Shown: positions 1 to 64,000 of the stretch, in pieces
How positions within the stretch are numbered: the first letter of the stretch is position 1
Layout of the letters: every line of letters starts with the position of its first letter
Source: Jiangella sp. DSM 45060
GTDB lineage: Bacteria > Actinomycetota > Actinomycetes > Jiangellales > Jiangellaceae
Reading direction: 5' to 3'
Length of the DNA stretch: 64,000 nt
Assembly (NCBI RefSeq): GCF_900105175.1
Contig: NZ_LT629771.1
Coordinates: forward strand, 5,972,622 to 6,036,621
Program-made: the position numbers and the translations under genes
Notes under the pieces: model-generated
Told to the model about the DNA's origin: nothing
What the model saw: only the letters and a program-made list of their open reading frames with translations
Databases searched by the model: none

Positions 1-1
1 C

Positions 2-292
2 AACCGCGGACGGATCATGGACCGTGGGCTCTGGCGCTACACACGGCACCCCAACTACTTCGGCGACGCCTGCGTCTGGTGGGGCCTGTGGCTGTGCGCG
101 TGCGTCACCTGGCCGGGCGCGGCCACCGTCGCATCGCCGCTGCTCATGACGTTCTTCCTGGCCCGCGGGACGGGCAAGGCGCTGACCGAGAAGCGCATGT
201 CCGGGCGGCCCGGTTACGCCGAGTACGTCGAGCGGACCAGCGGCATCGTCCCGTTGCCGCCGCGTCAGAGGTCGACCAGCGGGTCCGGATAG
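2..292 (+). CDS. DUF1295-family membrane protein, C-terminal part (5' end outside window)
   Basis: The reading frame is open from the first complete codon of the window, so the gene starts upstream. The visible residues (NRGRIMDRGLWRYTRHPNYFGD) match the C-terminal signature of DUF1295 / steroid 5-alpha-reductase-like membrane proteins, in which RHPNYFG is the most conserved motif. A hydrophobic stretch follows (WWGLWLCACVTWPG, then SPLLMTFFLARG), and the end (EKRM..RPGYAEYVERTSGIVPLPP) is also typical. Family members are predicted reductases or methyltransferases of lipid-like substrates; the substrate is unknown. The last 28 bp overlap the 3' end of the convergent photolyase gene. Confidence 0.85.
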   Translation, partial: NRGRIMDRGLWRYTRHPNYFGDACVWWGLWLCACVTWPGAATVASPLLMTFFLARGTGKALTEKRMSGRPGYAEYVERTSGIVPLPPRQRSTSGSG

Positions 293-1605
293 TCCAGGCC
301 CCGGCGACGGTCGTCCGGCAGCGTCCACGGCGTGTGGACGGCGGCGCCCTCGACGTCGCGCAGCTCGGGCACGTAGCGGCGGACGTAGGCGCCGTCGGGG
401 TCGAAGCGCTTGGCCTGGCGCAGCGGGTTGAGGACGCGGTTGGGCCGCGTGTCGTTGCCGGTGCCGGCCACCCACTGCCAGTTGCCGGCGTTGTTCGCGA
501 CGTCGCCGTCGACCAGCCAGCGGAAGAAGTGGGCGGCGCCGGCCCGCCAGTCGACCCGCAGGTTCTTCGTCAGGAACGACGCCGTCACCAGCCGGGCCCG
601 GTTGTGCATCCAGCCCTCGCGCAGCAGCTGGCGCATGCCGGCGTCGACGATCGGCACGCCGGTACGGCCCTCCTGCCAGGCCCGCAGTGCGTCGGCGTCA
701 TCGCGCCATTCGACGTCACGGCGCCGGTAGTCCTTCGCGGCGACGGACGGGACCGCCGCCGTCACCTGGTGGTGGAAGTCGCGCCAGGCCAGCTGCCGGA
801 CCTGTTCCGGGGCACAGCCGGCCAGCCGGTTGGCCACCTCGAGCGGCGAGACGCAGCCGAAGTGCAGGTACGGGCTGAGCCGCGAGGTCCGGTCGCCGGC
901 GAGGTCGTCGAGGTCCGGCTCGCCGTCGCCGGCCCTTCGGACGGCCGCCTCGAGGACGGCGCGCCCGGCGGTCTCGCCACCGTCGGGAAGATCGGGCGAG
1001 GAGTCGCCGTCGGACAGGTCCGTGACGGCAGGCAGCCGGCCGATCCGGTCGAGGGCGCCGCCAGCTCCGGGGATCGTCGGCGGCGCCGCGTGCTGGTCGC
1101 GCCACTCGACCGCGTCCCAGGCCCGCCAGTACGGAGTGAAGACGCGGTAGTGGTCGCCGCCGGCCGGGGCCAGCGCGCCGGGCGGGACCACCGTCACGCC
1201 GGGATGGGCCCGGAACCGCACGCCCCGCCCCGCGCACCCGTCGGCCAGCCGCTGCTCGCGGCGCTGGGCGTAGCCACTGACGTCGGCGCTGCACACCAGC
1301 GCCGTCGCCCCTGTCTCCGCGACTACCGCCATCGTCTCCTCGACGACGTCGCCGCGGCGCAGCACCAGGTTGCCGCCGCGCTGCCGCAACTGTTCGCGCA
1401 GGTCGGCCAGCGCCCGGGCGAGGAACGCGGCCCGGTTGGGCGCGGCGTTCCGGCCGCCCAGGATCGCGTCGTCCAGCACGAACAGCGGCACCACCCGGTC
1501 GGCGTGCTCGCAGGCGGCGGCCAGCGCCGGGTGGTCGTGCACCCGCAGGTCGCGGGTGAACAGCACCACTGCCGTCTTCTCCATCGTCGGACTCATACCC
1601 GTCAT
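265..1605 (-). CDS. phrB: deoxyribodipyrimidine photo-lyase (class I cryptochrome/photolyase)
   Basis: Light-driven, FAD-dependent repair of cyclobutane pyrimidine dimers is the expected role. The N-terminal alpha/beta antenna domain begins VVLFTRDLRVHDHPAL. The C-terminal FAD domain carries the hallmark blocks RLSPYLHFG, WRDFHHQ, GVPIVDAGMRQL, GWMHNRARLVTASFLTKNL, GDVANNAGNWQWVAGTGND and FDPDGAYVRRYVPEL. An Asn in the VANNAGNWQW block, where cryptochromes usually have Asp, favours repair activity. At 446 aa it is normal family length. Met1, Met4 (1596) and Met8 (1584) are all possible starts; Met8 fits the family N-terminus best, but no Shine-Dalgarno site decides. It is divergent from the SDR gene, with a 41-bp gap. 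Confidence 0.95.
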   Translation of the reverse strand: MTGMSPTMEKTAVVLFTRDLRVHDHPALAAACEHADRVVPLFVLDDAILGGRNAAPNRAAFLARALADLREQLRQRGGNLVLRRGDVVEETMAVVAETGATALVCSADVSGYAQRREQRLADGCAGRGVRFRAHPGVTVVPPGALAPAGGDHYRVFTPYWRAWDAVEWRDQHAAPPTIPGAGGALDRIGRLPAVTDLSDGDSSPDLPDGGETAGRAVLEAAVRRAGDGEPDLDDLAGDRTSRLSPYLHFGCVSPLEVANRLAGCAPEQVRQLAWRDFHHQVTAAVPSVAAKDYRRRDVEWRDDADALRAWQEGRTGVPIVDAGMRQLLREGWMHNRARLVTASFLTKNLRVDWRAGAAHFFRWLVDGDVANNAGNWQWVAGTGNDTRPNRVLNPLRQAKRFDPDGAYVRRYVPELRDVEGAAVHTPWTLPDDRRRGLDYPDPLVDL

Positions 1606-1646
1606 TCGAGGCCCATCCGCTCCCGGATGGGGTACGAACCCCCGAC

Positions 1647-3104
1647 ATGAGGGTTCTCGTCGCCGGCGCGACCGGCTATGTCGGCAGCCGCCTGGTCCCG
1701 CGGCTGGTCGCCGCCGGACGCACCGTCCGCTGCCTGGCCCGCGATCCCGGCAAGCTGCGCGACCAGCCCTGGGCGAGCGAGGTCGAGGTCGTGCGCGGCG
1801 ACGTGCTGGATCGGGCCGGCCTCGCCCCTGCCATGGAGGACGTCGACGTCGTGCACTATCTCGTGCACTCGCTGGCGACGCGCGGCTTCGCCGAGACCGA
1901 CCGGAGGGCGGCGACGACAGTGGCGGCGGCGGCCGCGGACGCCGGTGTGGGCCGGCTCGTCTACTTGGGCGGGTTGCACCCGCCGGCCACCGCCGGGCTC
2001 TCCGACCACCTGGCGTCGCGCACCGAGGTCGGCCGGATCTTCCTCGACGGGCCGGTACCGGCGGTCGTGCTGCAGGCCGGCGTGGTCATCGGCTCCGGTT
2101 CGGCCAGCTTCGAGATGCTGCGCCACCTCACCGAGCGGCTGCCCGTCAGCGTGACGCCACGCTGGGTGCACACCCGCACCCAGCCCATCGCGATCCGCGA
2201 CGTCCTCGCCCACCTGGTCGCGGCCACCACCCTGCCGGGCGAGCCGAACCGGACCTTCGACATCGGCGGCCCGGACGTGCTGACGTACGCGGACATGATG
2301 CGCGGCTATGCCCGCGTCGCCGGGCTGCCCCGCCGGGTGATCGTGCCGGTCCCGCTGCTGACGCCGTGGCTGTCCGCGCAGTGGGTGAACCTGGTGACGC
2401 CGGTGCCGCGATCCATCGCGGTCCCGCTGATCGAATCGCTCGAGCACGAGGCCGTCTGCACCGAGGACGACCTGCGCGACCTGCTGCCGGAGCCGGTCGA
2501 CCCGACGCCGTATGAGCGTGCGGTCGAGCTGGCGCTGGCCCGCATGCGCGACGGCGAGGTCGAGAGCCACTGGTCCGCCGCGTCGCCCGCCGGTGCGCCG
2601 TCGGACTCGCTGCCCAGTGATCCGTCCTGGTCCGGCGGCTCGGTGCGGGTGGACCAGCGGTCCGTACGGTGCGCCGTCCCGCCCGAACGGCTGTGGCGCG
2701 TGGTCGAAGGCATCGGCGGTCAGAACGGCTGGTACTCGTTCCCGCTGGCCTGGGCGGTGCGCGGCTGGGCCGACCGGCTCGTCGGTGGCGTCGGCCTGCG
2801 CCGCGGCCGCCGCGACCCGGCCCGGCTGCACCTCGGTGAGGCGCTGGACTGGTGGCGGGTCGAGGCGATCGAACGTGGCCGGCTGCTGCGACTGCGCGCG
2901 GAGATGAAGGTGCCGGGGAGGGCCTGGCTCGAACTGACGGTGACGCCCGACGGCGACGGCGCCCGCTACGGCCAGCGCGCGGTCTTCGTGCCCCGCGGCC
3001 TGACCGGCCAGCTCTACTGGTGGATGTTGTGGCCCTTCCACGGGATCATCTTCGGCGGCATGTCCCGCAACATCACCCGCACGGCCGCTCGTCCGAGCGT
3101 CTGA
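1647..3104 (+). CDS. SDR family NAD(P)-binding protein with C-terminal DUF2867 domain
   Basis: An atypical short-chain dehydrogenase/NmrA-like Rossmann domain starts at the first residue (VLVAGATGYVGSRLVPRLV, a GxxGxxG dinucleotide site) and covers about the first 300 residues. HYLVHSL and the GLHPP region are typical of the actinobacterial SDR/DUF2867 fusion. The C-terminal part (about 335-480), with WRVVEGIGGQNGWYSFPLAW and LYWWMLWPFHGIIFGGM, is DUF2867, a START-like hydrophobic pocket domain. The substrate is unknown. The stop codon lies inside the left arm of the hairpin element at 3101-3195, so termination and element are physically linked. Confidence 0.9.
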   Translation: MRVLVAGATGYVGSRLVPRLVAAGRTVRCLARDPGKLRDQPWASEVEVVRGDVLDRAGLAPAMEDVDVVHYLVHSLATRGFAETDRRAATTVAAAAADAGVGRLVYLGGLHPPATAGLSDHLASRTEVGRIFLDGPVPAVVLQAGVVIGSGSASFEMLRHLTERLPVSVTPRWVHTRTQPIAIRDVLAHLVAATTLPGEPNRTFDIGGPDVLTYADMMRGYARVAGLPRRVIVPVPLLTPWLSAQWVNLVTPVPRSIAVPLIESLEHEAVCTEDDLRDLLPEPVDPTPYERAVELALARMRDGEVESHWSAASPAGAPSDSLPSDPSWSGGSVRVDQRSVRCAVPPERLWRVVEGIGGQNGWYSFPLAWAVRGWADRLVGGVGLRRGRRDPARLHLGEALDWWRVEAIERGRLLRLRAEMKVPGRAWLELTVTPDGDGARYGQRAVFVPRGLTGQLYWWMLWPFHGIIFGGMSRNITRTAARPSV

Positions 3105-3195
3105 GGGGCGGAGGATGCGGAGCCGGCGTCAAGAGCGCCCGCGGCATGCTTCACCGCCGCGAAGCGGAGCCGGCGCAGCATCCTCCGCCCCTCAG
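3101..3195. repeat. hairpin-nested 59-nt repeat element, copy 1 (probable bidirectional terminator)
   Basis: A perfect 18-bp inverted repeat (3101-3118 ctgaggggcggaggatgc, 3178-3195 its reverse complement) encloses a 59-nt core at 3119-3177. The core recurs at 5838-5896 with one substitution. It starts and nearly ends with the direct repeat ggagccggcg and contains the small inverted pair cgcggc/gccgcg. The left arm includes the stop codon of the SDR gene, and the right arm ends 8 bp before the MMPL stop codon. The element therefore fills the convergent junction and probably ends transcription from both sides. There is no T-tract. Confidence 0.8.
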
Positions 3196-3202
3196 GCGCG
3201 GG

Positions 3203-5236
3203 CTAGCGATCCGTGCGCTTCGGCCACCAGACGCGTGGGCCGAGGTCGTAGGCGAGGGCGGGCACGAGCAGCGAGCGGACGACGAAGGTGTCGAGCAGCA
3301 CGCCGAACGCGACGAGGAAGGCGATCTGCGCCAGGAACAGGATCGGGATCACCGCGAGCGCCGAGAACGTGGCCGCGAGCACCAGCCCCGCCGACGTGAT
3401 GACGCCGCCGGTGACGGCGAGCCCGCGCAGCACGCCGGGCCGCGTGCCGATGCTCGCCGACTCCTCCCGCACCCGGCTCATCAGGAAGATGTTGTAGTCG
3501 ATGCCGAGCGCCACGAGGAACACGAACGCGAACAGCGGCACGCCGGGGTCGGCGCCGGGCCAGCCGAGGACGTGGTCGAAGACCAGCCCGGCCACGCCCA
3601 GCGTCGCGGCGAAGCTCAGCACGACGGTGAGCACCAGCAGCACGGGCGCCAGGACGGAGCGCAGCAGCCCGATCAGCACGAGCAGGATCACCGCCAGCAC
3701 CACCGGGATGATCAGGGTGCGGTCGCGGGCGGAGATCTCGTTGGTGTCCAGCAGTTCGGCAGTCCGGCCGCCCACCAGCACGTCCTCGCCGACGTCGTCG
3801 AGGGCGGCCCGCAACTCGCGGACGGTGCCGACGGCGGCGTCGCTGTCGGCGGGGTCGGCGAGGGTCAGCTCGAGCAGCGCACGGTCACCGGCGATCTGCG
3901 GCTCCGGCGCGTTCGCCGCCGGGCTCACGCCGTCGACGCCCGTGGCCGCCTGAGCCACCCGGTCCGCGTCGCCGGACGAGCTCAGGACGAGCACCGGCGA
4001 GCCGGAGCCGCCGGGGAAGTGCCGGCTCAACGCCTCCTGACCCTCGACCGCCTCGACCCGATCGAGGAACAGCTCGCTCTCGCTGACGCCGTCGGCGCGG
4101 AAGGTGGGCACGAGCGCGGTCAGCGCCAGCAGCACCGCGCCAACCCCGGCCCACAGTGCGCGGGGGCGCCGGCCGACCAGCCGGGCGACGCGGTCCCACA
4201 CGCCGGCGCGCTCCGGCGCCTCCGAGCCGTACCGCGGCCGGAACGGCCAGAACGCCGCCCGCCCGAGCAGCACCAGGACGGCCGGCAGGAAGGTCAGCGC
4301 CGCCAGCAGCGAGGCGCCGATGCCGAGGGCGGCCACCGGGCCCAGGCTGCGGTTGGAGTTCAGGTTCGACAGCAGCAGGCAGAGCACACCGGCGATGACG
4401 GTGCCGCCGGAGGCTACGATCGGCCCGGCCGCCCGCCGCAGCGCCGTCGCCATCGCCTCGAACCGGCCGCGGTGCTCGCGCAGCTCCTCGCGGTAGCGGG
4501 CGACCAGGAGCAGCGCGTAGTCCGTCGCGGCGCCGACGACGAGGATCGACATGATGCCCTGGCTCTGCCCGTTCAACGTCAGCGTGCCGGCGTCGGCCAG
4601 CAGGTACACCGCCCACGACGCCAGGCCGAGCCCGAGCACCGACGACACCAGCACGGCGAGCGGCAGGATCGGGCTGCGGTAGACCACCAGCAGGATCACC
4701 AGCACCACGGCCAGCGCCACCACCAGCAGCACGCCGTCGATGCCCGCGAACGCCGATCCCAGGTCGGCGGCGAACCCGGCCGGGCCGGTCACGTGCACGG
4801 CGGCGCCCGCCGCCTCGCCCAGGGTGGCCCGGATCTCCTCGACGACGGCGTCGACCTCGGCCGCGCCGGAAGTGTCGATCTGGACGACGGCGGTGAGCGC
4901 GTTACCGTCCTCGGACGGGATCGGCGGGCTGACCGGCGGGGTGACGCCGTCGAGCCCGGCCACCCGCTCGAGCTGGGCCGCGGCCTCGCCGGCCGCCTCG
5001 GGCGCCAGCCCGTCCGGGGCCTCCCAGACCACGACCGCCGGCAGGACGTCGGCGTCCTGGAAGTCCGCCCGCGCGTCGGCGACCTCGGTGGACTCGGCGT
5101 CGGAGGGCAGGAACGCGGCGTTGTCGTTCTCGGCGACCTCGCCGAGCCGGCCCGCGTACGGGCCGCCGACAGCGCCGACCGCCAGCCACCCGAGCAGGAG
5201 GAGGACGGGGACGAGCCAGCGCAGCCGAGAGGGCAT
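3203..5236 (-). CDS. MMPL/RND family membrane transporter
   Basis: A 677-aa inner-membrane exporter of the actinobacterial MMPL type. It has an N-terminal TM segment (LRWLVPVLLLLGWLAVGAVGG), an extracytoplasmic loop, a six-helix block with MSILVVGAATDYALLLVARYREELR, a second loop, and a second block with FVFLVALGIDYNIFLMSRVREE. The two GxxxDY motifs are the proton-relay signature of the family. Members export lipids, siderophores or drugs; the substrate here is unknown. It lies 47 bp downstream of a MarR regulator on the same strand, and the palindrome at 5263-5285 in that gap suggests MarR control, as in many drug or fatty-acid efflux pairs. Confidence 0.93.
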   Translation of the reverse strand: MPSRLRWLVPVLLLLGWLAVGAVGGPYAGRLGEVAENDNAAFLPSDAESTEVADARADFQDADVLPAVVVWEAPDGLAPEAAGEAAAQLERVAGLDGVTPPVSPPIPSEDGNALTAVVQIDTSGAAEVDAVVEEIRATLGEAAGAAVHVTGPAGFAADLGSAFAGIDGVLLVVALAVVLVILLVVYRSPILPLAVLVSSVLGLGLASWAVYLLADAGTLTLNGQSQGIMSILVVGAATDYALLLVARYREELREHRGRFEAMATALRRAAGPIVASGGTVIAGVLCLLLSNLNSNRSLGPVAALGIGASLLAALTFLPAVLVLLGRAAFWPFRPRYGSEAPERAGVWDRVARLVGRRPRALWAGVGAVLLALTALVPTFRADGVSESELFLDRVEAVEGQEALSRHFPGGSGSPVLVLSSSGDADRVAQAATGVDGVSPAANAPEPQIAGDRALLELTLADPADSDAAVGTVRELRAALDDVGEDVLVGGRTAELLDTNEISARDRTLIIPVVLAVILLVLIGLLRSVLAPVLLVLTVVLSFAATLGVAGLVFDHVLGWPGADPGVPLFAFVFLVALGIDYNIFLMSRVREESASIGTRPGVLRGLAVTGGVITSAGLVLAATFSALAVIPILFLAQIAFLVAFGVLLDTFVVRSLLVPALAYDLGPRVWWPKRTDR

Positions 5237-5251
5237 GCTCGGGCCTTTCGT

Positions 5252-5285
5252 TTCGATGGTCGAATATCTCGATCGTCGAGATATT
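5252..5285. promoter_or_regulatory. probable MarR operator upstream of the MMPL transporter
   Basis: A perfect inverted repeat, AATATCTCGA-TCG-TCGAGATATT (5263-5285), overlaps the marR stop codon and is directly preceded by a second one, TTCGA-TGG-TCGAA (5252-5264). Both lie 16-50 bp upstream of the MMPL start codon. The AT-rich sequence stands out in this genome and has the size expected of a MarR dimer site. Binding is inferred from position and symmetry. Confidence 0.7.
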
Positions 5286-5784
5286 ACCCGCGCCCGGCCC
5301 CGTCACGCTCCCGGTGGGCGACGAGCGCCTCGAGCGCCGTCGTCAGGAACCGCTGCACGACGTCGAGGTCGTGCTCGTCGTACCCGGCGAGCCGGTCCGC
5401 CATGTCGACCGCCAGCGGGCCGAAGTAGGCCGGGCCGAGCGCGGCGGCCGACGGCTCCAGCCGGACCAGCACCCGGCGGCGGTCGCGCGGATCGGTCTCG
5501 CGGCGCAGGTGGCCCGACGCGACCAGCCGGTCGACGAGCGCCGTCACCGATGCCGACGAGAGTCCCAGTTCGCGCCCGATCGCGCCGGCCGTGACGTCGC
5601 GGCCCTCGCGCGCGGCTGCCACCAGGACGAGCAGCGCGCGGGCGGCGGAGTGGTCGATGTCGTGGGCCGCACCGAAGCGGCGGGCGAGGTCGGCCATCTC
5701 GGCGCCGAGCAACTGGAGCTGCCTGATGACGGCGTCGGTGCGCGCGTCCCTCGGCCCCGCCTCGCCGGGCGTCTCCGTCGCCAT
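5284..5784 (-). CDS. MarR family transcriptional regulator
   Basis: A 166-aa winged-helix repressor. The helix-turn-helix lies at about residues 60-105 (TAGAIGRELGLSSASVTALVDRLVASGHLRRETDPRDRRRVLVRLEP), including the DPRDRR wing that is nearly invariant in MarR proteins. Flanking helices would form the dimer and ligand pocket. It is encoded just upstream of, and on the same strand as, the MMPL exporter and probably represses it. The palindrome overlapping its stop codon is the best operator candidate. No similar palindrome is evident before its own start. Confidence 0.9.
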   Translation of the reverse strand: MATETPGEAGPRDARTDAVIRQLQLLGAEMADLARRFGAAHDIDHSAARALLVLVAAAREGRDVTAGAIGRELGLSSASVTALVDRLVASGHLRRETDPRDRRRVLVRLEPSAAALGPAYFGPLAVDMADRLAGYDEHDLDVVQRFLTTALEALVAHRERDGAGRG

Positions 5785-5817
5785 GGGGTCATGGTCGCAG
5801 ACACCCGCGCCCGCGGG

Positions 5818-5916
5818 CCGGAGGGATCGGTGGATGTGGAGCCGGCGTCAAGAGCGCCCGCGGCATGCTTCACCGCCGCGTAGCGGAGCCGGCGCAACAT
5901 CCACCGATCCCTCCGG
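5818..5916. repeat. hairpin-nested 59-nt repeat element, copy 2
   Basis: A perfect 20-bp inverted repeat (left arm 5818-5837, right arm 5897-5916; arm ccggagggatcggtggatgt) encloses a 59-nt core (5838-5896) that matches 3119-3177 at 58 of 59 positions, in the same orientation. The stem sequence is unrelated in detail to that of copy 1 yet equally perfectly paired. The element lies 11 bp downstream of the fasciclin gene stop codon and upstream of marR, which is a terminator position. Confidence 0.8.
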
Positions 5917-5927
5917 GTCGCCCTTTC

Positions 5928-6611
5928 TCACATCGGCGGCATCAGCACGCCGTCGATGAGGTAGACGGTCGCATTGGCCGTGGTGACACCGCCGCAGATG
6001 ACGTTGGCGTCGTTGACGGTCATCGCGTCCGGCGTGCCGGCGACGGTCACGGGCGCGCCCTGGACCGTCGTCTGCTCGCCGACCACCTGGTCGGGCGACA
6101 GCTGGCCGGGCACCACGTGGTACGTCAGCACCGTCGTCAGCAGGTCGGCGTCGGTCGACAGCGTCGTCAGCGTGGCCGGGTCGACCGCTGCGAACGCGTC
6201 GTCCACGGGCGCGAAGACGGTGAACTCGCCGCCGTTCAGCGTGTCGACGAGGTTGACCTGCGGGTTCAGCTCGCCGGACACGGCCGAGACGAGCGTCGTC
6301 AGGATCGGGTTGTTCGACGCGGCCACCGCGACCGGGTCGTCGGACATGCCCTCCACCGACCCCTCGCCGTCGGGCACCTGGGACGCGTAGTCGGCGCAGC
6401 CCGGGCCGACCGGGCCGGCCATCGGTTCCTCCGTCATCTCGTCGGCCGGCTCGCCGGCGTCCTCGCTCGGCGCCGCGGAGCTGTCGCCGCTGCCGCCGTT
6501 GCCGCTCGCCGTCGAGTCGTCGTCGCCGTCGTCGCCGCAGGCGGACAACGTCAGTGTGAGAGCGGCGGCGGTCGCCAGCAGGACGGGGACTCGCCTGGTC
6601 AGGAGCTTCAT
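5928..6611 (-). CDS. fasciclin (FAS1) domain lipoprotein
   Basis: The 227-aa protein has a lipoprotein signal peptide ([16 protein letters not shown], lipobox LSAC), a low-complexity acidic linker (about 25-70), and one FAS1 domain (about 85-227). The domain shows [27 protein letters not shown] and [10 protein letters not shown], the H1 and YH motifs of the family, and ends [14 protein letters not shown]1 lipoproteins act outside the cytoplasmic membrane in adhesion or protein interaction. The start has GAGGAA at good spacing. It follows the molybdopterin oxidoreductase gene by 51 bp on the same strand. Pairing of FAS1 proteins with sulfite-oxidase-fold enzymes recurs in actinobacteria and suggests a joint extracytoplasmic role. 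Confidence 0.93.
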
Positions 6612-6662
6612 GATCGGTTCCTCTCGTGCTCGTTCTGATGGGTGTCGGGTCGTGTCGGGGAG

Positions 6663-8303
6663 TCAGGTCACGCGCACCACCACCGAATGCCAGCCGCTGG
6701 ACCCGTCCGGGAACGGCGGTGCCTGCTCGTCGGTCTGCCGGTCGCCGGCGCCGTCGGTAGCGCGGACGCGCAGCGTGTGGTTGCCCGGTTCGGCGTCCCA
6801 GTCCCACGACCACTGCCGCCAGGTGTCCGCCGACGCCTCGGCGGCCAGCCGCGCGGGCCGCCAGTCGCCGTCGTCCACCTGCACCTCGACCCCGGCGACG
6901 CCGCGGTGCTGCGCCCACGCCACCCCGGCGACGACGGTCCGGCCGGCAGGCAGCTCGGCGAACGACCCCGGCACGTCGATGCGCGACGCCGTCTTGATCG
7001 GGGCCTCGGCCGCCCAGCCGCGGTCGGTCCAGTAGGCGGTGGCGCGGTCGAAGCGGGTCAACTCCAGGTCCGTGACCCACTTCGTCGCCGACACGTAGCC
7101 GTACAGGCCGGGGACGACGAGGCGGGCGGGGAAGCCGTGCGCCACCGGCAGCGGCTCACCGTTCATGCCGATCGCCAGCAGCGCGTCCCGCCCGTCCGTG
7201 ACGACGTCCAGCGGCGTGCCCGCCGTGAACCCGTCGACGCTGGTCGAGAGCAGCATGTCGGCGTCGGCGCTCGGGTTCGCCCGGGCCAGCAGGCCGGCCA
7301 GCGGGTAGCCGAGCCAGACGGCGTTTCCGGCCAGCTCGCCGCCGACCTCGTTGGAGACGCAGGTGAGCGTGATCATGCGCTCCACCAGGTCCAGCCCGAG
7401 CACGTCGTCGAAGTCGAGCTCGATCTCCCGCTCCACCATCCCGTGGATCCGCAGCCGCCACTCCTCCGGCGTCACGCGCGGCAGGTCGAGCGCGGTGTCG
7501 ACGCGGTAGAAGTCCGGGTTCGGTGTGGTGAACGGCGACACCCCCGCGACGTCCAGTTCGGCGCCGGCCGGGACCGCGGGCGCCGGATCGCTCGGCGGCG
7601 GGAGCCGCAGCGCATCGCGTGCCGCCCGCACGTCGGCCAGCGTCTGCCCGAACCGCCGCCCGCCGACCGCCGACAGCACCGCCAGGCCCGCCACCGCCGC
7701 CGTCAGCACGACGACCTCCCGCCGCGACGGCCGCTTTGCCTCCGCCCTGCCGACACCCGCCCTGCCGACGCCCGCCCCCTCGGGGTCGGCGTCGGTGTCG
7801 GTGCCGGTGGGGTCGTCGCCTCGGCCTGCAGTCACCCTGGTCCCGGGCGCGCCGGAAACGGCGCGGAGCCGCCCCACCAGCACCGTCAGCGCCACTACGC
7901 CCGCGACGACCCCGGCGAGGGTCGGCACCGCCCAGGCCGCGGTGGCCGTCGGACGGTTCAGGGCCGCGGCGACCGCCACGGCGCCCAGCACCAGCAGCAC
8001 CGCCGCGCCGGCCCACCGCCGCCACAGCTCGAGCAGTCCGCCCGCCGCCGACACCAGCAGCAGCACGCCGGCCATCCCGGCCAGCAGCACCTGCTTGTCG
8101 TTCTCGCCGAACGTGCGGATGGCGAAGCTCTTCAGCCACTCCGGCGTCAGGTCCACGAACGTGTTGCCGACCGCCAGGAACGGCGCCGCGGCCGGCTCCG
8201 CCACGAGCGCCGCGACCAGTTCGCCGACGCCCAGGGTGAGCCCGCCGGCCGCGATTCCGGCCAGCGCGGCCAGTGCTCGAGTCCCCCACCGGTGCGTCGT
8301 CAT
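6663..8303 (-). CDS. membrane-anchored molybdopterin-dependent oxidoreductase (sulfite oxidase fold)
   Basis: The N-terminal third holds several TM helices (RALAALAGIAAGGLTLGVGELVAAL, VLLAGMAGVLLLVSAAGG, GAAVLLVLGAVAVAAAL, TLAGVVAGVVALTVLVG, then VVVLTAAVAGLAVL). The rest is a sulfite-oxidase-like Mo-cofactor domain. ITLTCVSNEVGG carries the cysteine that ligates molybdenum, followed by WLGYPLAGLL and GFPARLVVPGLYGYVSAKW-type motifs and a C-terminal Ig-like dimerisation domain. The start at 8303 (MTTHRWGTR) is chosen because the upstream extension is Arg-rich and unlike the family. The catalytic domain should face outside. The substrate is unknown; partners may include the adjacent FAS1 lipoprotein. 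Confidence 0.9.
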   Translation of the reverse strand: MTTHRWGTRALAALAGIAAGGLTLGVGELVAALVAEPAAAPFLAVGNTFVDLTPEWLKSFAIRTFGENDKQVLLAGMAGVLLLVSAAGGLLELWRRWAGAAVLLVLGAVAVAAALNRPTATAAWAVPTLAGVVAGVVALTVLVGRLRAVSGAPGTRVTAGRGDDPTGTDTDADPEGAGVGRAGVGRAEAKRPSRREVVVLTAAVAGLAVLSAVGGRRFGQTLADVRAARDALRLPPPSDPAPAVPAGAELDVAGVSPFTTPNPDFYRVDTALDLPRVTPEEWRLRIHGMVEREIELDFDDVLGLDLVERMITLTCVSNEVGGELAGNAVWLGYPLAGLLARANPSADADMLLSTSVDGFTAGTPLDVVTDGRDALLAIGMNGEPLPVAHGFPARLVVPGLYGYVSATKWVTDLELTRFDRATAYWTDRGWAAEAPIKTASRIDVPGSFAELPAGRTVVAGVAWAQHRGVAGVEVQVDDGDWRPARLAAEASADTWRQWSWDWDAEPGNHTLRVRATDGAGDRQTDEQAPPFPDGSSGWHSVVVRVT

Positions 8304-8368
8304 GCCCCGTGTTCGACGCGACTCCGGGCCCGGATTGGTCGCGTCCCGGGAATCAGCCGTTCGGCCGG

Positions 8369-8406
8369 TTGTCCACAGGCTCGGCCGGACTCGCCGGTTG
8401 TCCACA
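8369..8406 (+). promoter_or_regulatory. pair of DnaA-box sequences
   Basis: TTGTCCACA occurs at 8369-8377 and again at 8398-8406, in the same orientation and 29 bp apart, each within a longer direct repeat (c)cggttgtccaca. TTGTCCACA is the preferred DnaA box of Streptomyces and related actinomycetes. The pair lies between the divergent oxidoreductase (start 8303) and uma2 (start 8502) genes. DnaA binding is inferred. Confidence 0.6.
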
Positions 8407-8501
8407 TTTCCCGATCTGCCGATGGATCACGGCCCACCGACCAGCAAGAGTGGCGGCATGCCGAACAGCAGTGCGAAACTCACGAGAACAGGAGAAGCCA
8501 G

Positions 8502-9083
8502 ATGGTGGTGGTCGACATGGCGGCGGTCGAGTTCCCGGCGAGCCGACAACGCTGGGCGTTCGAGGACCTCCTCGAGTTGCCCGAATCCGACTGGCGCTTC
8601 GAGATCGTCGACGGTGGGCTGCACATGACCCCGCCGCCGAGCCTCTATCACGACGGCATCTGGTTGCGGCTGCGCGACCTCATCCGCGATGCCGTCCCAG
8701 CGGCCTACGTGGTGCACGGGCCGACGGCGATCGACCTCGATCCCAGTTACCTCATCCCCGACCTCACGGTGCTTCGACGCGACACGGTCCGGCGCGGCCG
8801 CAACCTGATCCGTCCGTCCGAGGCGCTCCTCGTGGTCGAGGTGGTCTCTCCGGGGTCGAAGTCCGCCGACCGCATCCTGAAGCCGGCCACCTACGCGGCC
8901 GCGGGCATCCCACATTTCTGGCGGGCGGAGTTCCAGCCGGAGCTCAGCCTCACCGCCTACGCGCTGCCCGACGGCGCCCGCACGTACACCGAGGTGGGCA
9001 CCTGGACGGCCGGCCAGACGGCACCCATCCGGGCGCCGTTCGAGGTCGACATCGAGATCGCGGAGCTGGCTCCGGACCGTTGA
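8502..9083 (+). CDS. Uma2 family protein (DUF820, PD-(D/E)XK nuclease fold)
   Basis: A 193-aa protein beginning MVVVDMAAVEF after the ribosome site AGGAGA. Features of the Uma2/DUF820 family are WAFEDLLELPESDWRFEIVDGGLHMTPPPS near the start, the core YLIPDLTVLRR (the PD of the PD-(D/E)XK site) and ALLVVEVVSPGSKSADRILKPATYAAAGIPHFWRA (the E-x-V-S/x-D-x-x-x-K element). Residues D, E and K of the fold are all visible. The family is abundant in actinomycetes and cyanobacteria, often in multicopy, and its biological role is unsettled. Two DnaA boxes lie about 100 bp upstream. Confidence 0.9.
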   Translation: MVVVDMAAVEFPASRQRWAFEDLLELPESDWRFEIVDGGLHMTPPPSLYHDGIWLRLRDLIRDAVPAAYVVHGPTAIDLDPSYLIPDLTVLRRDTVRRGRNLIRPSEALLVVEVVSPGSKSADRILKPATYAAAGIPHFWRAEFQPELSLTAYALPDGARTYTEVGTWTAGQTAPIRAPFEVDIEIAELAPDR

Positions 9084-9166
9084 TCCGCCCGACCGGCCAG
9101 GCGTAGGCTTTTCGCCGACCCCCAGTCGGGGTGATCACAATCCGACCGCTGCTTCGGGAGCTCCCT

Positions 9167-12100
9167 GTGCCCAGCCGCACCGCGTCCGCGCGTCCCTCAG
9201 CCCAGACCGCCAAGCCGTCAACGCCGTCGCTGGCCGTCGCGTCAGCCGAACCCTCACAGCCGCCCGGCACGTTCCGCCGGCTCGCTCCGTACCTCCTCCG
9301 CCACCGCGGCACCCTGGCCATCTCCGTCGTCGTGGCCCTGGCCTGGGCCGTCGCCGTCGCCGCCGTTCCGGTCACGCAGGGCCGGGTCGTCGACGACGCG
9401 ATCACCGACCGCAGTGCGCCGCTGCTGCCGATGATCCTGCTGCTCATCGGCCTGGCGGTAGCCCGCTTCGTCCTCTCCGGCTGGTGGCGCTACGTCGGTG
9501 GCACCACCGCGTTCCGCATCCAGGACGACCTGCGCCGCGACGTGTACGACACGTTGCAGCGCCTCGACTTCACCGGCCACGCGCAGTTGCAGAGCGGCCA
9601 GCTGGTGTCGCGCATCAGCGGCGACCTTCGCTACGTGCACATGCTGCTCAGCTGGATCCCGCAGGTGGCGGCGACATTGCTGTCGTCGCTGCTGGCGGTC
9701 GTCGTCATGTTCATGCTGTCGCCGCTCATCGCGGCGCTGGTGGTGGCCGTCATCGTGGTGGTGTTCGCGGTGACGAACCGGCAGCGCCGCCAGGTGTACG
9801 CGGCCGGGTGGGACGCCCAGGACCGGGAGGCGGAGATGACCTCCCGGGTCGAGGAGGCCGTCACCGGCGTCCGCGTCGTCCGCGCGTTCGGCCAGCAGCC
9901 GGCCGAGACCGAGCGGCTGCACGGTGCGCTGCTCGACATGTTCCGGGCCCGGGTCCGGGCGGTCCGGTTGCGCGCCCCGTTCATCGCCTCGCTGCAGGGC
10001 GCGCCGCTGTTCGGGCAGGTCCTGGTGCTGCTGGCCGGCGGTCTGCTGGTCATCCAGGGCCAGCTCACCCTCGGCGTCTTCCTGGCCTGCACCGGCTACC
10101 TGGCCGAACTCATCGGCGCCGCCCGGGTGGCCGGCATGGTGCTGACGAACGCGCCGCTGTGCAAGGCGTCCACCGAGCGGGTCGGCGAACTGCTCGACCT
10201 GCGGGCCGAGATCACCGAACCGCTGCGCCCGGCCGCCGCCGACGAGCAGGGCGGCGCGGTCTCCTTCCACCGTGTCCGGTTCGCCTACGCCGACGGCGAC
10301 GGCCACCAGGTGCTGCGCCACTTCAGCCTCGAGGTGCGGCCGGGCGAGACGGTCGCGCTGGTCGGGCCGTCCGGCTGCGGGAAGTCGACGGCGCTGTCGC
10401 TGCTCCCCCGCTTCTTCGACGCCGACGCCGGCACCGTTACCGTCGACGGCATCGACGTGCGGCGGTGGTCGCTGCCGGAGCTGCGCCGCCGCATCGGGGT
10501 GGTGTTCGAGAACAGCTTCCTGTTCTCCGACACCATCGCCGCCAACATCGCCTACGGGAAACCCGAGGCCGGCATGGACGAGATCCGCGCGGCCGCCCGC
10601 GCGGCGCTGGCCGACGAGTTCGTCGAGGCGCTGCCCGACGGCTACGACACCGTGGTCGGCGAGCAGGGCATCACGTTGTCCGGCGGGCAGCGGCAGCGGG
10701 TCGCGCTGGCCCGGGCGCTGCTGGCCGAACCCGACATCCTGCTGCTCGACGACGCCACCTCGTCGGTCGACGTGAAGGTCGAGGAGCGCATCCACGCCAA
10801 CCTCGAACCGTTCCTCGCCAGCCGGACCGTCCTGCTGGTCGCCTACCGCGAGTCCACGCTGCGGCTGGCCGACCGCGTCGTCCTGGTCGACGACGGCCGG
10901 GTGGTCGACGAGGGCGGGCACGCCGAACTGCTGGAACGCAACACGCTGTACCGCGACCTGTTCGGCGACGGCCCCGGCAGCGACGAGCGCGCCGACGATC
11001 TGATGTCGCACGCCCGGGCCGGACGGTTCGAGGCCACGGCGTCGGCGTGGGAGTCGCGGCAGGACGCCACCGGCTCGCTGCCCAGCCTGCACATGACGGT
11101 GCCGCCGGCGGTCGCCGAACGCATCGCCGCGCTGCCACCGCCCGCCGACCCGCCCGGCGTCGACCTCGGCCGCGAGAACTCCGCGCGCGGTCCGTTGCGG
11201 CTGGCGTCGTTCCTGCGCCCGTACGTCGGCGGCCTGCTGGTCGGCCTCGCGCTGGTCGTCCTCGAAGCGGCGATCACGCTGGTCAACCCGATGCTGGTGC
11301 AGCGTGCGGTCGACGACGGCATGCGCGCCGGCGCCACGGACGTGCTGTTGTGGGTGTGCCTCGGAGCGGCGGTGCTGGTCGGGCTGCTGTGGCTGGACCA
11401 ACGCACCGGGTTCCTGTGGACGACGCGCAGTACCGAGCGGCTGCTGCTGGCGATGCGGGTGCGCATCTTCGGGCAGCTGCAACGGCTGGGCATCGACTAC
11501 TACGACCGCACCCAGGCCGGCCGCGTCATGACCCGCATGACGTCCGACGTCGACGCGATCGCCCAGTTGTTCCAGGTCGGGTTGATCAACGCCGTCGTCA
11601 GCATCGCCACGTTCGCCGGCATGACGGTCGTGGTCATCGCGCTCGACCCGATGCTGGCGCTGGTCGTGCTGGGCGTCGTGCCGTTCGCCGCCGCCGTCAC
11701 GTGGTGGTACCGGCGGCGCGCCTCGGTCGCCTACGACGACGCCCGCGAGCTGCTGTCGACGATCAACGCCGACGTGCAGGAGAGCATGGCCGGCATCCGG
11801 GTGACGCACGCGTTCCGGCGCGAGGCCGTCAACCTCGAGCGGTTCGCCGGGCTCGGCCGCCAGTACGTCGACGCCAGCCTGCGCGGGCTCTACGCCACCG
11901 CGGTGTACGTCGCCGCCATCGAACTGCTCTCGGTGCTGGCCATCGCGGCCGTGCTCTGGGTGGGCGCGCAGCGCATCGAGGCCGGCACGCTGGCGCTCGG
12001 CACGCTGATCGCGTTCCTGCTGTACCTCGCCCAGGTGTTCGCGCCGATCCAGCAGCTGTCCTCGGTGTTCGACGTGTACCAGCGGGCCCGCACGGGGCTG

Positions 12101-12883
12101 GTCCGGGTGCGTGCGCTGCTGGCGCTGGACACGTCGACGCCGGTCCGGCCCGACGCCGTCCCCGTCGACTCGATCGCCGGTGACCTCCGGTTCGAGCAGG
12201 TCCGGCTGCGCTACGCCAGCGCCGCCACCGACGCCGTCCGCGACGTCGACCTGCACGTGCCGGCCGGCCAGCGGGTCGCGTTCGTCGGGCGCACCGGCGC
12301 CGGCAAGTCGACACTGTCGAAGCTGGTCGCCCGGTTCTACGACCCCACCGACGGCCGCGTGCTGGTCGACGGCCGACCGCTCGACGACCTGGACGTCACC
12401 AGCTACCGGCGGCACCTGGGGTACGTGCCGCAGGAACCGTTCCTGTTCTCGCGGACCATCCGCGACAACATCGCCTACGCGCGGCCGGACGCCAGCGACG
12501 CCGAGGTCGAGGCGGCCGCCCGCGCCGTCGGGGCGCACGAGTTCATCACCCGGCTGCCGGGCGGTTACCACCACGTGGTGGCCGAACGCGGCCGGTCGCT
12601 GTCGGCCGGCCAGCGGCAGTTGGTGTGCCTGGCCCGGGCGCTGCTCGGCGACCCGTCCATCCTCATCCTCGACGAGGCGACGTCGAACCTCGACCTCGCC
12701 AGCGAACGGAAGGTGAACCAGGCCATGCGCGTGGCGTCGGCCGGCCGCACCACCATCGTCGTCACGCACCGGCCGCAGTCGCTGCACTGGGTCGACCGCG
12801 TGGTGGAAGTGGCGGACGGGCGCATCGCCACCGACGAGCCGGCGCCGAGGTATGTGGAGCGGGTGTTGAGCCGGGCGGGTTGA
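9167..12883 (+). CDS. fused heterodimeric-type ABC exporter (TMD-NBD-TMD-NBD)
   Basis: A 1238-aa protein in which two ABC-B exporter halves are joined in one chain. Half 1 has its TMD at about 40-330 and NBD with Walker A GPSGCGKS (residue 400) and LSGGQRQR. Half 2 has its TMD at about 675-960 and NBD with GRTGAGKST, LSAGQRQL, LILDEATSNLD and VVTHRP. NBD1 is degenerate: Glu448 replaces the Q-loop Gln, Asp529 the catalytic Glu (LLLDDATS), and Tyr560 the switch His (LVAYRES). NBD2 is canonical at these positions. Such asymmetry is known in heterodimeric multidrug exporters with one dead ATP site. The GTG start at 9167 is preferred over 9131 because GGGAG lies 6 bp ahead. Confidence 0.93.
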   Translation: MPSRTASARPSAQTAKPSTPSLAVASAEPSQPPGTFRRLAPYLLRHRGTLAISVVVALAWAVAVAAVPVTQGRVVDDAITDRSAPLLPMILLLIGLAVARFVLSGWWRYVGGTTAFRIQDDLRRDVYDTLQRLDFTGHAQLQSGQLVSRISGDLRYVHMLLSWIPQVAATLLSSLLAVVVMFMLSPLIAALVVAVIVVVFAVTNRQRRQVYAAGWDAQDREAEMTSRVEEAVTGVRVVRAFGQQPAETERLHGALLDMFRARVRAVRLRAPFIASLQGAPLFGQVLVLLAGGLLVIQGQLTLGVFLACTGYLAELIGAARVAGMVLTNAPLCKASTERVGELLDLRAEITEPLRPAAADEQGGAVSFHRVRFAYADGDGHQVLRHFSLEVRPGETVALVGPSGCGKSTALSLLPRFFDADAGTVTVDGIDVRRWSLPELRRRIGVVFENSFLFSDTIAANIAYGKPEAGMDEIRAAARAALADEFVEALPDGYDTVVGEQGITLSGGQRQRVALARALLAEPDILLLDDATSSVDVKVEERIHANLEPFLASRTVLLVAYRESTLRLADRVVLVDDGRVVDEGGHAELLERNTLYRDLFGDGPGSDERADDLMSHARAGRFEATASAWESRQDATGSLPSLHMTVPPAVAERIAALPPPADPPGVDLGRENSARGPLRLASFLRPYVGGLLVGLALVVLEAAITLVNPMLVQRAVDDGMRAGATDVLLWVCLGAAVLVGLLWLDQRTGFLWTTRSTERLLLAMRVRIFGQLQRLGIDYYDRTQAGRVMTRMTSDVDAIAQLFQVGLINAVVSIATFAGMTVVVIALDPMLALVVLGVVPFAAAVTWWYRRRASVAYDDARELLSTINADVQESMAGIRVTHAFRREAVNLERFAGLGRQYVDASLRGLYATAVYVAAIELLSVLAIAAVLWVGAQRIEAGTLALGTLIAFLLYLAQVFAPIQQLSSVFDVYQRARTGLVRVRALLALDTSTPVRPDAVPVDSIAGDLRFEQVRLRYASAATDAVRDVDLHVPAGQRVAFVGRTGAGKSTLSKLVARFYDPTDGRVLVDGRPLDDLDVTSYRRHLGYVPQEPFLFSRTIRDNIAYARPDASDAEVEAAARAVGAHEFITRLPGGYHHVVAERGRSLSAGQRQLVCLARALLGDPSILILDEATSNLDLASERKVNQAMRVASAGRTTIVVTHRPQSLHWVDRVVEVADGRIATDEPAPRYVERVLSRAG

Positions 12884-12949
12884 CGACGGCGCGGGGTCGG
12901 CTCCTCGGGGTCGGAGGGGGCGGATCTGGGCGTGCTTCTAGGGGTATCA

Positions 12950-12983
12950 CCCGGCCGGCCGGGGGTCGCCCGGCCGGCCGGGG
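12950..12983. terminator. GC-palindrome pair, probable bidirectional terminator
   Basis: The self-complementary 15-mer cccggccggccgggg occurs at 12950-12964 and 12969-12983, separated by four bases, between the convergent ABC exporter and Tat-protein genes. Each copy can fold alone, or the two can pair as a long stem. There is no T-run, as usual for actinomycete terminators. Confidence 0.6.
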
Positions 12984-12988
12984 AGTCC

Positions 12989-14275
12989 TCAGCGCGCCAT
13001 GTTCGCCATGTTGGTGCCGCTGATGATCGCGTGCCGCAGCGACCGGCCCGGGTCGCCGGCGCCGCCGGGTGCGGAGTCGTCCTCGTAGTTGGGGTTGTGG
13101 TAGCCGCGCGGGCGGTGCCGCCGGAAGATCGCGTCGTAGTCGATGTCGCTGCGGGGGTCGCCGAACGGGATCATCCGGTAGCCCTCGCCGACGCCGACGG
13201 GCTGGTCGTCGCGGCGGTCGCCGTCCTTGGCGTGGTACAGGGGGTAGCGCAGCGGCTGGGCGGCGATCTGGTCGATCGGGCTGAAGATGCTCTCGCGGCG
13301 CTGGCCGTCCCAGTCGTAGTACCAGCGGAACCGGTGCTGCGCCGAGTGCGCCCAGTAGATGTCGATCTCGCAGTAGCACTTCGTGCTGGGCGTGATGTCC
13401 AAGTAGTACTGCATCTTGCGGATGCCGGACTCGCCACGCACCATCTGCGGCTGCGGCAGCGGATTGCCGGTGACGCGGTCGACCGTGACCTCGACCATCG
13501 GACCGTCCTGCAGGAAGCCGTAGGCGTCGGCGTGGTTGTGCGGGTAGATCGAGATCCGCCATTCGCGGCCGAGGTCGTTCAGCGCCTCCCACTTCTGGCC
13601 GGCGACGTCCCAGGCCTCCTTGGCCGAGCTGCCGGTCGGGTCACCGCCGGTGCCCATGTACGGCATGCCGACGATCGAGGCGAACTCCAGCTCGATCTGG
13701 AACCGGTCGTAGTCGTCGGCGGTCATGCCGCCGTTCGGCCCGCCCGGCCAGCTGTTGGGGATGAAGCCGTGGTTGCCGATGGCCTCCAGCCCGGCCTCGT
13801 CGAGGAAGCCGCGCAGCGTCCGCGCGTAGTCGAGGTAGGCGGGGAAGTTCTCCCGCAGCAGCCGGCCGCCCGACGAGAGCGGCGGGACGGTGCCGCCCTG
13901 GTTCTCGGCGTGCTGGCCGTATCCGGCGAACTCGACCTGCTTGAAGCCGGCGTTCGCCAGGAACTGGAACACCTCGCGGAAGCCGCCGGGCAGCGGCACC
14001 AGCTCGCCGAGGTCGTCGGGGTCGGCGGGGAAGTTCGGGCCGCCGAGGTAGCCCATGGTCGGGGCCGGGTTGTTCCAGATGCCGCGCCGCGCGGTCGCGT
14101 CGCGCTGGGTGTACAGGATCGTGCCGCGCTTGCCCGGGGGCAGCAGGGGGTTGGGCACGTTGCTCACCAGCGGGCCGGCCAGCGCCGGCGTGGCCGGCAC
14201 GATGGCTGCTGCCGCGAGCGTGCCGGCGCTGATCGTCAGCAGCCGGCGCCGGCTCAATCTGTGTTCCTGAGCCAT
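12989..14275 (-). CDS. Tat-exported sugar phosphate isomerase/epimerase-like TIM-barrel protein
   Basis: A 428-aa protein with a twin-arginine signal at the N-terminus (LSRRRLLTISAGTLAAAAIVPATPALA, cleavage after ALA). The mature part resembles xylose-isomerase-like TIM barrels: FQFLANAGFKQVEFAGYG, LEAIGNHGFIP, ISIYPHNHADAYGF and YYLDITPSTKCYCEIDIYWAHSAQ. The ordered H/E/D residues fit a divalent metal site. Family members isomerise or epimerise sugars and sugar-like compounds; the actual substrate is unknown. The C-terminus adds a tail rich in R, D and N. A CGAAACTTTCG palindrome, a LacI-type sugar-regulator motif, lies 74 bp upstream. Tat export implies folding with its metal before secretion. 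Confidence 0.85.
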   Translation of the reverse strand: MAQEHRLSRRRLLTISAGTLAAAAIVPATPALAGPLVSNVPNPLLPPGKRGTILYTQRDATARRGIWNNPAPTMGYLGGPNFPADPDDLGELVPLPGGFREVFQFLANAGFKQVEFAGYGQHAENQGGTVPPLSSGGRLLRENFPAYLDYARTLRGFLDEAGLEAIGNHGFIPNSWPGGPNGGMTADDYDRFQIELEFASIVGMPYMGTGGDPTGSSAKEAWDVAGQKWEALNDLGREWRISIYPHNHADAYGFLQDGPMVEVTVDRVTGNPLPQPQMVRGESGIRKMQYYLDITPSTKCYCEIDIYWAHSAQHRFRWYYDWDGQRRESIFSPIDQIAAQPLRYPLYHAKDGDRRDDQPVGVGEGYRMIPFGDPRSDIDYDAIFRRHRPRGYHNPNYEDDSAPGGAGDPGRSLRHAIISGTNMANMAR

Positions 14276-14348
14276 GGTCGTCTCCTCGCTCCGTCGAAAG
14301 TGCGGGACCGTTGCTCGAGATGCTCACTGCACCGGAGCTGGCTGCGGC

Positions 14349-14359
14349 CGAAACTTTCG
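14349..14359. promoter_or_regulatory. CGAAACTTTCG palindrome, LacI-type sugar operator candidate
   Basis: A perfect 11-bp palindrome (CGAAA-C-TTTCG) upstream of the Tat-exported isomerase-like gene. A related half, GTCGAAAGT, occurs at 14293-14301, inverted relative to ACTTTCGAC at 14353-14361. CGAAANTTTCG-like sites bind LacI-family regulators of carbohydrate genes in Streptomyces relatives. Assignment here rests on motif and context only. Confidence 0.45.
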
Positions 14360-14500
14360 ACGACAAGCGTGGAAAGCCGCCCCGATGTTGGGGAAACAGT
14401 AGCGGCATCCCGCCGTAACTTCGAGACCCTTCGAGATCGCGATTGTCCGATTTGCGCCACGGCGACGCCGCACCCGCCGATCGCTGTGCCAGAGTGAGAC

Positions 14501-14872
14501 ATGCCGGTGCCCGCCCACGTCCGCCGCCAGTGCCAGGAGCTCCTGAAGGCAGGAGAAGAGATCGGCTACCTGATCCCGGTCACCACGGTCTGGATCGGCA
14601 GCGTGATGTCCGGCATCGACTGCTACATCGCCGTCACCGACCGGCGCATCGCCGTGCTCACCGGCGGCCTGCTCCACAGCGGCCGGCCGACCGACGTGAA
14701 CCTGCAGTATCCACGCGCGACGCGGCTCGGGCCGGTCGAGTTCGCCCCGGCGCCGACGTTCCGGCTCGGCTCGCGCGCCTACGAGATCGAGGACGAGTAC
14801 GTGGCGCAGGTGCATGCCGCCGACGCCGAGCTGGACGGCCTGCTGCCGGAGGACCCGTTCCCGGACGCGTGA
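14501..14872 (+). CDS. small conserved-looking protein of unknown function
   Basis: 123 residues, no signal peptide. After a short helical N-terminus (VRRQCQELLKAGEEIGYLIPVT) the middle GIDCYIAVTDRRIAVLTGGLLHSGRP resembles the 'xxxVTDRRLLL' strand pattern of bacterial PH-like or short membrane-associated regulator domains. The C-terminus is acidic (EDEYVAQVHAADAELDGLLPEDPFPDA). I do not recognise a named family with confidence. It is divergent from the Tat protein gene (225-bp gap, no other gene seen in it) and convergent with the FadR-type regulator, whose stop codon lies 15 bp away. Coding status is supported by third-position GC bias and a clean start. Confidence 0.65.
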   Translation: MPVPAHVRRQCQELLKAGEEIGYLIPVTTVWIGSVMSGIDCYIAVTDRRIAVLTGGLLHSGRPTDVNLQYPRATRLGPVEFAPAPTFRLGSRAYEIEDEYVAQVHAADAELDGLLPEDPFPDA

Positions 14873-14887
14873 CCGCCGCGGATGGGG

Positions 14888-15577
14888 TCAGGCCAGGCGG
14901 GACGCCTTGTAGAAGCCCTCGATGTGCTCGGCGACGAGTTGGGCGGCGAGGTCGCCGTCACCCTCGGCGACGGCGGCGAGCACGGCACGGTGCTGGGCGC
15001 GGAGCATGGTGGCGACGGGGGTCCAGTCGGGCACGTTGGGCGCGGCCGCGATGACGTAGCCGTGGATCGCCTCGCGCAGCGACGCCATGATCGTCGACAC
15101 CAGAACGTTGTCGGCGAGGCTGGCCAGCGCGACGTGGAACTCGGCGTCGAGGAGGTGGAACCGCTCGCGCGGGAGGTCGGGCTCGTCCATGGCATCGAGC
15201 AGCTGCCGCGCCGCCGCGACCTGCGCCGGGGTGGCCCGGCCGGCCGCCTCGCGCACCGCCCACGACTCCAGCAGCACGCGGGTCTGGACGATGTCGCCCA
15301 TCGGCAGGTGGCTGGTGGCGAGGTGCAGCCGCAGCGCGGCCGTCAGCGGCGAGCCGGGGTCGGCGACGATGACGGCGCCGGCGTCGGGCCCGGAGCCGAC
15401 AGCGGTGCGGACGACGCCCATGGCTTCGAGGACACGGATCGCCTCGCGGACCGACGGCCGGCTGACGCCGAGCTGGCCGGCCATCGCCCGTTCGCCGGGC
15501 AGGCGGTCGCCCAGCCGCAGCTTTCCGGCCGCGAGATCGGCCTCCACCTGACGGAGCACCAGCTCGTGGGTCCTCAT
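14888..15577 (-). CDS. FadR-subfamily GntR transcriptional regulator
   Basis: A 229-aa repressor. The winged helix-turn-helix is at residues 8-70 (VLRQVEADLAAGKLRLGDRLPGERAMAGQLGVSRPSVREAIRVLEAMGVV), with the GntR signature LPGER..A..LGVSRPSVREA. The all-helical FCD ligand domain follows, with metal-site residues expected in D-x(3)-H and later H positions (LLDAEFHVALA; AQHRAVLAAV; VAEHIEGF). The start at 15577 (MRTHEL) is chosen over the longer frame because the operator lies upstream of it. It is divergent from the 2-hydroxyacid oxidase gene; FadR-type regulators of this arrangement (LldR/LutR-like) respond to the organic acid being degraded. Confidence 0.92.
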   Translation of the reverse strand: MRTHELVLRQVEADLAAGKLRLGDRLPGERAMAGQLGVSRPSVREAIRVLEAMGVVRTAVGSGPDAGAVIVADPGSPLTAALRLHLATSHLPMGDIVQTRVLLESWAVREAAGRATPAQVAAARQLLDAMDEPDLPRERFHLLDAEFHVALASLADNVLVSTIMASLREAIHGYVIAAAPNVPDWTPVATMLRAQHRAVLAAVAEGDGDLAAQLVAEHIEGFYKASRLA

Positions 15578-15599
15578 GCTGGGAACCCTACTGATACCG

Positions 15600-15614
15600 T
15601 GTGGTCTGACCACA
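15600..15614. promoter_or_regulatory. FadR/GntR operator between regulator and hydroxyacid oxidase
   Basis: TGTGGTCTGACCACA is a perfect 15-bp palindrome containing TGGTCTGACCA, which fits the FadR-subfamily consensus tNGTNNNACNa. It lies 23 bp upstream of the regulator start and 26 bp upstream of the oxidase start, so a single site could control both. Confidence 0.75.
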
Positions 15615-15639
15615 TGGCTGACGTCCACGGAGCCGCTCC

Positions 15640-16851
15640 ATGACCGACCGACAACTCCCCCGCTGGTCCGAACTCAAGCCGCTGCTGCGCACCAAGCGGC
15701 CCACGCTCAACCCGACGGACCGCCGGCTGGAGAACGCGCTGACCATCGCCGACCTGCGGCGCATCGCCCGCATGCGCACCCCGCGGTCGGTGTTCGACTA
15801 CACCGACGGCGCCGCGGAGGCCGAGATCAGCCTGCGCCGGGCCCGGTCGCTGTTCGCGAACCTGGAGTTCCGCCCGTCCGTCCTGCACGACGTGTCCGAC
15901 GTCGACACCACGACGACGATGCTGGGCCGGCCGGCCGCGCAGCCGTTCTCCTTCGCCCCCACCGGCTTCACCCGGATGATGAACCACGAGGGCGAGAGCG
16001 CCGTGGCCCGGGTCGCCGAGCGCACCGGCATCCCGTACTCGCTGTCGACCATGGGCACGACGTCCATCGAGGACGTCGCCGCCGCGGCGCCGCGGGCGCG
16101 CAAGTGGTTCCAGCTGTACGTGTGGAAGGACCGCTCGGCCGGCGAGGACCTGGTGAAGCGGGCCGCGAACGCGGGCTTCGAGGCGCTGGTGCTCACCGTC
16201 GACGTGCCGGTGGCGGGGGCCCGGCTGCGCGACGTGCGCAACGGCTTCACCATCCCGCCCACGCTGACGGCGAAGACGGTGCTCGACGCCGCCGTGCACC
16301 CGGCCTGGTGGATGAACATGCTGACGACGAAGCCGCTGCAGTTCGCGTCGCTGACATCGTGGAAGGGCACCATCGCCGAGCTGCTGGACATGCTGTTCGA
16401 CCCGACGATGACCATCGACGACCTCGCCTGGCTGCGCTCGATCTGGTCCGGGCCGCTGATCGTCAAGGGCGTCCAGACCGTCGACGACGCGCGGCGGGTG
16501 GTCGACGCGGGGGCCGACGCGATCGTGCTGTCGAACCACGGCGGCCGCCAGCTCGACCGCGCGCCGGTGCCGCTGCGGCTGCTGCCCGACGTGGCCGCGG
16601 CGGTCGGCGACCGCACCGAGATCTACCTCGACACCGGCATCACCAGCGGCGCTGACATCGTGGCGGCGAAGGCGCTGGGCGCCGACGCCTGCATGGTCGG
16701 CCGCGCCTACCTGTACGGCCTGATGGCCGGCGGCGAGCGCGGCGTGGCCCGGGCCGCCGAGATCCTGACCACCGAGGTGCGACGCACCATGCAGCTGCTC
16801 GGTGCCCGTACCGTGGACGAGCTGAACCCTGGCCACGTCCGGCTCCCCTGA
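15640..16851 (+). CDS. FMN-dependent alpha-hydroxy-acid oxidizing protein (L-lactate dehydrogenase-like)
   Basis: A 403-aa TIM-barrel flavoenzyme of the glycolate oxidase/lactate dehydrogenase family. Visible motifs include [11 protein letters not shown] near the N-terminus, [11 protein letters not shown], the FMN-contacting [10 protein letters not shown] and [18 protein letters not shown] (Lys to FMN N1), the catalytic [12 protein letters not shown] (His base and Arg), and [32 protein letters not shown] for phosphate binding. It should oxidise an L-2-hydroxy acid to the 2-oxo acid. L-lactate is the commonest substrate, but the downstream FAH-family gene suggests a longer hydroxy acid may also be possible. 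It begins the operon and is likely repressed by the divergent FadR-type protein. Confidence 0.9.
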
Positions 16852-16878
16852 TCCGCACATCACTCACGAGGAGACGAC

Positions 16879-17727
16879 ATGCAACTGATGCGCATCGGTG
16901 ACCGGGGCGCTGAGCGCCCCGCCGTCCGCGCCGACGACGGCACGGTGTACGACCTGAGCTCGGTCACCGGCGACATCGACGGCGCGTTCCTGTCCGGCGA
17001 CGGCGTGGCGCGGGCCCGCGCCGCGCTGGCCGAGGGCGGCCTGCCGCAGCTGCCGGCGGGCGGGCGCGTCGGAGCCCCGATCGCCCGTCCCGGCAAGGTG
17101 GTGTGCATCGGCCTGAACTACCGCGACCACGCCGCTGAGACCGGCGCGGCGATCCCGCCGGAGCCGATCATCTTCATGAAGGCGCCGAACACCGTCATCG
17201 GGCCGGACGACACCGTGCTGGTCCCGCGCGGCAGCGTGAAGACCGACTGGGAGGTCGAGCTGGGTGTCGTCATCGGGCAGGAGGCCCGCTACCTCGACTC
17301 CCCCGAGGACGCGCTGGGCGTCATCGCCGGCTACGCCATCTCCAACGACGTCTCGGAGCGCGAGTTCCAGCTCGAGCGCGGCGGCCAGTGGGACAAGGGC
17401 AAGTCGTGCGAGACGTTCAACCCGCTCGGCCCGTGGCTGGTGCCGGCCGACGAGGTCGACGACCCCGGCAAGCTGGGGCTGCGCCTGTGGGTGAACGGCG
17501 AGCAGCGGCAGGACGGCACCACGGCTGACCTCATCTTCGGCATCGGGCACGTCGTCTGGTACCTGAGCCAGTTCATGGTGCTCGAGCCGGGCGACCTGGT
17601 GAACACCGGCACCCCCGCCGGGGTGGCGATGGGCATGCCCGGCCAGCCCTACCTGCGGGCCGGCGACGTCGTGGAGCTGGAGATCGACGGGCTCGGCCGG
17701 CAGCGCCAGGTCTTCGCCGACGCGTAG
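16879..17727 (+). CDS. fumarylacetoacetate hydrolase family protein
   Basis: 282 aa. The FAH domain occupies about residues 70-280: GKVVCIGLNYRDHAAETG, PIIFMKAPNTVIGPDDTV, then KTDWEVELGVVIG with the metal-ligand glutamates, YAISNDVSEREFQLERGGQWDKGKSCETFNPLGPWLV, and LVNTGTPAGVAMG. This pattern is that of the FAHD1/2,4-diketo-3-deoxy-fuconate hydrolase branch: Mg-dependent cleavage or decarboxylation of a 2,4-diketo acid. It follows the hydroxyacid oxidase by 27 bp with a GAGGAGACGAC ribosome site, so the two are co-transcribed. Together they could oxidise a hydroxyacid and split the resulting diketo product. The exact substrate is not deducible. Confidence 0.92.
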   Translation: MQLMRIGDRGAERPAVRADDGTVYDLSSVTGDIDGAFLSGDGVARARAALAEGGLPQLPAGGRVGAPIARPGKVVCIGLNYRDHAAETGAAIPPEPIIFMKAPNTVIGPDDTVLVPRGSVKTDWEVELGVVIGQEARYLDSPEDALGVIAGYAISNDVSEREFQLERGGQWDKGKSCETFNPLGPWLVPADEVDDPGKLGLRLWVNGEQRQDGTTADLIFGIGHVVWYLSQFMVLEPGDLVNTGTPAGVAMGMPGQPYLRAGDVVELEIDGLGRQRQVFADA

Positions 17728-17752
17728 CTCACACCCGTTCCCGAGGGACGCG

Positions 17753-17789
17753 AGGGGCCGGCCGCCTGACCACCAGGCGCCGGCCCCTT
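17753..17789 (+). terminator. strong hairpin terminator after the oxidase/FAH operon
   Basis: aggggccggccgcctg pairs with caggcgccggcccct across a five-base loop, with one bulged base. The stem is about 15 bp and is followed by ttaccg. It lies 25 bp after the FAH stop codon and before the convergent lsr2 stop, so it may serve both directions. Confidence 0.75.
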
Positions 17790-17842
17790 ACCGCGTCAAA
17801 TCCCCCGTGCATCTCCGCGGTTGATGCGTTGACGAGTCGTCG

Positions 17843-18178
17843 TCACCCGTGCGCGGACTCGTACTTCGCCAGGATGTCGGACGGGATGCGACCCCGGTCG
17901 GACACCTTCAGGCCCTGGTCGCGGGCCCATTCACGGATGGCCGTGGTGTCGGTGCGGCTGGCCCGCCCACCCGTGGCGGCGGCCCGCCCTCGTCCCCGCC
18001 GCGCCGACGCCCGGCGTGCCGAGGCGACGTAGGGCGCCATGGCGTCGCGGAGCTTGCCGGCGTTCTTGGCCGACAGATCGATCTCGTACGTGGCTCCGTC
18101 CAAGGCGAAGCTCACGGTCTCGGTGGCTTCACCGCCATCGAGATCGTCGAGCAGAATCACCTGAACCTTTTGCGCCAT
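17843..18178 (-). CDS. lsr2: Lsr2-type nucleoid-associated protein
   Basis: 111 aa, the usual Lsr2 length. The N-terminal dimerisation domain begins MAQKVQVILLDDLDGGEATETVSFALDGATYEIDLSAKNA. A basic Ala/Gly/Arg linker follows (ARRASARRGRGRAAATGG), then the C-terminal DNA-binding domain TTAIREWARDQGLKVSDRGRIPSDILAKYESAHG. Its RGR loop inserts into the minor groove of AT-rich DNA. Lsr2 is the H-NS functional analogue that silences AT-rich and horizontally acquired DNA. The start has AGGAAGG upstream, and the 76-bp upstream gap is unusually AT-rich (tacttaat), a likely promoter and possible autoregulatory target. It sits downstream of lysS-argA, the conserved actinobacterial order. Confidence 0.97.
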   Translation of the reverse strand: MAQKVQVILLDDLDGGEATETVSFALDGATYEIDLSAKNAGKLRDAMAPYVASARRASARRGRGRAAATGGRASRTDTTAIREWARDQGLKVSDRGRIPSDILAKYESAHG

Positions 18179-18254
18179 CGTTGATCCTTCCTGCGGGGGT
18201 GCCCTCGAAGATTAAGTATGACATCACTATTGTTACGCCTCAGTACACCGAATT

Positions 18255-18845
18255 TCAATTCGCCTGCCGCGAGTCGTCCTGGTCGTTTTGTGACGTGGTA
18301 CCCATTCGACGAAGCATCCGCACGTTACCCAGAGTATTCGGCTTCACCCGGTCGAGGTCGAGGAACTCCGCAACGCCTTCGTCCGCCGAGCGCAACAACT
18401 GTGCGTAGACGTCGGTGTCTACCGGCGTGCCTTGCACTCGCTCGAAACCGTGCCGCTCGAAGAAGTCGACCTCGAACGTGAGACAGAACACCCGCACGAC
18501 CCCGAGTTCTTCGGCCACCTGCAGCAAGCGGGAGAGCAGTACGTGCCCGACACCGTGGCGCCGCCATTCCGGCGCCACGGCGAGGGTGCGAACCTCCGCC
18601 AGATCCTCCCACATGACGTGCAACGCGCCACAGCCGATGACAGTGCCCACCGCGCTGCTCTCCGAAACCGTTTCGGCCACCCAGAACTCCTGGATGTCCT
18701 CGAAAAGCGTCACGGTCTCTTTCGATAGCAGGATCCGCTGGGACGCGTAACCGTCGAGCAGTCCGCGGATGTGCCGTACATCGGCGGTGCGTGCCCGCCG
18801 TACCCGATAGCGCTGTTCCGGCTCGTTATCAGCCGGTGCCGTCAT
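18255..18845 (-). CDS. argA: GNAT amino-acid N-acetyltransferase (actinobacterial ArgA type)
   Basis: A 196-aa single-domain GNAT protein. Motif A is VRTLAVAPEWRRHGVGHVLLSRLLQVAEELGV (acetyl-CoA pyrophosphate loop RRHGVG), preceded by VIGCGALHVMWEDLAE and followed by FCLTFEVDFFERHGFERVQGTPVDTDVYAQLLRSADEGVAEFLDLDRVKPNTLGNVRML. The C-terminus resembles the short ArgA described from Mycobacterium (L-glutamine/L-glutamate N-acetyltransferase, first step of arginine synthesis). The start ATG overlaps the lysS stop (ATGA, 18842-18845), indicating translational coupling. The much longer open frame upstream is antisense-like readthrough within lysS. Confidence 0.85.
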   Translation of the reverse strand: MTAPADNEPEQRYRVRRARTADVRHIRGLLDGYASQRILLSKETVTLFEDIQEFWVAETVSESSAVGTVIGCGALHVMWEDLAEVRTLAVAPEWRRHGVGHVLLSRLLQVAEELGVVRVFCLTFEVDFFERHGFERVQGTPVDTDVYAQLLRSADEGVAEFLDLDRVKPNTLGNVRMLRRMGTTSQNDQDDSRQAN

Positions 18846-20338
18846 TCCGGCTTCACCAGCGGGAACAGGATCGTCTCGCGAATGCCGGAGTCGGTGAGCA
18901 GGATCATCAGGCGGTCGATTCCCAGGCCCATGCCGCCGGTGGGGGGCATGCCGTATTCGAGCGAGCGGAGGAAGTCCTCGTCGAGTTGCATGGCCTCGGG
19001 GTCGCCGGCGGCCGCCCTGAGCGACTGCGCCGTCAGCCGATCGCGCTGCAGGACGGGGTCGACCAGCTCGGAGTAGGCCACGCCCATCTCGACGCCGCGG
19101 ATGACGAGGTCCCACGCCTCGGTGAGCCGGGGGTCGTCGCGGTGTGGACGGGCCAGCGGCCGCGCCTCCTCCGGATAGTCGCGGATGAACGTGGGCGTCA
19201 TGAACGTGTGCTCGGCCAGCTTCTCGAACAGCTCCAGCACGACCTCGCCGTGGCCCCACGACGGGTCCAGCCCGACCTCGTGCTTCTCGGCCAGCTCGCG
19301 CAGCCGCTCGACCGGGGTATCGATGGTGACCGTCTCGCCGACGGCCCCCGAGACGGCCTCGTGCAGCGTCAGGTGCTGCCAGGGACCCTCGAGGTCGATC
19401 TCGCCGCCGCGGCCGTCGGGCACCACCGTGCGGCCGACCGCGCGCGCGGCGTCGACGACGAGGTCGCGGATGAGCTCGGCCATGGTGTCGTAGTCGCCGT
19501 AGGCCTCGTACGCCTCGAGCATGGTGAACTCGGGGCTGTGCGTGGAATCGATACCCTCGTTTCGAAAAATGCGGCCGATCTCGTAGACCTTGTCGACGCC
19601 GCCGACGATGGCCCGCTTGAGGTACAGCTCGAGGGCGATACGCAACGTCATCGGAATGTCGAACGCATTGAGATGCGTCTGGAAAGGACGCGCCGACGCC
19701 CCGCCGTGGATCAGCTGCAGCACCGGCGTCTCGACCTCGATGAACCCGTGCCGATGCAGCGTTTCGCGGATCGACCGGGTGACGACGGCGCGAGTTCGCA
19801 CCATGGCCCGGGCGTCCGGATTGACGATGAGGTCGACGTAACGCTGCCGGACCCGGGTTTCCTCATTCAAATCCTTGTGCGCCACCGGCAGCGGCCGCAG
19901 CGCCTTGGAAAGCATGGTCCAGCGCTCGGCCGACACCGACAGCTCACCGCGCTTACTGACGATGACCTCGCCCTCGACGCCCACGTGATCGCCGATGTCG
20001 ACCAGGTGCTTCCAGGAGGCAAGGCTCTCCTCACCGACGCGATCGAGCGAGAGCATGACCTGGAGTTCGGTGCCGTCGCCTTCACGCAGCCGGGCAAAAC
20101 AGAGTTTGCCGGTGTTGCGCAGGAAGATCACCCGGCCCGCGACGGACGCGCGGTCGCCGGTTTCGGCGCCGGGGGGCAAGTCGGGATATGCCGCCCGCAG
20201 CGCCTCGAACGTGTGGCTGCGCGGGAATCCGAGACGATACGGCGGCTGCCCCGAGGCGAGCAACTCCGCGCGCTTCTCGCGCCGGATGCGCAGTTGCTCG
20301 GGCAAATCCTGATCGTCGGTCGGCGGCTGTCCACTCAT
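18842..20338 (-). CDS. lysS: lysine--tRNA ligase (class II)
   Basis: 498 aa. The N-terminal OB-fold anticodon domain (about 55-160: VAGRVIFLRNTGKLCFARLREGDGTELQVML) is followed by the class II catalytic core. That core has motif 1 around VRTRAVVTRSIRETLHRHGFIEVETPVLQ, motif 2 YEIGRIFRNEGIDSTHSPEFTMLEAYEAYGDY, and motif 3 GMGLGIDRLMILLTDSGIRETILFPLVKP. ATG at 20338 is preferred to an in-frame TTG at 20347. Its -10-like TAGGCT lies just upstream, so the mRNA may be leaderless. The gene is coupled to argA. lysS next to lsr2 and the NAD/CoA genes is the normal actinobacterial neighbourhood. Confidence 0.97.
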   Translation of the reverse strand: MSGQPPTDDQDLPEQLRIRREKRAELLASGQPPYRLGFPRSHTFEALRAAYPDLPPGAETGDRASVAGRVIFLRNTGKLCFARLREGDGTELQVMLSLDRVGEESLASWKHLVDIGDHVGVEGEVIVSKRGELSVSAERWTMLSKALRPLPVAHKDLNEETRVRQRYVDLIVNPDARAMVRTRAVVTRSIRETLHRHGFIEVETPVLQLIHGGASARPFQTHLNAFDIPMTLRIALELYLKRAIVGGVDKVYEIGRIFRNEGIDSTHSPEFTMLEAYEAYGDYDTMAELIRDLVVDAARAVGRTVVPDGRGGEIDLEGPWQHLTLHEAVSGAVGETVTIDTPVERLRELAEKHEVGLDPSWGHGEVVLELFEKLAEHTFMTPTFIRDYPEEARPLARPHRDDPRLTEAWDLVIRGVEMGVAYSELVDPVLQRDRLTAQSLRAAAGDPEAMQLDEDFLRSLEYGMPPTGGMGLGIDRLMILLTDSGIRETILFPLVKPE

Positions 20339-20443
20339 GAAGGACAAGCCTAGGCGGTACGCGATGCCCGCCGTTCATGGGCAGGCGCGGAATGGTTGCC
20401 GCCGTTACCACGAACTGTCACGCTGGGTGTGGAGGTGAGGTCG

Positions 20444-20785
20444 ATGAGCACAGTGGAGGTCGTCGACCGCGGGGGCCGCGAGATCGTGGTGTTCCTGGCC
20501 GGCGAGGTCGGCACCGATCCCGACGACGCGTTCGGCCCGGCCATCGACAGGGTCGTCCAGCTGGAGCAGTTGAACGCGCTCGATCACGTGGTCGTCGACA
20601 TGCACCGGGTCACGGGTATGACCGACGCCGCCATCGAGTTCCTGCGCGCGCTGTCCACCCGCGGCCAGACGTCGGGCTACGAGGTGTCGTTCGCCGCGGT
20701 CAGCGGGCCGGCGCACCGGGCCATCGAGGCGAACGGCTGGACCTTCGCCGAGCACAGCCCCATCGTGCCGCCGGGTCGCGTCTGA
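20444..20785 (+). CDS. STAS domain protein (anti-sigma factor antagonist-like)
   Basis: 113 aa, a single STAS domain: VEVVDRGGREIVVFLAGEVGTDPDDAFGPAIDRVVQLEQLNALDHVVVDMHRVTGMTDAAIEFLRALSTRGQTSGYEVSFAAVSGPAHRAIEANGW. The fold pattern (strand, 'LAGEVG', VVVDMHRVTGMT.AAIEFL) resembles SpoIIAA-type antagonists. At the place of the phosphorylated Ser in DxSGxxFMDS, however, it has M-HRVTGMTDAA, so a Thr would have to serve if phosphorylated. The start at 20444 follows an ideal GGAGGTGAGG site. No partner anti-sigma kinase is adjacent. An ECF41 sigma gene lies 1.6 kb away, but ECF41 factors are not known to use this switch. Confidence 0.85.
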   Translation: MSTVEVVDRGGREIVVFLAGEVGTDPDDAFGPAIDRVVQLEQLNALDHVVVDMHRVTGMTDAAIEFLRALSTRGQTSGYEVSFAAVSGPAHRAIEANGWTFAEHSPIVPPGRV

Positions 20786-20811
20786 GCTTCTCGGCGGGTG
20801 CGCCGCCCTGG

Positions 20812-20929
20812 GGTCTTTCGGTGGGGTGTGCTGCCTCGGCTGTTTCGCGTTGGGGTGCCGCCTCGCCTGCATCTCGTTGGGGCGCCTCCTCGGCTGTTTC
20901 CCGGTGGGGGTGCCTCCTCGGTTGCGCTT
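20812..20929. repeat. degenerate ~27-bp minisatellite, block 1
   Basis: About four imperfect units of roughly 27 bp (e.g. tggggcgcctcctcggct.. , tggggtgccgcctcgcct..) follow the STAS gene. They read like cctcggctgtttc(c/g)cg(g/t)tgggg repeated. There is no ribosome site, and arginine/proline-rich translations in several frames argue against a gene. It is part of the 564-bp non-coding stretch 20786-21349. Confidence 0.6.
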
Positions 20930-21004
20930 TCGGCCGGAGTGACACCCCGCCCGGCCGGGAGGGCCCCCACCCTACGGGCGGGCACCGACAACCTCGAACG
21001 CGCG
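20930..21004 (+). repeat. 75-bp GC-rich stem-loop repeat, copy 1
   Basis: Identical to 21202-21276 at 74 of 75 positions. It contains cccgcccg...cgggcggg arms, extended by gtg/cac, around a G/C-rich centre, so it can fold strongly. A related copy is at 26700-26751. Between the two copies lies unique spacer with minisatellite block 2. Confidence 0.75.
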
Positions 21005-21059
21005 CGGCGCTGGTGCGCGGTCGTCCGCGCCTCGGTGGGGCGACATCCAGCCTGCGGTG

Positions 21060-21201
21060 CCCGGCGCAGCGCCGCCTCGGCTGAGGCTCGCGGCCGGGAC
21101 GGCGCCTCGGCTGAGCTTCGCAGCCGGAGCGACCCCCTGAGCTACTCGGCCGGAGCAACCCCCGTCGGCTCTCGGCGGCGATGGCGCCTCGGCTGAGCTT
21201 C
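21060..21201. repeat. degenerate ~27-33-bp minisatellite, block 2
   Basis: About five imperfect units of the form gcctcggctgagctt(c)gc.gccgga(c/g).gac follow one another up to the second 75-bp repeat. They are related in sequence to block 1. No credible gene was found in 20786-21349; the long open frames on both strands are low-complexity R/P/G/A translations of the repeats. Confidence 0.55.
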
Positions 21202-21276
21202 TCGGCCGGAGTGACACCCCGCCCGGCCGGGAGGGCCCCCACCCTACGGGCGGGCGCCGACAACCTCGAACGCGCG
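21202..21276 (+). repeat. 75-bp GC-rich stem-loop repeat, copy 2
   Basis: Second near-identical copy (one a/g difference from 20930-21004), in direct orientation, ending 73 bp before the epimerase stop codon. The similarity continues weakly beyond the right end (gcggtcgtccgc against cacggtcgtccgc), suggesting a slightly larger ancestral duplication. Confidence 0.75.
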
Positions 21277-21349
21277 GCACCGCTGCGCACGGTCGTCCGC
21301 CCTCCGGCGCGCGAGGTCGTCTCGCCCCGGCCGTCCGGGCCCGACGCGA

Positions 21350-22285
21350 CTACTGCTCGTAGAATCCCTGCCGCCAACTCGGATGCTCCGGCTTCCAACC
21401 CAGCTCGCGCTTGGCCTTGACGTTCGACGAACCGCGCAGTGAGGTCATGAAGGCGATGCCGAAGTCGCCCATCAACGGCCGGGCCAGCCAGGTGGGCAGG
21501 CGCCGCGGCGGCTTCGCCTCGAACGCCGCGGCGAGCGTGGTCAGCACGTCAGCGGCCGGCGCCGGGTCGTCGTCGACGATGTTGTAGATGCCGGGGGCAC
21601 CGCCCTCGATCGCGGCCAGTGTGGCGCGGGCGGCGTCGTCGATGTGGATGACGGTCCAGATGGCCGTGCCGCCGCCGACGATCGGCAACTGCCGCTTGCG
21701 CATCAGGCCGGCGAACTTCTCGCTGGTCAGCCCGGTGCCGTGGCCGTAGAACGTGCCGTAGCGCAGCGCCAGCCCGTCGATTCCGGGTGTGCCGGTCGTG
21801 ACCCGCTCCAGGTGCTGGATGCCACGCATGGTCTGACTGCAGGCCGACTCCGGGTTCGGCTCGAGCGGGTCGTCCTCGGTCTTCACCGGGCCGCCGCTGC
21901 GGGCGTTGGGCCAGCCGGTGTAGCTCTGTGCGACGAACCGGGTCACCCCGGTCTCGCGAGCCGCCGCCAGCAGGTGGTCGGTGCCCTCGATGCGCAGCCG
22001 GTTGGTGGTGGCGAAGTCGCGGTCGAACCGCTTCATGTTGCCGCTCTGGTCGCTCAGCGCGCTCTGCTGATGCACGATGACGTCCGGGCGGGCGGCGCGG
22101 ACCGCGGCCGCCACGCTGGCAGCGTCCAGCCCGTCCATGACGACGCCCTCGGCGCCGGCGGCGTTCAGGTCGGCGACCTTCGCCGCCGAGCGCGTCGTGC
22201 CGGTCACCTCGTGGCCGGCCTTGATCAGCAGCGGGACGAGGGACCGCCCCAGGGCGCCGGTGGCACCGGCCAGGAAGACTCGCAT
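21350..22285 (-). CDS. NAD-dependent epimerase/dehydratase family protein (ECF41 'COE' partner)
   Basis: An extended-SDR protein of 311 aa. The Rossmann site is VFLAGATGALGRSLVPLLIKAGHEVTGTTRS, followed by DVIVHQQSALSD, FVAQSYTGWPN (S/Y catalytic region), ALRYGTFYGHGTGLT, and WTVIHIDDAARATLAAIEGGAPGIYNIVDDDPAP. Proteins of this kind are the 'epimerase' class of COE genes found beside ECF41 sigma factors. Here the gene is divergent from the ECF41 gene with 71 bp between starts, and an ECF41-type promoter faces it (22319-22345). The ribosome site is AGGAGAAGGAC. The reaction and substrate are unknown. Confidence 0.9.
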   Translation of the reverse strand: MRVFLAGATGALGRSLVPLLIKAGHEVTGTTRSAAKVADLNAAGAEGVVMDGLDAASVAAAVRAARPDVIVHQQSALSDQSGNMKRFDRDFATTNRLRIEGTDHLLAAARETGVTRFVAQSYTGWPNARSGGPVKTEDDPLEPNPESACSQTMRGIQHLERVTTGTPGIDGLALRYGTFYGHGTGLTSEKFAGLMRKRQLPIVGGGTAIWTVIHIDDAARATLAAIEGGAPGIYNIVDDDPAPAADVLTTLAAAFEAKPPRRLPTWLARPLMGDFGIAFMTSLRGSSNVKAKRELGWKPEHPSWRQGFYEQ

Positions 22286-22318
22286 GTCCTTCTCCTCTTC
22301 TCGTGTGCTGCCCCCTCC

Positions 22319-22345
22319 GACGAGGCCACCGCCCGTCCTGTGACA
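22319..22345 (-). promoter_or_regulatory. ECF41-type sigma promoter of the epimerase gene
   Basis: Read on the minus strand, TGTCACA (22345-22339), a 16-base spacer, then CGTC (22322-22319) match the -35 and -10 elements described for ECF41 sigma factors. Transcription should start about 25-30 bp upstream of the epimerase ATG at 22285. The -35 lies in the palindrome TCCTGTGACAGGA (22336-22348), close to the sigma gene's own ribosome site. Confidence 0.8.
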
Positions 22346-22356
22346 GGATCACTGCC

Positions 22357-23265
22357 GTGACCGATCTCGCGGTCGCCCACGACGACCTCCGGCCGCTGAT
22401 GTTCTCAGTGGCTTACCGCATGCTGGGCAGCGTCAGCGAAGCCGAGGACGTCGTCCAGGAGGCGTTCCTGCGCATGCACCGCGCGTCCCAGTCCGGCACG
22501 CGTGCCGACAACCCCGAGGCGTACGCCACCACCGTCACCACCCGGCTGGCCATCGACGCGCTGCGCTCGGCCCGGCACCGGCGTGAGCAGTACGTCGGGC
22601 CGTGGCTGCCGGAACCGCTGCTGGCCACGGACGACGACCCGGCGCGGCGGGTCGAGCTGACCGAGTCGCTGTCGACGGCGTTCCTCGTCGTGCTGGAGAC
22701 GCTGTCACCGGTCGAGCGGGCGGTGTTCCTGCTGCGCGAGGTGTTCGGCTACGGCTACGGCGAGATCGCGGCGATCGTGCAGCGCAGCGAGGCCAACTGC
22801 CGGCAGCTGATGACCCGCGCCCGCAAGCACATCGAGGAGCGACGGCCGCGGTTCGAGCCGTCGCGGGACCACCGCGACGAACTGGCCCGCACGTTCTTCG
22901 CCGCCCTCGACGACGGCGACGTCGGCGCGCTGGAGCGGCTGCTCGCCGACGACGTCGAGTTCCAGGGCGACGGCGGCGGCATCACCGCGGCGGTGCGCAA
23001 GCCACTGACCGGCGCGCTGCAGGTGGCCCGGTTCCTGGCCAACCTGGGCCGCACCGGCGCGCAGCTCGGGGCGACGGTGACCCCGGTGACGGTGAACGGC
23101 CAGCCCGGCGCCCGGGTGTCCGACCCCGACGGCGCGGTGATCGGCGTGCTGTCGCTCACCATCGCCGACGGCCGCGTGGTGGGCGTGCACAACCAGATCA
23201 ACCCCGAGAAGCTGCATCACCTCGGCCCGGTCGGCGACCTCAACGCCCTGATGGAGCAGCGCTAG
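22357..23265 (+). CDS. sigJ: ECF41 (SigJ-like) sigma factor with SnoaL-like C-terminal extension
   Basis: 302 aa from the GTG at 22357. Sigma-2 is at about 8-75 (LRPLMFSVAYRMLGSVSEAEDVVQEAFLRMHR, TVTTRLAIDALRSARHRREQYVGPWLPEPL). Sigma-4 is at about 105-165 (AFLVVLETLSPVERAVFLLREVFGYGYGEIAAIVQRSEANCRQLMTRARKHI). An NTF2/SnoaL-like domain (about 180-300) follows. The WLPEP linker motif, DGGG (GDGGGI) and NPEKL near the end are the family hallmarks of ECF41, in which the extension, not a separate anti-sigma protein, modulates activity. Its 3' end overlaps the convergent coaX stop by 4 bp. The inducing signal is unknown. Confidence 0.93.
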   Translation: MTDLAVAHDDLRPLMFSVAYRMLGSVSEAEDVVQEAFLRMHRASQSGTRADNPEAYATTVTTRLAIDALRSARHRREQYVGPWLPEPLLATDDDPARRVELTESLSTAFLVVLETLSPVERAVFLLREVFGYGYGEIAAIVQRSEANCRQLMTRARKHIEERRPRFEPSRDHRDELARTFFAALDDGDVGALERLLADDVEFQGDGGGITAAVRKPLTGALQVARFLANLGRTGAQLGATVTPVTVNGQPGARVSDPDGAVIGVLSLTIADGRVVGVHNQINPEKLHHLGPVGDLNALMEQR

Positions 23266-24041
23266 GCGGGGTGGTTGCGGTCGAAGACGAGCCGCAGGCC
23301 CATCAGCGTCAGCCACGGCTCGTGGTACGTGATCGTCGCCGCCTCGTCCAGCACCAGCGGCGCCAGCCCACCCGTCCCGATCACCGTGACACCGTCGAGT
23401 CCCACCCCCAGCTCCGTCGCCATGCGGGTGACGACACCGTCGACCTGGGCGCTGAAGCCGTACAGTGCGCCGGACTGCAACGCCTCGACCGTGTTCTTGG
23501 CGATGACCGACCGGGGCCGGACCAGTTCGACCCGGCGCAGCTGGGCCGCGGCGTTGCGCAGCGCCTCCAGCGACACGTCGATGCCGGGAGCGATGGCGCC
23601 GCCGACGTATTCACCGCGGGCCGAGACGACGTCGAACGTGGTGGCGGTGCCGAAGTCGACGATGATGCACGGCCGCCCGGTGCCGTACTTGTGCATGGCG
23701 GCGAGCGCGTTGACGATGCGGTCGGTGCCGACCTCGCGCGGGTTGTCCATGAGGATCGGGACGCCGGTCTTGACGCCGGGCTCGACCAGCAGCGCCGGCA
23801 CGTCGGCGAAGTAGCGCTCCGTCAGCCACCGCACCTGGCGCTGCACCACGGGGACCGTCGAGCAGATGGCGACGCCGTCGATCGGCTCGTCGGTCCCCGC
23901 GAACAGCCCGCGCAGCAGCGCCATGAACTCGTCGGTGGTGCGCGAGGGCATGGTCGCCACGCGCCAGTGGTGGCGCACCTCGAGGCCGTCGAGCAGTCCG
24001 ATGACGGTCTCGGTGTTACCGACGTCGATCGCCAGCAGCAT
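23262..24041 (-). CDS. coaX: type III pantothenate kinase
   Basis: 259 aa; phosphorylates pantothenate, the first committed step from vitamin B5 to CoA. The acetate/sugar-kinase-fold motifs are present: LLAIDVGNTETVIGLLDG (phosphate-1), TDRIVNALAAMHKYG, and CIIVDFGTATTFDVVSARGEYVGGAIAPGIDVSLEAL (phosphate-2 and substrate). VIGTGGLAPLV forms the adenosine region. It is the last gene of the panC-nadB-nadC-coaX run, two bases after nadC, and probably in the same transcript. In this window panD and panC provide the upstream steps of the same pathway. Confidence 0.96.
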   Translation of the reverse strand: MLLAIDVGNTETVIGLLDGLEVRHHWRVATMPSRTTDEFMALLRGLFAGTDEPIDGVAICSTVPVVQRQVRWLTERYFADVPALLVEPGVKTGVPILMDNPREVGTDRIVNALAAMHKYGTGRPCIIVDFGTATTFDVVSARGEYVGGAIAPGIDVSLEALRNAAAQLRRVELVRPRSVIAKNTVEALQSGALYGFSAQVDGVVTRMATELGVGLDGVTVIGTGGLAPLVLDEAATITYHEPWLTLMGLRLVFDRNHPA

Positions 24042-24043
24042 GG

Positions 24044-24928
24044 TCAGGAGGCCTCGACGACGTCCAGGCCGAGGTCCAGTGCCTGCACCGAGTGGGTCAG
24101 CGCGCCGGTGGACAGGTAGTCGACGCCGGTGGCGGCGTACGCGCCGGCCTGCGCCAGCGTCAGCCCGCCGCTGACCTCGAGCCGGGCCCGTCCGTCGACG
24201 ACCTTCACCGCCTCGAGCACGTCGTCGACGGTGAAGTTGTCGAGCAGGACGAGGTCGGCGCCGGCCTCGACCGCCTCGCGAGCGCCGTCGACGTCGTCGA
24301 CCTCGACCTCGACGGTGAGGTCGGGGTAGGCCCGCCGGACCGCCTCGAAGGCTGCCGTGATGCCTCCGGCCGCGACGATGTGGTTGTCCTTGATCAGCGC
24401 CGACTCTGACAGCGTCGACCGGTGGTTGACCCCGCCGCCGACCCGCACCGCGTACTTCTCCAGCGGGCGCAGCAACGGCGTGGTCTTGCGGGTGTCGCGG
24501 ACGGCGGCGGTGGTGCCGGCCAGCGCGTCGACCCAGGACCGGGTGGCGGTGGCGATGCCGGACAGCCGGCTTGCGAGGTTCAGCGCGGTCCGCTCGGCCA
24601 GCAGCAGCTGGCGGGCGCGGCCGTGCACCGTCAGCACCTTCGCGCCGACCTGCAGCTCCGCGCCGTCAGCGGCGTGCCGCTCGATCTCGACACCGGGGTC
24701 GGTGGCGGCGAAGACCGCCTCGGCCACCGGGAGGCCGGCCAGCACGCCGGCCTCGCGGGCGCCGAGCACCGCGACCGCGAGCTGGTCGGCGGGCACCGTC
24801 GCCACCGTGGTGACGTCCGCGCCGCCGCCGAGGTCCTCCTCCAGCGTGGCCCGGACGAGATCCTCGACGTATCGGGGGTCGAGACCCGCCTCGCTCAGCG
24901 CGAGTGTCACGGGCTCGGGCAGACTCAT
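24044..24928 (-). CDS. nadC: nicotinate-nucleotide pyrophosphorylase (carboxylating)
   Basis: 294 aa; converts quinolinate and PRPP to nicotinate mononucleotide in de novo NAD synthesis. Family features include ATLEEDLGGGADVTT near the N-terminus, AERTALNLASRLSGIAT, the substrate-binding VRDTRKTTPLLRPLEKYAVRVGGGVNHR (Arg/Lys/His cluster), LIKDNHI and VEVEVDDVDGAREAVEAGADLVLLDN. The C-terminal barrel ends GVDYLSTGALTHSVQALDLGLD. It lies two bases before coaX and two bases after nadB, so the three are tightly coupled. Confidence 0.97.
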   Translation of the reverse strand: MSLPEPVTLALSEAGLDPRYVEDLVRATLEEDLGGGADVTTVATVPADQLAVAVLGAREAGVLAGLPVAEAVFAATDPGVEIERHAADGAELQVGAKVLTVHGRARQLLLAERTALNLASRLSGIATATRSWVDALAGTTAAVRDTRKTTPLLRPLEKYAVRVGGGVNHRSTLSESALIKDNHIVAAGGITAAFEAVRRAYPDLTVEVEVDDVDGAREAVEAGADLVLLDNFTVDDVLEAVKVVDGRARLEVSGGLTLAQAGAYAATGVDYLSTGALTHSVQALDLGLDVVEAS

Positions 24929-24930
24929 CG

Positions 24931-26559
24931 CTACTCCTTCATGGGCTCATATGTCGTCGTGAGCACGCCGTCCGGGTCCACGACGCTGACCAGGTGGCCG
25001 CGCCAGCGGGGGTCGTCCCGGTCCGGGAAGTCCTCACGCCAATGACCGCCACGCGTCTCCTCCCGCATGGCGGCATGACGACCGAGCGTAACGGCCACGG
25101 TGTGCAGATTGGTCGTCTCCCACGAATCCGGGGTCATTCGCTCACTCGCGGGGTCGGCGGTGAGGCTCGCCAGCCGGGCCGCGAGCGTCGTCAGCGTCGG
25201 CTCCGAGCGGAGCACGCCGGCGCCGGCCGTCATGGCCGACTGGACGAAGGGGCGGGCGTCGGCGGCCAGCAGGCCGACCGGGCCGCTGCGCTCGACCGGG
25301 TCGCCGGGGTGGGCGTCGCCGAGCGACGACGCGAGGTCCTCGGCGATGCGGTGACCCCAGACCAGCCCCTCCAGCAGCGAGTTCGACGCGAGCCGGTTGG
25401 CGCCGTGGACGCCGGTGCAGGACACCTCGCCGCAGGCGTACAGGCCGGGGACGCTGGTGCGGCCGCGGCGGTCGGTGCGCACGCCGCCGCTGGCGTAGTG
25501 CTGAGCCGGCGCGACGGGCACGAGGTCGGTGGCGGGGTCGATGCCGTAGGAGCGGCAGCGGGCGACGATGGTCGGGAACCGTTCCTCCAGGAACGCCCCG
25601 CCGAGGTGGCGGGCGTCGAGCCAGACGTGCTCGGCGCCGGTCTCGGCCATCGCGGTCATGACGCCCTTCGCGACGACATCGCGCGGGGCCAGCTCGGCCA
25701 GCTCGTGCCGGCCCTTCATGAACCGGCGGCCCTCGACGTCACGCAGGACGGCGCCCTCGCCGCGCACCGCCTCGGAGATCAGCGGCTGCTGCCCCTTGGC
25801 GGAGCGGCCGAGCCACAGCACCGTCGGGTGGAACTGGACGAACTCGAGGTCGGCGATCTGCGCGCCGGCCCGCAGCGCCGCCGCGACGCCGTCGCCGGTG
25901 GAGACCGGCGGGTTGGTGGTGGACGCGTAGACCTGGCCGAGCCCGCCGGTGGCCAGCACGACCGCCCGGCCGAGCGCCGCGCCGACACCGCTCTGCCGCC
26001 CTTCGCCGATGACGTGCAGGACGACCCCGCAAGCCCGGCCGGCGGCGTCGGTGAGGACGTCGGTGACCAGCGCGTGCTCGACGACCTCGATCTGCGGGTC
26101 CTCGCGGACCGCGGCCAGCGCCTCCAGCAGCGCGCGGGAGATCTCCTTGCCGGTCTGGTCGCCGCCGGAGTGCGCGATGCGGTCGCGGTGGTGGCCGCCC
26201 TCGCGGGTCAGCGCGATGTCGCCGTTGGGGGTGCGCTCGAACTGCGCGCCCAGCTCGACCAGCTCGCGGACCCGCCGCGGCCCCTCGGTCACCAGCGTGC
26301 GGACGGCGTCCTCGTCGCACAGGCCGACGCCGGCCACGAGGGTGTCGCGCAGGTGCTGCTCGGGACTGTCCTCGGGCCCGAGCGCCGCGGCGATGCCGCC
26401 CTGCGCCCACGCGGTGGCGCTGTCAGCGAGACGGGTCTTGGTCACCAGCAGCACCCGGCCGGCCTTGCGGGCCTCCAGCGCCGTGGTGAGCCCGGCGATG
26501 CCGCTGCCGACCACGACGACGTCGGCGGACGCCGTCCAGCCGGGGTCTTCTGTGCGCAT
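24931..26559 (-). CDS. nadB: L-aspartate oxidase
   Basis: A 542-aa flavoprotein of the succinate dehydrogenase/fumarate reductase family; oxidises L-aspartate to iminoaspartate. FAD site ASADVVVVGSGIAGLTTALEARKAGRVLLVTK; further STAWAQGGIAAALG, EGGHHRDRIAHSGGDQTG, VVLATGGLGQVYASTTNP, LEFVQFHPT, HYASGGVRTDRRGRTSVPGLYACGEVSCTGVHGANRLASNSLLEGLVWG. The start at 26559 (MRTEDPG) is chosen, since upstream residues are unlike the family. No nadA (quinolinate synthase) is in the window, although it usually neighbours nadB; it must be encoded elsewhere, or the upstream step is met differently. Confidence 0.96.
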   Translation of the reverse strand: MRTEDPGWTASADVVVVGSGIAGLTTALEARKAGRVLLVTKTRLADSATAWAQGGIAAALGPEDSPEQHLRDTLVAGVGLCDEDAVRTLVTEGPRRVRELVELGAQFERTPNGDIALTREGGHHRDRIAHSGGDQTGKEISRALLEALAAVREDPQIEVVEHALVTDVLTDAAGRACGVVLHVIGEGRQSGVGAALGRAVVLATGGLGQVYASTTNPPVSTGDGVAAALRAGAQIADLEFVQFHPTVLWLGRSAKGQQPLISEAVRGEGAVLRDVEGRRFMKGRHELAELAPRDVVAKGVMTAMAETGAEHVWLDARHLGGAFLEERFPTIVARCRSYGIDPATDLVPVAPAQHYASGGVRTDRRGRTSVPGLYACGEVSCTGVHGANRLASNSLLEGLVWGHRIAEDLASSLGDAHPGDPVERSGPVGLLAADARPFVQSAMTAGAGVLRSEPTLTTLAARLASLTADPASERMTPDSWETTNLHTVAVTLGRHAAMREETRGGHWREDFPDRDDPRWRGHLVSVVDPDGVLTTTYEPMKE

Positions 26560-26896
26560 GCGGCGGGGTATGCGAACTCCGGTCACGCGCCAAGAGCCTA
26601 CGCCTCGGAGTCGCGACCCCTTGCTCACCCAACGTCCAGGCGCCCGCCCCAACGCCGATGCGGCAGAGGTCAGCCGGTGACCGATCGGTCTCGGCGACAG
26701 TGACACCCCGCCCGGCCCGGGTGGGGCCCACCCTACGGGCGGGCACCGACACTCTCCGCCGCGACGACCCGGCCATCCCCGGCCTCGGCGCTGCAGGTCG
26801 GGTCACAGCGGACGCCGGGAGCCGTTCGGGGTTCGAGCCCTCGCCCCCCGTACGACGGTCTGCGGCAGCCGCCGGGGTGGCGCTGGTCACGCAGCC
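26560..26896. other. 337-bp intergenic region between panC and nadB
   Basis: No credible gene. It contains the third copy of the stem-loop repeat (26700-26751) and presumably the nadB promoter. Open frames crossing it are arginine-rich and lack ribosome sites. Its length is unusual within a run where all other junctions are two bases, so transcription of nadB-nadC-coaX may be separate from panC. Confidence 0.6.
26700..26751 (+). repeat. GC-rich stem-loop repeat, copy 3 (diverged, partial)
   Basis: gtgacaccccgcccggcc... to ...ctacgggcgggcaccgac matches the core of the 75-bp repeats at 20930 and 21202, with a few changes in the loop (gggtggggcccaccc replaces gggagggcccccaccc). The stem arms cccgcccg/cgggcggg are conserved, and the altered centre is itself self-complementary. 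Confidence 0.7.
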
Positions 26897-27733
26897 CTAG
26901 GGCAGATCGACGGCGATGTTGTCGATGAGCCGGGTGGTGCCGGTGCGGGCCGCGACGAGGAGGCGGGCCGGCCCGGAGAGCGGGCCGGTCGCGAGGTCGG
27001 CGGTGCGCAGTTCCAGGTAGTCGAGCTCGACGCCGGTGAGCTCGGCCCGGGCGGCGGCGAGGACGGCGTCCGGTCCGCCCGCCGCGGCGGCCGCGCCCGC
27101 CTCCAGCGCCCGCCCCAGCACCGGCGCGGCGGCCCGCTCGTCGGCGGAGAGGTAGCGGTTGCGGCTGGACAGCGCCAGCCCGTCGGCCTCGCGGACCGTG
27201 GGCACGCCGACGATCTCGTACGGCAGGTCGAGGTCGGCCACCATGCGCCCGACGAGGACCAGCTGCTGGTAGTCCTTCTCCCCGAACAGCGCGTAGCTGG
27301 GCACCGTGAGGTTGAGCAGCTTCGCGACGACCGTCAGCACGCCGGCGAAGTGGCCCGGACGCACCGCGCCCTCCAGCTCGGCGCCCAGCGGCCCGGGCGC
27401 GACCGTCACCTGCGGGTCGCCGAGCGGGTACAGCTCCTCGGTGGCCGGCGCGAACACGATGTCGACGCCTTCCTCGGCGCAGACGGCGAGGTCGGCGCCG
27501 AGCGGGCGCGGGTAGCGCTCGAAGTCCTCACCCGGCCCGAACTGCAGCGGGTTGACGAAGATCGTCACCACCAGGGTGCCGCCGGCGCCGACCAGGTCAC
27601 GGGCGGCGCGCATGAGGGCACGGTGGCCCGCATGCAGCGCGCCCATGGTCAGGACGACGGCGGACTCCTGCTCGCCGCGGGCCAGCGCCTCGGCGAGCTC
27701 GTCTCGGGTACGGGCGACGATCGGCTCGGTCAC
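26897..27733 (-). CDS. panC: pantothenate synthetase
   Basis: 278 aa; ATP-dependent condensation of pantoate and beta-alanine. Nucleotidyltransferase motifs: [20 protein letters not shown] (HxGH), [49 protein letters not shown] [49 protein letters not shown] (the KMSKS-equivalent and pantoate site). The start is GTG at 27733. The gene follows cassette A's secreted-protein gene after 16 bp on the same strand, which may place it in that transcript. panD and coaX, the neighbouring pathway steps, are also in the window. Confidence 0.96.
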
Positions 27734-27749
27734 CCCGCCACGCTACCGG

Positions 27750-28775
27750 TCAGCGCGTGACGACCGTCTGCACCTCCGCGACCGGCAGGTCGAACGTCGC
27801 CGACGTGGTCTGCGGGTCGAGCGGCCCCCGCGGCTCGCCGTTGGCGAACCACTCGATCGTCCACTGGCTCTCCGCCAGCACGCTCGCCACCCCGCCCGGC
27901 AGCTGCGCGCTGGACCGGGTGAACGTCAGCGCGCAGTCGGACGATGCGCCCGACGTCCACTCGACACCGTGACCGTCGCACGACACCGGCGCGGCGTTGG
28001 CGGCGGAGAAGTTCATCGAGTCCATGGTCGCCTCGACCATGGCCTCGTTCTCGCCGGCCTCGGCGTGCACCTCGAGCGTGACGGGGCCGTCCTCGAGCCA
28101 CATCCACGTGGGCAGGTTGACGAAGGTGGCGCCGTCGCCGTCGCGCCGCGGGTTCCAGCCGATCTGCGGGTCGGGCAGCGTCATCTCGTCGTAGGCGACC
28201 TGGACCAGGACCTCCGGCGGGATGGGCGGCACCGGGACGGGCTCGCCGGGCTCGACGTAGAGCGGCTCGAACTCGTTCTCGAACCACTCGTCGGAGTAGT
28301 CGAAGAAGTCCTCGATGGGGCCGTCGTAGTCGGCGCTCGAGCACATGCCGGACCACCACCGGCCCTCGGTGTCGTCCTTGTATGCCTCGTAGCCCTCGTA
28401 CGGCGGGATCGGGTTGCCGTCGGCGTCGCGGCCGCCGATCCACTCGCCGCTCTGGACCATCTCGTAGTACTCCTTGCCGCTCCACGTCGTGTTGAAGTAC
28501 CGACATGGCGGCAGCACGGTGACGGACTCGCCGGGGATCTCGTAGCCCTCGTCGCCCGACGTGGTGCCGGAGCCCCACACGAGGATGGTGACGGCGCCGT
28601 CGCCGGAGTCGGCGTCGGAGCCGCCGTCATCGTCGTCGCAACTGCTGATGCCGCAGCGCGGCGCCGGGTCGGCCGCCGCCGGTGGGACCGCGGCCGCCGT
28701 GAGGCCGGCGGCGACGAGCAGGGCAGGCGCAGCGCCGAGGGCGACGCGCCGGGTGGTTCGATATCGGTTCAGCAT
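27750..28775 (-). CDS. secreted protein of unknown function, cassette A
   Basis: 341 aa with a Sec signal peptide (RVALGAAPALLVAAGLTAAAVPPAAA), then an acidic Asp/Gly/Ser linker (SSCDDDDGGSDADSGDG) and a domain rich in Trp, Tyr and acidic residues. Conserved-looking blocks PPEVLVQVAYDEMTLPDPQ, ATFVNLPTWMWL, DCALTFTRSSAQLPG and the exact C-terminus DLPVAEVQTVVTR are shared with the protein at 49549-50592. Four or five cysteines suggest disulphides. Proteins like this occur in actinomycetes without assigned function. It overlaps the upstream lipoprotein gene by 7 bp, so the two are made together. Confidence 0.85.
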   Translation of the reverse strand: MLNRYRTTRRVALGAAPALLVAAGLTAAAVPPAAADPAPRCGISSCDDDDGGSDADSGDGAVTILVWGSGTTSGDEGYEIPGESVTVLPPCRYFNTTWSGKEYYEMVQSGEWIGGRDADGNPIPPYEGYEAYKDDTEGRWWSGMCSSADYDGPIEDFFDYSDEWFENEFEPLYVEPGEPVPVPPIPPEVLVQVAYDEMTLPDPQIGWNPRRDGDGATFVNLPTWMWLEDGPVTLEVHAEAGENEAMVEATMDSMNFSAANAAPVSCDGHGVEWTSGASSDCALTFTRSSAQLPGGVASVLAESQWTIEWFANGEPRGPLDPQTTSATFDLPVAEVQTVVTR

Positions 28776-29431
28776 GATGCGTCCTCGTCGAGAGTGTTCT
28801 CGTTGACCTTCCAGCCGCTGCCGTCGTTGCCGAGAACGACGCGCATCGGGATGACCGGGTTCTCGGCGACGCCGTCCGGCGGGCGCTCCTCGCCGTCGTC
28901 GACGAGCAGGAGCGCCGTGGCGTCGACGCAGCCGCCGAGGACGACCAGGTTGTCGCCGGTCTCCTCGACCTGCGGGGTGATGACCATCTCGCCGCCGTAC
29001 CGGATGCCGTTCTCCTCCTGGTACGCCAGGGAGTCCTCGACCGTCTGGACGACCGGCGCCACCGCGAGCGCGGGAAGCTGCTCACTCAGCCGCACCTCGC
29101 GCAGCGACCAGCGCCACTCGCGGGCGAACTCGACGTACGCCGCCAGCGCGGCCTCCTCGACCGGGCCGGACGGTACTGGGGTGACGATGGTGACGCCTGC
29201 GTCCGGGAAGGCGTGCTCGGTGGGGCCGGCCGGCTCGTCCGCCGGCGTCTGCGTGGGATCGTCCGACGGGTCGGCCGACGGGTCGGCGCTGGCCGCCGTG
29301 GTCGTCGACTCGGCGAGCCCGGTGGGTTCCTCGCCGCCGGAGTCGCCGCAGCCGGTCAGCGTCAGCACACCGGCGCAGACGGCAAGGACGGTCGCGCGCA
29401 GTGGGTGCTGCGGACGGGCAGACAAGTGCAC
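28769..29431 (-). CDS. lipoprotein of unknown function, cassette A
   Basis: 220 aa from the GTG at 29431, which gives a standard lipoprotein signal (HPLRATVLAVCAGVLTLTGCG) after GAGGAG. The longer frame to 29488 would place the promoter within the gene. After the lipobox comes a Ser/Thr/Asp/Pro linker, then a domain of about 140 residues (VEEAALAAYVEFAREWRWSLREVRL ... VVLGGCVDATALLLVDD ... VVLGNDGSGWKVNENTLDEDASC). Its helix-then-strands pattern resembles NTF2-like or Mce-associated extracytoplasmic domains. It has the same layout as the lipoprotein at 50629. Probably membrane-anchored outside the cell, acting with the secreted partner encoded next. Confidence 0.82.
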   Translation of the reverse strand: MHLSARPQHPLRATVLAVCAGVLTLTGCGDSGGEEPTGLAESTTTAASADPSADPSDDPTQTPADEPAGPTEHAFPDAGVTIVTPVPSGPVEEAALAAYVEFAREWRWSLREVRLSEQLPALAVAPVVQTVEDSLAYQEENGIRYGGEMVITPQVEETGDNLVVLGGCVDATALLLVDDGEERPPDGVAENPVIPMRVVLGNDGSGWKVNENTLDEDASC

Positions 29432-29478
29432 TCGCTCCTCGCGAACCGGATACCGAACTGCCGTGCGTGCCCGGTCGC

Positions 29479-29485
29479 AAGGTAA
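29479..29485 (-). promoter_or_regulatory. likely -10 region of cassette A
   Basis: Read on the minus strand, gttTTGTGTTACCTT provides a TTACCTT -10-like element about 48 bp upstream of the chosen GTG start at 29431. The region is locally AT-rich against a very GC-rich background. It lies between divergent genes (the ABC-2 permease starts at 29535). Confidence 0.4.
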
Positions 29486-29534
29486 CACAAAACCCTATGA
29501 CAGCGGAAAGCGGGCCGAGTAATGTACGGCGACT

Positions 29535-30329
29535 GTGCGCCTGTTCGCCACGCTCATGGTCCTCGGCTTCCGCCGGTGGTCGACGTATCGTCTGGCGACC
29601 GCCGCCGGCGCGTTCACCAACACCGTGTTCGGCTTGATCAAGGCGTCCATCACGGTCGGCGCCATCGGGGCGGCGGGCGGCACGCTGGCCGGCTACGACG
29701 CCCAGACCGGCGCCACGTACGCGTGGCTGGTGCAGGCCCTCGTCGCGCCGGTCAACGTGTTCAACTGGAACGAGCTGGCGCTGCGCATCCGCGACGGCGA
29801 CGTCGCCATCGACCTCGCCCGCCCGCTCGACCCGCAGTTCGCCTACCTCGCCGGGTTCCTCGGCCGCGGCGCCCACCAGTTCATCCCGCGCGGTGCTCCG
29901 CCGCTGCTGGCCGGCGCGCTGATCACCGGGCTGGCGCTGCCGGCGACACCGCTCCCGTACCTGCTCGGTGCGGTCAGCGTCGTGCTGGGCATCTCGGTGT
30001 CGTTCTCGGTCTGGTGGCTGGTCAACCTGTCGGCGTTCTGGCTGATCGAGCTGCGCGGCGTGCTCACCCTGAACGTCGTGGCCATGGGCATCCTGTCCGG
30101 CCTGGTCATCCCGGTGCACTGGTTCCCGGGCTGGCTGTCCACGCTCGCCGCGCTGACGCCGTACCCGTCGATGCTGCAGGCGCCGGTCGACGTCCTCATG
30201 GGGCGGGCGCAGGGGACGGCGGCGCTCGGCGTGCTGGCCGTCCAGGCGGCCTGGCTGACCGGCGTCCTGCTGCTGGGCCGGCTGGTGTTCGCCCGCGGCG
30301 CCCGGAAGCTGGTGGTGCAGGGTGGCTGA
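29535..30329 (+). CDS. ABC-2 type transporter permease (DUF990-like), subunit 1
   Basis: A 264-aa polytopic membrane protein with about six helices: AAGAFTNTVFGLIKASITVGAIGAAGG, TYAWLVQALVAPVNVFNW, GAPPLLAGALITGLALP, YLLGAVSVVLGISVSFSVWWLVNLSAFWLIELRGV, and VVAMGILSGLVIPVHWFPGWL. IRDGDVAIDLARPLDPQ after the second helix is the cytoplasmic loop typical of DUF990/ABC-2 exporter permeases. It starts with GTG and overlaps the second permease gene (30322-30329). With that permease and the ATPase at 31122 it forms a three-gene exporter. The substrate is unknown. Confidence 0.88.
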   Translation: MRLFATLMVLGFRRWSTYRLATAAGAFTNTVFGLIKASITVGAIGAAGGTLAGYDAQTGATYAWLVQALVAPVNVFNWNELALRIRDGDVAIDLARPLDPQFAYLAGFLGRGAHQFIPRGAPPLLAGALITGLALPATPLPYLLGAVSVVLGISVSFSVWWLVNLSAFWLIELRGVLTLNVVAMGILSGLVIPVHWFPGWLSTLAALTPYPSMLQAPVDVLMGRAQGTAALGVLAVQAAWLTGVLLLGRLVFARGARKLVVQGG

Positions 30330-31125
30330 GCGGCTTCGCCCCTACCGGGTGCTGGTGGGGTCGCGGATGCGGTCGCAGACGGCGTACCGGCGCTCGTTCC
30401 TGTCCGACCTGCTGGGCAGCCTCAGCATCGGGCTGATGGAGTTCGCCGAGGTCTACGTCCTGTTCGCCAACGTCGACGTGCTCGGCGAGCTGGACTTCGC
30501 CGCGGCGGCGCTGCTGTTCGCGCTGTCCAACGTCGGCTTCAGCGTCGCCGACCTGCTGGTCGGGCACGTCGACAACCTGCCGGTGTACCTGCGCGAGGGG
30601 ACGCTGGACGCGTTCCTGCTGCGGCCACTGCCGGTCCTGGCCCAGCTGATCACCAGCGACGTGTCGCTGCGCCGGCTCGGCCGGGTCGCCGTGTCCGTCC
30701 TCATCCTCGTGATCGCGCTGCCGCTCAACGACATCGACTGGACACCGGCCAAGGTCGCGCTGTTCGTGCTGACACCGCTGACCGGGGCGGTGGTCTTCGC
30801 CGGGCTGTTCGTCTGCGCCTCGGCCATCCAGTTCTGGCTGGTCGAGGGGTCGGAGTTCTCGAACGCCTTCACCTACGGCGGCGCCTACGCGTCGAGCTAC
30901 CCGGCCAGCATCTTCAGCCTGCCGATGCGGCTGCTGTTCACGTTCGTCGTGCCGGCCGCGTTCATCGCGTACCTGCCGGTGCTGGTGCTGCTGGACCTGC
31001 CCGGTCCGCCGGGCACACCGCACTGGCTGGGCTGGTGCACGCCGCTGGCCGCCGTCGCCGTCTGGGCCGTCGCCCTGCTGGGCTGGCGGGCCGGCCTTCG
31101 CCACTACACCGGGACGGGATCATGA
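30322..31125 (+). CDS. ABC-2 type transporter permease (DUF990-like), subunit 2
   Basis: 267 aa, about six TM helices. The LRPYRVLVGSRMRSQTAYRRSFLSDLLGSLSIGLMEFAEVYVLFA start, the loop VYLREGTLDAFLLRPLPVLAQLITSDVSLRRLGR and the C-terminal LPMRLLFTFVVPAAFIAYLPV match the partner permease of DUF990 exporters. It overlaps the first permease by 8 bp and the ATPase by 4 bp (ATGA at 31122-31125). This is a fully coupled operon encoding a heterodimeric membrane part. Confidence 0.88.
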   Translation: MAERLRPYRVLVGSRMRSQTAYRRSFLSDLLGSLSIGLMEFAEVYVLFANVDVLGELDFAAAALLFALSNVGFSVADLLVGHVDNLPVYLREGTLDAFLLRPLPVLAQLITSDVSLRRLGRVAVSVLILVIALPLNDIDWTPAKVALFVLTPLTGAVVFAGLFVCASAIQFWLVEGSEFSNAFTYGGAYASSYPASIFSLPMRLLFTFVVPAAFIAYLPVLVLLDLPGPPGTPHWLGWCTPLAAVAVWAVALLGWRAGLRHYTGTGS

Positions 31126-32120
31126 CCGAGCCGATCATCCAGGTGCGCGACCTGCGCCGCGAGTTCGTCGTCCGCAGCCCGGCCGGCCGGCTGCGCCGCG
31201 CGCGCACCGTCGTCGCCGCCGTCGACGGGCTGACCTTCGACCTCGCCGACGGCGCCGCCGTCGGGTACATCGGGGCGAACGGCGCCGGGAAGTCGACCAC
31301 CATCAAGATGCTCACCGGGATCCTGGTGCCGACGGAGGGGACGGTGCGCACCTGCGGGCTGGACCCCGTGCGCCGCCGACGCGACCTGGCCCGGCAGATC
31401 GGCGTCGTGTTCGGGCAGCGCAGCCAGCTGTGGTGGGACCTGCCGCTGGCGGAGTCGTTCCGGGCGCTGGCCGCGATCCACCGGCTGCCGGAGGCGTCCT
31501 GGCCGGTCCGCCGCGACGAGCTGGTGGACCGGCTCGACCTCGGCGAGTTCCTGGCGACGCCGGTGCGCCAGCTCTCGCTCGGCCAGCGGATCCGCGGCGA
31601 GATCGCGGCGGCGCTGCTGCACTCGCCGCGGCTGCTCATCCTGGACGAGCCCACCATCGGGCTGGACGTGCTGAGCAAGGAGCGGCTGCGCGTGTTCCTC
31701 GCCGAGCAGCGGGCGCTGCACGGCACGACGCTGCTGCTCACGACGCACGACATGGACGACGTGCAGCGGCTCACCGACCGCGTCCTGGTGGTCGACCACG
31801 GCCGGCTGGTCTACGACGGGACGCTGCCCGGGCTGACGGCGCAGGTCGGCGCGGAGCGCGTCATGGTCGTGGACCTGGTCGAGCCGGTGCCCGACCTCGG
31901 CCGCGTCGACGGCGCCCGCCGCGTCGCCGTCGAGTCCGACGGGCTGCGGCACCGGTTCGCGTTCACCCCGGAGCGGACGACGGCGGGCGCGATCCTGGAG
32001 GCGGTCGGGCGACGCGGCCAGGTGCGCGACCTCGCCATCGAGGAGCCCGACATCGAGGACGTCGTGCGCCGCCTCTACCTCACCCAGGTCAGGAGCGACG
32101 GTCCCGCAGCAACACCATGA
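31122..32120 (+). CDS. ABC-2 exporter ATP-binding protein
   Basis: 332 aa. Walker A is GANGAGKSTTIK, the Q-loop is GVVFGQRSQLWWDLPLAES, the signature LSLGQRIRGEIAAALLHSP, Walker B LLILDEPTIGLD, and the H-loop LLLTTHDMDD. The WWDLPL segment after the Q-loop is characteristic of the NatA-like ATPases paired with DUF990 permeases. A C-terminal extension (VMVVDLVEPVPDLGRVDGARRVAV...EEPDIEDVVRRLY) is also usual. The start at 31122 overlaps the permease stop. Its 3' end overlaps the convergent MFS gene by 32 bp, with no room for a terminator. Confidence 0.94.
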   Translation: MTEPIIQVRDLRREFVVRSPAGRLRRARTVVAAVDGLTFDLADGAAVGYIGANGAGKSTTIKMLTGILVPTEGTVRTCGLDPVRRRRDLARQIGVVFGQRSQLWWDLPLAESFRALAAIHRLPEASWPVRRDELVDRLDLGEFLATPVRQLSLGQRIRGEIAAALLHSPRLLILDEPTIGLDVLSKERLRVFLAEQRALHGTTLLLTTHDMDDVQRLTDRVLVVDHGRLVYDGTLPGLTAQVGAERVMVVDLVEPVPDLGRVDGARRVAVESDGLRHRFAFTPERTTAGAILEAVGRRGQVRDLAIEEPDIEDVVRRLYLTQVRSDGPAATP

Positions 32121-33471
32121 GCAGCGCGCTCACCGCGGCCAGCACGGCGCCGGTCATCAGCATGACGTCGGTGGCGTGGCCGAGATCGGGTCCCGCCGCA
32201 CCCACCACGGCGACCGCCACGGCGACACCGATCGCCGCGCCGACGTAGCGGGCCGCGCTGTTGGCGCCGGAGCCCATCGCCGCGCTGCGAGGCGGGACCG
32301 AGTCGACCGCCAGCCGCGGCAGGATCCCGTTGACCAGACCGCTGCCGACGCCGGCGACGACGAGGCCGGGCAGCAGCCGCTGCCAGGACCCGGCGTCGAG
32401 GAAGCCGAGCAGCGCGACCGTGCCGACGGCGGACAGCCCCAGCCCGACGGCGACGATCGCCCAGCCGGGCCAATGCCGGGCCAGCCGGCGCACCTCGAGC
32501 GCGACGACGAACGCGATCCCCGCCCACAGCGACGACAGCAGCGCCGTCGACATCGCCGACAACCCGAGCCCCTGCTGCATGAGCGTCGGCAGATAGCTGA
32601 AGAAGCCGATGACGGCGACGCCGGTCGCCAGCGCGCCGACCGTTGCCGCCACGAAGTCGCGCCGGGCGAACAGGCTCAGGTCCAGCATCGGCTCGCGGCC
32701 ACGCCACTCGGCCAGGACGAACCCGCCGAGCAGCGCGACGGCGGCCACGGCGAACACCACGGCCGACACCGTCACGCCGTCGCGCACCTGGATCAACGCG
32801 GTGAACAGCGCCGACAGGCCGAGTCCCAGCGTGGTGACGCCGAGGCCGTCGAACCGACGCCGCACCGGCGCACGCGACTCGTCCAGCACGACCGCGCCGA
32901 TGACCGCGATGACGACGCCGAGCACCGCGAACACGACGTACGCCGTCCGCCAGCCGCCGGGCACCGGGGCCGCGGCGACGATCGGGCCGACGGCGATGCC
33001 GGCGCTGACCGTCGCGCCCCAGACGGTGGTGGCGCGCAGCCGCGCGTGGCCGTCCGGGTGGGCGTGGGCGATCAGGCCGAGGCTGCTGGCCAGCAGCGCC
33101 GCGCTGGCGGCACCCTGGACCACGCGGGCGACGACGAACACCGTCGCCGTCGGGGCCATCGCGCCGGCCACCATCGCGGCGGCCAGCACGCCGAGGCCGA
33201 CCAGGAACACTCGCTTGCGGCCGTAGTCGTCGGCGACGCTGCCCGCGGCGAGGCTCAGTGCGGCCAGGCCGAGCGGGACGCCGTTGAGCGTCCACGTCAC
33301 CGCCGCGTGGCCGAGCTCGAAGCTCGCCCCGATGTCGCGCAGCGTCGCCAGTGGGGCGGTGTAGTTCATCAGCACCAGCAGCGTCGCGGCGCTGGCCACG
33401 AGCAGGGTCACCCGCGGTGGCCGGCCGGTGCCGGTGGCGGGGGCCTGGAGGGTGACGGACGGGGAGGTCAT
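32089..33471 (-). CDS. MFS transporter, 14-TM drug:H+ antiporter type
   Basis: 460 aa from the ATG at 33471, chosen because the long upstream frame is the antisense of the HxlR gene. Features are LLVLMNYTAPLATLRDIGASFELGHAAVTWTLNGVPLGLAAL (helix 1 and the DHA2-like WTLNGY region), GSVADDYGRKRVFLVGL (loop 2-3 motif A), VVARVVQGAASAALLASSLGLI and WGATVSAGIAVGPIVAA (motif C-like GP). Expected role is drug or metabolite efflux. It is divergent from an HxlR regulator with two operator-like repeats between them, so induction by a toxic or redox-active compound is likely. Confidence 0.92.
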   Translation of the reverse strand: MTSPSVTLQAPATGTGRPPRVTLLVASAATLLVLMNYTAPLATLRDIGASFELGHAAVTWTLNGVPLGLAALSLAAGSVADDYGRKRVFLVGLGVLAAAMVAGAMAPTATVFVVARVVQGAASAALLASSLGLIAHAHPDGHARLRATTVWGATVSAGIAVGPIVAAAPVPGGWRTAYVVFAVLGVVIAVIGAVVLDESRAPVRRRFDGLGVTTLGLGLSALFTALIQVRDGVTVSAVVFAVAAVALLGGFVLAEWRGREPMLDLSLFARRDFVAATVGALATGVAVIGFFSYLPTLMQQGLGLSAMSTALLSSLWAGIAFVVALEVRRLARHWPGWAIVAVGLGLSAVGTVALLGFLDAGSWQRLLPGLVVAGVGSGLVNGILPRLAVDSVPPRSAAMGSGANSAARYVGAAIGVAVAVAVVGAAGPDLGHATDVMLMTGAVLAAVSALLMVLLRDRRS

Positions 33472-33487
33472 GGCGGCGCGCTCCTGA

Positions 33488-33539
33488 GTTCGGTGACTGA
33501 ACCTAGGGCACTCTACGCCCATCAGTTCGATGAATGAAC
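33488..33539. promoter_or_regulatory. two GTTC-N7-GAAC repeats, HxlR operator candidates
   Basis: GTTCGGTGACTGAAC (33488-33502) and GTTCGATGAATGAAC (33525-33539) share GTTC(G)(G/A)TGA(C/A)TGAAC, with 37 bp between centres. The first is 17 bp from the MFS start and the second 23 bp from the HxlR start. Their placement suggests one site per divergent promoter. Binding is inferred. Confidence 0.65.
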
Positions 33540-33561
33540 CCAGGGGTCGTAGACTGGTCGC

Positions 33562-34080
33562 ATGGCGCTCGGAACCGACTACGGCGGCCAGGACTGCTCC
33601 CTGGCCAAGGCGCTGGAGCTGGTCGGCGAGCGGTGGACGCCGCTGATCCTCCGCGACGCCTTCGTCGGCGTACGCCGCTACCGCGACTTCCTCGACCACC
33701 TCGACATCCCGCGCGCGGTGCTCGCCGCCCGGCTGCAGGCACTGGTCGACGCCGGCGTCATGACGAAGGAGCGGTACCAGGACGCCCCGCCGCGCGACGA
33801 GTACGTGCTCACCGCCATGGGCCGCGACCTGTGGCCGGCGCTGCACCTGCTCAGCCAGTGGGGCGAGCGGCACCTCAGCGAGCACGGCCCGCGACGCGTC
33901 TACACACACCTGTCGTGCGGTTCGCAGCTGCGGAACGGCAGCTGCCCGACCTGCGGGGCCGTCCGGCCCGAGGACGTCGAGGTGCGGCCCGGCCCCGGCG
34001 CCACGCAGACCCGCACCGACGCGGTCAGCGTGGCGCTGCGCGAGCCACACCGGCTGCTCGAGCCGCTGCGCACGTCCTGA
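33562..34080 (+). CDS. HxlR family transcriptional regulator
   Basis: 172 aa. The winged helix begins QDCSLAKALELVGERWTPLILRDAFVGVRRYRDFLDHLDIPRAVLAARLQALVDAGVM, with C12 in the position of the redox-sensing cysteine of HypR/QorR-type members. The wing is RDEYVLTAMGRDL. The C-terminal extension carries CGSQLRNGSCPTCG, a Cys4 cluster that may bind zinc or sense thiol stress. It is divergent from the MFS efflux gene (90 bp) and is its likely regulator. Its stop codon abuts the convergent DUF2520 stop (34080/34081). Confidence 0.92.
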   Translation: MALGTDYGGQDCSLAKALELVGERWTPLILRDAFVGVRRYRDFLDHLDIPRAVLAARLQALVDAGVMTKERYQDAPPRDEYVLTAMGRDLWPALHLLSQWGERHLSEHGPRRVYTHLSCGSQLRNGSCPTCGAVRPEDVEVRPGPGATQTRTDAVSVALREPHRLLEPLRTS

Positions 34081-34974
34081 TCAGAGCGCCGACGGCGGCT
34101 CGGCGAGCACGTCGATCAGCGCCTCGGCGTCGCCGGCCTTGAGCCGCCCAGCGGCCAGCGCCCGGCCGGCGGTGCGCCGGGCCAGCGCGACGTAGGTGCT
34201 CACCGACTCCGGGCGGGCCGCGGCGATCTCGGCGAGGTGGCTGGCGACGGTGCCGGCGTCGCCGCGCGAGACCGGGCCGGTCAGCGCGTCGTCGCCCTGG
34301 CGCAGGCTGTTGTCGAGCGCCGCGGAGAGCAGCGGCGCCAGCACCTTGTCGGGCTCGGCGACGCCGGCAGAGCGGAGCAGGTCCATGGCCTCGTTGACCA
34401 GCGTGACCAGGTGGTTCGCCGCGTGGCTCAGCGCCGCGTGATAGAGCGCGCGGTGCTCTTCGGCGACGCGGACCGGGTCGGCCCCCATCTCGACGACCAG
34501 CGCCTCGGCCACCGGCCACAGCGGCTCCGGCGCCGTGACGCCGAACGTCGCGCCGGACAGCCGCTGCAGGTCGACCGACGTGCCGGTGAACGTCATGGCC
34601 GGGTGCAGCGCCAGCGGCAGCGCGCCGGCCTTCGTCGCCGGGTCCAGCACGCCGACGCCGTAGCGCCCGCTGGTGTGCACGACCAGCTGGCCGGGCCGGA
34701 CAGTGTTCGTCGCGGCCAGCCCTTCGACCAGCGCCGGCAGCGCGTCGTCGGGGACGGCGAGCAGCACCAGCCCCGCCCGGGCGAACACCTGCGGCACGTC
34801 GACCAGCGGCACGTCAGGCAGCAGCGCGCCGGCCCGGGTGCGGCTGGTGAGCGAGACGCCGTAACCGGCGACCACGTGGTGCCCGGCCCGGGCCAGCGCC
34901 GCGCCGAGCACCGCGCCCACTCGCCCGGTACCGACGACGCCGACGTCGAGCCGCGCCGGCCGTTCCTCCGTCAT
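34081..34974 (-). CDS. Rossmann-like and DUF2520 domain protein
   Basis: 297 aa. The N-terminal NADP-binding fold (DVGVVGTGRVGAVLGAALARAGHHVVAGYG; GLVLLAVPDDALPALV; LVVHTSGRYG) is followed by the all-helical DUF2520 domain (LHPAMTFTG...LYHAALSHAANHLVTLVNEAMDLLRSAGV). The architecture resembles F420/NADP- or pyrroline-carboxylate-type reductases, but the reaction is unproven. In many actinobacteria this gene lies directly upstream of panC, and a role in pantothenate/ketopantoate metabolism has been suggested from that. Here about 6 kb separates it from panC. Confidence 0.93.
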   Translation of the reverse strand: MTEERPARLDVGVVGTGRVGAVLGAALARAGHHVVAGYGVSLTSRTRAGALLPDVPLVDVPQVFARAGLVLLAVPDDALPALVEGLAATNTVRPGQLVVHTSGRYGVGVLDPATKAGALPLALHPAMTFTGTSVDLQRLSGATFGVTAPEPLWPVAEALVVEMGADPVRVAEEHRALYHAALSHAANHLVTLVNEAMDLLRSAGVAEPDKVLAPLLSAALDNSLRQGDDALTGPVSRGDAGTVASHLAEIAAARPESVSTYVALARRTAGRALAAGRLKAGDAEALIDVLAEPPSAL

Positions 34975-35037
34975 CGGACCAGGCTAGATCACCCGCGCCC
35001 GCCCACGACGGAGCCGTCGCGGCAGTCGCCCGGCCGC

Positions 35038-35085
35038 TTGCAATGAGCACCTGTACGCATCGATGCGTATCGGTGCTCATTGCAA
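35038..35085. terminator. 48-bp near-perfect palindrome (long hairpin) after the FtsX-like gene
   Basis: Outer arms ttgcaatgagcacc (35038-35051) and ggtgctcattgcaa (35072-35085) are perfectly complementary. Inside them tacgcatc|gatgcgta (35054-35069) is a perfect 16-bp palindrome, with only a mismatch and a G-T pair in between. It starts 13 bp downstream of the FtsX-like permease stop codon, so a terminator is likely, but the symmetry is greater than needed and the sequence is AT-richer than its surroundings. Confidence 0.55.
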
Positions 35086-35098
35086 AGCGGGCGCGGGG

Positions 35099-37234
35099 TC
35101 ACTCGGCCGCGAGCGCCATGACCGGTGACGTGCGCGCCGCCCGCTGGCCGGGGGCGATCGAGGCCAGCACGCCGAGCAGGGTCGCGACGGCGGCGCTGAT
35201 GGCCAGCTGTCCCCACGGCACGACGAAGTCCAGCTCCTCGACGCTGGCGACGGCGGCCCAGGCGAACAGCGCGCCGGCCGCCGACCCGACCACCGCCGCC
35301 ACCGCGCCCATGAGCGCCGCCTCGACGCCGAGCATCACCCGGGTCTGGCGGCGGGTCAGGCCGAGCGCCCGCAGCAGCCCGATCTCCCGGGTCCGCTCGT
35401 GCACCGACAGCGACAGCGTGTTCGCGATGCCGATGAACGCGATCACCAGCGCCAGCGCCAGGATCGCCAGCACCAGGTTCACGGCCTCGTTCAGGTTCTC
35501 CTCGAACTCGGCCCGCCGCTGGGCGAAGCTCTGCACGGACAGCTCGGGGTGGTCCTCGGTCGCCGCGACGATCGCCGCCCGCGCGTCCTCGTCGTCCACG
35601 CCGTCGGCCGCGTTGACGGCCAGCAGGTCGGCGCCGTCATCGGTCACCGAGCCGGTCTCCGGCAGCTCCTCGATCGCCCGCGCGACGTCGTCCGGGATCG
35701 GGTCGGCGGTGGCGGTGCGGACGGCGAAGTCGGCCGGTATCCGGCCGTCCACCACCGCGCCCACGCTCTGCCGGGACGACTCCACGACGGTGAGGAAGCC
35801 GGCCACCGTCGTGACGCCGATCAGCAGCGCCGCCGTCGTGGCCGCCACCCGGCGCGGGTTGCGCACCGCGTTCGCCGTGGCCAGCTCGGCCGTCGACCGC
35901 CAACCGCCGGACAGCCGGGCGGCCACCGCGCCGATCGCGCGGACCAGCGGCGGCACCACCTTCGGGCCGAGGATCAGCAGGCCGAGGAAGCAGACCGCCG
36001 CGCCGAACACGACCAGGATCAGCCCGGCCCCGCCGCCGGACGTCCCGGCGGCCGCGCCCGCGACCAGCACCAGCGCGCCGGCCGCCAGCCCCAGCACGCC
36101 GAGCGCGATCCGGGCCCGTCCCGTGGCGCGGCTGTCGGCGCCGTCCGGCACCGCCTGCAACGCGGCCAGCGGCGCCACCCGGGTCGCGGCCCGGGCCGGC
36201 AGGAGCGCCGACCCGACGGTCATCAGCACGCCGATCGCGACCGACCACGCCACCGTCGCCGCGGTGACCGTCAGCACCAGCGACTCACCCAGCGCCGAGC
36301 CCGCCGCGAGCGCCGTCAGCGCTCCGGCCCCGACGCCGACGAGGCTGCCGGCCAGCCCGATCGCGACCGACTCCGCCAGCACGCCGCGCAGCACCTGGCG
36401 CCGGGTCGCGCCGACGGTGCGCAGCAGCGCCAGCTCCCGGGTGCGCTGGGCGACCAGGATCCGGAACGTGTTCGCGATGACGAACGCCGCCACGATCAGT
36501 GACACCGCGCCCAGCATCAGCAGCGGGATCCGTAGCGCCTCGCGCTGCGACGACGAGTCCATCAGCCGCTGCGCCAGCTCGCTCCCCGTGATCACCTCGT
36601 GGTCGGCGCCCAGCGCGGACCGGACGGCGGCCGCGTCGGCGCCGTCCTCCAGCCGCAGGTCCACCCGCGAGGCGCCGGGCGGGTCGGCGAACTCGCGGAC
36701 GAGGTCCCAGCCCGCGGTGAGCTCGAGGTCGTCGATGCCGTCGGCGGACAGCTCGGTCAGGCCGGCGATCGGCAGCGTGACCAGGTCGGCCGTGCCCTCG
36801 GCCGCGACGGTGATCTCGTCGCCCTCGGCCAGGCCCAGCCGGTCGGCCGAGCGCCGGTCCAGCAGCACGCCGCCGTCCGGCACGTCGGCACCCAGCGGCG
36901 CGGCCAGCAGCCGGGCGGTCGCGAACGGGTCGATCCGGCCGTCGGTGTCGACGGTGTGCACGCTCACGCCGCTCCGGGGCGCGGCCGCGGCCACCCCGTC
37001 GGCCTCGCCGACGGCGGCGACCTCGTCCGGCGACAGCGTCGCGCCGTCCGGCGCCAGCACCGCGAGGTCCACCCCCTCGGCGTCGGCCGCCAGCTCCTGG
37101 CGGGTGCCCGCGTCCAGCGAGTCGGTGAGGATCAGCGTCGCCGCGGTGAAGCCCACCGACAGGACGACGACCAGGCCGGTCAGCACCAGCCGCAGCAGAT
37201 GGGCGCGCAGCCCCGCCAGCACGATCGATCGCAT
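35099..37234 (-). CDS. FtsX-like (MacB-type) ABC transporter permease
   Basis: 711 aa. An N-terminal TM segment (LLRLVLTGLVVVLSVGFTAATLILTDSL) is followed by a large extracytoplasmic domain. Two FtsX domains follow with the usual pattern SLIVAAFVIANTFRILVAQRTRELALLRTVGATRRQVLR and, at the C-terminus, ALALVIAFIGIANTLSLSVHERTREIGLLRALGLTRRQTRVML. Such 8-10 TM permeases with one ATPase act as mechanotransmitting exporters or lipoprotein/peptide resistance systems. The gene starts 3 bp after the ATPase gene and ends before the long hairpin at 35038. Confidence 0.93.
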   Translation of the reverse strand: MRSIVLAGLRAHLLRLVLTGLVVVLSVGFTAATLILTDSLDAGTRQELAADAEGVDLAVLAPDGATLSPDEVAAVGEADGVAAAAPRSGVSVHTVDTDGRIDPFATARLLAAPLGADVPDGGVLLDRRSADRLGLAEGDEITVAAEGTADLVTLPIAGLTELSADGIDDLELTAGWDLVREFADPPGASRVDLRLEDGADAAAVRSALGADHEVITGSELAQRLMDSSSQREALRIPLLMLGAVSLIVAAFVIANTFRILVAQRTRELALLRTVGATRRQVLRGVLAESVAIGLAGSLVGVGAGALTALAAGSALGESLVLTVTAATVAWSVAIGVLMTVGSALLPARAATRVAPLAALQAVPDGADSRATGRARIALGVLGLAAGALVLVAGAAAGTSGGGAGLILVVFGAAVCFLGLLILGPKVVPPLVRAIGAVAARLSGGWRSTAELATANAVRNPRRVAATTAALLIGVTTVAGFLTVVESSRQSVGAVVDGRIPADFAVRTATADPIPDDVARAIEELPETGSVTDDGADLLAVNAADGVDDEDARAAIVAATEDHPELSVQSFAQRRAEFEENLNEAVNLVLAILALALVIAFIGIANTLSLSVHERTREIGLLRALGLTRRQTRVMLGVEAALMGAVAAVVGSAAGALFAWAAVASVEELDFVVPWGQLAISAAVATLLGVLASIAPGQRAARTSPVMALAAE

Positions 37235-37237
37235 CGC

Positions 37238-38008
37238 TCAGCCGCCCAGCCGGCGCAGGCCGTCGATGACGGCGTCGGGCGTGGGGTCGGCGATCTCGCC
37301 GGCGACGTGACCGTCGGCGAGCATGACGACACGGTCCGCCGACGACGCCGCGACCGGGTCGTGCGTCACCATGACGACGGTCCGGCCGAGCTCGCGCACA
37401 CTGGTGCGCAGGATCGCCAGCACCTCGCCGCCGGAGCGGGAGTCCAGGTTGCCGGTGGGCTCGTCGGCGAAGATCACCTCGGGCCGGTTGATCAGCGCCC
37501 GCGCCACGGCGACCCGCTGCTGCTGTCCGCCGGACAGCTCGCTCGGCCGGTGCCGCAGCCGGTCGCCGATGTCGAGCACGTCGATGATCTCGGCGAACCA
37601 GCGCCGGTCCGGCCGCTTGCCGGCCAGCTTCAGCGGCAGCAGCACGTTGGCCTCCGCGTCCAGCGTCGGCAGCAGGTTGAACGCCTGGAAGACGAAGCCC
37701 AGCCGCTCGCGCCGCAGCAGCGTCAGCTCGGTGTCGTTCAGCGCGGTGAGGTCGGTGTCGCCGAGCAGCGCCCGGCCCGACGTCGCGGTGTCCAGCCCGG
37801 CCAGGCAGTGCACGAGCGTCGACTTGCCGGACCCGGACGGACCCATGATCGCGGTGAACCGCCCGGCCGCGAACGCGACGTCGACGGCGTCGAGAGCGCG
37901 GACGGCGGTGTCACCGCTGCCGTGCAGCTTGGTCAGGCCGACGGCACGGACCGCCGGCGCGAGGACGGCGCCCGGGGCGCCGGAAGGAATCGTGGAAGGC
38001 AGGCTCAC
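37238..38008 (-). CDS. ABC transporter ATP-binding protein (MacB/LolD type)
   Basis: 256 aa. Walker A GPSGSGKSTLVHCLAGLD, Q-loop GFVFQAFNLLPTLDAEANVLLPL, signature LSGGQQQRVAVARAL, Walker B VIFADEPTGNLDSRSG, H-loop VVMVTHDPVAA. The FQ.FNLLP...N..LPL and EPTGNLD blocks are diagnostic of the MacB/LolD group that pairs with FtsX-type permeases. GTG start. It is divergent from the adenosine-deaminase-like gene, with the inverted repeat at 38067-38082 in the 86-bp gap. Systems of this kind are often controlled by two-component regulators; one is encoded about 4 kb away. Confidence 0.95.
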   Translation of the reverse strand: MSLPSTIPSGAPGAVLAPAVRAVGLTKLHGSGDTAVRALDAVDVAFAAGRFTAIMGPSGSGKSTLVHCLAGLDTATSGRALLGDTDLTALNDTELTLLRRERLGFVFQAFNLLPTLDAEANVLLPLKLAGKRPDRRWFAEIIDVLDIGDRLRHRPSELSGGQQQRVAVARALINRPEVIFADEPTGNLDSRSGGEVLAILRTSVRELGRTVVMVTHDPVAASSADRVVMLADGHVAGEIADPTPDAVIDGLRRLGG

Positions 38009-38066
38009 GCTCCCAGCGTCGCGAGAACGCCGCCGCGAATCGTCGGACCTGCGGGTGGACCCGGCG

Positions 38067-38082
38067 TACGACGAAGGTCGTA
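38067..38082. promoter_or_regulatory. TACGAC-N4-GTCGTA inverted repeat, possible operator
   Basis: TACGACGAAGGTCGTA is a perfect 6-bp inverted repeat with four spacer bases, located between the divergent ABC exporter operon (start 38008) and the deaminase-like gene (start 38095). NarL/LuxR-type response regulators of such exporters often bind repeats of this shape. The regulator is not identified. Confidence 0.4.
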
Positions 38083-38094
38083 GGGTCGGTTCCC

Positions 38095-39075
38095 GTGCCG
38101 ATCCGTCCCGTCGAGATGCTGCCGAAGGTCCAGTCGCACCTGCACCTCACCGGGGCGATGCGCCCGGCCACGCTGGACGAGCTGGCCACCCGGCACGGCA
38201 TCGCGGTGCCGCCGCTGGCCGCGCTGACCGGCGGACCGTACGAGTGGGCCGTCTTCCAGGGTCGTTACGACGCCGCCCGGGCCGCCATCCGCACGCCTGA
38301 CGACGTCGCGCGCGTGGTCCGCGAGGCGGCCGAGGACGACGCCGCCGGCGGCTGCGGCTGGTCCGAGCTGCAGGTCGACCCGACGTCGTACGCGCCGGCG
38401 CTGGGCGGGCTGGAGGCGGCGGTCGAGGCGGTCCTGACGGCGGCCGCGGCGGCGCCGCTGCCGATGGGCGTCGTCGTGGCGTCCAGCTGGGCCCGCTCCG
38501 GCGAGCACGCGGCGACGCTGGCCCGGCTGGCCGCCCGCTACGCCGGTGACGGCGTCGTCGGCTTCGGGCTGTCCAACGACGAGCGGCTGGGCCGGGTCGA
38601 GGACTTCGCCCCGGCGTTCAGCGTCGCCGCCGACGCCGGGCTGTTGCGCACCCCGCACGGCGGCTTCTTCACCGGGCCGTCGCACGTGCGAGCCTGTGTC
38701 GAGGTGCTCGGCGCCACCCGGATCGGGCACGGCACGTCCGCCGTCGCCGATCCCGCCGTCCTGGCGCTGCTGGCCGAGCGCGGGGTGGCGCTGGAGCTGT
38801 GCCCGTCGTCGTACCCGCCGTTCGGGGTGCACGCGCTGGACGAGCTCCCGGTGCGGACGCTGCTCGCGGCCGGCGTCGCGGTGACGGTCGGCAGCGACGA
38901 CCCGCTGCTGTTCGCCGTCGGGCTGGCCGGCCAGTACGCGCTGTGCCGCGACGTGCTCGGCCTGGCCGACGCCGAGCTGGCCGCGCTGGCCCGCGCCTCG
39001 ATCACCTCGTCGGCGGCGCCCGCGTCACTGCGAGAGACGCTGCTGGCCGGCGTGGACGCCTGGCTCGCGGATTAG
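38095..39075 (+). CDS. adenosine deaminase-superfamily protein lacking the catalytic Glu
   Basis: A 326-aa amidohydrolase-fold protein. All Zn ligands can be placed: H15 and H17 in PKVQSHLHLTG, H188 in TPHGGF, and D268 in SDDPLLF. H212 in RIGHG is the usual second catalytic His. The family's HAGE motif, however, is HGGF here, so the Glu that protonates the purine is Phe191, and HLDG is HLTG. The C-terminal CPSSYPPFG, where adenosine deaminases have CPTSN, also differs. The substrate is therefore probably not adenosine, or the protein is catalytically altered. GTG start. The last 4 bp overlap the convergent lacI-type gene. Confidence 0.8.
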   Translation: MPIRPVEMLPKVQSHLHLTGAMRPATLDELATRHGIAVPPLAALTGGPYEWAVFQGRYDAARAAIRTPDDVARVVREAAEDDAAGGCGWSELQVDPTSYAPALGGLEAAVEAVLTAAAAAPLPMGVVVASSWARSGEHAATLARLAARYAGDGVVGFGLSNDERLGRVEDFAPAFSVAADAGLLRTPHGGFFTGPSHVRACVEVLGATRIGHGTSAVADPAVLALLAERGVALELCPSSYPPFGVHALDELPVRTLLAAGVAVTVGSDDPLLFAVGLAGQYALCRDVLGLADAELAALARASITSSAAPASLRETLLAGVDAWLAD

Positions 39076-40127
39076 ACGGGCGGCGGCGCGGACGTGCTGC
39101 CGACCCGCAGGTGCACCGGCAGGTGCACGTCGGCCGGCCGCCGCCCGGCCAGCAGCTCGGTGACCATGCGGCCGGTCAGCTGGCCCTTCTCGACCATCGG
39201 CTGCACCACCGTCGTCAACACGCGCTCGCCCAGCCAGGGCGTGTCGATGCCGTCGTAGCCGACCACGGTGAGGTCGTCGGGCACCCGCAGCCCCAGCGCC
39301 TCGGCCGCGCGGATGACACCGACGGCGAGCAGGTCGCTCTGCGCGACGATCGCCGTCGGCCGTTGCGGCGCCGAGAGCAGCAGCCGGCCGGCCCGCTCGC
39401 CCTCCTCGACGACGTTGCTGGGCGCCTCGACGACCGGCACCCGCCCGAAGACGTCCTCGGTGGCGGTGAGCCGGGCCCGGCAGTCGGCGAACCCGACGAC
39501 GGCGCGGCGGGCGTCGTCGACCAGGCCGCTGCGGCCGTCGAGACGCAGCGGCAGCGCGGCGACCGCGACCCGCTGGTGCCCCAGCTCGGCGACGTGCTTC
39601 GCCAGGTCGAGCGCGCCGCCGTAGTCGTCGATGCGCAGCAGCGTGACCTCGGGGCGGTCCGGCCCGTCGATGGCGACCACCGGCACCCCGCGGCCGATGA
39701 AGAGGTCCAGCAGCGGGTCGTCGTCGCGGCCGCAGGTGGCGAACACCACGGCGTCGACCGGCATGCGCGACACCTGCTCCGGCGTCGGGCTGCCGTGCTG
39801 GGCGTCGCCGGAGAGCAGCAGCAGGCCGGTGCCGGACGGGCTGAGCGCCTCGGCGATGCCGTCGAGCAGCGCGACGGCGACCGGGTCGCGGAACGCGTAC
39901 AGCAGCCGCTCGCCGACCACCGCGCCGACGATGCCGGACCGCCCGCGGCGCAGCGACTGGGCCAGCGGGTCGGGCCCGGCGTAGCCCAGGTCGCGGGCCG
40001 CGGCCAGCACCCGTTCGCGGGTGGACGGGGCCACCGGACCGGAGCCGCTGAACGCCAGCGACGCGGTGGACGGGGACACGCCGGCCCGCGCGGCCACCGC
40101 CGCCAGGGTCGCCCGGTGCTCGCCCAC
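39072..40127 (-). CDS. LacI family transcriptional regulator
   Basis: 351 aa. The helix-turn-helix and hinge are at the N-terminus (ATLAAVAARAGVSPSTASLAFSGSGPVAPSTRERVLAAARDLGYAGPDPLAQSLRRGRSGIVG). The periplasmic-binding-like effector domain follows (LLLLSGDAQHGSPTPEQ, VPVVAIDGPDRPEVTLLRIDDYGGALDLAKHVAELGHQRVAV, VVGYDGIDTPWLGERVLTTVVQPM). The start is GTG at 40127 behind GAGGGGAG. It is divergent from an MFS transporter, and the tandem palindromes at 40185-40212 are the likely operators. The ligand is presumably the transporter's substrate or a derived sugar. Confidence 0.95.
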   Translation of the reverse strand: MGEHRATLAAVAARAGVSPSTASLAFSGSGPVAPSTRERVLAAARDLGYAGPDPLAQSLRRGRSGIVGAVVGERLLYAFRDPVAVALLDGIAEALSPSGTGLLLLSGDAQHGSPTPEQVSRMPVDAVVFATCGRDDDPLLDLFIGRGVPVVAIDGPDRPEVTLLRIDDYGGALDLAKHVAELGHQRVAVAALPLRLDGRSGLVDDARRAVVGFADCRARLTATEDVFGRVPVVEAPSNVVEEGERAGRLLLSAPQRPTAIVAQSDLLAVGVIRAAEALGLRVPDDLTVVGYDGIDTPWLGERVLTTVVQPMVEKGQLTGRMVTELLAGRRPADVHLPVHLRVGSTSAPPPV

Positions 40128-40184
40128 GTCAGCTCCCCTCCGCGGAATTCACGCTTGCATCAGATCCTTCTCCATAGGAGAATA

Positions 40185-40212
40185 TCGAATCGATTCGATC
40201 GAATCGATTCGA
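40185..40212. promoter_or_regulatory. tandem 14-bp palindromes, LacI operator
   Basis: TCGAATCGATTCGA occurs twice with no spacer (40185-40198, 40199-40212), giving 28 bp of perfect symmetry between the divergent lacI-type (start 40127) and MFS (start 40252) genes. Overlapping registers of the palindrome could bind two dimers side by side. Confidence 0.75.
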
Positions 40213-40251
40213 CCACGAAATCCTGATGTTCCTGACCCCTGGGGATGCTCC

Positions 40252-41478
40252 GTGAACCAGTCTGCTCCGGCCCCGTCGCCCGACCTGGCCAGGGCCGTCC
40301 GTGCCCGCAACGCCGTCGCCACGGTGTTCGCCCTCAACGGGCTGGCCCTCGCGAGCTGGATGGCGCGCATCCCCGAGGTGCGCGACCTCCTCGGCCTGAC
40401 ACCGGGCGAGATCGGCCGCGTGCTGCTGGCGCTGGCCGTGGGCTCGCTCATCGCCCTGCCCACGTCGGGGTTCGTCGTCAGCAAGATCGGCGCGGCCCGC
40501 ACGGTGGCCGGCGGCTCGGTGCTGGTGGCGCTCGGTCTCACGCTGGCCGGCATCGGGGCCGACACCGCGGGTGTCGTCGCCGTCGTGGCGGCTGGGCTGG
40601 TGCTGTTCGGCTACGGCTCGGGGTCGTGGGACGTCGCGATGAACGTCGAGGGCGCCGCGGTCGAGCGGCTGCTCGGGCGGACCATCATGCCGCGGTTCCA
40701 CGCCGCGTTCAGTCTCGGCACGGTGACGGGAGCCGGCCTCAGCGCCGGCCTCGCGGCCGTCGGCGTCCCCGTCGTGGCGCACCTGGCCACCGTCAGCATC
40801 GTCGCGATGATCGTCACCATCATCGCCACCCGCAGCTTCCTGCCGCACGCCGCCGAGGTCGAGGCCGAGGACGGCACGCCGGTCGAGAAGATCTCCGTCC
40901 TCACCGCCTGGCGCGAGCCGCGCACGCTGCTCATCGGCCTCATGGTGATGTGCGCCGCGCTGGTCGAGGGCATCGCCAACGACTGGCTGGCGCTCGGCCT
41001 CGTCGACGGCTACGAGGTCAGCAACACCGTCGGCGCCATCGGCTTCGCGATCTTCCTGTCCGCCATGACGGTCGGCCGCATGGCCGGCACCCAGCTGGTC
41101 GACCGGTTCGGCCGGTTGCCGGTGCTGCGCGTCAGCGCCGTGCTGGCCGCCGGCGGCGTGCTGCTCGTCGTGTTCGGCGGCTCGCTCTGGGTCGCGCTGG
41201 TCGGCAGCATCGTCTGGGGCTTCGGCGCCGCGCTGGGCTTCCCGCTCGGCATGAGCGCGGGGGCCGACGACCCGCGGCGGGCGGCCGCGCGGGTCAGCGT
41301 CATCGCGTCGGTCGGCTACACCGCGTTCCTCGCCGGCCCGCCCATCCTCGGCTGGCTCGGCGACCACGAGGGCGTGCTGAACGCGCTGCTGGCGGTCGCC
41401 GTCGCCGCGACCGTCCTCGGGCTGGTCTCCCCCGCGGCCCGTGAACAACGCCCGGCCCGGGTCGAGGTCGGCGACTAG
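40252..41478 (+). CDS. MFS transporter, 12-TM
   Basis: 408 aa from the GTG at 40252. Helices include VATVFALNGLALASWMARIPEVRDLLGLTPGEIGRVLLALAVGSLIALPTSG (with the WMARIPEVRDxLGL signature common to a YbjJ-like MFS group), VVAAGLVLFGYGSGSWDVAMNVEGAAVERLLGR, MPRFHAAFSLGTVTGAGL and GFGAALGFPLGMSAGA. YbjJ-like carriers have been linked to sugar or amino-sugar transport, but the solute is unknown. It is probably repressed by the divergent LacI protein through the tandem palindromes. Its stop overlaps the convergent VOC gene stop by 4 bp. Confidence 0.9.
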   Translation: MNQSAPAPSPDLARAVRARNAVATVFALNGLALASWMARIPEVRDLLGLTPGEIGRVLLALAVGSLIALPTSGFVVSKIGAARTVAGGSVLVALGLTLAGIGADTAGVVAVVAAGLVLFGYGSGSWDVAMNVEGAAVERLLGRTIMPRFHAAFSLGTVTGAGLSAGLAAVGVPVVAHLATVSIVAMIVTIIATRSFLPHAAEVEAEDGTPVEKISVLTAWREPRTLLIGLMVMCAALVEGIANDWLALGLVDGYEVSNTVGAIGFAIFLSAMTVGRMAGTQLVDRFGRLPVLRVSAVLAAGGVLLVVFGGSLWVALVGSIVWGFGAALGFPLGMSAGADDPRRAAARVSVIASVGYTAFLAGPPILGWLGDHEGVLNALLAVAVAATVLGLVSPAAREQRPARVEVGD

Positions 41479-41885
41479 CTCTCGGCGAAGTCGGCGGCGG
41501 TCATGCCCTCCGGGTGCCCGGCCGGCCACTGCACCAGCTCGATGCGGTAGCCGTCGGGGTCGGTCAGCCAGGACGTCGCCATGCCCTCGCCGTGATCGGC
41601 CGGCGGCTCGGCGGTGACGCCCTTCGCGGCGAGCTCGGCGACCGTCGTCGCCAGGTCGTCGGTCTGGACGACGAGGTGGTTGACGGCGCCGGTGTCGGTG
41701 ACCGGCCGCGCGGGGTCGTGCACCAGCTCAAGGCTGACGAACGGGTCGCCCGGCAACTGCAGCATGGTCAGGCTGCCGAACGGCGTCTCGGGGACACGGC
41801 CGCGCACGACGTAGCCGAGCGCGGTGTAGAACGCGAGCGAACGGTCGAGGTCGGTGACCCGGAGGCCGAGGTGCAGCATGCGCAT
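41475..41885 (-). CDS. VOC family (glyoxalase I-like) protein
   Basis: 136 aa: MRMLHLGLRVTDLDRSLAFYTALGYVVRGRVPETPFGSLTMLQLPGDPFVSLELVHD, then NHLVVQTDDLATTVAELAAKGV and ATSWLTDPDGYRIELVQWP. These two beta-alpha-beta3 modules are the vicinal-oxygen-chelate fold. H5, E53, H82 and E128 are candidate metal ligands in the order found in glyoxalase I (lactoylglutathione lyase), and LTDPDGYRIELVQ is its usual C-terminal motif. As actinomycetes use mycothiol, a mycothiol-adduct or other small-molecule substrate is more likely than glutathione. It precedes nothing in its transcript; the two-component genes lie upstream on the same strand. Confidence 0.85.
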   Translation of the reverse strand: MRMLHLGLRVTDLDRSLAFYTALGYVVRGRVPETPFGSLTMLQLPGDPFVSLELVHDPARPVTDTGAVNHLVVQTDDLATTVAELAAKGVTAEPPADHGEGMATSWLTDPDGYRIELVQWPAGHPEGMTAADFAES

Positions 41886-41905
41886 GCGCGGCAGGGTAGC
41901 CGACG

Positions 41906-42580
41906 CTACGAGGTGCCCGGCCGCACCAGCCCGGTCTCGTAGGCCAGCACCACCAGCTGCACGCGGTCGCGCAGGCCGACCTTGGCCAGCACCCGGCCGA
42001 TGTGCGTCTTCACCGTCGCCTCGGTGACGAACAGGGCCGCCGCGATCTCGGCGTTGGACCGGCCGCGGACCACTTCGCGGACGATCTCGTGCTCGCGCTG
42101 GGTCAGCTCGGCCCAGACGGCGTCGGGCGGGGTGGCGTCCTCGGGCAGGTGCCCGGCGAACCGTTCCAGCAGCCGCTTCGTGGTGCTCGGCGCGACGACG
42201 GCGTCGCCGGAGTGCACCGTGCGGACGGCGTCGAGCAGCGTCGGCGGCGGCGCGTCCTTGAGCAGGAACCCGCTGGCGCCGGCCTTGATCGCGGCGAACG
42301 CGTACTCGTCGAGGTCGAACGTCGTCAGGACGATGACCTTCGGCGCGTCGTCGCGCGTGCGCAGCCGCCGGGTGGCCTCGACGCCGTCGAGGACGGGCAT
42401 GCGCACGTCCATCAGCACGACGTCGGCCGCGGTGACGGCGAGCGTGTGCAGCGCGGCGTCGCCGTCGCCGGCCTCGCCGACCACCTCGAGGTCGGGCTGG
42501 GAGTCGATGACCATCCGGAACCCGGCCCGGACCAGCTGCTGGTCGTCGACCAGGAAGACCCTGACCGGCTGCACGCTCAC
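41906..42580 (-). CDS. NarL/LuxR-type response regulator
   Basis: 224 aa. Receiver domain 1-120 (RVFLVDDQQLVRAGFRMVIDSQ; the phospho-acceptor Asp in VVLMDVRMPVLDGVEATRRL; Thr in VIVLTTFDLDEYAF; Lys in GFLLKDAPP). The LuxR-type helix-turn-helix is at about 155-215 (LTQREHEIVREVVRGRSNAEIAAALFVTEATVKTHIGRVLAKVGLRDRVQLVV). The GTG start overlaps the histidine kinase stop (42577-42580). Its targets are not known; divergent or neighbouring exporters are frequent ones. Confidence 0.95.
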   Translation of the reverse strand: MSVQPVRVFLVDDQQLVRAGFRMVIDSQPDLEVVGEAGDGDAALHTLAVTAADVVLMDVRMPVLDGVEATRRLRTRDDAPKVIVLTTFDLDEYAFAAIKAGASGFLLKDAPPPTLLDAVRTVHSGDAVVAPSTTKRLLERFAGHLPEDATPPDAVWAELTQREHEIVREVVRGRSNAEIAAALFVTEATVKTHIGRVLAKVGLRDRVQLVVLAYETGLVRPGTS

Positions 42581-43758
42581 TTCCCCTCGCCGTAGGGCAG
42601 GTCGAGGTCGACCCGCCAGCCACCACTTGACGACGGTCCCGCCGTCACCGTGCCGCCGTACATCGTCATCCGCTCCCGCATGCCCACCAGTCCCTGGCCG
42701 AGCCCGTCGCTCGGCGCGCCCGCGCCCCGGCCGTCGTCGCTGACCTGAGCGGTCAGCCGGTCGGGCGCGAACACCAGCGCCACCTTCGCACGGGCCGCCG
42801 GTCCGGCGTGCTTGAGGGCGTTGGTCAGCGCCTCCTGGATGACCCGGTACACCGCGAGCGACGGCCCCGGCGGCAGCGGCCGCGGCGGGCCGGTGACGTC
42901 GAGCTCGACCGGCAACCCGGCCTGGCGCACCGACGTGACCAGCTCGGGCAGCGTGCCCAGCCCCGGCTGCGGGCGGACCGAGCCGTCGTCGTCGCCGTCA
43001 GCCGTACGGAGCACGCCGAGCAGCCGGCGCATCTCGGCCAGGGCGCCACGACCGGTCTCGCCGATCGTCTTCAGCGCGTCGAGGGCGGCCTGCGGGTCGT
43101 GGTCGCCGGCGTAGCGGCCGCCGTCGGCCTGCACGACGATGACGGACAGGTTGTGCGCGACGACGTCGTGCATCTCGCGGGCGATGCGCGAGCGCTCTTC
43201 GGCGGCCGCGAGCTGGGCCCGCTGGTCGCGTTCGCGCTCGGCCTGGTGCGCCCGCTCGACCAGCTCGGCGACGTACGCCTGCCGCGTGCGCCGCACGTCG
43301 CCCATCGCCCAGGCCCCGATGACCGTCGCGGACAGCCCGATGGCGCTGGCCACGAACGCCTCCGCGCTCTCCTCGATCGACGGGACGTAGCGCACGGTGC
43401 CCAGCACGACGCCGAGGAACCCGGCCGCGAGCCCGGCCCGGCTGGCCCACCGCGGGCCGTAGGCGCTGACGGCGTACAGGCCGAGCAGCAGCGCGACGTC
43501 GTACGGGGTCAGCTGCAGCCCGGTGGCCCACTGCACCAGCCCGGCGGCCACCAGCACGCCGAACGACTCGACCGGCCGCACCCGCCGGAACACCAGCGCC
43601 GCGCACATGACCGTCCCTAGGACGAAGTGCGCCCAGGCGGGGTCGAACGCGGCCGCCGTGAACACCACCATCGTGACGAACACGCCCAGCGCGATGACGG
43701 CGTCCGGCACCACGGGGTGCCGGCGCACCCACGCGTACAGCCGGTCCCTGCGCCTCAC
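42577..43758 (-). CDS. sensor histidine kinase, NarL-partner (HisKA_3) type
   Basis: 393 aa from the GTG at 43758, chosen because the upstream frame is antisense to the reductase gene. N-terminal TM helices (VPDAVIALGVFVTMVVFTAAAF, FVLGTVMCAALVF, SFGVLVAAGLVQWATG, VALLLGLYAVSAY, AGLAAGFLGVVLGTV and one more) have no large outer loop. This suggests sensing within or at the membrane. The dimerisation/phospho-acceptor domain is EERSRIAREMHDVVAHNLSVIVVQADGG (His in EMHDVVAH). The ATPase domain has VIQEALTNALKHAG (N-box), VSDDGRG and GLGQGLVGMRERM. It is coupled to the response regulator gene by a 4-bp overlap. Confidence 0.94.
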   Translation of the reverse strand: MRRRDRLYAWVRRHPVVPDAVIALGVFVTMVVFTAAAFDPAWAHFVLGTVMCAALVFRRVRPVESFGVLVAAGLVQWATGLQLTPYDVALLLGLYAVSAYGPRWASRAGLAAGFLGVVLGTVRYVPSIEESAEAFVASAIGLSATVIGAWAMGDVRRTRQAYVAELVERAHQAERERDQRAQLAAAEERSRIAREMHDVVAHNLSVIVVQADGGRYAGDHDPQAALDALKTIGETGRGALAEMRRLLGVLRTADGDDDGSVRPQPGLGTLPELVTSVRQAGLPVELDVTGPPRPLPPGPSLAVYRVIQEALTNALKHAGPAARAKVALVFAPDRLTAQVSDDGRGAGAPSDGLGQGLVGMRERMTMYGGTVTAGPSSSGGWRVDLDLPYGEGK

Positions 43759-43858
43759 GGTGAGCAGGCTAGCTCGCCGCGGCCTTGCCCGCCGCCGGAC
43801 GTTTCGCCCGAGCCCGAAACACTGCCGAGTCGGGACCGCGTCGCCGAGACTGCTTGCC

Positions 43859-44464
43859 ATGCAGACCAGCACTGGAAAGGTCCAGCTCGCGTTCATGATG
43901 TCGCTGGACGGCTTCGTCGCCGGCCCCGGCCACAGCATGGGCTTCATGGACGGGACCACGGTCCGCGACGGCGTGCATCGGGAGCTCATCGAGAGCACCG
44001 GCGCGATCCTGGCCGGACGCGACGGCTACGACAGCACCGGAGGAAACCTACTGCCCTACGGCGGCGCATGGAGTGGGCCGATCTTCGTCCTCACGCATCA
44101 CCCCGAGGACGTCCACACAGCCGACGGCGCCACGGTGCTGAGCTGCTCCGCGGCGGAAGCGGTGCGGATCGGTCTGGAGGCGGCGCGCGGCCGGAACCTG
44201 CAGGTGTTCTCCCCGACGATCGGCCGGCAGCTGCTCCGCCTGGGACTGGTCGACGAGATCGACGTCCATGTGGCGCCCGTCCTGCTCGGCGACGGCATCA
44301 GGCTCTACGACGCGCCCGGCGGCGAGCTCGTCCGCCTGGCCCGGGACGGCGACGGCCCCGGGCTCGCCGCGCGGCTGCGCTACCGGCCGGCGTCCTCGGT
44401 GTCACGGGTGCGGCGCAGCCAGAGCAGGCCGAGCACCGGCAGCACCAGCGGCACGAACCCGTAG
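43859..44464 (+). CDS. dihydrofolate reductase/RibD C-terminal-like protein
   Basis: 201 aa. VQLAFMMSLDGFVAGPG at the start, TGAILAGRDGYDSTGGNLLPYGGAWSGPIFVLTHHPED, and LQVFSPTIGRQLLRLGLVDEIDVHVAPVLLGDGIRLYDAPG match the RibD_C/YyaP-YwjB group of NADPH-dependent reductases. The last ~24 residues (SVSRVRRSQSRPSTGSTSGTNP) are low-complexity and lie over the antisense 3' end of the convergent membrane-protein gene (85-bp overlap). They look like an extension past an ancestral stop. Start ATG at 43859; divergent from the histidine kinase with about 100 bp between. Confidence 0.85.
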   Translation: MQTSTGKVQLAFMMSLDGFVAGPGHSMGFMDGTTVRDGVHRELIESTGAILAGRDGYDSTGGNLLPYGGAWSGPIFVLTHHPEDVHTADGATVLSCSAAEAVRIGLEAARGRNLQVFSPTIGRQLLRLGLVDEIDVHVAPVLLGDGIRLYDAPGGELVRLARDGDGPGLAARLRYRPASSVSRVRRSQSRPSTGSTSGTNP

Positions 44465-44793
44465 CCGCGCCCGAACACCGACCACACGGTGTCGTCGGGG
44501 AAGTCGCCCGGGTCGAACGCGGTGATGGCGCCCACCGTCAGCACCCCGATCAGCTCGACGGTGACGGCGGTCAGCGCGACCCGGCGGGCCGTCGCGCCGG
44601 GGCGGGCCAGCGCCACGGTCGCGACGATGTACACGAGGGCGGCGAAGGCCGACAGCAGGTACGCGAGCGGCGCCTCGTCGAAGTTCGTCGCGATCTGCAC
44701 GCCGGCCCGGGCCGACGCCGCGAGCGCGAACACCGCGTAGACGGCGATCAGCAGCCGGCCGGGACCGCTGGAGCGCCGCGACGTCGCGCTCAC
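44380..44793 (-). CDS. small membrane protein of unknown function
   Basis: 137 aa with four predicted TM helices: LLIAVYAVFALAASARAGVQI, LAYLLSAFAALVYIVATVAL, VALTAVTVELIGVLTVGAITAF, and YGFVPLVLPVLGLLWLRR. The GTG start overlaps the upstream gene's stop (44790-44793), so it is translated together with the next membrane protein. The composition and helix spacing resemble small conserved actinobacterial integral membrane proteins, but I cannot assign a function. Confidence 0.75.
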   Translation of the reverse strand: MSATSRRSSGPGRLLIAVYAVFALAASARAGVQIATNFDEAPLAYLLSAFAALVYIVATVALARPGATARRVALTAVTVELIGVLTVGAITAFDPGDFPDDTVWSVFGRGYGFVPLVLPVLGLLWLRRTRDTEDAGR

Positions 44794-45155
44794 CCGGCCC
44801 CCGCGTCCCAGAGCTGCTGCATGCGCACGACCAGCACCGGCACCACCAGAGCGGCCACGACCAGCACCGACGTGCCCCAGCGGGACTTCTCGGCGAGCGC
44901 CCAGAACAGCCCGAGCGGCACGATGATGAGGGTCATCAGCAGGTACCCGACGAACGTCGCGGTCTCGTCCGGCGCGCCGTCGGTGACCATCAGCACGATC
45001 GCCACCGCCGCCTGCACGAGGAGCAGCAGCTCGACCACACCGGCGCCGATGACGTACGGCTCGCGCGGCGGCTGGTTGCGCACGACCGCCACCAGTGCCC
45101 ACGCGGCGTAGGCCAGCGAGGCGACGATGACGGCCCAGTCGACGACGGCAACCAT
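44790..45155 (-). CDS. small membrane protein of unknown function
   Basis: 121 aa with four TM segments (WAVIVASLAYAAWALVAVV, YVIGAGVVELLLLVQAAVAIVLMV, FVGYLLMTLIIVPLGLFWALAE, TSVLVVAALVVPVLVVRM). The EKSRWGTSVLVVAALVVPVLVVRMQQLW end is a pattern seen in many actinobacterial small membrane proteins. It begins 11 bp after the DUF885 gene and overlaps the following membrane-protein gene by 4 bp. The three could form one transcript; no function is evident. Confidence 0.78.
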   Translation of the reverse strand: MVAVVDWAVIVASLAYAAWALVAVVRNQPPREPYVIGAGVVELLLLVQAAVAIVLMVTDGAPDETATFVGYLLMTLIIVPLGLFWALAEKSRWGTSVLVVAALVVPVLVVRMQQLWDAGAG

Positions 45156-45166
45156 GGGTCAGCCCG

Positions 45167-46846
45167 TCACGGGAGCCGGGCCAGCTCGTCGGTGAGGTCG
45201 TCCAACCCCAGCGAGCCCATCGAGAGCGCGGCCATGTGCCACGCCTTGAGGTCGAAGTCCGCGCCCCGCGCCGACCGCGCCGCGTCGCGGCCGGCCAGCC
45301 ACGCCCGCTCACCGAGCTTGTAGCCGATGGCCTGCCCCGGCGCACCCAGGTAGCGGACGATCTCGGAGTCGAGGAACGCGGTGTCGCGGCCGTTGAACGC
45401 GCCGAAGAACTCGCGGGCCAGCTCCGGCGTCCACACCTCGCCCGGGTGGAACGTCTCGCCGTTCGGGATGCGCAGCCGCAGGTGCATGCCGATGTCGATG
45501 ATCACCCGGATCGCCCGCATGATCTGCGCGTCGAGGTAGCCGAGCCGGACCGGCGGGTCGGTGAGGTAGCCCAGTTCGTCCATCAGCCGCTCGGCGTAGA
45601 GCGCCCAGCCCTCGGACATCGCGCTCACCGAGCCGAGGCTCACCTGGTAGCGCGACAGCCGGCCGGCGACGTGCACCCACTGCGCCAGTTGCAGGTGGTG
45701 ACCCGGGACGCCCTCGTGGTACCAGGTGCTGACCAGGCCCCACACCGGGAACCGGGTCTCGCCCAGCGTCGGCAGCCAGGTGCGGCCGGGCCGGCTGAAG
45801 TCGAGCGACGGGCGGGTGTAGTACGGCGCGGCCGCGCTGCCGGGCGGCGCGATCATCGCCTCGACGTGCTTGATCGGTTCGGCGAGGTCGACGTGGATTC
45901 CGTCGAGGTCGGCCATCGCGCGATCCATCAGGCCCTGCAGCCAGACCCGGACCTCCTCGACGCCCTCGATCGCCTCGCCGTGCTCGTCGAGGTGGCGCAT
46001 GACGGCGAGCGGCGTGTGGCCAGGCAGGACGGCGTCGGCGGCCTGCTTCATCTCGTCGGCGATGCGGTGGAACTCGGACCAGCCGTAGGCGTAGGCGTCC
46101 TCGAGGTCGAGGTCGGAGCCGGTCCAGTAGCGCGCGGCGGCGGTGTAGCGCTCGCGGCCGACCGCGTCGGGCGTGCCCTCGGCGCCCGCGCGGTAGCCGG
46201 CGAGGTGGTCGCGCAGCTCGGCCAGGCCACCGCCGGCGACGGCGGCCGCTGCGGTCAGCTCGTCGCGCTGGGCGTCGGGGCCGTTCGCGACGAACGAGGT
46301 GTACCAGTCGGCCTCGAGCCAGGTGTCGAGCTGTTCGAGGACGGTGTCGACCTGACGCGGCGCGGCGTACAGGCCGCGGCGGGCGCCCTCGTCCAGCGAC
46401 GCCTGGAAACTGGCGACGGCCGCCGGGATGTTGCGCAGCCGCCGGCCGATGACCGCCCAGTCGTCGTCGGTGGCGGTCGGCATCATCAGGAACACCGAAC
46501 GCATCGACTGCACCGGCGAGAACAGGTTGCTCAGCTCGCGCAGCCCCTCACCGGCGTCGTGCAGCGCCAGCGACGCCGTCAGCCGCTCGCGCAGCAGCCG
46601 GGCCGCGCGGCGCTCCTCGACCGGCAGCCCGCCGTCGCCGGCGGCCCGCTCGGCGGCGTCCAGCTCGGCCAGCGTGCCGCGCGCCGCGTCGGCCACCACC
46701 TCGCGGCCGTCGGGCGAGTAGTCAGGCATGGCGTCGACACCGGGCCTGATGCCCAGCGCGGTCCCGACCAGCGGGTTCAGGTCGGCGATGGTCTCGACGT
46801 AGCGGTCCGCGATGTTCCGGGGTGTGTCGGCGTCGTCGTGAGGCAC
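45167..46846 (-). CDS. DUF885 family protein (putative metallo-carboxypeptidase-like)
   Basis: 559 aa, full length for DUF885. The zinc-binding-type motif WYHEGVPGHHLQLAQW (HExxxHH-like) lies near residue 370. Other family blocks are VETIADLNPLVGTALGI at the start and SEGWALYAERLMDELGYL after the motif. No signal peptide is evident, so it is probably cytoplasmic. Related proteins are described as peptidase-like, but the reaction is unknown. The start is GTG at 46846, lying inside the first unit of an 80-bp tandem repeat; a weak ribosome site precedes it. Confidence 0.9.
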   Translation of the reverse strand: MPHDDADTPRNIADRYVETIADLNPLVGTALGIRPGVDAMPDYSPDGREVVADAARGTLAELDAAERAAGDGGLPVEERRAARLLRERLTASLALHDAGEGLRELSNLFSPVQSMRSVFLMMPTATDDDWAVIGRRLRNIPAAVASFQASLDEGARRGLYAAPRQVDTVLEQLDTWLEADWYTSFVANGPDAQRDELTAAAAVAGGGLAELRDHLAGYRAGAEGTPDAVGRERYTAAARYWTGSDLDLEDAYAYGWSEFHRIADEMKQAADAVLPGHTPLAVMRHLDEHGEAIEGVEEVRVWLQGLMDRAMADLDGIHVDLAEPIKHVEAMIAPPGSAAAPYYTRPSLDFSRPGRTWLPTLGETRFPVWGLVSTWYHEGVPGHHLQLAQWVHVAGRLSRYQVSLGSVSAMSEGWALYAERLMDELGYLTDPPVRLGYLDAQIMRAIRVIIDIGMHLRLRIPNGETFHPGEVWTPELAREFFGAFNGRDTAFLDSEIVRYLGAPGQAIGYKLGERAWLAGRDAARSARGADFDLKAWHMAALSMGSLGLDDLTDELARLP

Positions 46847-47140
46847 CGGCCCATCATGCCTCGGAGCCTGCCACCGTGTGCGTCAGGGTCTCCGGGACAC
46901 CGGCTCGCATCGTCGTGAGGCACCGGGCCACGACAATGCCTCGGTCCCGACCGCAGTGTGCGTCAGGGTCTCCGGGACACCGGCTCACATCATCGTGGGG
47001 CACCGGGCCACGACAATGCCCCGGTCCCGACCGCCGTGTACGTCAGGGTCTCCGGGACACCGGCTCAGGACACCGGCCCGCATCGTCGTGAGGCACCGGG
47101 CCACGACAATGCCTCGCGCCCCGCCGCAGCGTGCGTCAGG
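46831..47140. repeat. 80-bp tandem repeat spanning the DUF885 start region
   Basis: cgtcagggtctccgggacac recurs at 46881, 46961 and 47041, exactly 80 bp apart, and caccgggccacgacaatgcc at 46921, 47001 and 47092 (an 11-bp insertion in the last interval). The first, diverged unit contains the GTG start of the DUF885 gene (cgtcgtgaggcac at 46834-46846), so each later unit repeats a start-codon-like segment. The last unit ends 3 bp before the panD stop. No unique spacers are present, so it is not a CRISPR array. It fills the 296-bp gap; no other gene is seen there. Confidence 0.85.
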
Positions 47141-47142
47141 GG

Positions 47143-47565
47143 TCAGCCGGTCGCGACGGTGTCGCCGCGCACCTGGGCGGCCGCGCCGGGCACCGGTTCG
47201 GCGGGGTCGGCGCCGGTCGCGACGATGCGGTTGGCGGCGTCGACGTGCACCACCCGCGGCTGGAACCCGCGCGCCTCGGCGTCGTCGACCAGCCCGTAGC
47301 TGATCAGGATGACGAGGTCGCCGGGCTGCACGAGACGGGCGGCGGCGCCGTTGATGCCGATGACGCCGGAGCCGCGCCGGCCGGGGATGACGTACGTGGT
47401 GAGGCGCGCGCCGTTGGTGATGTCGACGATGTCGACCTGCTCGCCGGGGAGGAGGTCGGCGGCGTCGAGGAGGTCTTCGTCGACGGTGACCGATCCCACG
47501 TAGTGCAGGTCGGCCTGCGTGACGGTGGCGCGGTGGATCTTGCCCTTCATCATGGTGCGGAACAC
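47143..47565 (-). CDS. panD: aspartate 1-decarboxylase proenzyme
   Basis: 140 aa from the GTG at 47565, with AGGAG 7 bp upstream. Pyruvoyl-dependent conversion of aspartate to beta-alanine for pantothenate. [90 protein letters not shown] is nearly diagnostic. Self-cleavage between Gly24 and Ser25 would make the Ser25-derived pyruvoyl group. Lys9 and Tyr58-type residues are in place. The gene begins 4 bp after the PH-domain gene's stop, so it is likely co-transcribed with the two PH genes, apart from panC. Confidence 0.97.
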
Positions 47566-47569
47566 GGGT

Positions 47570-49015
47570 TCACTCCTGGTCTCGCTCGCTCGATGCGGCC
47601 GGTGGGCCGTCACCGTCGGCGTGGCCGTCGGGTCGGGGTGCCGACTGCTGCCGGTACCTCGCCATCCATTGTTCTGGAACATCGGTCTTGCGTGCCAGCC
47701 GGGCCCGTTCGGCCTGCTCCTCGGCGATGACGCGGGCCTCGGCCGGCCGCCGGTGCGCGATGACGGCGTCGACCGGACCGGGGGTGGTGTCGACGTGCAC
47801 CGACGCCAGCCCGAGCCGGCGCTGCAGCGGCCCCTGCACGATGCGCACGCTCTGCGTCTTCGCGTGCGGGACGGCGGTGAGGTTGCGGTACAGCACGCCC
47901 TCGCGCACCACGACCACCTGACCGTCGACGCCGTACGCCAGCCGCTTCCAGCCGAACGGACGCAGCCAGCGAGCCGGCCGCGGGGCGTGCGTCAGCGGCA
48001 CCGACAGCGGGTCGGACCCCGGCAGAACGTGCCGCAACACCTCGGCCGCCTCCTCGTACGTCGCCACCGGCAGCAGCGTGGACGTGCGCTGGCTGTCGTC
48101 GGACGACTCGCCGCTGTAGCCCGCGACGTCGACGTCCAGCCGCACCCAGCCCTTCCCTCTCCACAACAACGGCTGGCGCATGGCTACTCCCTGCACCCGG
48201 CCGGGCGGCACGGTCTGGTGCTGGGTGTCGAGCAGGCCCTTGCGGATGCGGTAGCCGTCGGGCGACTCGGCCAGGACGAACGCGAAGTTGCGGCCCAGCT
48301 GCCCCCACAGCGCGGCGCCGATGGCGATGACGCCCGGCAGCATCGACGACAGCACGCCGACGGTGACCTGGCTGTCGCGGAAGAACAGGAACGCGACGCC
48401 GATGCCGAGGATGAACACCACGCCGGTGACGAACGCGCCGGACAGCACCGTCGACCACACCAGCCGGTCCAGCGGCACCTGGTGCACGACCCGCTCCGGC
48501 GCCTCCGGCGTGTCGGCGTCGATCCCGGCGGCCCGGGCCAGCAGCTCGGCCCGCAGCCGCACCGCGTCGTCGACGGCGAGGTACTGCAGCGGCGCCTCGG
48601 CCTTGCCGCCGCCGGCCACCTCCAGCCGCAGCTCGGAGACGCCGAGCAGCCGGCCGGCCAGCGGGCGGTTGATGTCGACGGCCTGCAGGCGGTCCAGCCG
48701 GACCCGCCGGGAGCGGCGGTTCAGCATGCCGGAGTCGATGCGCAACGCGTCGCCGTCGAAGCCGTACCGGGTGAACCACCAGGACAGCAGCCCGACGATC
48801 ATCCCGACGACGGCGAACGCCAGGACGGTCAGGCCGAACCGGCCCATCTCGCCGGAGCGCAGCGCGTCCTGACCGCCGATGCCGATGGCCAGGGCGAGGA
48901 AGCCCCAGCCGCGCAGCAACGGGGTCAGCGGGTGGAGGCGGCGGAAGTGCTCGGGCGTCGGGTCGACCCGGGCGGCCTTGCTGCCGTCGGCCTCGCTCCC
49001 CGGCGTGGTGGTCAC
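47570..49015 (-). CDS. bacterial PH-domain (YdbT-like) membrane protein
   Basis: 481 aa with repeated TM pairs ([15 protein letters not shown]..., [70 protein letters not shown]) and about three bPH2/DUF304 domains ([124 protein letters not shown]). It pairs with the short PH protein upstream by a 4-bp overlap, the YdbS-YdbT layout. Such proteins are membrane-associated; their function is unsettled. Confidence 0.9.
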
Positions 49016-49506
49016 AGACCGGCCGCCTGGGCCTCACCGAGCGCCGACAGCCGGTCGCGCAGCCGCGCGGCCTCGGCGGCCGGCAGGCCGGGGATCTTCG
49101 CGTCGGTGGCCGGCGAGGCGGTGTGCAGCTGGACGGTGGCCAGGCCGTAGCGCCGCTCCAGCGGGCCCGACGCGACGTCGACGAACTGCATGCGGCCGTA
49201 CGGCACCACCGTCAGCCGGCGGTACATGACGCCGTGGGTGACCAGCAGGTCGTCCAGCCGCTCGGCGTAACCCCAGGCGCGCCAGTTGCGCGGGATCAGC
49301 CACAGCCCCCACACCAGCGCGATCAGCGCCGCGGCGACGACCGGGAGCACCCCGGCCGCCCCGAAGATCAGCCCCAGCACGACGCCAGCGGCGCCGGCGA
49401 CCAGCGTCACCGTGATCAGCAGCACCAGCCGGCGCAGGTCGACGAGCTTGCGCGACACCTGTTGCCAGGCCTCGCCGGGCGGCGCGAAGAGCTCCTCCTG
49501 GTCCAC
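49012..49506 (-). CDS. bacterial PH-domain (YdbS-like) membrane protein
   Basis: 164 aa. Two TM helices (RLVLLITVTLVAGAAGVVLGLIFG, VLPVVAAALIALVWGLWLIP) are followed by one bPH2 domain (AERLDDLLVTHGVMYRRLTVVPYGRMQFVDVASGPLERRYGLATVQLHTASPATDAKIPGL), which carries the MYRRLTVVPYGRMQFVDV signature of the family. GTG start. Its stop overlaps the YdbT-like start (GTGA). In conserved actinobacterial clusters this pair lies between folK/DUF3180 and the DUF2520-panC genes, as partly retained here. Confidence 0.9.
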   Translation of the reverse strand: MDQEELFAPPGEAWQQVSRKLVDLRRLVLLITVTLVAGAAGVVLGLIFGAAGVLPVVAAALIALVWGLWLIPRNWRAWGYAERLDDLLVTHGVMYRRLTVVPYGRMQFVDVASGPLERRYGLATVQLHTASPATDAKIPGLPAAEAARLRDRLSALGEAQAAGL

Positions 49507-49548
49507 GGCGTCGAGGCTACCCCGCTGCTCATCGCGCGGCGGCGCGGC

Positions 49549-50592
49549 TCAGCGGGTGACGACCGTCTGGACCTCGGCGACCGGCAGGTCCAGCGACGTC
49601 GGCGGCGAGACCACGGCGCCCAAGGCACCGCCGTCCACCGGGGTGCCGCCCTGCTGGCCGGACCACGACGCGACGTAGGCACCGGTGGCCGTGACGGTGT
49701 AGGCGAGCCCCGGCACCCGCGCCGACGAGCGAGTGTGCAGCAGGCTGCAGCCGGCCGACTGGGGCGTGCCGGCCGCGTACGACGTGCGGGCCTGCTCGGC
49801 CGTGCAGCCCGCCGACGGGCCCGCCGACGAACGGACCGTGAGGCGGTCGGGGTCGGCGACGACGGTGGCGGAGTCGTCGCCCGCCGTTGCCGTGACCTCG
49901 AGCCGGACGAAGCCGTCGCGCGGGCCGTCGCCGGGCGCCACCCAGAACCAGGTCGCGAGGTTGACGTAGGAGGTGGCCGCCGGGTTGCGCATGGTGTCGG
50001 GCGCCGGGATGGCGAGGTGCTCGAACGCCACCTCGGCCAGCAGCTCCGGCGGAACCGGCGGCGTGGGCGGCTGCGGCGGCGTGCTGCCCTCGGGCACCCA
50101 GAGGGTGTGCGCGCCGCCGTTGGCCGCGACCAGCTGGTCGAAGCACTCGCCGGCCACGTCGAAGTCGCCGTCGACGTTGAGCAACGTGCCGAACGCCCAG
50201 TGACCGGGCTCGTCGCGGTGCGCCTCGATCTCCTCCAGCGGCGGGTAGACGAAGGTCTGCTCGTTGCCGGGCCCGACGGGGTCGTCGAGGCTGTCGTACT
50301 CCAGTGCCCAGTTCTGGTACGCCCACTCGCCGGTGGCGAACTCCATGACCTCCCAGTAGCACGGCGACGGCACCTGCACGCTGACGGACACCCCGCCGCC
50401 GTCGCCACCGGAGCCGTCGCTGCCGTCGAGGCCGTTGCCGGTGAGCGAGACGGCGACGGCGGTGAGCCCGCCCTCGTCGGCGTCGCCGCCGACCTGGTCG
50501 TCGCCCACTCCGGCGAGGGCCGGCGCTGTGCCGAGCAGGGCGAGGAAGCCGGTCGTCACGCCGGTGAGCAGGGCCGTTCGTGCGCGTCGCAT
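49549..50592 (-). CDS. secreted protein of unknown function, cassette B
   Basis: 347 aa from the ATG at 50592, with GGGAGA 6 bp ahead. It has a Sec signal peptide (RTALLTGVTTGFLALLGTAPALAG) and a Gly/Asp/Ser-rich linker. The rest shares its layout and motifs with the cassette A protein: PPELLAEVAFEHLAIPAP, SYVNLATWFWV (ATFVNLPTWMWL in A), GCSLLHTRSSARVPG and the same C-terminus DLPVAEVQTVVTR. Both contain several cysteines in equivalent places. It follows its lipoprotein gene by 36 bp. I infer a paralogous pair of exported proteins; the function is unknown. Confidence 0.85.
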   Translation of the reverse strand: MRRARTALLTGVTTGFLALLGTAPALAGVGDDQVGGDADEGGLTAVAVSLTGNGLDGSDGSGGDGGGVSVSVQVPSPCYWEVMEFATGEWAYQNWALEYDSLDDPVGPGNEQTFVYPPLEEIEAHRDEPGHWAFGTLLNVDGDFDVAGECFDQLVAANGGAHTLWVPEGSTPPQPPTPPVPPELLAEVAFEHLAIPAPDTMRNPAATSYVNLATWFWVAPGDGPRDGFVRLEVTATAGDDSATVVADPDRLTVRSSAGPSAGCTAEQARTSYAAGTPQSAGCSLLHTRSSARVPGLAYTVTATGAYVASWSGQQGGTPVDGGALGAVVSPPTSLDLPVAEVQTVVTR

Positions 50593-50628
50593 CGTCGTCT
50601 CCCGTGGGGGTGTCACTCGGCCGTGCGG

Positions 50629-51249
50629 TCAACCGCAGTCATGGTCGGATTCCTGCACGTCGGCGACGACCCAGGCGTCGCCGTCGGCGGCCAGCTGCAC
50701 CAGCACGGGCAGGAGGTCTCCGCGGCTGTCGGCGACCTCGGCGCCATCGGCGTCGACGTCGTAGGTGTCGCGGCCGTCGAGGCAGTCCTGGATGGCCGCC
50801 GTCGGGCCGCTGACCGAGACCACGAGCGGCGCGAGGCGCAGCGTGCCGATGGTGCGGTGACCGTCGGCCAGCAACCGCGACGCGACGTCGACGACGCGTT
50901 GGCGCTGCGGGTCGGCGGAGAGGTCGAGGAGCGGCTGGTGGGCGGGGTCGGGCAGGCTCACCGCGGTGAGGTCGGCGCGCCAGAAGGCGAGGTACGCCTC
51001 GAACACCGCGAGGTCGGCCGGCGCCTCCGGCGGGGCGCCGCCGACCTCGAGCGCCCAGTCGCCGTCGGCGGGGCCGGACGGGTCAGCCGTCGGCGGGTCG
51101 GACGCGTCGGTGGTCGGCTCGCCGGTGACCGTGCCGGACTCGGCGTCGTCGATGTCGAGCAGGCCCAGCGGCGGCTCGCCGGGCGCCTCGCAACCCGTCA
51201 ACAGCACGGCCGACACCGCCACCGCGGCGGCGATCCCACGCATCCGCAT
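50629..51249 (-). CDS. lipoprotein of unknown function, cassette B
   Basis: 206 aa with signal MRMRGIAAAVAVSAVLLTGC (lipobox LLTGC). A Thr/Asp/Pro-rich linker follows, then a domain AVFEAYLAFWRADLTAVSLPDPAHQPLLDLSADPQRQRVVDVASRLLADGHRTIGTLRLAPLVVSVSGPTAAIQDCLDGRDTYDVDADG...AWVVADVQESDHDCG. Its helix-strand order, the central Cys and the terminal Cys match the cassette A lipoprotein. The start ATG at 51249 follows GAGGTGGGCGGA; GTG at 51258 is an alternative. The AT-rich 70 bp upstream probably holds its promoter. It is likely the anchored partner of the secreted protein encoded next. Confidence 0.8.
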   Translation of the reverse strand: MRMRGIAAAVAVSAVLLTGCEAPGEPPLGLLDIDDAESGTVTGEPTTDASDPPTADPSGPADGDWALEVGGAPPEAPADLAVFEAYLAFWRADLTAVSLPDPAHQPLLDLSADPQRQRVVDVASRLLADGHRTIGTLRLAPLVVSVSGPTAAIQDCLDGRDTYDVDADGAEVADSRGDLLPVLVQLAADGDAWVVADVQESDHDCG

Positions 51250-51320
51250 TCCGCCCACCTCGCGCAGAAAAGATCCATTGCGACAATCTGTCGGAGGTGA
51301 GCGTACCGTGTGTCAGCCGG

Positions 51321-51950
51321 TCATTCCCCGGACCCCGTGGGCGGCACGAACTCACCCGCCGCGACGTCGACGTCGAGGGTGTTGCCGGGCGGCGCCAGCG
51401 GGCACGTCCACGCGGGGTCGTAGGCGCAGGACGGGTTGTAGGCGAAGTTGAGGTCGACGACGAGCGCGTCGTGCACCGAGCCGCCGAGGTCGGCGCCCTT
51501 GACGGTGTCGAGCAGGTAGCGTCCGCCGCCGTACGTGGCCCGGCCGGCCGACGCGTCCTTGACCGGAACGAACACCCCGCCGCCGTAGGAGTCGAGCCAC
51601 CACACGTCGAGGTCGCCGAGCGGCAGGTGTAGCCGTCCGGCCAGCACGAACGGCACGACGCCGTCGGTGGCCGTGGGCACCTCGAGCCGTCGCGGCTCGA
51701 CGTCGGGGTCGACCGGCAGCACGAACCGCAGCGCGGCGTCGTACGGCGCGTGCCGCAGCCCCGCGAAGCCGGCCCGCCGCTCGGGCGGGACCGGCGACGC
51801 GGGATGCGTCCGCACCAGTTCGTCCCGGCCGGCCACCCACTGCTCGTGGGCGCCGGCCGGATCTGCCTCGCTCTCGTCCCGGACGGCGGCGTAGAGCGCG
51901 TGGACCCGCCGCCGCCAGTCGAGGACGTCGAGCGCGCTGATGGAGCTCAG
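51321..51950 (-). CDS. DUF1684 family protein, probable CTG start
   Basis: 209 aa. Strong DUF1684 features: WRRRVHALYAAVRDESEADPAGAHEQWVAGRDELVRTHPASPVPPERRAGFAGLRHAPYDAALRF, VWWLDSYGGGVFVPVKDASAGRATYGGGRYLLDTVKGADLG, and LVVDLNFAYNPSCAYDPAWTCPLAPPGNTL. The family's Cys/Tyr-rich FNFAYNPSCAYD block is intact. No ATG, GTG or TTG exists in frame between the upstream gene's stop and residue ~40 of the domain. CTG at 51950 overlaps the stop of the osmoprotectant-binding gene (CTGA) and is the most economical start. Function unknown. Confidence 0.8.
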   Translation of the reverse strand: MSSISALDVLDWRRRVHALYAAVRDESEADPAGAHEQWVAGRDELVRTHPASPVPPERRAGFAGLRHAPYDAALRFVLPVDPDVEPRRLEVPTATDGVVPFVLAGRLHLPLGDLDVWWLDSYGGGVFVPVKDASAGRATYGGGRYLLDTVKGADLGGSVHDALVVDLNFAYNPSCAYDPAWTCPLAPPGNTLDVDVAAGEFVPPTGSGE

Positions 51951-52933
51951 AGCAGCCCCTTGTCCTCGAGGTAGGCCCGCGCGACGTCGGGAGCCTGCTG
52001 CCGCTCGGCGTCGACCTGCGCGTTCAGCATGGCGAGGTCGTCGGTCGTGAGCACCTCGGCCAGCTGGTTGAGCGCGTCGGCGATGCCGGGGTCGCCGGCG
52101 GACTCGGTGTTGACCACCGGCACCAGGTTGTCGGCCGCCTGCAGCGCCTGGTCGTCCTCGAGCACCACCAGACCGAACTGGTCGAGCGTGCCGTCGGTGG
52201 TGCCGACCAGGCCCAGCTGCGCGTCGCCGCGCTGCACCGCCGTCTTCGTCTCGCTGGTGCTGAACCCGGTGGCCAGCGGCGGGTCGACGATGTCGAGCCC
52301 GTACACCGACTCGAGGCCCGGCTCGCAGAACGGCCGGTCGGGGCACTCCTCGACCGCGGCCAGCGTGATGGGCTGGCCCAGCGCGCCGAGGTCGGAGAGC
52401 GTGGTGAGGCCGTTCTCGTCGGCGAACTCCTGGGAGACGGCGAACGCGTTCTGGCTGGCCGCCTCGGCCGGGTCGAGGATGGTCAGCCCGCGCTCCTCGG
52501 CCAGCGGCCGGGCCGCGTCGACCGTCTCGGTGGCGTCGGACGTGGCGATGGGCGCGCTCGACGGCGCGTCGGGGCCGTTGACGGCGCCGTTGAGGAACTC
52601 GGCGAACGTGGCCAGGTACTCCGGCACGACGTCGATCTCGCCGCTCTCGAGCGCCGGCTCGTAGATCTCGCGGTTGGCCACCGACTGGATGTCGACGTTG
52701 TACCCGGCGTCCTCGAGCAGCGCCGCGTACATCTCCTGCATGATCACCATCTCGGTGAAGTTGGCGCCGCCGACGGTGAGGTCACCGCCACCGCCGCCGT
52801 CGGTGGCGGTGGAGTCGCCGTCACCCTCCTCGAACGGGTCGTCGTCGTCGCCGCCGCACGCCGCCAGCGACAGCGCCAGGCCGGCCGCGGTGGCCAGCAC
52901 GGCCGCTCGTCTCCGCATGGTCATGTTCTTCAC
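51947..52933 (-). CDS. osmoprotectant (glycine betaine/choline) ABC transporter substrate-binding lipoprotein
   Basis: 328 aa from a GTG at 52933 (52942 and an ATG at 52924 also possible). A lipoprotein signal (AAVLATAAGLALSLAACGG) and acidic linker precede the OpuAC domain: DLTVGGANFTEMVIMQEMYAALLEDAGYNVDIQSVANREIYEPALESGEIDVVPEYLATFAEFLNG, later TLAAVEECPDRPFCEPGLESVYGL and VLEDDQALQAADNLVPVV. This is the OpuBC/OpuCC/ProX branch that binds betaine-type quaternary amines. It follows the second permease after 90 bp. Its last bases overlap the DUF1684 gene. Confidence 0.94.
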   Translation of the reverse strand: MKNMTMRRRAAVLATAAGLALSLAACGGDDDDPFEEGDGDSTATDGGGGGDLTVGGANFTEMVIMQEMYAALLEDAGYNVDIQSVANREIYEPALESGEIDVVPEYLATFAEFLNGAVNGPDAPSSAPIATSDATETVDAARPLAEERGLTILDPAEAASQNAFAVSQEFADENGLTTLSDLGALGQPITLAAVEECPDRPFCEPGLESVYGLDIVDPPLATGFSTSETKTAVQRGDAQLGLVGTTDGTLDQFGLVVLEDDQALQAADNLVPVVNTESAGDPGIADALNQLAEVLTTDDLAMLNAQVDAERQQAPDVARAYLEDKGLL

Positions 52934-53023
52934 CGGTGTCACCTTCTGTGTCCCGTGCCGGGCGCCAGGCCCCGCACGCGTGTCCGGCGAGCACCCTCAT
53001 AGCGCCCGCGTGGAATCAGTCAA

Positions 53024-53761
53024 CTACGCGCCACTGACAACCTCGTCCGTGACGAGCGGCATTCCCCGGTCACGATCGCGTTTCGACCGTCCTTGCCGCG
53101 TGGCCCGGCGCATCGGGTCGGCGGCCCGCTGCAGCAGCGCCATCACACCCTCGATCGCCAGCGCCAGCAGGCCGACCATGATCGCGCCGCCGATCAGCTC
53201 GGGCACGTCCTGCCGGTTGAAGCCACTGGTGATGATGCGGCCCAGACCCGGCCCGGAGATGACGGCGGCCAGCGTCGCCGTCGCCACCACCTGCACCGTC
53301 GCCAGCCGGATGCCGCCCATGATGAGCGGCACCGCCAGCGGCAGCTCGACGCGGCGCAGCAGCTGGAGGCCGTTCATCCCCATGCCGCGAGCCGCCTCGA
53401 CGGCGTCGCGGTCGACCTCGCGCATGCCGACGTAGGCGTTGGTGAGGATCGGCGGGATCGCGAAGAGCACCAGCGCGATGACCGTCGTCCAGATCGACAG
53501 CCCGAGCGGGGTCATGTACAGGATCGCCAGGATCGCGAACGTCGGCACCGCCCGGCCGACGTTGCTGATGTTGACGGCGAGCGCGCCGCCTCGTCCGATG
53601 TGCCCCAGCCAGAGCGCGATCGGCAGCGCGACGGCGCAGGCGATCGCCATCGACAGCAGCGTGATCCACAGGTGCTCGGTCAACCGGGTGCCGACGCCCG
53701 TCGGACCGGACCAGTTGTCGCCGTCGAGCAGCCAGTTGACGCCGTCCACCAGCCCGTTCAC
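53024..53761 (-). CDS. osmoprotectant ABC transporter permease 2
   Basis: 245 aa. TM helices LWITLLSMAIACAVALPIALWLGHI, GRAVPTFAILAILYMTPLGLSIWTTVIALVLFAIPPILTNAYVGM, and LGRIITSGFNRQDVPELIGGAIMVGLLALAIEGVMALLQ. The EAA-like loop is REVDRDAVEAARGMGMNGLQLLRRVELPLAVPLIMGGIRLAT, the ATPase-contact motif of binding-protein-dependent permeases. GTG start at 53761 overlapping the stop of permease 1 (GTGA), so both are produced together. OpuBB/OpuBD type. Confidence 0.94.
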   Translation of the reverse strand: MNGLVDGVNWLLDGDNWSGPTGVGTRLTEHLWITLLSMAIACAVALPIALWLGHIGRGGALAVNISNVGRAVPTFAILAILYMTPLGLSIWTTVIALVLFAIPPILTNAYVGMREVDRDAVEAARGMGMNGLQLLRRVELPLAVPLIMGGIRLATVQVVATATLAAVISGPGLGRIITSGFNRQDVPELIGGAIMVGLLALAIEGVMALLQRAADPMRRATRQGRSKRDRDRGMPLVTDEVVSGA

Positions 53762-54462
53762 GCGTGCACCCCCCGTCGCCACGGCGTGAGCCATCGTTGC
53801 AGCGCCAGTAGCAGCAGGTCGGCCACCAGCGCCAGGACCACGCAGAGCACCGAAGCCGTCAGCACCTCGGCGTGGAAGTTGCTGCGCTGGCCGCGGGCGA
53901 TCAGGTTGCCGAGGCCGCCGTGGCCGACGATCATCCCGATGGTCGTGAGCGCGATGGTGGACACCGTCGCGACCCGGAGCGCGGCGAACACCGCCGGCAC
54001 GGCCATCGGCAGCTCCACCTTGCGGAGCAGCCGGAAGCCGTCGTAGCCCATGCCGACCGCCGCCTCGCGGACGTCGCCCGGAACCGCGTCCAGGCCGGTG
54101 AGGATGCCGCGGACCAGGATCGTCAGCGAGTACAGCACCAGCCCGATCACCACCGTCGTCGCGGTGAGCTTGGTGAGCGGCACCAGCAGCGAGAACATCG
54201 CCAGCGACGGGATGGTGTACAGGGCCGTCGACGTGCCCAGGATCGCGCCGCGCAGCCACCCGACCCGGCGGGCGACGACCGCCAGCACGAGCGCGAGGGC
54301 GAAGCCGATGACGACGGACACCACCGTGATGGTGACGTGCTGGCCGAGCGCCTCCATGATCTCGTCCCAGCGAGTACGGACGTACTCGCCACACACCCAG
54401 TCGTTGCGCACGAGGCAGTTGTCGGTCAGGGTTGCGGTATGAACGGGCCCGGAGAGCGCCAT
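53758..54462 (-). CDS. osmoprotectant ABC transporter permease 1
   Basis: 234 aa. NDWVCGEYVRTRWDEIMEALGQHVTITVVSVVIGFALALVLAVVARRVGWLRGAILGTSTALYTIPSLAMFSLLVPLT is the standard N-terminus of the OpuCB-like permease. The EAA loop is DAVPGDVREAAVGMGYDGFRLLRKVELPMAVPAVFAALRVATV. It starts only 24 bp from the divergent ATPase gene, leaving little space for promoters. It pairs with permease 2 by a 4-bp overlap. Confidence 0.93.
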   Translation of the reverse strand: MALSGPVHTATLTDNCLVRNDWVCGEYVRTRWDEIMEALGQHVTITVVSVVIGFALALVLAVVARRVGWLRGAILGTSTALYTIPSLAMFSLLVPLTKLTATTVVIGLVLYSLTILVRGILTGLDAVPGDVREAAVGMGYDGFRLLRKVELPMAVPAVFAALRVATVSTIALTTIGMIVGHGGLGNLIARGQRSNFHAEVLTASVLCVVLALVADLLLLALQRWLTPWRRGVHA

Positions 54463-54486
54463 TCCGTTGACGCTACCGAAGAACCG

Positions 54487-55641
<1,155 letters not shown>

Positions 55642-55654
55642 CGGCTCGTTCGGC

Positions 55655-56251
55655 TCAGGCGCTGCGTTCCTGGCGCTGCTGCACCGGGGCGGACTTCTTC
55701 TTGCGGTCGGCCTCGGGCAGCAGGTCGGTGTTCTTGTCCTCCCACTTGATGAGGTCGACCACCGTCGGCGCCTCGGAGAGGTCGGGCCACAGGTCGTTCC
55801 ACTCCGCGCCCTCGGCCAGCCGGGCCAGCTCGACGCTCGGGGTGGACGCGCCGGGACGGGCGCTGCGGGCGGCCGCGATCTCGGCCTCCAGCAGGTCGAG
55901 CTTCGACCGCATGACGTCGATGCGCTCGGACGCGACGTCGAGCAGGCCGACCATGTGGTCGGTGAACTCGCGGTGCTCCTCGGAGTAGCGGGCGTGCGCC
56001 TGGGAGTACTCCGCCGCCTGCTCGGCGCGGACCGTGGCCACCTCGACCCGCAGCCTGCGCTCCAGCCGGAGCACGAATGCGCCCAGCACCGCCGCGCCGA
56101 CGGCGCCCGCGGCCGCCGCGATGCGCGGCCACGGCCCGTCCAGGACCATGGCGGCGACCGTCAGCGCGATGGCCGCCGCGGGTGCGGCGACGGCGAGCAG
56201 ACGGACAGCGGTGAGACGGCGGCGGTGACGGACGGAGGCCATGGGCGTCAC
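55655..56251 (-). CDS. membrane-anchored coiled-coil protein of unknown function
   Basis: 198 aa. Two N-terminal TM segments (VRLLAVAAPAAAIALTVAAMVLDGPWPRIAAAAGAVGAAVLGAFVLRL) are followed by a long helix/coiled coil (LERRLRVEVATVRAEQAAEYSQAHARYSEEHREFTDHMVGLLDVASERIDVMRSKLDLLEAEIAAARSARPG). The soluble C-terminus (LARLAEGAEWNDLWPDLSEAPTVVDLIKWEDKNTDLLP then a basic tail) is of a kind common in actinobacteria. No function is assigned. It converges with the ATPase gene (13-bp gap). GTG at 56251 or ATG at 56242 may be the start. Confidence 0.78.
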   Translation of the reverse strand: MTPMASVRHRRRLTAVRLLAVAAPAAAIALTVAAMVLDGPWPRIAAAAGAVGAAVLGAFVLRLERRLRVEVATVRAEQAAEYSQAHARYSEEHREFTDHMVGLLDVASERIDVMRSKLDLLEAEIAAARSARPGASTPSVELARLAEGAEWNDLWPDLSEAPTVVDLIKWEDKNTDLLPEADRKKKSAPVQQRQERSA

Positions 56252-56654
56252 CGTACCTTCTTGTACGGCGCGAATCGGACTTCACACGCCGCGCCACACC
56301 GGGAACTTCCGTCCCGCGTTTCACCCGCGCCGCGGCCGCCGACGCGGTCTCACTGCCGGGCCGCTCGGCCCCGGACTCGCCGGGCGTCGGTGGCGTGAGC
56401 GACGGCCCTCCGCGCCGCGCCCAACGCACGCGGCCGGCGCAGGCACGCGGCCGGAGCCCGCCACGGCACGGGCGGCTCGTGCGGGACACGGGTGCGGCTC
56501 AGCGCGAGCCCGCTCGTCGCGCTTCCGGGCGGCAGCACACGTGGGGCGGTCATGCCTCGATGATCCAGGACGCGGGCGCGCGGCGTCACCTGGATTTCAG
56601 GCCGGGTGGCGCCGCCGTTCTCGTCATCTCGTGACGCCTGGCTACGGTGCGGGC
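56252..56654. other. 403-bp intergenic region
   Basis: Between the divergent coiled-coil protein and alpha/beta hydrolase genes. No convincing gene: one arginine-rich 67-aa frame on the minus strand (56350-56553) lacks a ribosome site and family resemblance. Sequence composition is ordinary (not repeat-like), so the length probably reflects promoters or an unrecognised small gene. Confidence 0.4.
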
Positions 56655-57503
56655 ATGCCGACCGTACGCGCCAACGGCGCCGACCTCGCCTATGACGACG
56701 CCGGAAGTGGGCCCGCGGTGGTGCTCGTGCACGCCGGCATCGCCGACCGGCGGATGTGGGACCACCAGGTCGCCGCGCTCGCGGAGCGGCACCGGGTGGT
56801 GCGCTACGACTGGCGCGGGCACGGTGAGTCCGGCCCCGCCGCCGGGGAGTTCGCCCACCACGCCGACCTGCTGGCGCTGCTGGACGCACTGGACATCGAG
56901 CGGGCGGCGCTGGTCGGCTGCTCCATGGGCGGCGCGTACTCCGTCGACGTCGCGTTGGCGGCGCCGGAGCGGGTGACGGCCCTGGCGCTGATCGCGTCCG
57001 GGCTGTCCGGGCACGAGTGGCCGGCCGAGATGGGCGCGCTGGCCCGCGAGCGGATCCTCGCCGCGGTGCCGGCCGACCGGCTGGCGCGCTACCGCGAGCA
57101 CACGGCGGACCACGTCGACCCGGCGGACGTCGCGGCGATGGCCGAGGCACAGCTGCGGCTGACCGCCGTCGGGCCGGGGCGGGAGCCGTCCGACCTGGAC
57201 CCGGACGCGTGGGAGCACATGGTGCGCATGTGCCGCCTGGTGTTCGAGCGCGAGTGGACCGGCCCGGCGCACACCGAGCTACCGGCCGACCCGCCGGCGA
57301 AGCCGCGGCTGGCCGGCGTCGTCCAGCCGGCGCTGGTGGTGAACGGCCGCGCCGACCTGCCGTACATCCAGGAGGTGTCCGGCCTGCTCGCGGACGGGAT
57401 CCCGGGTGCACGGCGGGTCGACCTCGACGACACCGGCCACCTGCCGCCGGTGGAGCGCCCGGCCGAGGTGACGGCGTTGCTGACGCGCTTCCTGGCCACG
57501 TAG
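56655..57503 (+). CDS. alpha/beta fold hydrolase
   Basis: 282 aa from the ATG at 56655. ADLAYDDAGSGPAVVLVHAGIADRRMWDHQVAALAERHRVVRYDWRGHGESG is the classic N-terminal region (oxyanion HAG, WRGHG). The nucleophile elbow is LVGCSMGGAYSVDVALAAPERV (GCSMGG, Ser of GxSxG). The acid Asp is in LVVNGRADLPYIQEV and the catalytic His in DDTGHLPPVERPAEV. Substrate specificity (esterase, lactonase, dehalogenase) cannot be told. It stands upstream of a GNAT acetyltransferase on the same strand, 51 bp away. Confidence 0.92.
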   Translation: MPTVRANGADLAYDDAGSGPAVVLVHAGIADRRMWDHQVAALAERHRVVRYDWRGHGESGPAAGEFAHHADLLALLDALDIERAALVGCSMGGAYSVDVALAAPERVTALALIASGLSGHEWPAEMGALARERILAAVPADRLARYREHTADHVDPADVAAMAEAQLRLTAVGPGREPSDLDPDAWEHMVRMCRLVFEREWTGPAHTELPADPPAKPRLAGVVQPALVVNGRADLPYIQEVSGLLADGIPGARRVDLDDTGHLPPVERPAEVTALLTRFLAT

Positions 57504-57554
57504 GGACCGGAAACCCGGGTGACCCCGGCCGGACCGTCCGGTTACGGTCGGGCG

Positions 57555-58046
57555 GTGCCCGAGCTGCAACGGCTGCGTGCCGACCACGCCCCGGCGGTCC
57601 TGGCCTTCGAGCTGGCCAACCGCGCCTACTTCGCCGCCTTCATCTCCGACCGCGGCGACGCCTACTTCGAGCACTTCACCGAGCGGTTCGACGCCCTGCT
57701 GGCCGAGCAGGAGGCCGGCATCTGCGCCTTCTACGTGCTCGTCGCCGCAGACGGCTCGGTGCTCGGGCGGTTCAATCTGGTCGACATCGATGACGGCACC
57801 GCGATCCTCGGCTACCGGGTCGCGCAGCACGTCGCGGGCCGTGGCGTGGCGACCGCGACCGTCCGTGAGCTGTCGCGCCTGGCGGCGTCGCGGCACGGGG
57901 TGCGCACGCTGCGGGCGGCCGTCGCCGAGACGAACGTCGCGTCGCGGAAGGTGCTGACGAAGGCCGGTTTCGTCCTGACCGGCCCGGCCGACCCGGCCGA
58001 CATCGGCGGCCAGCCGGGCAGCTGGTTCGAGCTCGTGCTCGCTTAG
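57555..58046 (+). CDS. GNAT family acetyltransferase (RimJ/RimL-like)
   Basis: 163 aa from the GTG at 57555. VLVAADGSVLGRFNLVDIDDGTAILGYRVAQHVAGRGVATATVRELSRLAASRHGVRTLRAAVAETNVASRKVLTKAGFVLTG matches the RimJ/RimL/YdaF group, with motif A AGRGVAT and the N-x(2)-S-x(2)-V-L-x-K-x-G-F end. The N-terminus PELQRLRADHAPAVLAFELANRAYFAAFISDRGDAYF is typical of these protein/antibiotic acetyltransferases. The substrate is unknown. Its stop overlaps the convergent DUF3180 stop by 4 bp (58043-58046). Confidence 0.9.
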   Translation: MPELQRLRADHAPAVLAFELANRAYFAAFISDRGDAYFEHFTERFDALLAEQEAGICAFYVLVAADGSVLGRFNLVDIDDGTAILGYRVAQHVAGRGVATATVRELSRLAASRHGVRTLRAAVAETNVASRKVLTKAGFVLTGPADPADIGGQPGSWFELVLA

Positions 58047-58516
58047 GCCGGGTGGGCGCCGTTCTCCTCGTCGGACGGTGGCGGGACCTCGCCGGCGCGT
58101 TCCAGCCGGACGGCGGCCACCGTCAGCACGACCGCGGCCGCGACGACGACGGCGGAGAGGACGGCGCGGTTGCGGCCCATCGGGGAGTCGAGCAGGCCCA
58201 GCGCCAGCAGGCCGAGGCCCGTGTAGACGCCGGTGAGCAGGGCGCCGAAGTAGGCCGACGCCTTGGCGAGGGCGACGGAGCGGGCGACCCGGAGTGCGTC
58301 GATGCGCTGGTCGAAGCGCCGCTCGGTGATCCAGCCGCGCACCGCCCGGGCGCCGGCGAACATGCCGACGGCCAGGAACAGCAGCAGCAGCGGCAGCACC
58401 CACGGGATCGGCGGGAGCGCGCCCGACGCGGCGTCGACGATGCGGCCGATCGACCAACCGGCCGGGACCGCCACCGCGGCGACCCAGATCAGCGAGCCGA
58501 TCTTCGTCCGTTGCAC
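58043..58516 (-). CDS. DUF3180 family membrane protein
   Basis: 157 aa from a GTG at 58516. Four TM helices: TKIGSLIWVAAVAVPAGWSIGRIVDA, PIPWVLPLLLLFLAVGMFAGARAVR, AYFGALLTGVYTGLGLLALGLL and AVLSAVVVAAAVVLTVAAVRLER. The loop RFDQRIDALRVARSVALAKASAYFGALLTGVYTG is the DUF3180 signature. Function unknown, but in actinobacteria the gene directly follows folK, as it does here (21 bp). Confidence 0.9.
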   Translation of the reverse strand: MQRTKIGSLIWVAAVAVPAGWSIGRIVDAASGALPPIPWVLPLLLLFLAVGMFAGARAVRGWITERRFDQRIDALRVARSVALAKASAYFGALLTGVYTGLGLLALGLLDSPMGRNRAVLSAVVVAAAVVLTVAAVRLERAGEVPPPSDEENGAHPA

Positions 58517-58536
58517 AGTGTGCCGCGACCCGGGGG

Positions 58537-59103
58537 TCAGGCCGGGATCTCGAGCGCCTCGTCCAGCCGGCGCACGCCGGTGGCGTCGACGGCCGAGCTC
58601 AGCTCCACGACGCGGCCGAGGCCGGGCACCGAGAAGTCGGGGTCGACGTCGGCCCACGGGATGAGCACGAACGCCCGCTCGGCGAGCCGCGGGTGCGGCA
58701 CGTGCAGGTCGTCGTCGTCGGAGGTGACGTCGCCGACGGCGAGCACGTCGATGTCGAGCGTGCGCGGGCCGTTCGGGACGTCGCGGGTGCGGCCGTAGGC
58801 GGTCTCGGTGGACTGGGCCCGTTCCATCAGCGAGCGCGGCGACAGCGTGGTGTCGACGACGAGGACGGCGTTGAAGAAGTTCGGCGAGCCGCTGGGGGTG
58901 TCGACCGGTTCGGACTCGTACACCGGCGAGACCGCGACGGGCACGATCTCGGAGGAGTCGGTGAGGGTGTCGACGGCCGCCTGCAGGAACTCGAGGCGGT
59001 CGCCGAGGTTGCTGCCCAGCGCGAACGCCGTACGCCGCAGCGGACGCAGATCACCCGTCAGCGTGTCGGCGTCGACCACGTTGGGGTTGGGGACATTGGT
59101 CAC
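58537..59103 (-). CDS. folK: 2-amino-4-hydroxy-6-hydroxymethyldihydropteridine diphosphokinase
   Basis: 188 aa; pyrophosphorylates 6-hydroxymethyl-dihydropterin for folate synthesis. RTAFALGSNLGDRLEFLQAAVDTL, VSPVYESEPVDTPSGSPNFFNAVLVVDTTLSPRSLMERAQSTETAYGR, GPRTLDIDVLAVGDVTSD, LHVPHPRLAERAFVLIPWADVDPDF are the family blocks, with the catalytic D-I-D pair in TLDIDVL. The N-terminus carries about 25 extra residues. GTG start; the start overlaps folB's stop by 4 bp. Confidence 0.97.
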   Translation of the reverse strand: MTNVPNPNVVDADTLTGDLRPLRRTAFALGSNLGDRLEFLQAAVDTLTDSSEIVPVAVSPVYESEPVDTPSGSPNFFNAVLVVDTTLSPRSLMERAQSTETAYGRTRDVPNGPRTLDIDVLAVGDVTSDDDDLHVPHPRLAERAFVLIPWADVDPDFSVPGLGRVVELSSAVDATGVRRLDEALEIPA

Positions 59104-59462
59104 GTTCGGGCCCTTCGAATCGTCACGGTCACGTCGTCGAACGGCACCGCCACCGGCGCCTCCGGCTTGTGCACGGTCACTTCCGCCGCCTCCACCCTGG
59201 GATCGTCCAGGCAGAGGTCCGCGATGCGCTGGGCGAGGGTCTCGACCAGCCGGACCGGCTCCCCCGAGACGAGGCCGACCACCCGTTCAGCAAGACTGCC
59301 ATAGTCCACGGTGTCGGTCAGGTCGTCGCTCTGGGCCGCCGCACGGGTGTCGACGCTCAGGGCGACGTCGACGCGGAACAGCTGGCCGTTCTCCCGTTCA
59401 TGGGCGAACCAGCCGTGGCGTCCACGCGCGGTGAGGCCGCGCAACTCGATACGGTCAGGCAC
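59100..59462 (-). CDS. folB: dihydroneopterin aldolase
   Basis: 120 aa, normal length. DRIELRGLTARGRHGWFAHERENGQLFRVDVALSVDTRAAAQSDDLTDTVDYGSLAERVVGLVSGEPVRLVETLAQRIADLCLDDPRVEAAEVTVHKPEAPVAVPFDDVTVTIRR contains the catalytic Glu/Lys region (VTVHKP..P) and the HGWF active-site segment. It cleaves dihydroneopterin to hydroxymethyl-dihydropterin and glycolaldehyde. GTG start, 68 bp after folP and overlapping folK. Confidence 0.96.
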   Translation of the reverse strand: MPDRIELRGLTARGRHGWFAHERENGQLFRVDVALSVDTRAAAQSDDLTDTVDYGSLAERVVGLVSGEPVRLVETLAQRIADLCLDDPRVEAAEVTVHKPEAPVAVPFDDVTVTIRRART

Positions 59463-59530
59463 CCCACGACCCTAGCGGCCCGCACCCGCTCATCGTGCAC
59501 TCGGACGAGGGTGGGATTGGCCACGGTCGC

Positions 59531-60391
59531 TCACCCTTGCGCGAGCCGGGCCGCGACGTGCACCGCGTCGAGCGTCGCGGGGACGGTGTGGACGCGGACG
59601 CACCAGGCTCCGGCCAGCGCGATCGTCGTCGACAACGCGTCGGTGGCGGCGTCGCGGCCGACCGGCGGGCGCCGTTCCCCGGTCTGCGGATCGGCCAGCA
59701 GTTCGCCCAGGAAGGTCTTGCGCGACGCGGCGACGAGCAGCGGCAGCTCCAGCGCGTGCAGCTCGGCCAGCCGGGCCAGCAGCGTCCAGTTGTGGTCCCA
59801 CGTCTTGGCGAAGCCGAGCCCGGGGTCGACGGCGATGTGCTCCGGCCTCACCCCGGCGGCGAGGGCGGCGTCGACCCGCGGCCGCAGCTCGGCGAGCACG
59901 TCGGCGACGACGTCGTCGTAGGCGATGCGCTCCTGCATGTGGTCGGAGTGCCCGCGCCAGTGCATGAGGACGACCGGCACGTCCGCCTCGGCGACGACGC
60001 GCAGCATGTCAGGGTCGGCCAGCCCGCCGGACACGTCGTTGACCAGCCGCGCACCGGCCTCGAGCGCGGGTGCGGCGACCTCGGCGCGCATGGTGTCGAC
60101 GGAGACGACGGCGCCCGCGGCGGCCAGCTCGCGGATCACCGGCAGCACCCGGCGGCGCTCCTCGTCCGGCGACGGGCGCGCGGCGCCGGGCCGGGTGGAC
60201 TCGCCGCCGACGTCGACGATGTCGGCGCCCTGCTCGATCAGCTGCAGCCCGTGCTCGATCGCGTCGCCGGGTTCGTACCAGAAGCCGCCGTCGGAGAAGG
60301 AGTCGGGCGTGACGTTCACGACGCCCATGACCAGCGCGCGATCCGGCCGCGGCAGGCCCGCGACGTAGCGCTCCGGGCGGCCGCTGCTCAT
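59531..60391 (-). CDS. folP: dihydropteroate synthase
   Basis: 286 aa; joins the pterin diphosphate to p-aminobenzoate, the sulfonamide target. [52 protein letters not shown] (the pterin and diphosphate loops), [64 protein letters not shown], and [17 protein letters not shown] (Lys/Arg of the PABA site). The start overlaps purD's stop (60388-60391). No folE is adjacent, unlike the usual cluster. Confidence 0.97.
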
Positions 60392-61626
60392 CGGCGCAAC
60401 GCGATGTCGGTGCGGTGGTGGCTGCCGTCGAGCCTGATGTGCCCGACCGCCTCGTACGCGCGGGCGCGCGCCTCGTCGATGTCGTCGCCGACCGCCGTGA
60501 CCGACAGGACCCGGCCACCGCTGGAGACGACGGCGCCGCCGGCGTCCAGCCGGGTGCCGGCGTGCAGCACCTCGACGCCCTTGACGGCGGCCGCGTCGTC
60601 CAGCCCGCCGATGGGGTCACCGGTGCGCGGGGACGCCGGGTACCCGTGCGCCGCGACGACGACGGTGACCGCGGCGCCGTCGCGCCACACCGGCTCCGGG
60701 TGCTGGGCGAGGGTGCCGGTGGCCGCGGCCCGCAGCAGCCCGCCCAGCCCGGACCGCAGCCGGGCCAGCACGGCCTGCGTCTCGGGGTCGCCGAACCGGG
60801 CGTTGAACTCGACGACGCGCACGCCGCGCGACGTCAGCGCCAGCCCCACGTACAGCAGGCCGGCGAACGGGATGCCGCGGCGCTGCATCTCCTCGATGGT
60901 CGGCCGGACGACCCGCTCCATGACGTCGTCGACCAGGCCCTCGGGCGCCCACGGCAGCGGCGTGTACGCGCCCATGCCGCCGGTGTTGGGGCCCTCGTCG
61001 CCGTCGTAGGCGCGCTTGAAGTCCTGGGCCGGGGTGAGCGGCACGGCGACCCGGCCGTCGGTGACGCAGAACAGCGACACCTCGGGGCCGTCGAGGTACT
61101 CCTCGATGACGACGCGGCCGCAGGCCTCGGCGTGCGCGAGCGCGGCCGCGCGGTCGTCGGTGACGACGACGCCCTTGCCGGCGGCCAGGCCGTCGTCCTT
61201 GACGACGTACGGCGCACCGAAGCGGTCCAGCGCGGCCTCGGCCTCGGCGCGGGTCTCGCAGACCACGGCCATGGCGGTGGGCACCTCGGCCGCGGCCATG
61301 ACGTCCTTCGCGAAGGCCTTCGACCCCTCCAGCCGGGCGGCCCGCCCGGACGGCCCGAAGCAGGCGATGCCGCGTGCCTTGACGGCGTCGGCGACGCCCG
61401 CCACCAGCGGCACTTCGGGTCCCACCACGACGAGGTCGGCGTCGAGCCGGGCGGCGAGGTCGGCCACGGCCTCGGGCTGGTCGGCGACGACGGAATGGAC
61501 GGCGATGTCCGCGGCGATGCCCGCGTTGCCCGGCGCGGCGTGCACCTCGGACACCTCGGGGTCGCGCAGCAGGCAGCGCACCAGGGCGTGCTCGCGGGCG
61601 CCGGAACCGATGACGAGTACCTTCAC
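60388..61626 (-). CDS. purD: phosphoribosylamine--glycine ligase
   Basis: 412 aa; ATP-grasp enzyme for GAR formation in purine synthesis. [175 protein letters not shown] cover the three ATP-grasp subdomains. GTG start. Its stop overlaps the folP start, so purine and folate genes are translationally coupled here. Confidence 0.97.
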
Positions 61627-61637
61627 GGACGCCGACC

Positions 61638-62540
61638 CTATCGGGCCAGCGTCGCCGCCACTTCCAGTGTCCGCGCCTGGTCCGCCGCGGGCCCGACCGG
61701 CAGCACCATCAACTCGTCCATACCGGCGTCGGCGAGCGCGCGGACGGCCCGGCCGACGGCCGCCTCGTCACCGGCGACGACGGTCTCGGCGGGTGTCCGG
61801 ACGCCCTCGCGGTCCAGCTGGGCCCGATAGCTCGGCAGGTCGCCGGCGACGCCGAACCGCCGCTGCACCCAGTCGCGCACGCCGTCCGGGTCGCTGGTGA
61901 CCGCGACGCAGACCCCGGCGATGACGGCGGGCCGTTCGCGCCCGGCGGCGGCAGCGGCGGCGGTGAGCGCCGGGACGACGTGCTCGCCGATCGAGCGCGG
62001 CCCGGCCCACGTGGTGACGACGCCGTCGGCCAGCTCGCCGGCCACCCGCAGCATCACCGGGCCGAGCGCGGACAGCAGCAGCGGCGGCGCCGCGACCCCG
62101 GCACCGGCCAGCTGCCCGTTCACCGTCACCGTCACGCCGGCGTGGGCGACCGGCTCGCCGCGCAGCAGCGGCCGCAGCGCGGTCAGGTACTCGCGGGTGT
62201 GCCGGGCCGGACGGTCGTACGGCACGCCGTACTGCCCCTCGACGATCGGCGCGTGGCTCGGACCGACGCCGAGCCGCAGCCGGCCGCCGGTCGCCGCCTG
62301 CGTCGTCAGCGCCTGGGCGGCCAGGGACAGCGGGTGCCGCGGATGGGTCCGGACGACGGCCGTGCCCAGCTGCACCTCCGGCACCGCCGCGCCGACCGCC
62401 GTCAGCAGCGTCAGGGGGTCCCAGCCGGACCGCTCGCTCAGCCACACGGTCTCGTACCCGGCCGCGGCGGCCGCCCGGGCCCGCTCGGCCACCGTCGCGA
62501 CGCTCACGCCGTCGTCGTCGATCCACGCTCCGGTTCGCAT
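61638..62540 (-). CDS. LLM class (F420-type) oxidoreductase
   Basis: 300 aa from the ATG at 62540. A bacterial-luciferase-like TIM barrel: [113 protein letters not shown]. The T-AVV..H..HP...A..A.T...ATGGR..LG.G.SH pattern is that of F420-dependent actinobacterial enzymes. Substrate unknown. The 11 bp after its stop lead to purD. It is divergent from a LysR regulator with a clear inverted repeat between them. Confidence 0.92.
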
Positions 62541-62595
62541 GGATCCAGTCAAGCCGGCGGAACAGCCCGGACCAACGGCCAGTTGTGCTGTGCAG

Positions 62596-62614
62596 CGATC
62601 ACGTCTGGTGATCG
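62596..62614. promoter_or_regulatory. LysR-type operator CGATCAC-N5-GTGATCG
   Basis: A perfect 7-bp inverted repeat separated by five bases, containing the T-N11-A core (ATCAC-N5-GTGAT). It is centred 26 bp upstream of the LysR start (62632) and 65 bp upstream of the LLM oxidoreductase start (62540). This is the classic position for autoregulation plus activation of the divergent gene. Confidence 0.75.
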
Positions 62615-62631
62615 GCGCCGGGAGGTCGAGC

Positions 62632-63513
62632 GTGGAGTTGCGCCAGCTCAGGTACTTCGTCGCGGTCGCCGAGGAGCTGCACTTCGGCCGCGCCGCCGAG
62701 CGGCTGCACATCGTCCAGCCCGCGGTCAGCCAGCAGATCGGCCGGCTGGAGCGGGAGTTCGGCGTGCGGCTGTTCGACCGCTCGTCGCGCCACGTGCGGC
62801 TGACCGACGACGGCCGCCGGCTGCTGGAGCGGGCCCGCCGGGTGCTGGCCGCGGCCGCCGACACCGCGACGCTCGCGGCCGAGCTGGCCGGGCGCTCCGG
62901 CGTGCTGCGCCTCGGCGCCGGCGCCGGGCTGGAGCGACGGGTCGAGCGCGGGCTGACGACGCTGCGGGCGGACCGCCCGGACCTCGCGGTGACGTTCGCC
63001 GACGGCCCGGTGAGCACCCACCTCGACGCGCTGCGCCGCGGCGACCTGCACGCCGTCCTCGTCCGCGGCGCCGTCGAGAGCGACGACGACCTGGTCGCCA
63101 CGCAGGCGTGGTCCGACGAGGTCGTGGCCGCGCTCCCGGCCGGGCATCCGCGCGCCGGCGCCGACACTGTCCGCGTCGCCGACCTCGCCGCTCACCCGGC
63201 CCGGCTGCCCGCGCCGCAGTGCGACGGGCCGTTCCACCGGCTGCTGGCCGGCGCCGGGGTGCGGCCGCTGCCCGACCGCCCGGCGGGCACCGTCGAACGG
63301 ACCCTGTTGGAGCTGGCCGGCAGCAGCGACCAGTGGGCTCCGGTCCCGGCCGGCGGGCCGCCGCCGCCCGCCGGCGTGCGCACCGTCCGGTTCGATCCGC
63401 CGCTGCCGCTGCCGGGCGTCGTCGTGACGTCGGCGCGGACGCCCGCGGACTGCCGGGCCGGGCTGGTGGCGGCCTTCGGCGGACCCGACATCATCGACTA
63501 CGGTGGACGCTGA
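62632..63513 (+). CDS. LysR family transcriptional regulator
   Basis: 293 aa from a GTG at 62632 behind GGAGG. The N-terminal winged helix is VELRQLRYFVAVAEELHFGRAAERLHIVQPAVSQQIGRLEREFGVRLFDRSSRHVRLTDDGRRLLERARRVL, the standard LysR HTH (HFGRAAERLHIVQPAVSQQI). The effector-binding domain follows (VLRLGAGAGLERRVERGLTTLRADRPDLAVTFADGPVSTHLDALRRGDLHAVLVRG). The ligand is unknown. It is divergent from the LLM oxidoreductase. Its stop overlaps the next start by one base (TGATG). Confidence 0.94.
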   Translation: MELRQLRYFVAVAEELHFGRAAERLHIVQPAVSQQIGRLEREFGVRLFDRSSRHVRLTDDGRRLLERARRVLAAAADTATLAAELAGRSGVLRLGAGAGLERRVERGLTTLRADRPDLAVTFADGPVSTHLDALRRGDLHAVLVRGAVESDDDLVATQAWSDEVVAALPAGHPRAGADTVRVADLAAHPARLPAPQCDGPFHRLLAGAGVRPLPDRPAGTVERTLLELAGSSDQWAPVPAGGPPPPAGVRTVRFDPPLPLPGVVVTSARTPADCRAGLVAAFGGPDIIDYGGR

Positions 63514-64000
63514 TGAGCGAACGATGGATCGACCTCGTCGGCGCGGTCAACGTCCGCGACCTCGGCGGGCTGCCCACCACCGACGGCGGCGCCACCCGGT
63601 TCGGCCAGGTGCTGCGCTCCGACAACCTGCAGGACCTCATCGGCGACGACATCGACCGGCTCACCGGCGAGCACCGTCTGCGCGACGTCGTCGACCTGCG
63701 CACGACGTACGAGGTGACGTCCGAGGGCCCCGGCCCGCTGACCCGCGTCCCCGACGTCACCATCCACCACCTGTCGCTCTACCCCGAGGTCGGCACCGCC
63801 ACCGATGTCGAGGCCGACAGCGTGCTGCCGTGGACCGGCCGCGACGACGAAGAGGCCATCTGGGTGAACGCGGGCGTCTACTACACCAACTACCTGCGGC
63901 ACCGGCCCGGCAACGTCGTGGCGGCGCTGCGCACCATGACGACCTCCGGCGGCTCCACGCTGGTGCACTGCGCGGCCGGCAAGGACCGCACCGGCGTCGT
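63513..64000 (+). CDS. tyrosine-protein phosphatase (PtpB/DUF-type), truncated by window end
   Basis: The reading frame MSERWIDLVGAVNVRDLGGLPTTDGGATRFGQVLRSDNLQDLIGDDIDRL runs off the window after 162 codons. NVRDLGG...GQVLRSDNL is the conserved N-terminus of the Y_phosphatase3 family, and the P-loop is STLVHCAAGKDRTGV (HCxxGxxR-T, with catalytic Cys and Arg). Family members in actinomycetes dephosphorylate phosphotyrosine or phosphoinositides. Start ATG at 63513 overlaps the LysR stop, suggesting co-expression. Confidence 0.93.
   Translation, partial: MSERWIDLVGAVNVRDLGGLPTTDGGATRFGQVLRSDNLQDLIGDDIDRLTGEHRLRDVVDLRTTYEVTSEGPGPLTRVPDVTIHHLSLYPEVGTATDVEADSVLPWTGRDDEEAIWVNAGVYYTNYLRHRPGNVVAALRTMTTSGGSTLVHCAAGKDRTGV

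Follow-up and report, generated by a model that had tools for sequence, protein, structure and literature searches.

The window analysed here is a stretch of 64,000 nucleotides from Jiangella sp. DSM 45060 (contig NZ_LT629771.1, positions 5,972,622 to 6,036,621), and it contains two whole copies of a hairpin element of about 100 letters with a near-identical tip and a stem of about 20 letters that is free in sequence if both its sides pair. Copy 1 (3101-3195) lies between a convergent pair of genes, one with NAD-binding and DUF2867 domains and one of the MMPL family, and copy 2 (5818-5916) has the 3' end of a fasciclin-domain gene on one side and the start of a MarR-family gene on the other. 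The features are as follows.

1647..3104, + strand: gene, NAD-binding / NmrA-like and DUF2867 (Pfam), ending inside the left arm of copy 1
3101..3118, + strand: copy 1, left arm (5' side of the outer stem P1), perfect reverse complement of 3178-3195
3119..3177, + strand: copy 1, 59-nt type I core (fold and covariation)
3122..3127 and 3140..3145, + strand: copy 1, 5' half of the core, with GGA, P2 (GCCGGC, 3122-3127) and P3 (CGCGGC, 3140-3145) (fold and covariation)
3146..3155, 3156..3161 and 3169..3174, + strand: copy 1, apical loop, P3 (GCCGCG) and P2 (GCCGGC) of the core, respectively (fold and covariation)
3178..3195, + strand: copy 1, right arm (3' side of P1), by complementarity to the left arm
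3203..5236, - strand: MMPL-family gene, convergent, to the right of copy 1 (Pfam)
5284..5784, - strand: MarR-family gene, with its start on the other side of copy 2 (Pfam)
5818..5837, + strand: copy 2, left arm of 20 bp with a sequence of its own, by complementarity to the right arm
5838..5896, + strand: copy 2, 59-nt type I core, with left P3 at 5859-5864 and apical loop at 5865-5874
5897..5916, + strand: copy 2, right arm, by complementarity to the left arm
5928..6611, - strand: fasciclin-domain gene, 3' end toward copy 2 (Pfam)

The original prediction had described a repeated core within a hairpin specific to the first locus, and much of that description holds: 3119-3177 and 5838-5896 differ by one mismatch in 59 positions, the arms of copy 1 (3101-3118 and 3178-3195) pair perfectly over 18 bp, and the TGA stop codon (3102-3104) of the gene at 1647-3104 falls within the left arm. 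What it overlooked is that copy 2 has perfect 20-bp arms of its own (5818-5837/5897-5916). The arms do differ between the two copies, as the term locus-specific implied, but they follow a loose Jiangella consensus, approximately GGAGGGGGCGGWGGRTGC, and are part of the element. With at most three mismatches allowed, a 28-nt stretch of the core is found twice in the window, against a mean of 0.00 in 100 shuffles. Folding z-scores were -8.5 (+ strand) and -8.3 (- strand) for copy 1 and -7.4 (+) and -7.9 (-) for copy 2, with no shuffle equally stable in either case.

Distribution

An absence of further copies, or copies with identical flanks, had been named in advance as outcomes that would speak against the prediction; neither occurred, and many copies with differing flanks were found. 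On the contig of the window itself (7.49 Mb), 10 core matches represent nine distinct type I copies, as the two ends of the contig share 13.3 kb. These ends (1-13,244 and 7,472,688-7,485,957, holding L152 and L151) are 99.6% identical over the overlap, which is probably an uncircularised assembly end at which the end copies were counted twice. The type I core was present in eight of the 40 genomes searched, the own genome included, and all eight are Jiangella (8 of 12 Jiangella genomes). We gathered 51 distinct type I contexts, or 50 once the two contig-end copies were joined; L008, which is the same copy as L010, was left out of the counts. An exact 22-base piece of the core, sought among named genomes, was found in Jiangella only, at seven loci (three in J. 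ureilytica, two in J. endophytica and one each in J. muralis and J. anatolica).

A covariance model built from these copies (R1) matched 13 of the 22 genomes of the order, comprising eight Jiangella and five genomes from three other genera, and detected no copy in four of the 12 Jiangella genomes. Of 39 further matches to the model, from other genera as well as Jiangella, 29 are within three changes of GCATGCTTCACCG at the tip and 18 carry the exact tip ATGCTTCACC, while the other 10 have type III interiors or are short forms or odd members. In these wider members the arms, P2 and P3 differ in sequence yet still pair. Jiangella also has variants of the element: short forms made up of the arms and GGAGCCGGCGCA, type II cores, in which P3 is longer, and type III cores, whose interior is different. 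A second model (R2) matched 14 of the 393 genomes of the class, 13 of them in this family and one outside (G158, with three weaker hits), under the stricter filters of large searches, by which weak relatives may be missed. Two of the three hits in G158 were folded and gave similar rods with GCGTCTARAGAGG in common and a different tip, and in the family of that genome 1 of 43 genomes was matched.

Viral contigs gave no exact match to two apical patterns, and phages and plasmids gave no BLAST match of copy 1. Among 12 loci tested against Rfam nothing reached the gathering score; with an E-value threshold there were three sub-threshold matches, one of which lay over the copy 1 hairpin (mir-Ro6-3, E 0.28). 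A search of the open-licence literature found no report of this Jiangella hairpin repeat.

Folded structure and covariation

Most copies fold as a rod in which the outer stem is near-free in sequence, the inner part covaries and the apical loop is conserved, the interior order being GGA, P2 (GCCGGC), a purine-rich internal loop, P3 and the apical loop ATGCTTCACC. Mean pairwise identity among the 50 type I copies is 96.8% in the core and 65.3% in the arms. Counted outward from the core, the stem measures 18-23 bp in 39 of the 50 copies, 25 bp in one and less in the remaining 10 (6 to 15 bp, and 0 in L066, which has a core indel). Stem figures for the remaining members, those outside type I and the short forms, are offsets from the model ends, and since the model sets its own ends these offsets are not independent evidence for a 20-bp stem. 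In both of our alignments, A1 and A2 (neither includes short forms, and A2 is also without type III), it is at the foot of P1 that the sequence varies, and the arms in G021 have no common consensus by eye. Judged by its ends the element is not a MITE of a DDE transposon, as at the arm and core identities given above the copies share no conserved terminal inverted repeats.

Despite their freedom in sequence, the arms are matched to each other at each locus. In 58 aligned copies, 1013 of 1157 arm cells (87.6%) are Watson-Crick within their own locus, against 63.3% matching when left and right arms are taken from different loci. Both-sided changes occur at 19 of the 20 arm pairs of the outer stem, where 90.5% of cells pair. 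When the whole structure is counted, the paired fraction is 93.7% of cells against 80.8% in shuffled data, and 0 of 500 shuffles reached the observed value. Both-sided changes affect 213 cells, where shuffles give 53, and no slide of the partner comes near. The covariation therefore goes beyond that of shuffles, and it extends across genera, where 28 of 31 predicted pairs in 36 diverse members carry both-sided (compensated) sequence changes. A conserved structure had been one of the two guesses originally made about the repeat, and the fold and covariation support it.

Gene context and folding strand

Gene context was assigned with a simple gene caller of our own, which makes some errors, such as right-hand frames overlapping an arm. 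By these calls, 26 of the 50 type I copies are convergent, 19 are tandem in the same direction as the upstream gene, four are tandem opposite and none is divergent; one copy, which had no usable gene call, is unclassified. The 49 classified copies thus share the extragenic location after genes that is seen in REPs. The orientation bias among the tandem copies, 19 to 4, has p = 0.003, and with shared sites collapsed it becomes 10 to 2 (p = 0.04). At 34 other loci the context was convergent in 14, tandem opposite in 11, tandem same in four, divergent in one and unclassified in four. By type, two type II copies are convergent, one is tandem opposite and one divergent; two type III copies are convergent, one is tandem opposite and one unclassified; and five short forms are convergent and three tandem same. 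We tried and rejected the idea that the type I bias reflects an RNA folding in the upstream transcript: the other members lean the opposite way (4 same, 11 opposite).

Stem mismatches on the core strand comprise 40 G.T against 12 A.C, a difference with p of about 0.0001 if cells are assumed to be independent, which they are not. The excess is also present (12 G.T against 3 A.C) in the tandem-opposite group of other members, in which the neighbour is transcribed from the other strand, and for this reason we take it as a weak hint that the core strand folds as such, perhaps as a single-stranded intermediate or an independent RNA, and not within the transcript of the neighbour. Type I tandem-same copies have no G.T excess (4 to 5).

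The main rival to a mobile element is a host-selected structure at gene 3' ends, which could be a bidirectional terminator, an RNA 3'-end stabiliser or a protein-binding RNA, with a core that purifying selection or gene conversion would keep alike. Position after stop codons with none of the 50 type I copies divergent, the G.T excess in the stems and the predicted folding energies (-58.5 to -85.8 kcal/mol in 37 of 38 folded members) are all consistent with a useful element of this kind. On balance we consider it rather unlikely, in view of the varying orientation to the neighbouring gene (type I 19 same to 4 opposite, other loci 4 to 11), the four of 12 Jiangella genomes in which R1 detected no copy, and a terminator scan (loops of 3-8 only) that called neither copy in the window; no T run follows either stem, this being a test of T-run terminators only. 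Observations at orthologous sites bear on the same question from both sides and are given in the following section.

Orthologous sites

A search for orthologous junctions with 13 gene-side pieces yielded 60 stretches, and 42 of these, in six site groups, were compared. At site L071, G011 has a few bases between the stop codons and other relatives have up to some tens of bases; three relatives carry small hairpins that are unrelated in sequence, and the arms found in G009 occur in none of them. At site L046, G001 and G011 have CACTGAGCTAGG, which leaves no space between the stop codons for the arms or for a hairpin, a point that argues against selection for a host function. Because the relatives at both sites are without arms as well as core, the two came, or went, together there, although absence of a copy in a relative may represent loss rather than gain. 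The idea of a bare 59-nt core dropped into a pre-existing local hairpin is therefore wrong for L071 and L046. Inspection by eye revealed no target-site duplication at either of these two sites, whose junctions are variable enough to hide one.

At a third site, L068, the short form is present in the other orientation in two relatives, and a separate GC-rich hairpin stands upstream of the element in all nine genomes compared; an element placed downstream of another hairpin likewise weighs against a host-selected 3' end. The two sites of the window also differ among relatives. At site 1, type I is forward in G000 and G008 and reversed in G001, and G004 has the short form reversed, while G003 and G011 are without the element and G002 is readable on the MMPL side only. 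At site 2, G000 carries the element, and G004, G002, G008 and G010 have an unrelated short hairpin after the fasciclin gene, as judged by eye.

The full comparison set comprised 66 elements (50 type I, eight short, four type II and four type III) in 40 site groups. Fifteen of the 40 groups are common to more than one genome, and among these 15 the core type differs in eight and the orientation in five. Identity in 19 overlapping ortholog comparisons was 89.4% in the flanks, 75.4% in the arms and 95.9% in the cores. The 380 arm pairs of these comparisons, which are not independent of one another, divide into 249 unchanged, 49 in which both sides have changed with Watson-Crick pairing kept, 75 with a change on one side and seven with other changes. 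In 18 of the 19 ortholog pairs, both-sided change was found in 50 of 360 arm pairs against 20.9 expected, and the compensated changes do not cluster in blocks (nine were adjacent where 8.6 would be expected, p = 0.50). The excess of both-sided changes and the retention of the same site in several species are in line with a host 3'-end element, and the pairing kept at orthologous sites could, against the mobile reading, reflect selection for a host function.

The same data invite a further explanation, in which template switching by the DNA polymerase re-matches arms and inverts spacers in place, so that old hairpins flip their cores without any mobility. Arm homogenisation and spacer inversion of inverted repeats by this process are described in the available text of PMC8604942, and hairpin maintenance by it in that of PMC8794818; the flipped cores at five of 15 shared sites and the 49 both-sided Watson-Crick changes agree with such a process. 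We nevertheless regard it as improbable, given that the compensated changes are unclustered and that it leaves the near-identical core at unrelated sites, the differences in core type and the presence or absence of whole elements unexplained. Template switching may, however, add to turnover, arm matching and flipping.

Other repeats were observed at some of these places. An inverted-repeat element of a few hundred bp with the ends AATGATCACGTTCA...TGAACGTGATCATT was seen at L226, L228, L244, L246, L254 and L275 in Jiangella genomes G008, G002 and G011 (L275 was assigned to it by motif alone). It occupies junctions L005, L045, L071 and L081, where another species has the hairpin element, and such junctions look like common landing places. 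In G005 (L236), CCTTGGCACGCC repeats lie at a junction that holds the element in G010.

Nested copies and remnants

Remnants of older cores were sought by aligning the full core to the flanks of the 66 elements (score of at least 28), as a position test that had no shuffled control. Eight remnants on the left side (L004, L007, L010, L048, L052, L083, L086 and L142) run from core position 1-3 to 20-31, and four on the right side (L007, L009, L056 and L134) run from 36-40 to 56-59; in this numbering P3 occupies 22-27 and 38-43 and the apical loop 28-37. Eleven distinct elements of the 66 thus bear remnants with an end at the apical loop or next to it, from which the loops of kin copies look like a target, and in this respect the guess of loop targeting finds support. 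The gap between remnant and stem is 58 nt in L004 and L134 and 3-14 nt in the others. Two further alignments do not fit the nesting model, in that the left flanks of L053 and L140 match the right half of the core. Two flank alignments of L049 are its two neighbouring copies.

The most complete case is L007/L056, one ancestral site in two species, where an inner element is enclosed by both halves of an outer core. In the outer loop TTCA has given way to the inner element, and pairing of the outer arms survives at 17 and 19 of their 20 positions. This is the only site at which both outer-core halves are preserved. No autonomous split-core copy was found with a left-half pattern of at most one mismatch, which gave three extra halves, each about 105 bp or less from a complete element and belonging to L052, to L083 and to one beside L004. 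Scoring the flanks for half-cores with wrong-side controls was rejected as a test: on the left side the wrong half was found in 12 of 66 elements and the expected half also in 12 of 66, the scoring not being clean because both halves share GGAGCCGGCG.

Several arrangements were noted alongside. The upstream flank of L052 (G008) holds a row of successive left half-cores, each after an arm-like stretch, before one complete element, and at L198 and L203 (G021 and G016) the element stands as a tandem pair, with about 10 bp between the copies. Genomes G001 and G011 share a left extension of approximately GGGCTGACCAGGTGG, which varies, just before or into the stem; it accompanies both type I (L045, L048, L055, L059, L083, L085 and L086) and type III (L139-L142) cores.

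Origin and spread

That classical REP or REPIN repeats are being moved here by a RAYT (Y1 tyrosine) transposase is very improbable and already contradicted in this genus. As with REPs in the available text of PMC3733652, the palindromes are extragenic and follow genes, with the flanking ORFs tandem or convergent. Y1_Tnp, however, was found in 0 of 12 Jiangella genomes, against 5 of 14 genomes for the control; the hairpin varies at its foot, where no GTAG or CGTC tag is conserved; and conservation is apical, the reverse of REPINs.

The explanation we prefer, to which we give an even chance, is that each feature in the window is a copy of a family of non-autonomous mobile hairpins of about 100 bp in the Jiangella family, with the core and arms together as the unit and with re-invasion of loops. 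The folded form would be what is recognised, that is, a near-invariant core, including its conserved apical loop and its internal loops, carried by a stem that is mostly 18-23 bp long and would be free in sequence as long as its sides pair. New copies would land chiefly at gene 3' ends and would also enter, repeatedly, the apical loop of a resident copy, after which the outer part of the invaded copy would decay. In this way an old site would keep an element even as its arms, core type and orientation were replaced. Such a mobile folded element with loop re-invasion accounts for free stems of similar length, near-identical cores and presence or absence of whole units, and equally for persistent sites with swapped or flipped content and for remnants ending near the loop. 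From these patterns we infer that the copying process is transposition, that recognition is probably single-stranded and that the sharing of sites comes from re-invasion and not from in-place change. Several results count against mobility: neither a Y1_Tnp gene in the 12 Jiangella genomes nor an autonomous copy with the left-half pattern was found, no target-site duplication was seen at L071 and L046, a clear remnant is present in no more than 11 of 66 elements, and the G.T excess is missing from type I tandem-same copies. More tentatively, the elements may form a new class, in which an apical fold on a free stem of near-fixed length is read single-stranded, homes into the loops of its kin, overwrites the content of sites and is served by an enzyme other than Y1/RAYT.

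Comparison with known systems

The occupied, empty, flipped and swapped orthologous sites make up a natural set for studying how hairpins move, and this set opens the question of whether arms are kept matched through selection, re-insertion or template switching. The last of these (PMC8604942 and PMC8794818, available text) likewise predicts re-matched arms and inverted spacers; it is, however, a mutation mechanism and not a repeat family, and it spreads no core.

Among repeat families, the repetitive hairpin-forming and double-hairpin elements of mitochondria are also intergenic hairpins that are presumed to be mobile, as described in the available text of PMC2800124, but those of sponges have conserved stems and variable loops and are organellar, and the Jiangella element is the reverse. 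REPs elsewhere prefer gene 3' ends too, and the CGTC-tagged REPs in the same available text of PMC3733652 are similar in being short palindromes downstream of genes with no dedicated transposase known. Their stems, however, are 8-9 bp with a CGTC end tag, and the five phyla listed there do not include Actinobacteria. The Jiangella element, in contrast, is about 100 bp long and has no terminal tag, the CGTC in its core being internal and not at an end. The small dispersed repeats (SDR) of cyanobacteria are very small, much shorter than the Jiangella element, and are said to occupy structured contexts. They are also named in the available text of PMC3116915.

With the REPINs described in that text, the Jiangella elements have in common that they are miniature, non-autonomous extragenic hairpins in which one part is conserved and the other is limited in length and pairing and undergoes compensatory changes. 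In REPINs the ends are conserved and the interior is free, whereas in Jiangella the apex is conserved and the base is free, and REPINs go with RAYTs, which in the form of Y1_Tnp were not found in the 12 Jiangella genomes. Long near-perfect hairpins with a nearly unconstrained stem and a tip that hardly changes are in this sense a mirror image of the REPIN, and no Y1/RAYT was found in the genus that carries them. By analogy, the Jiangella element works like an inside-out REPIN, yet one with neither the RAYT association nor the tagged ends of its counterpart.
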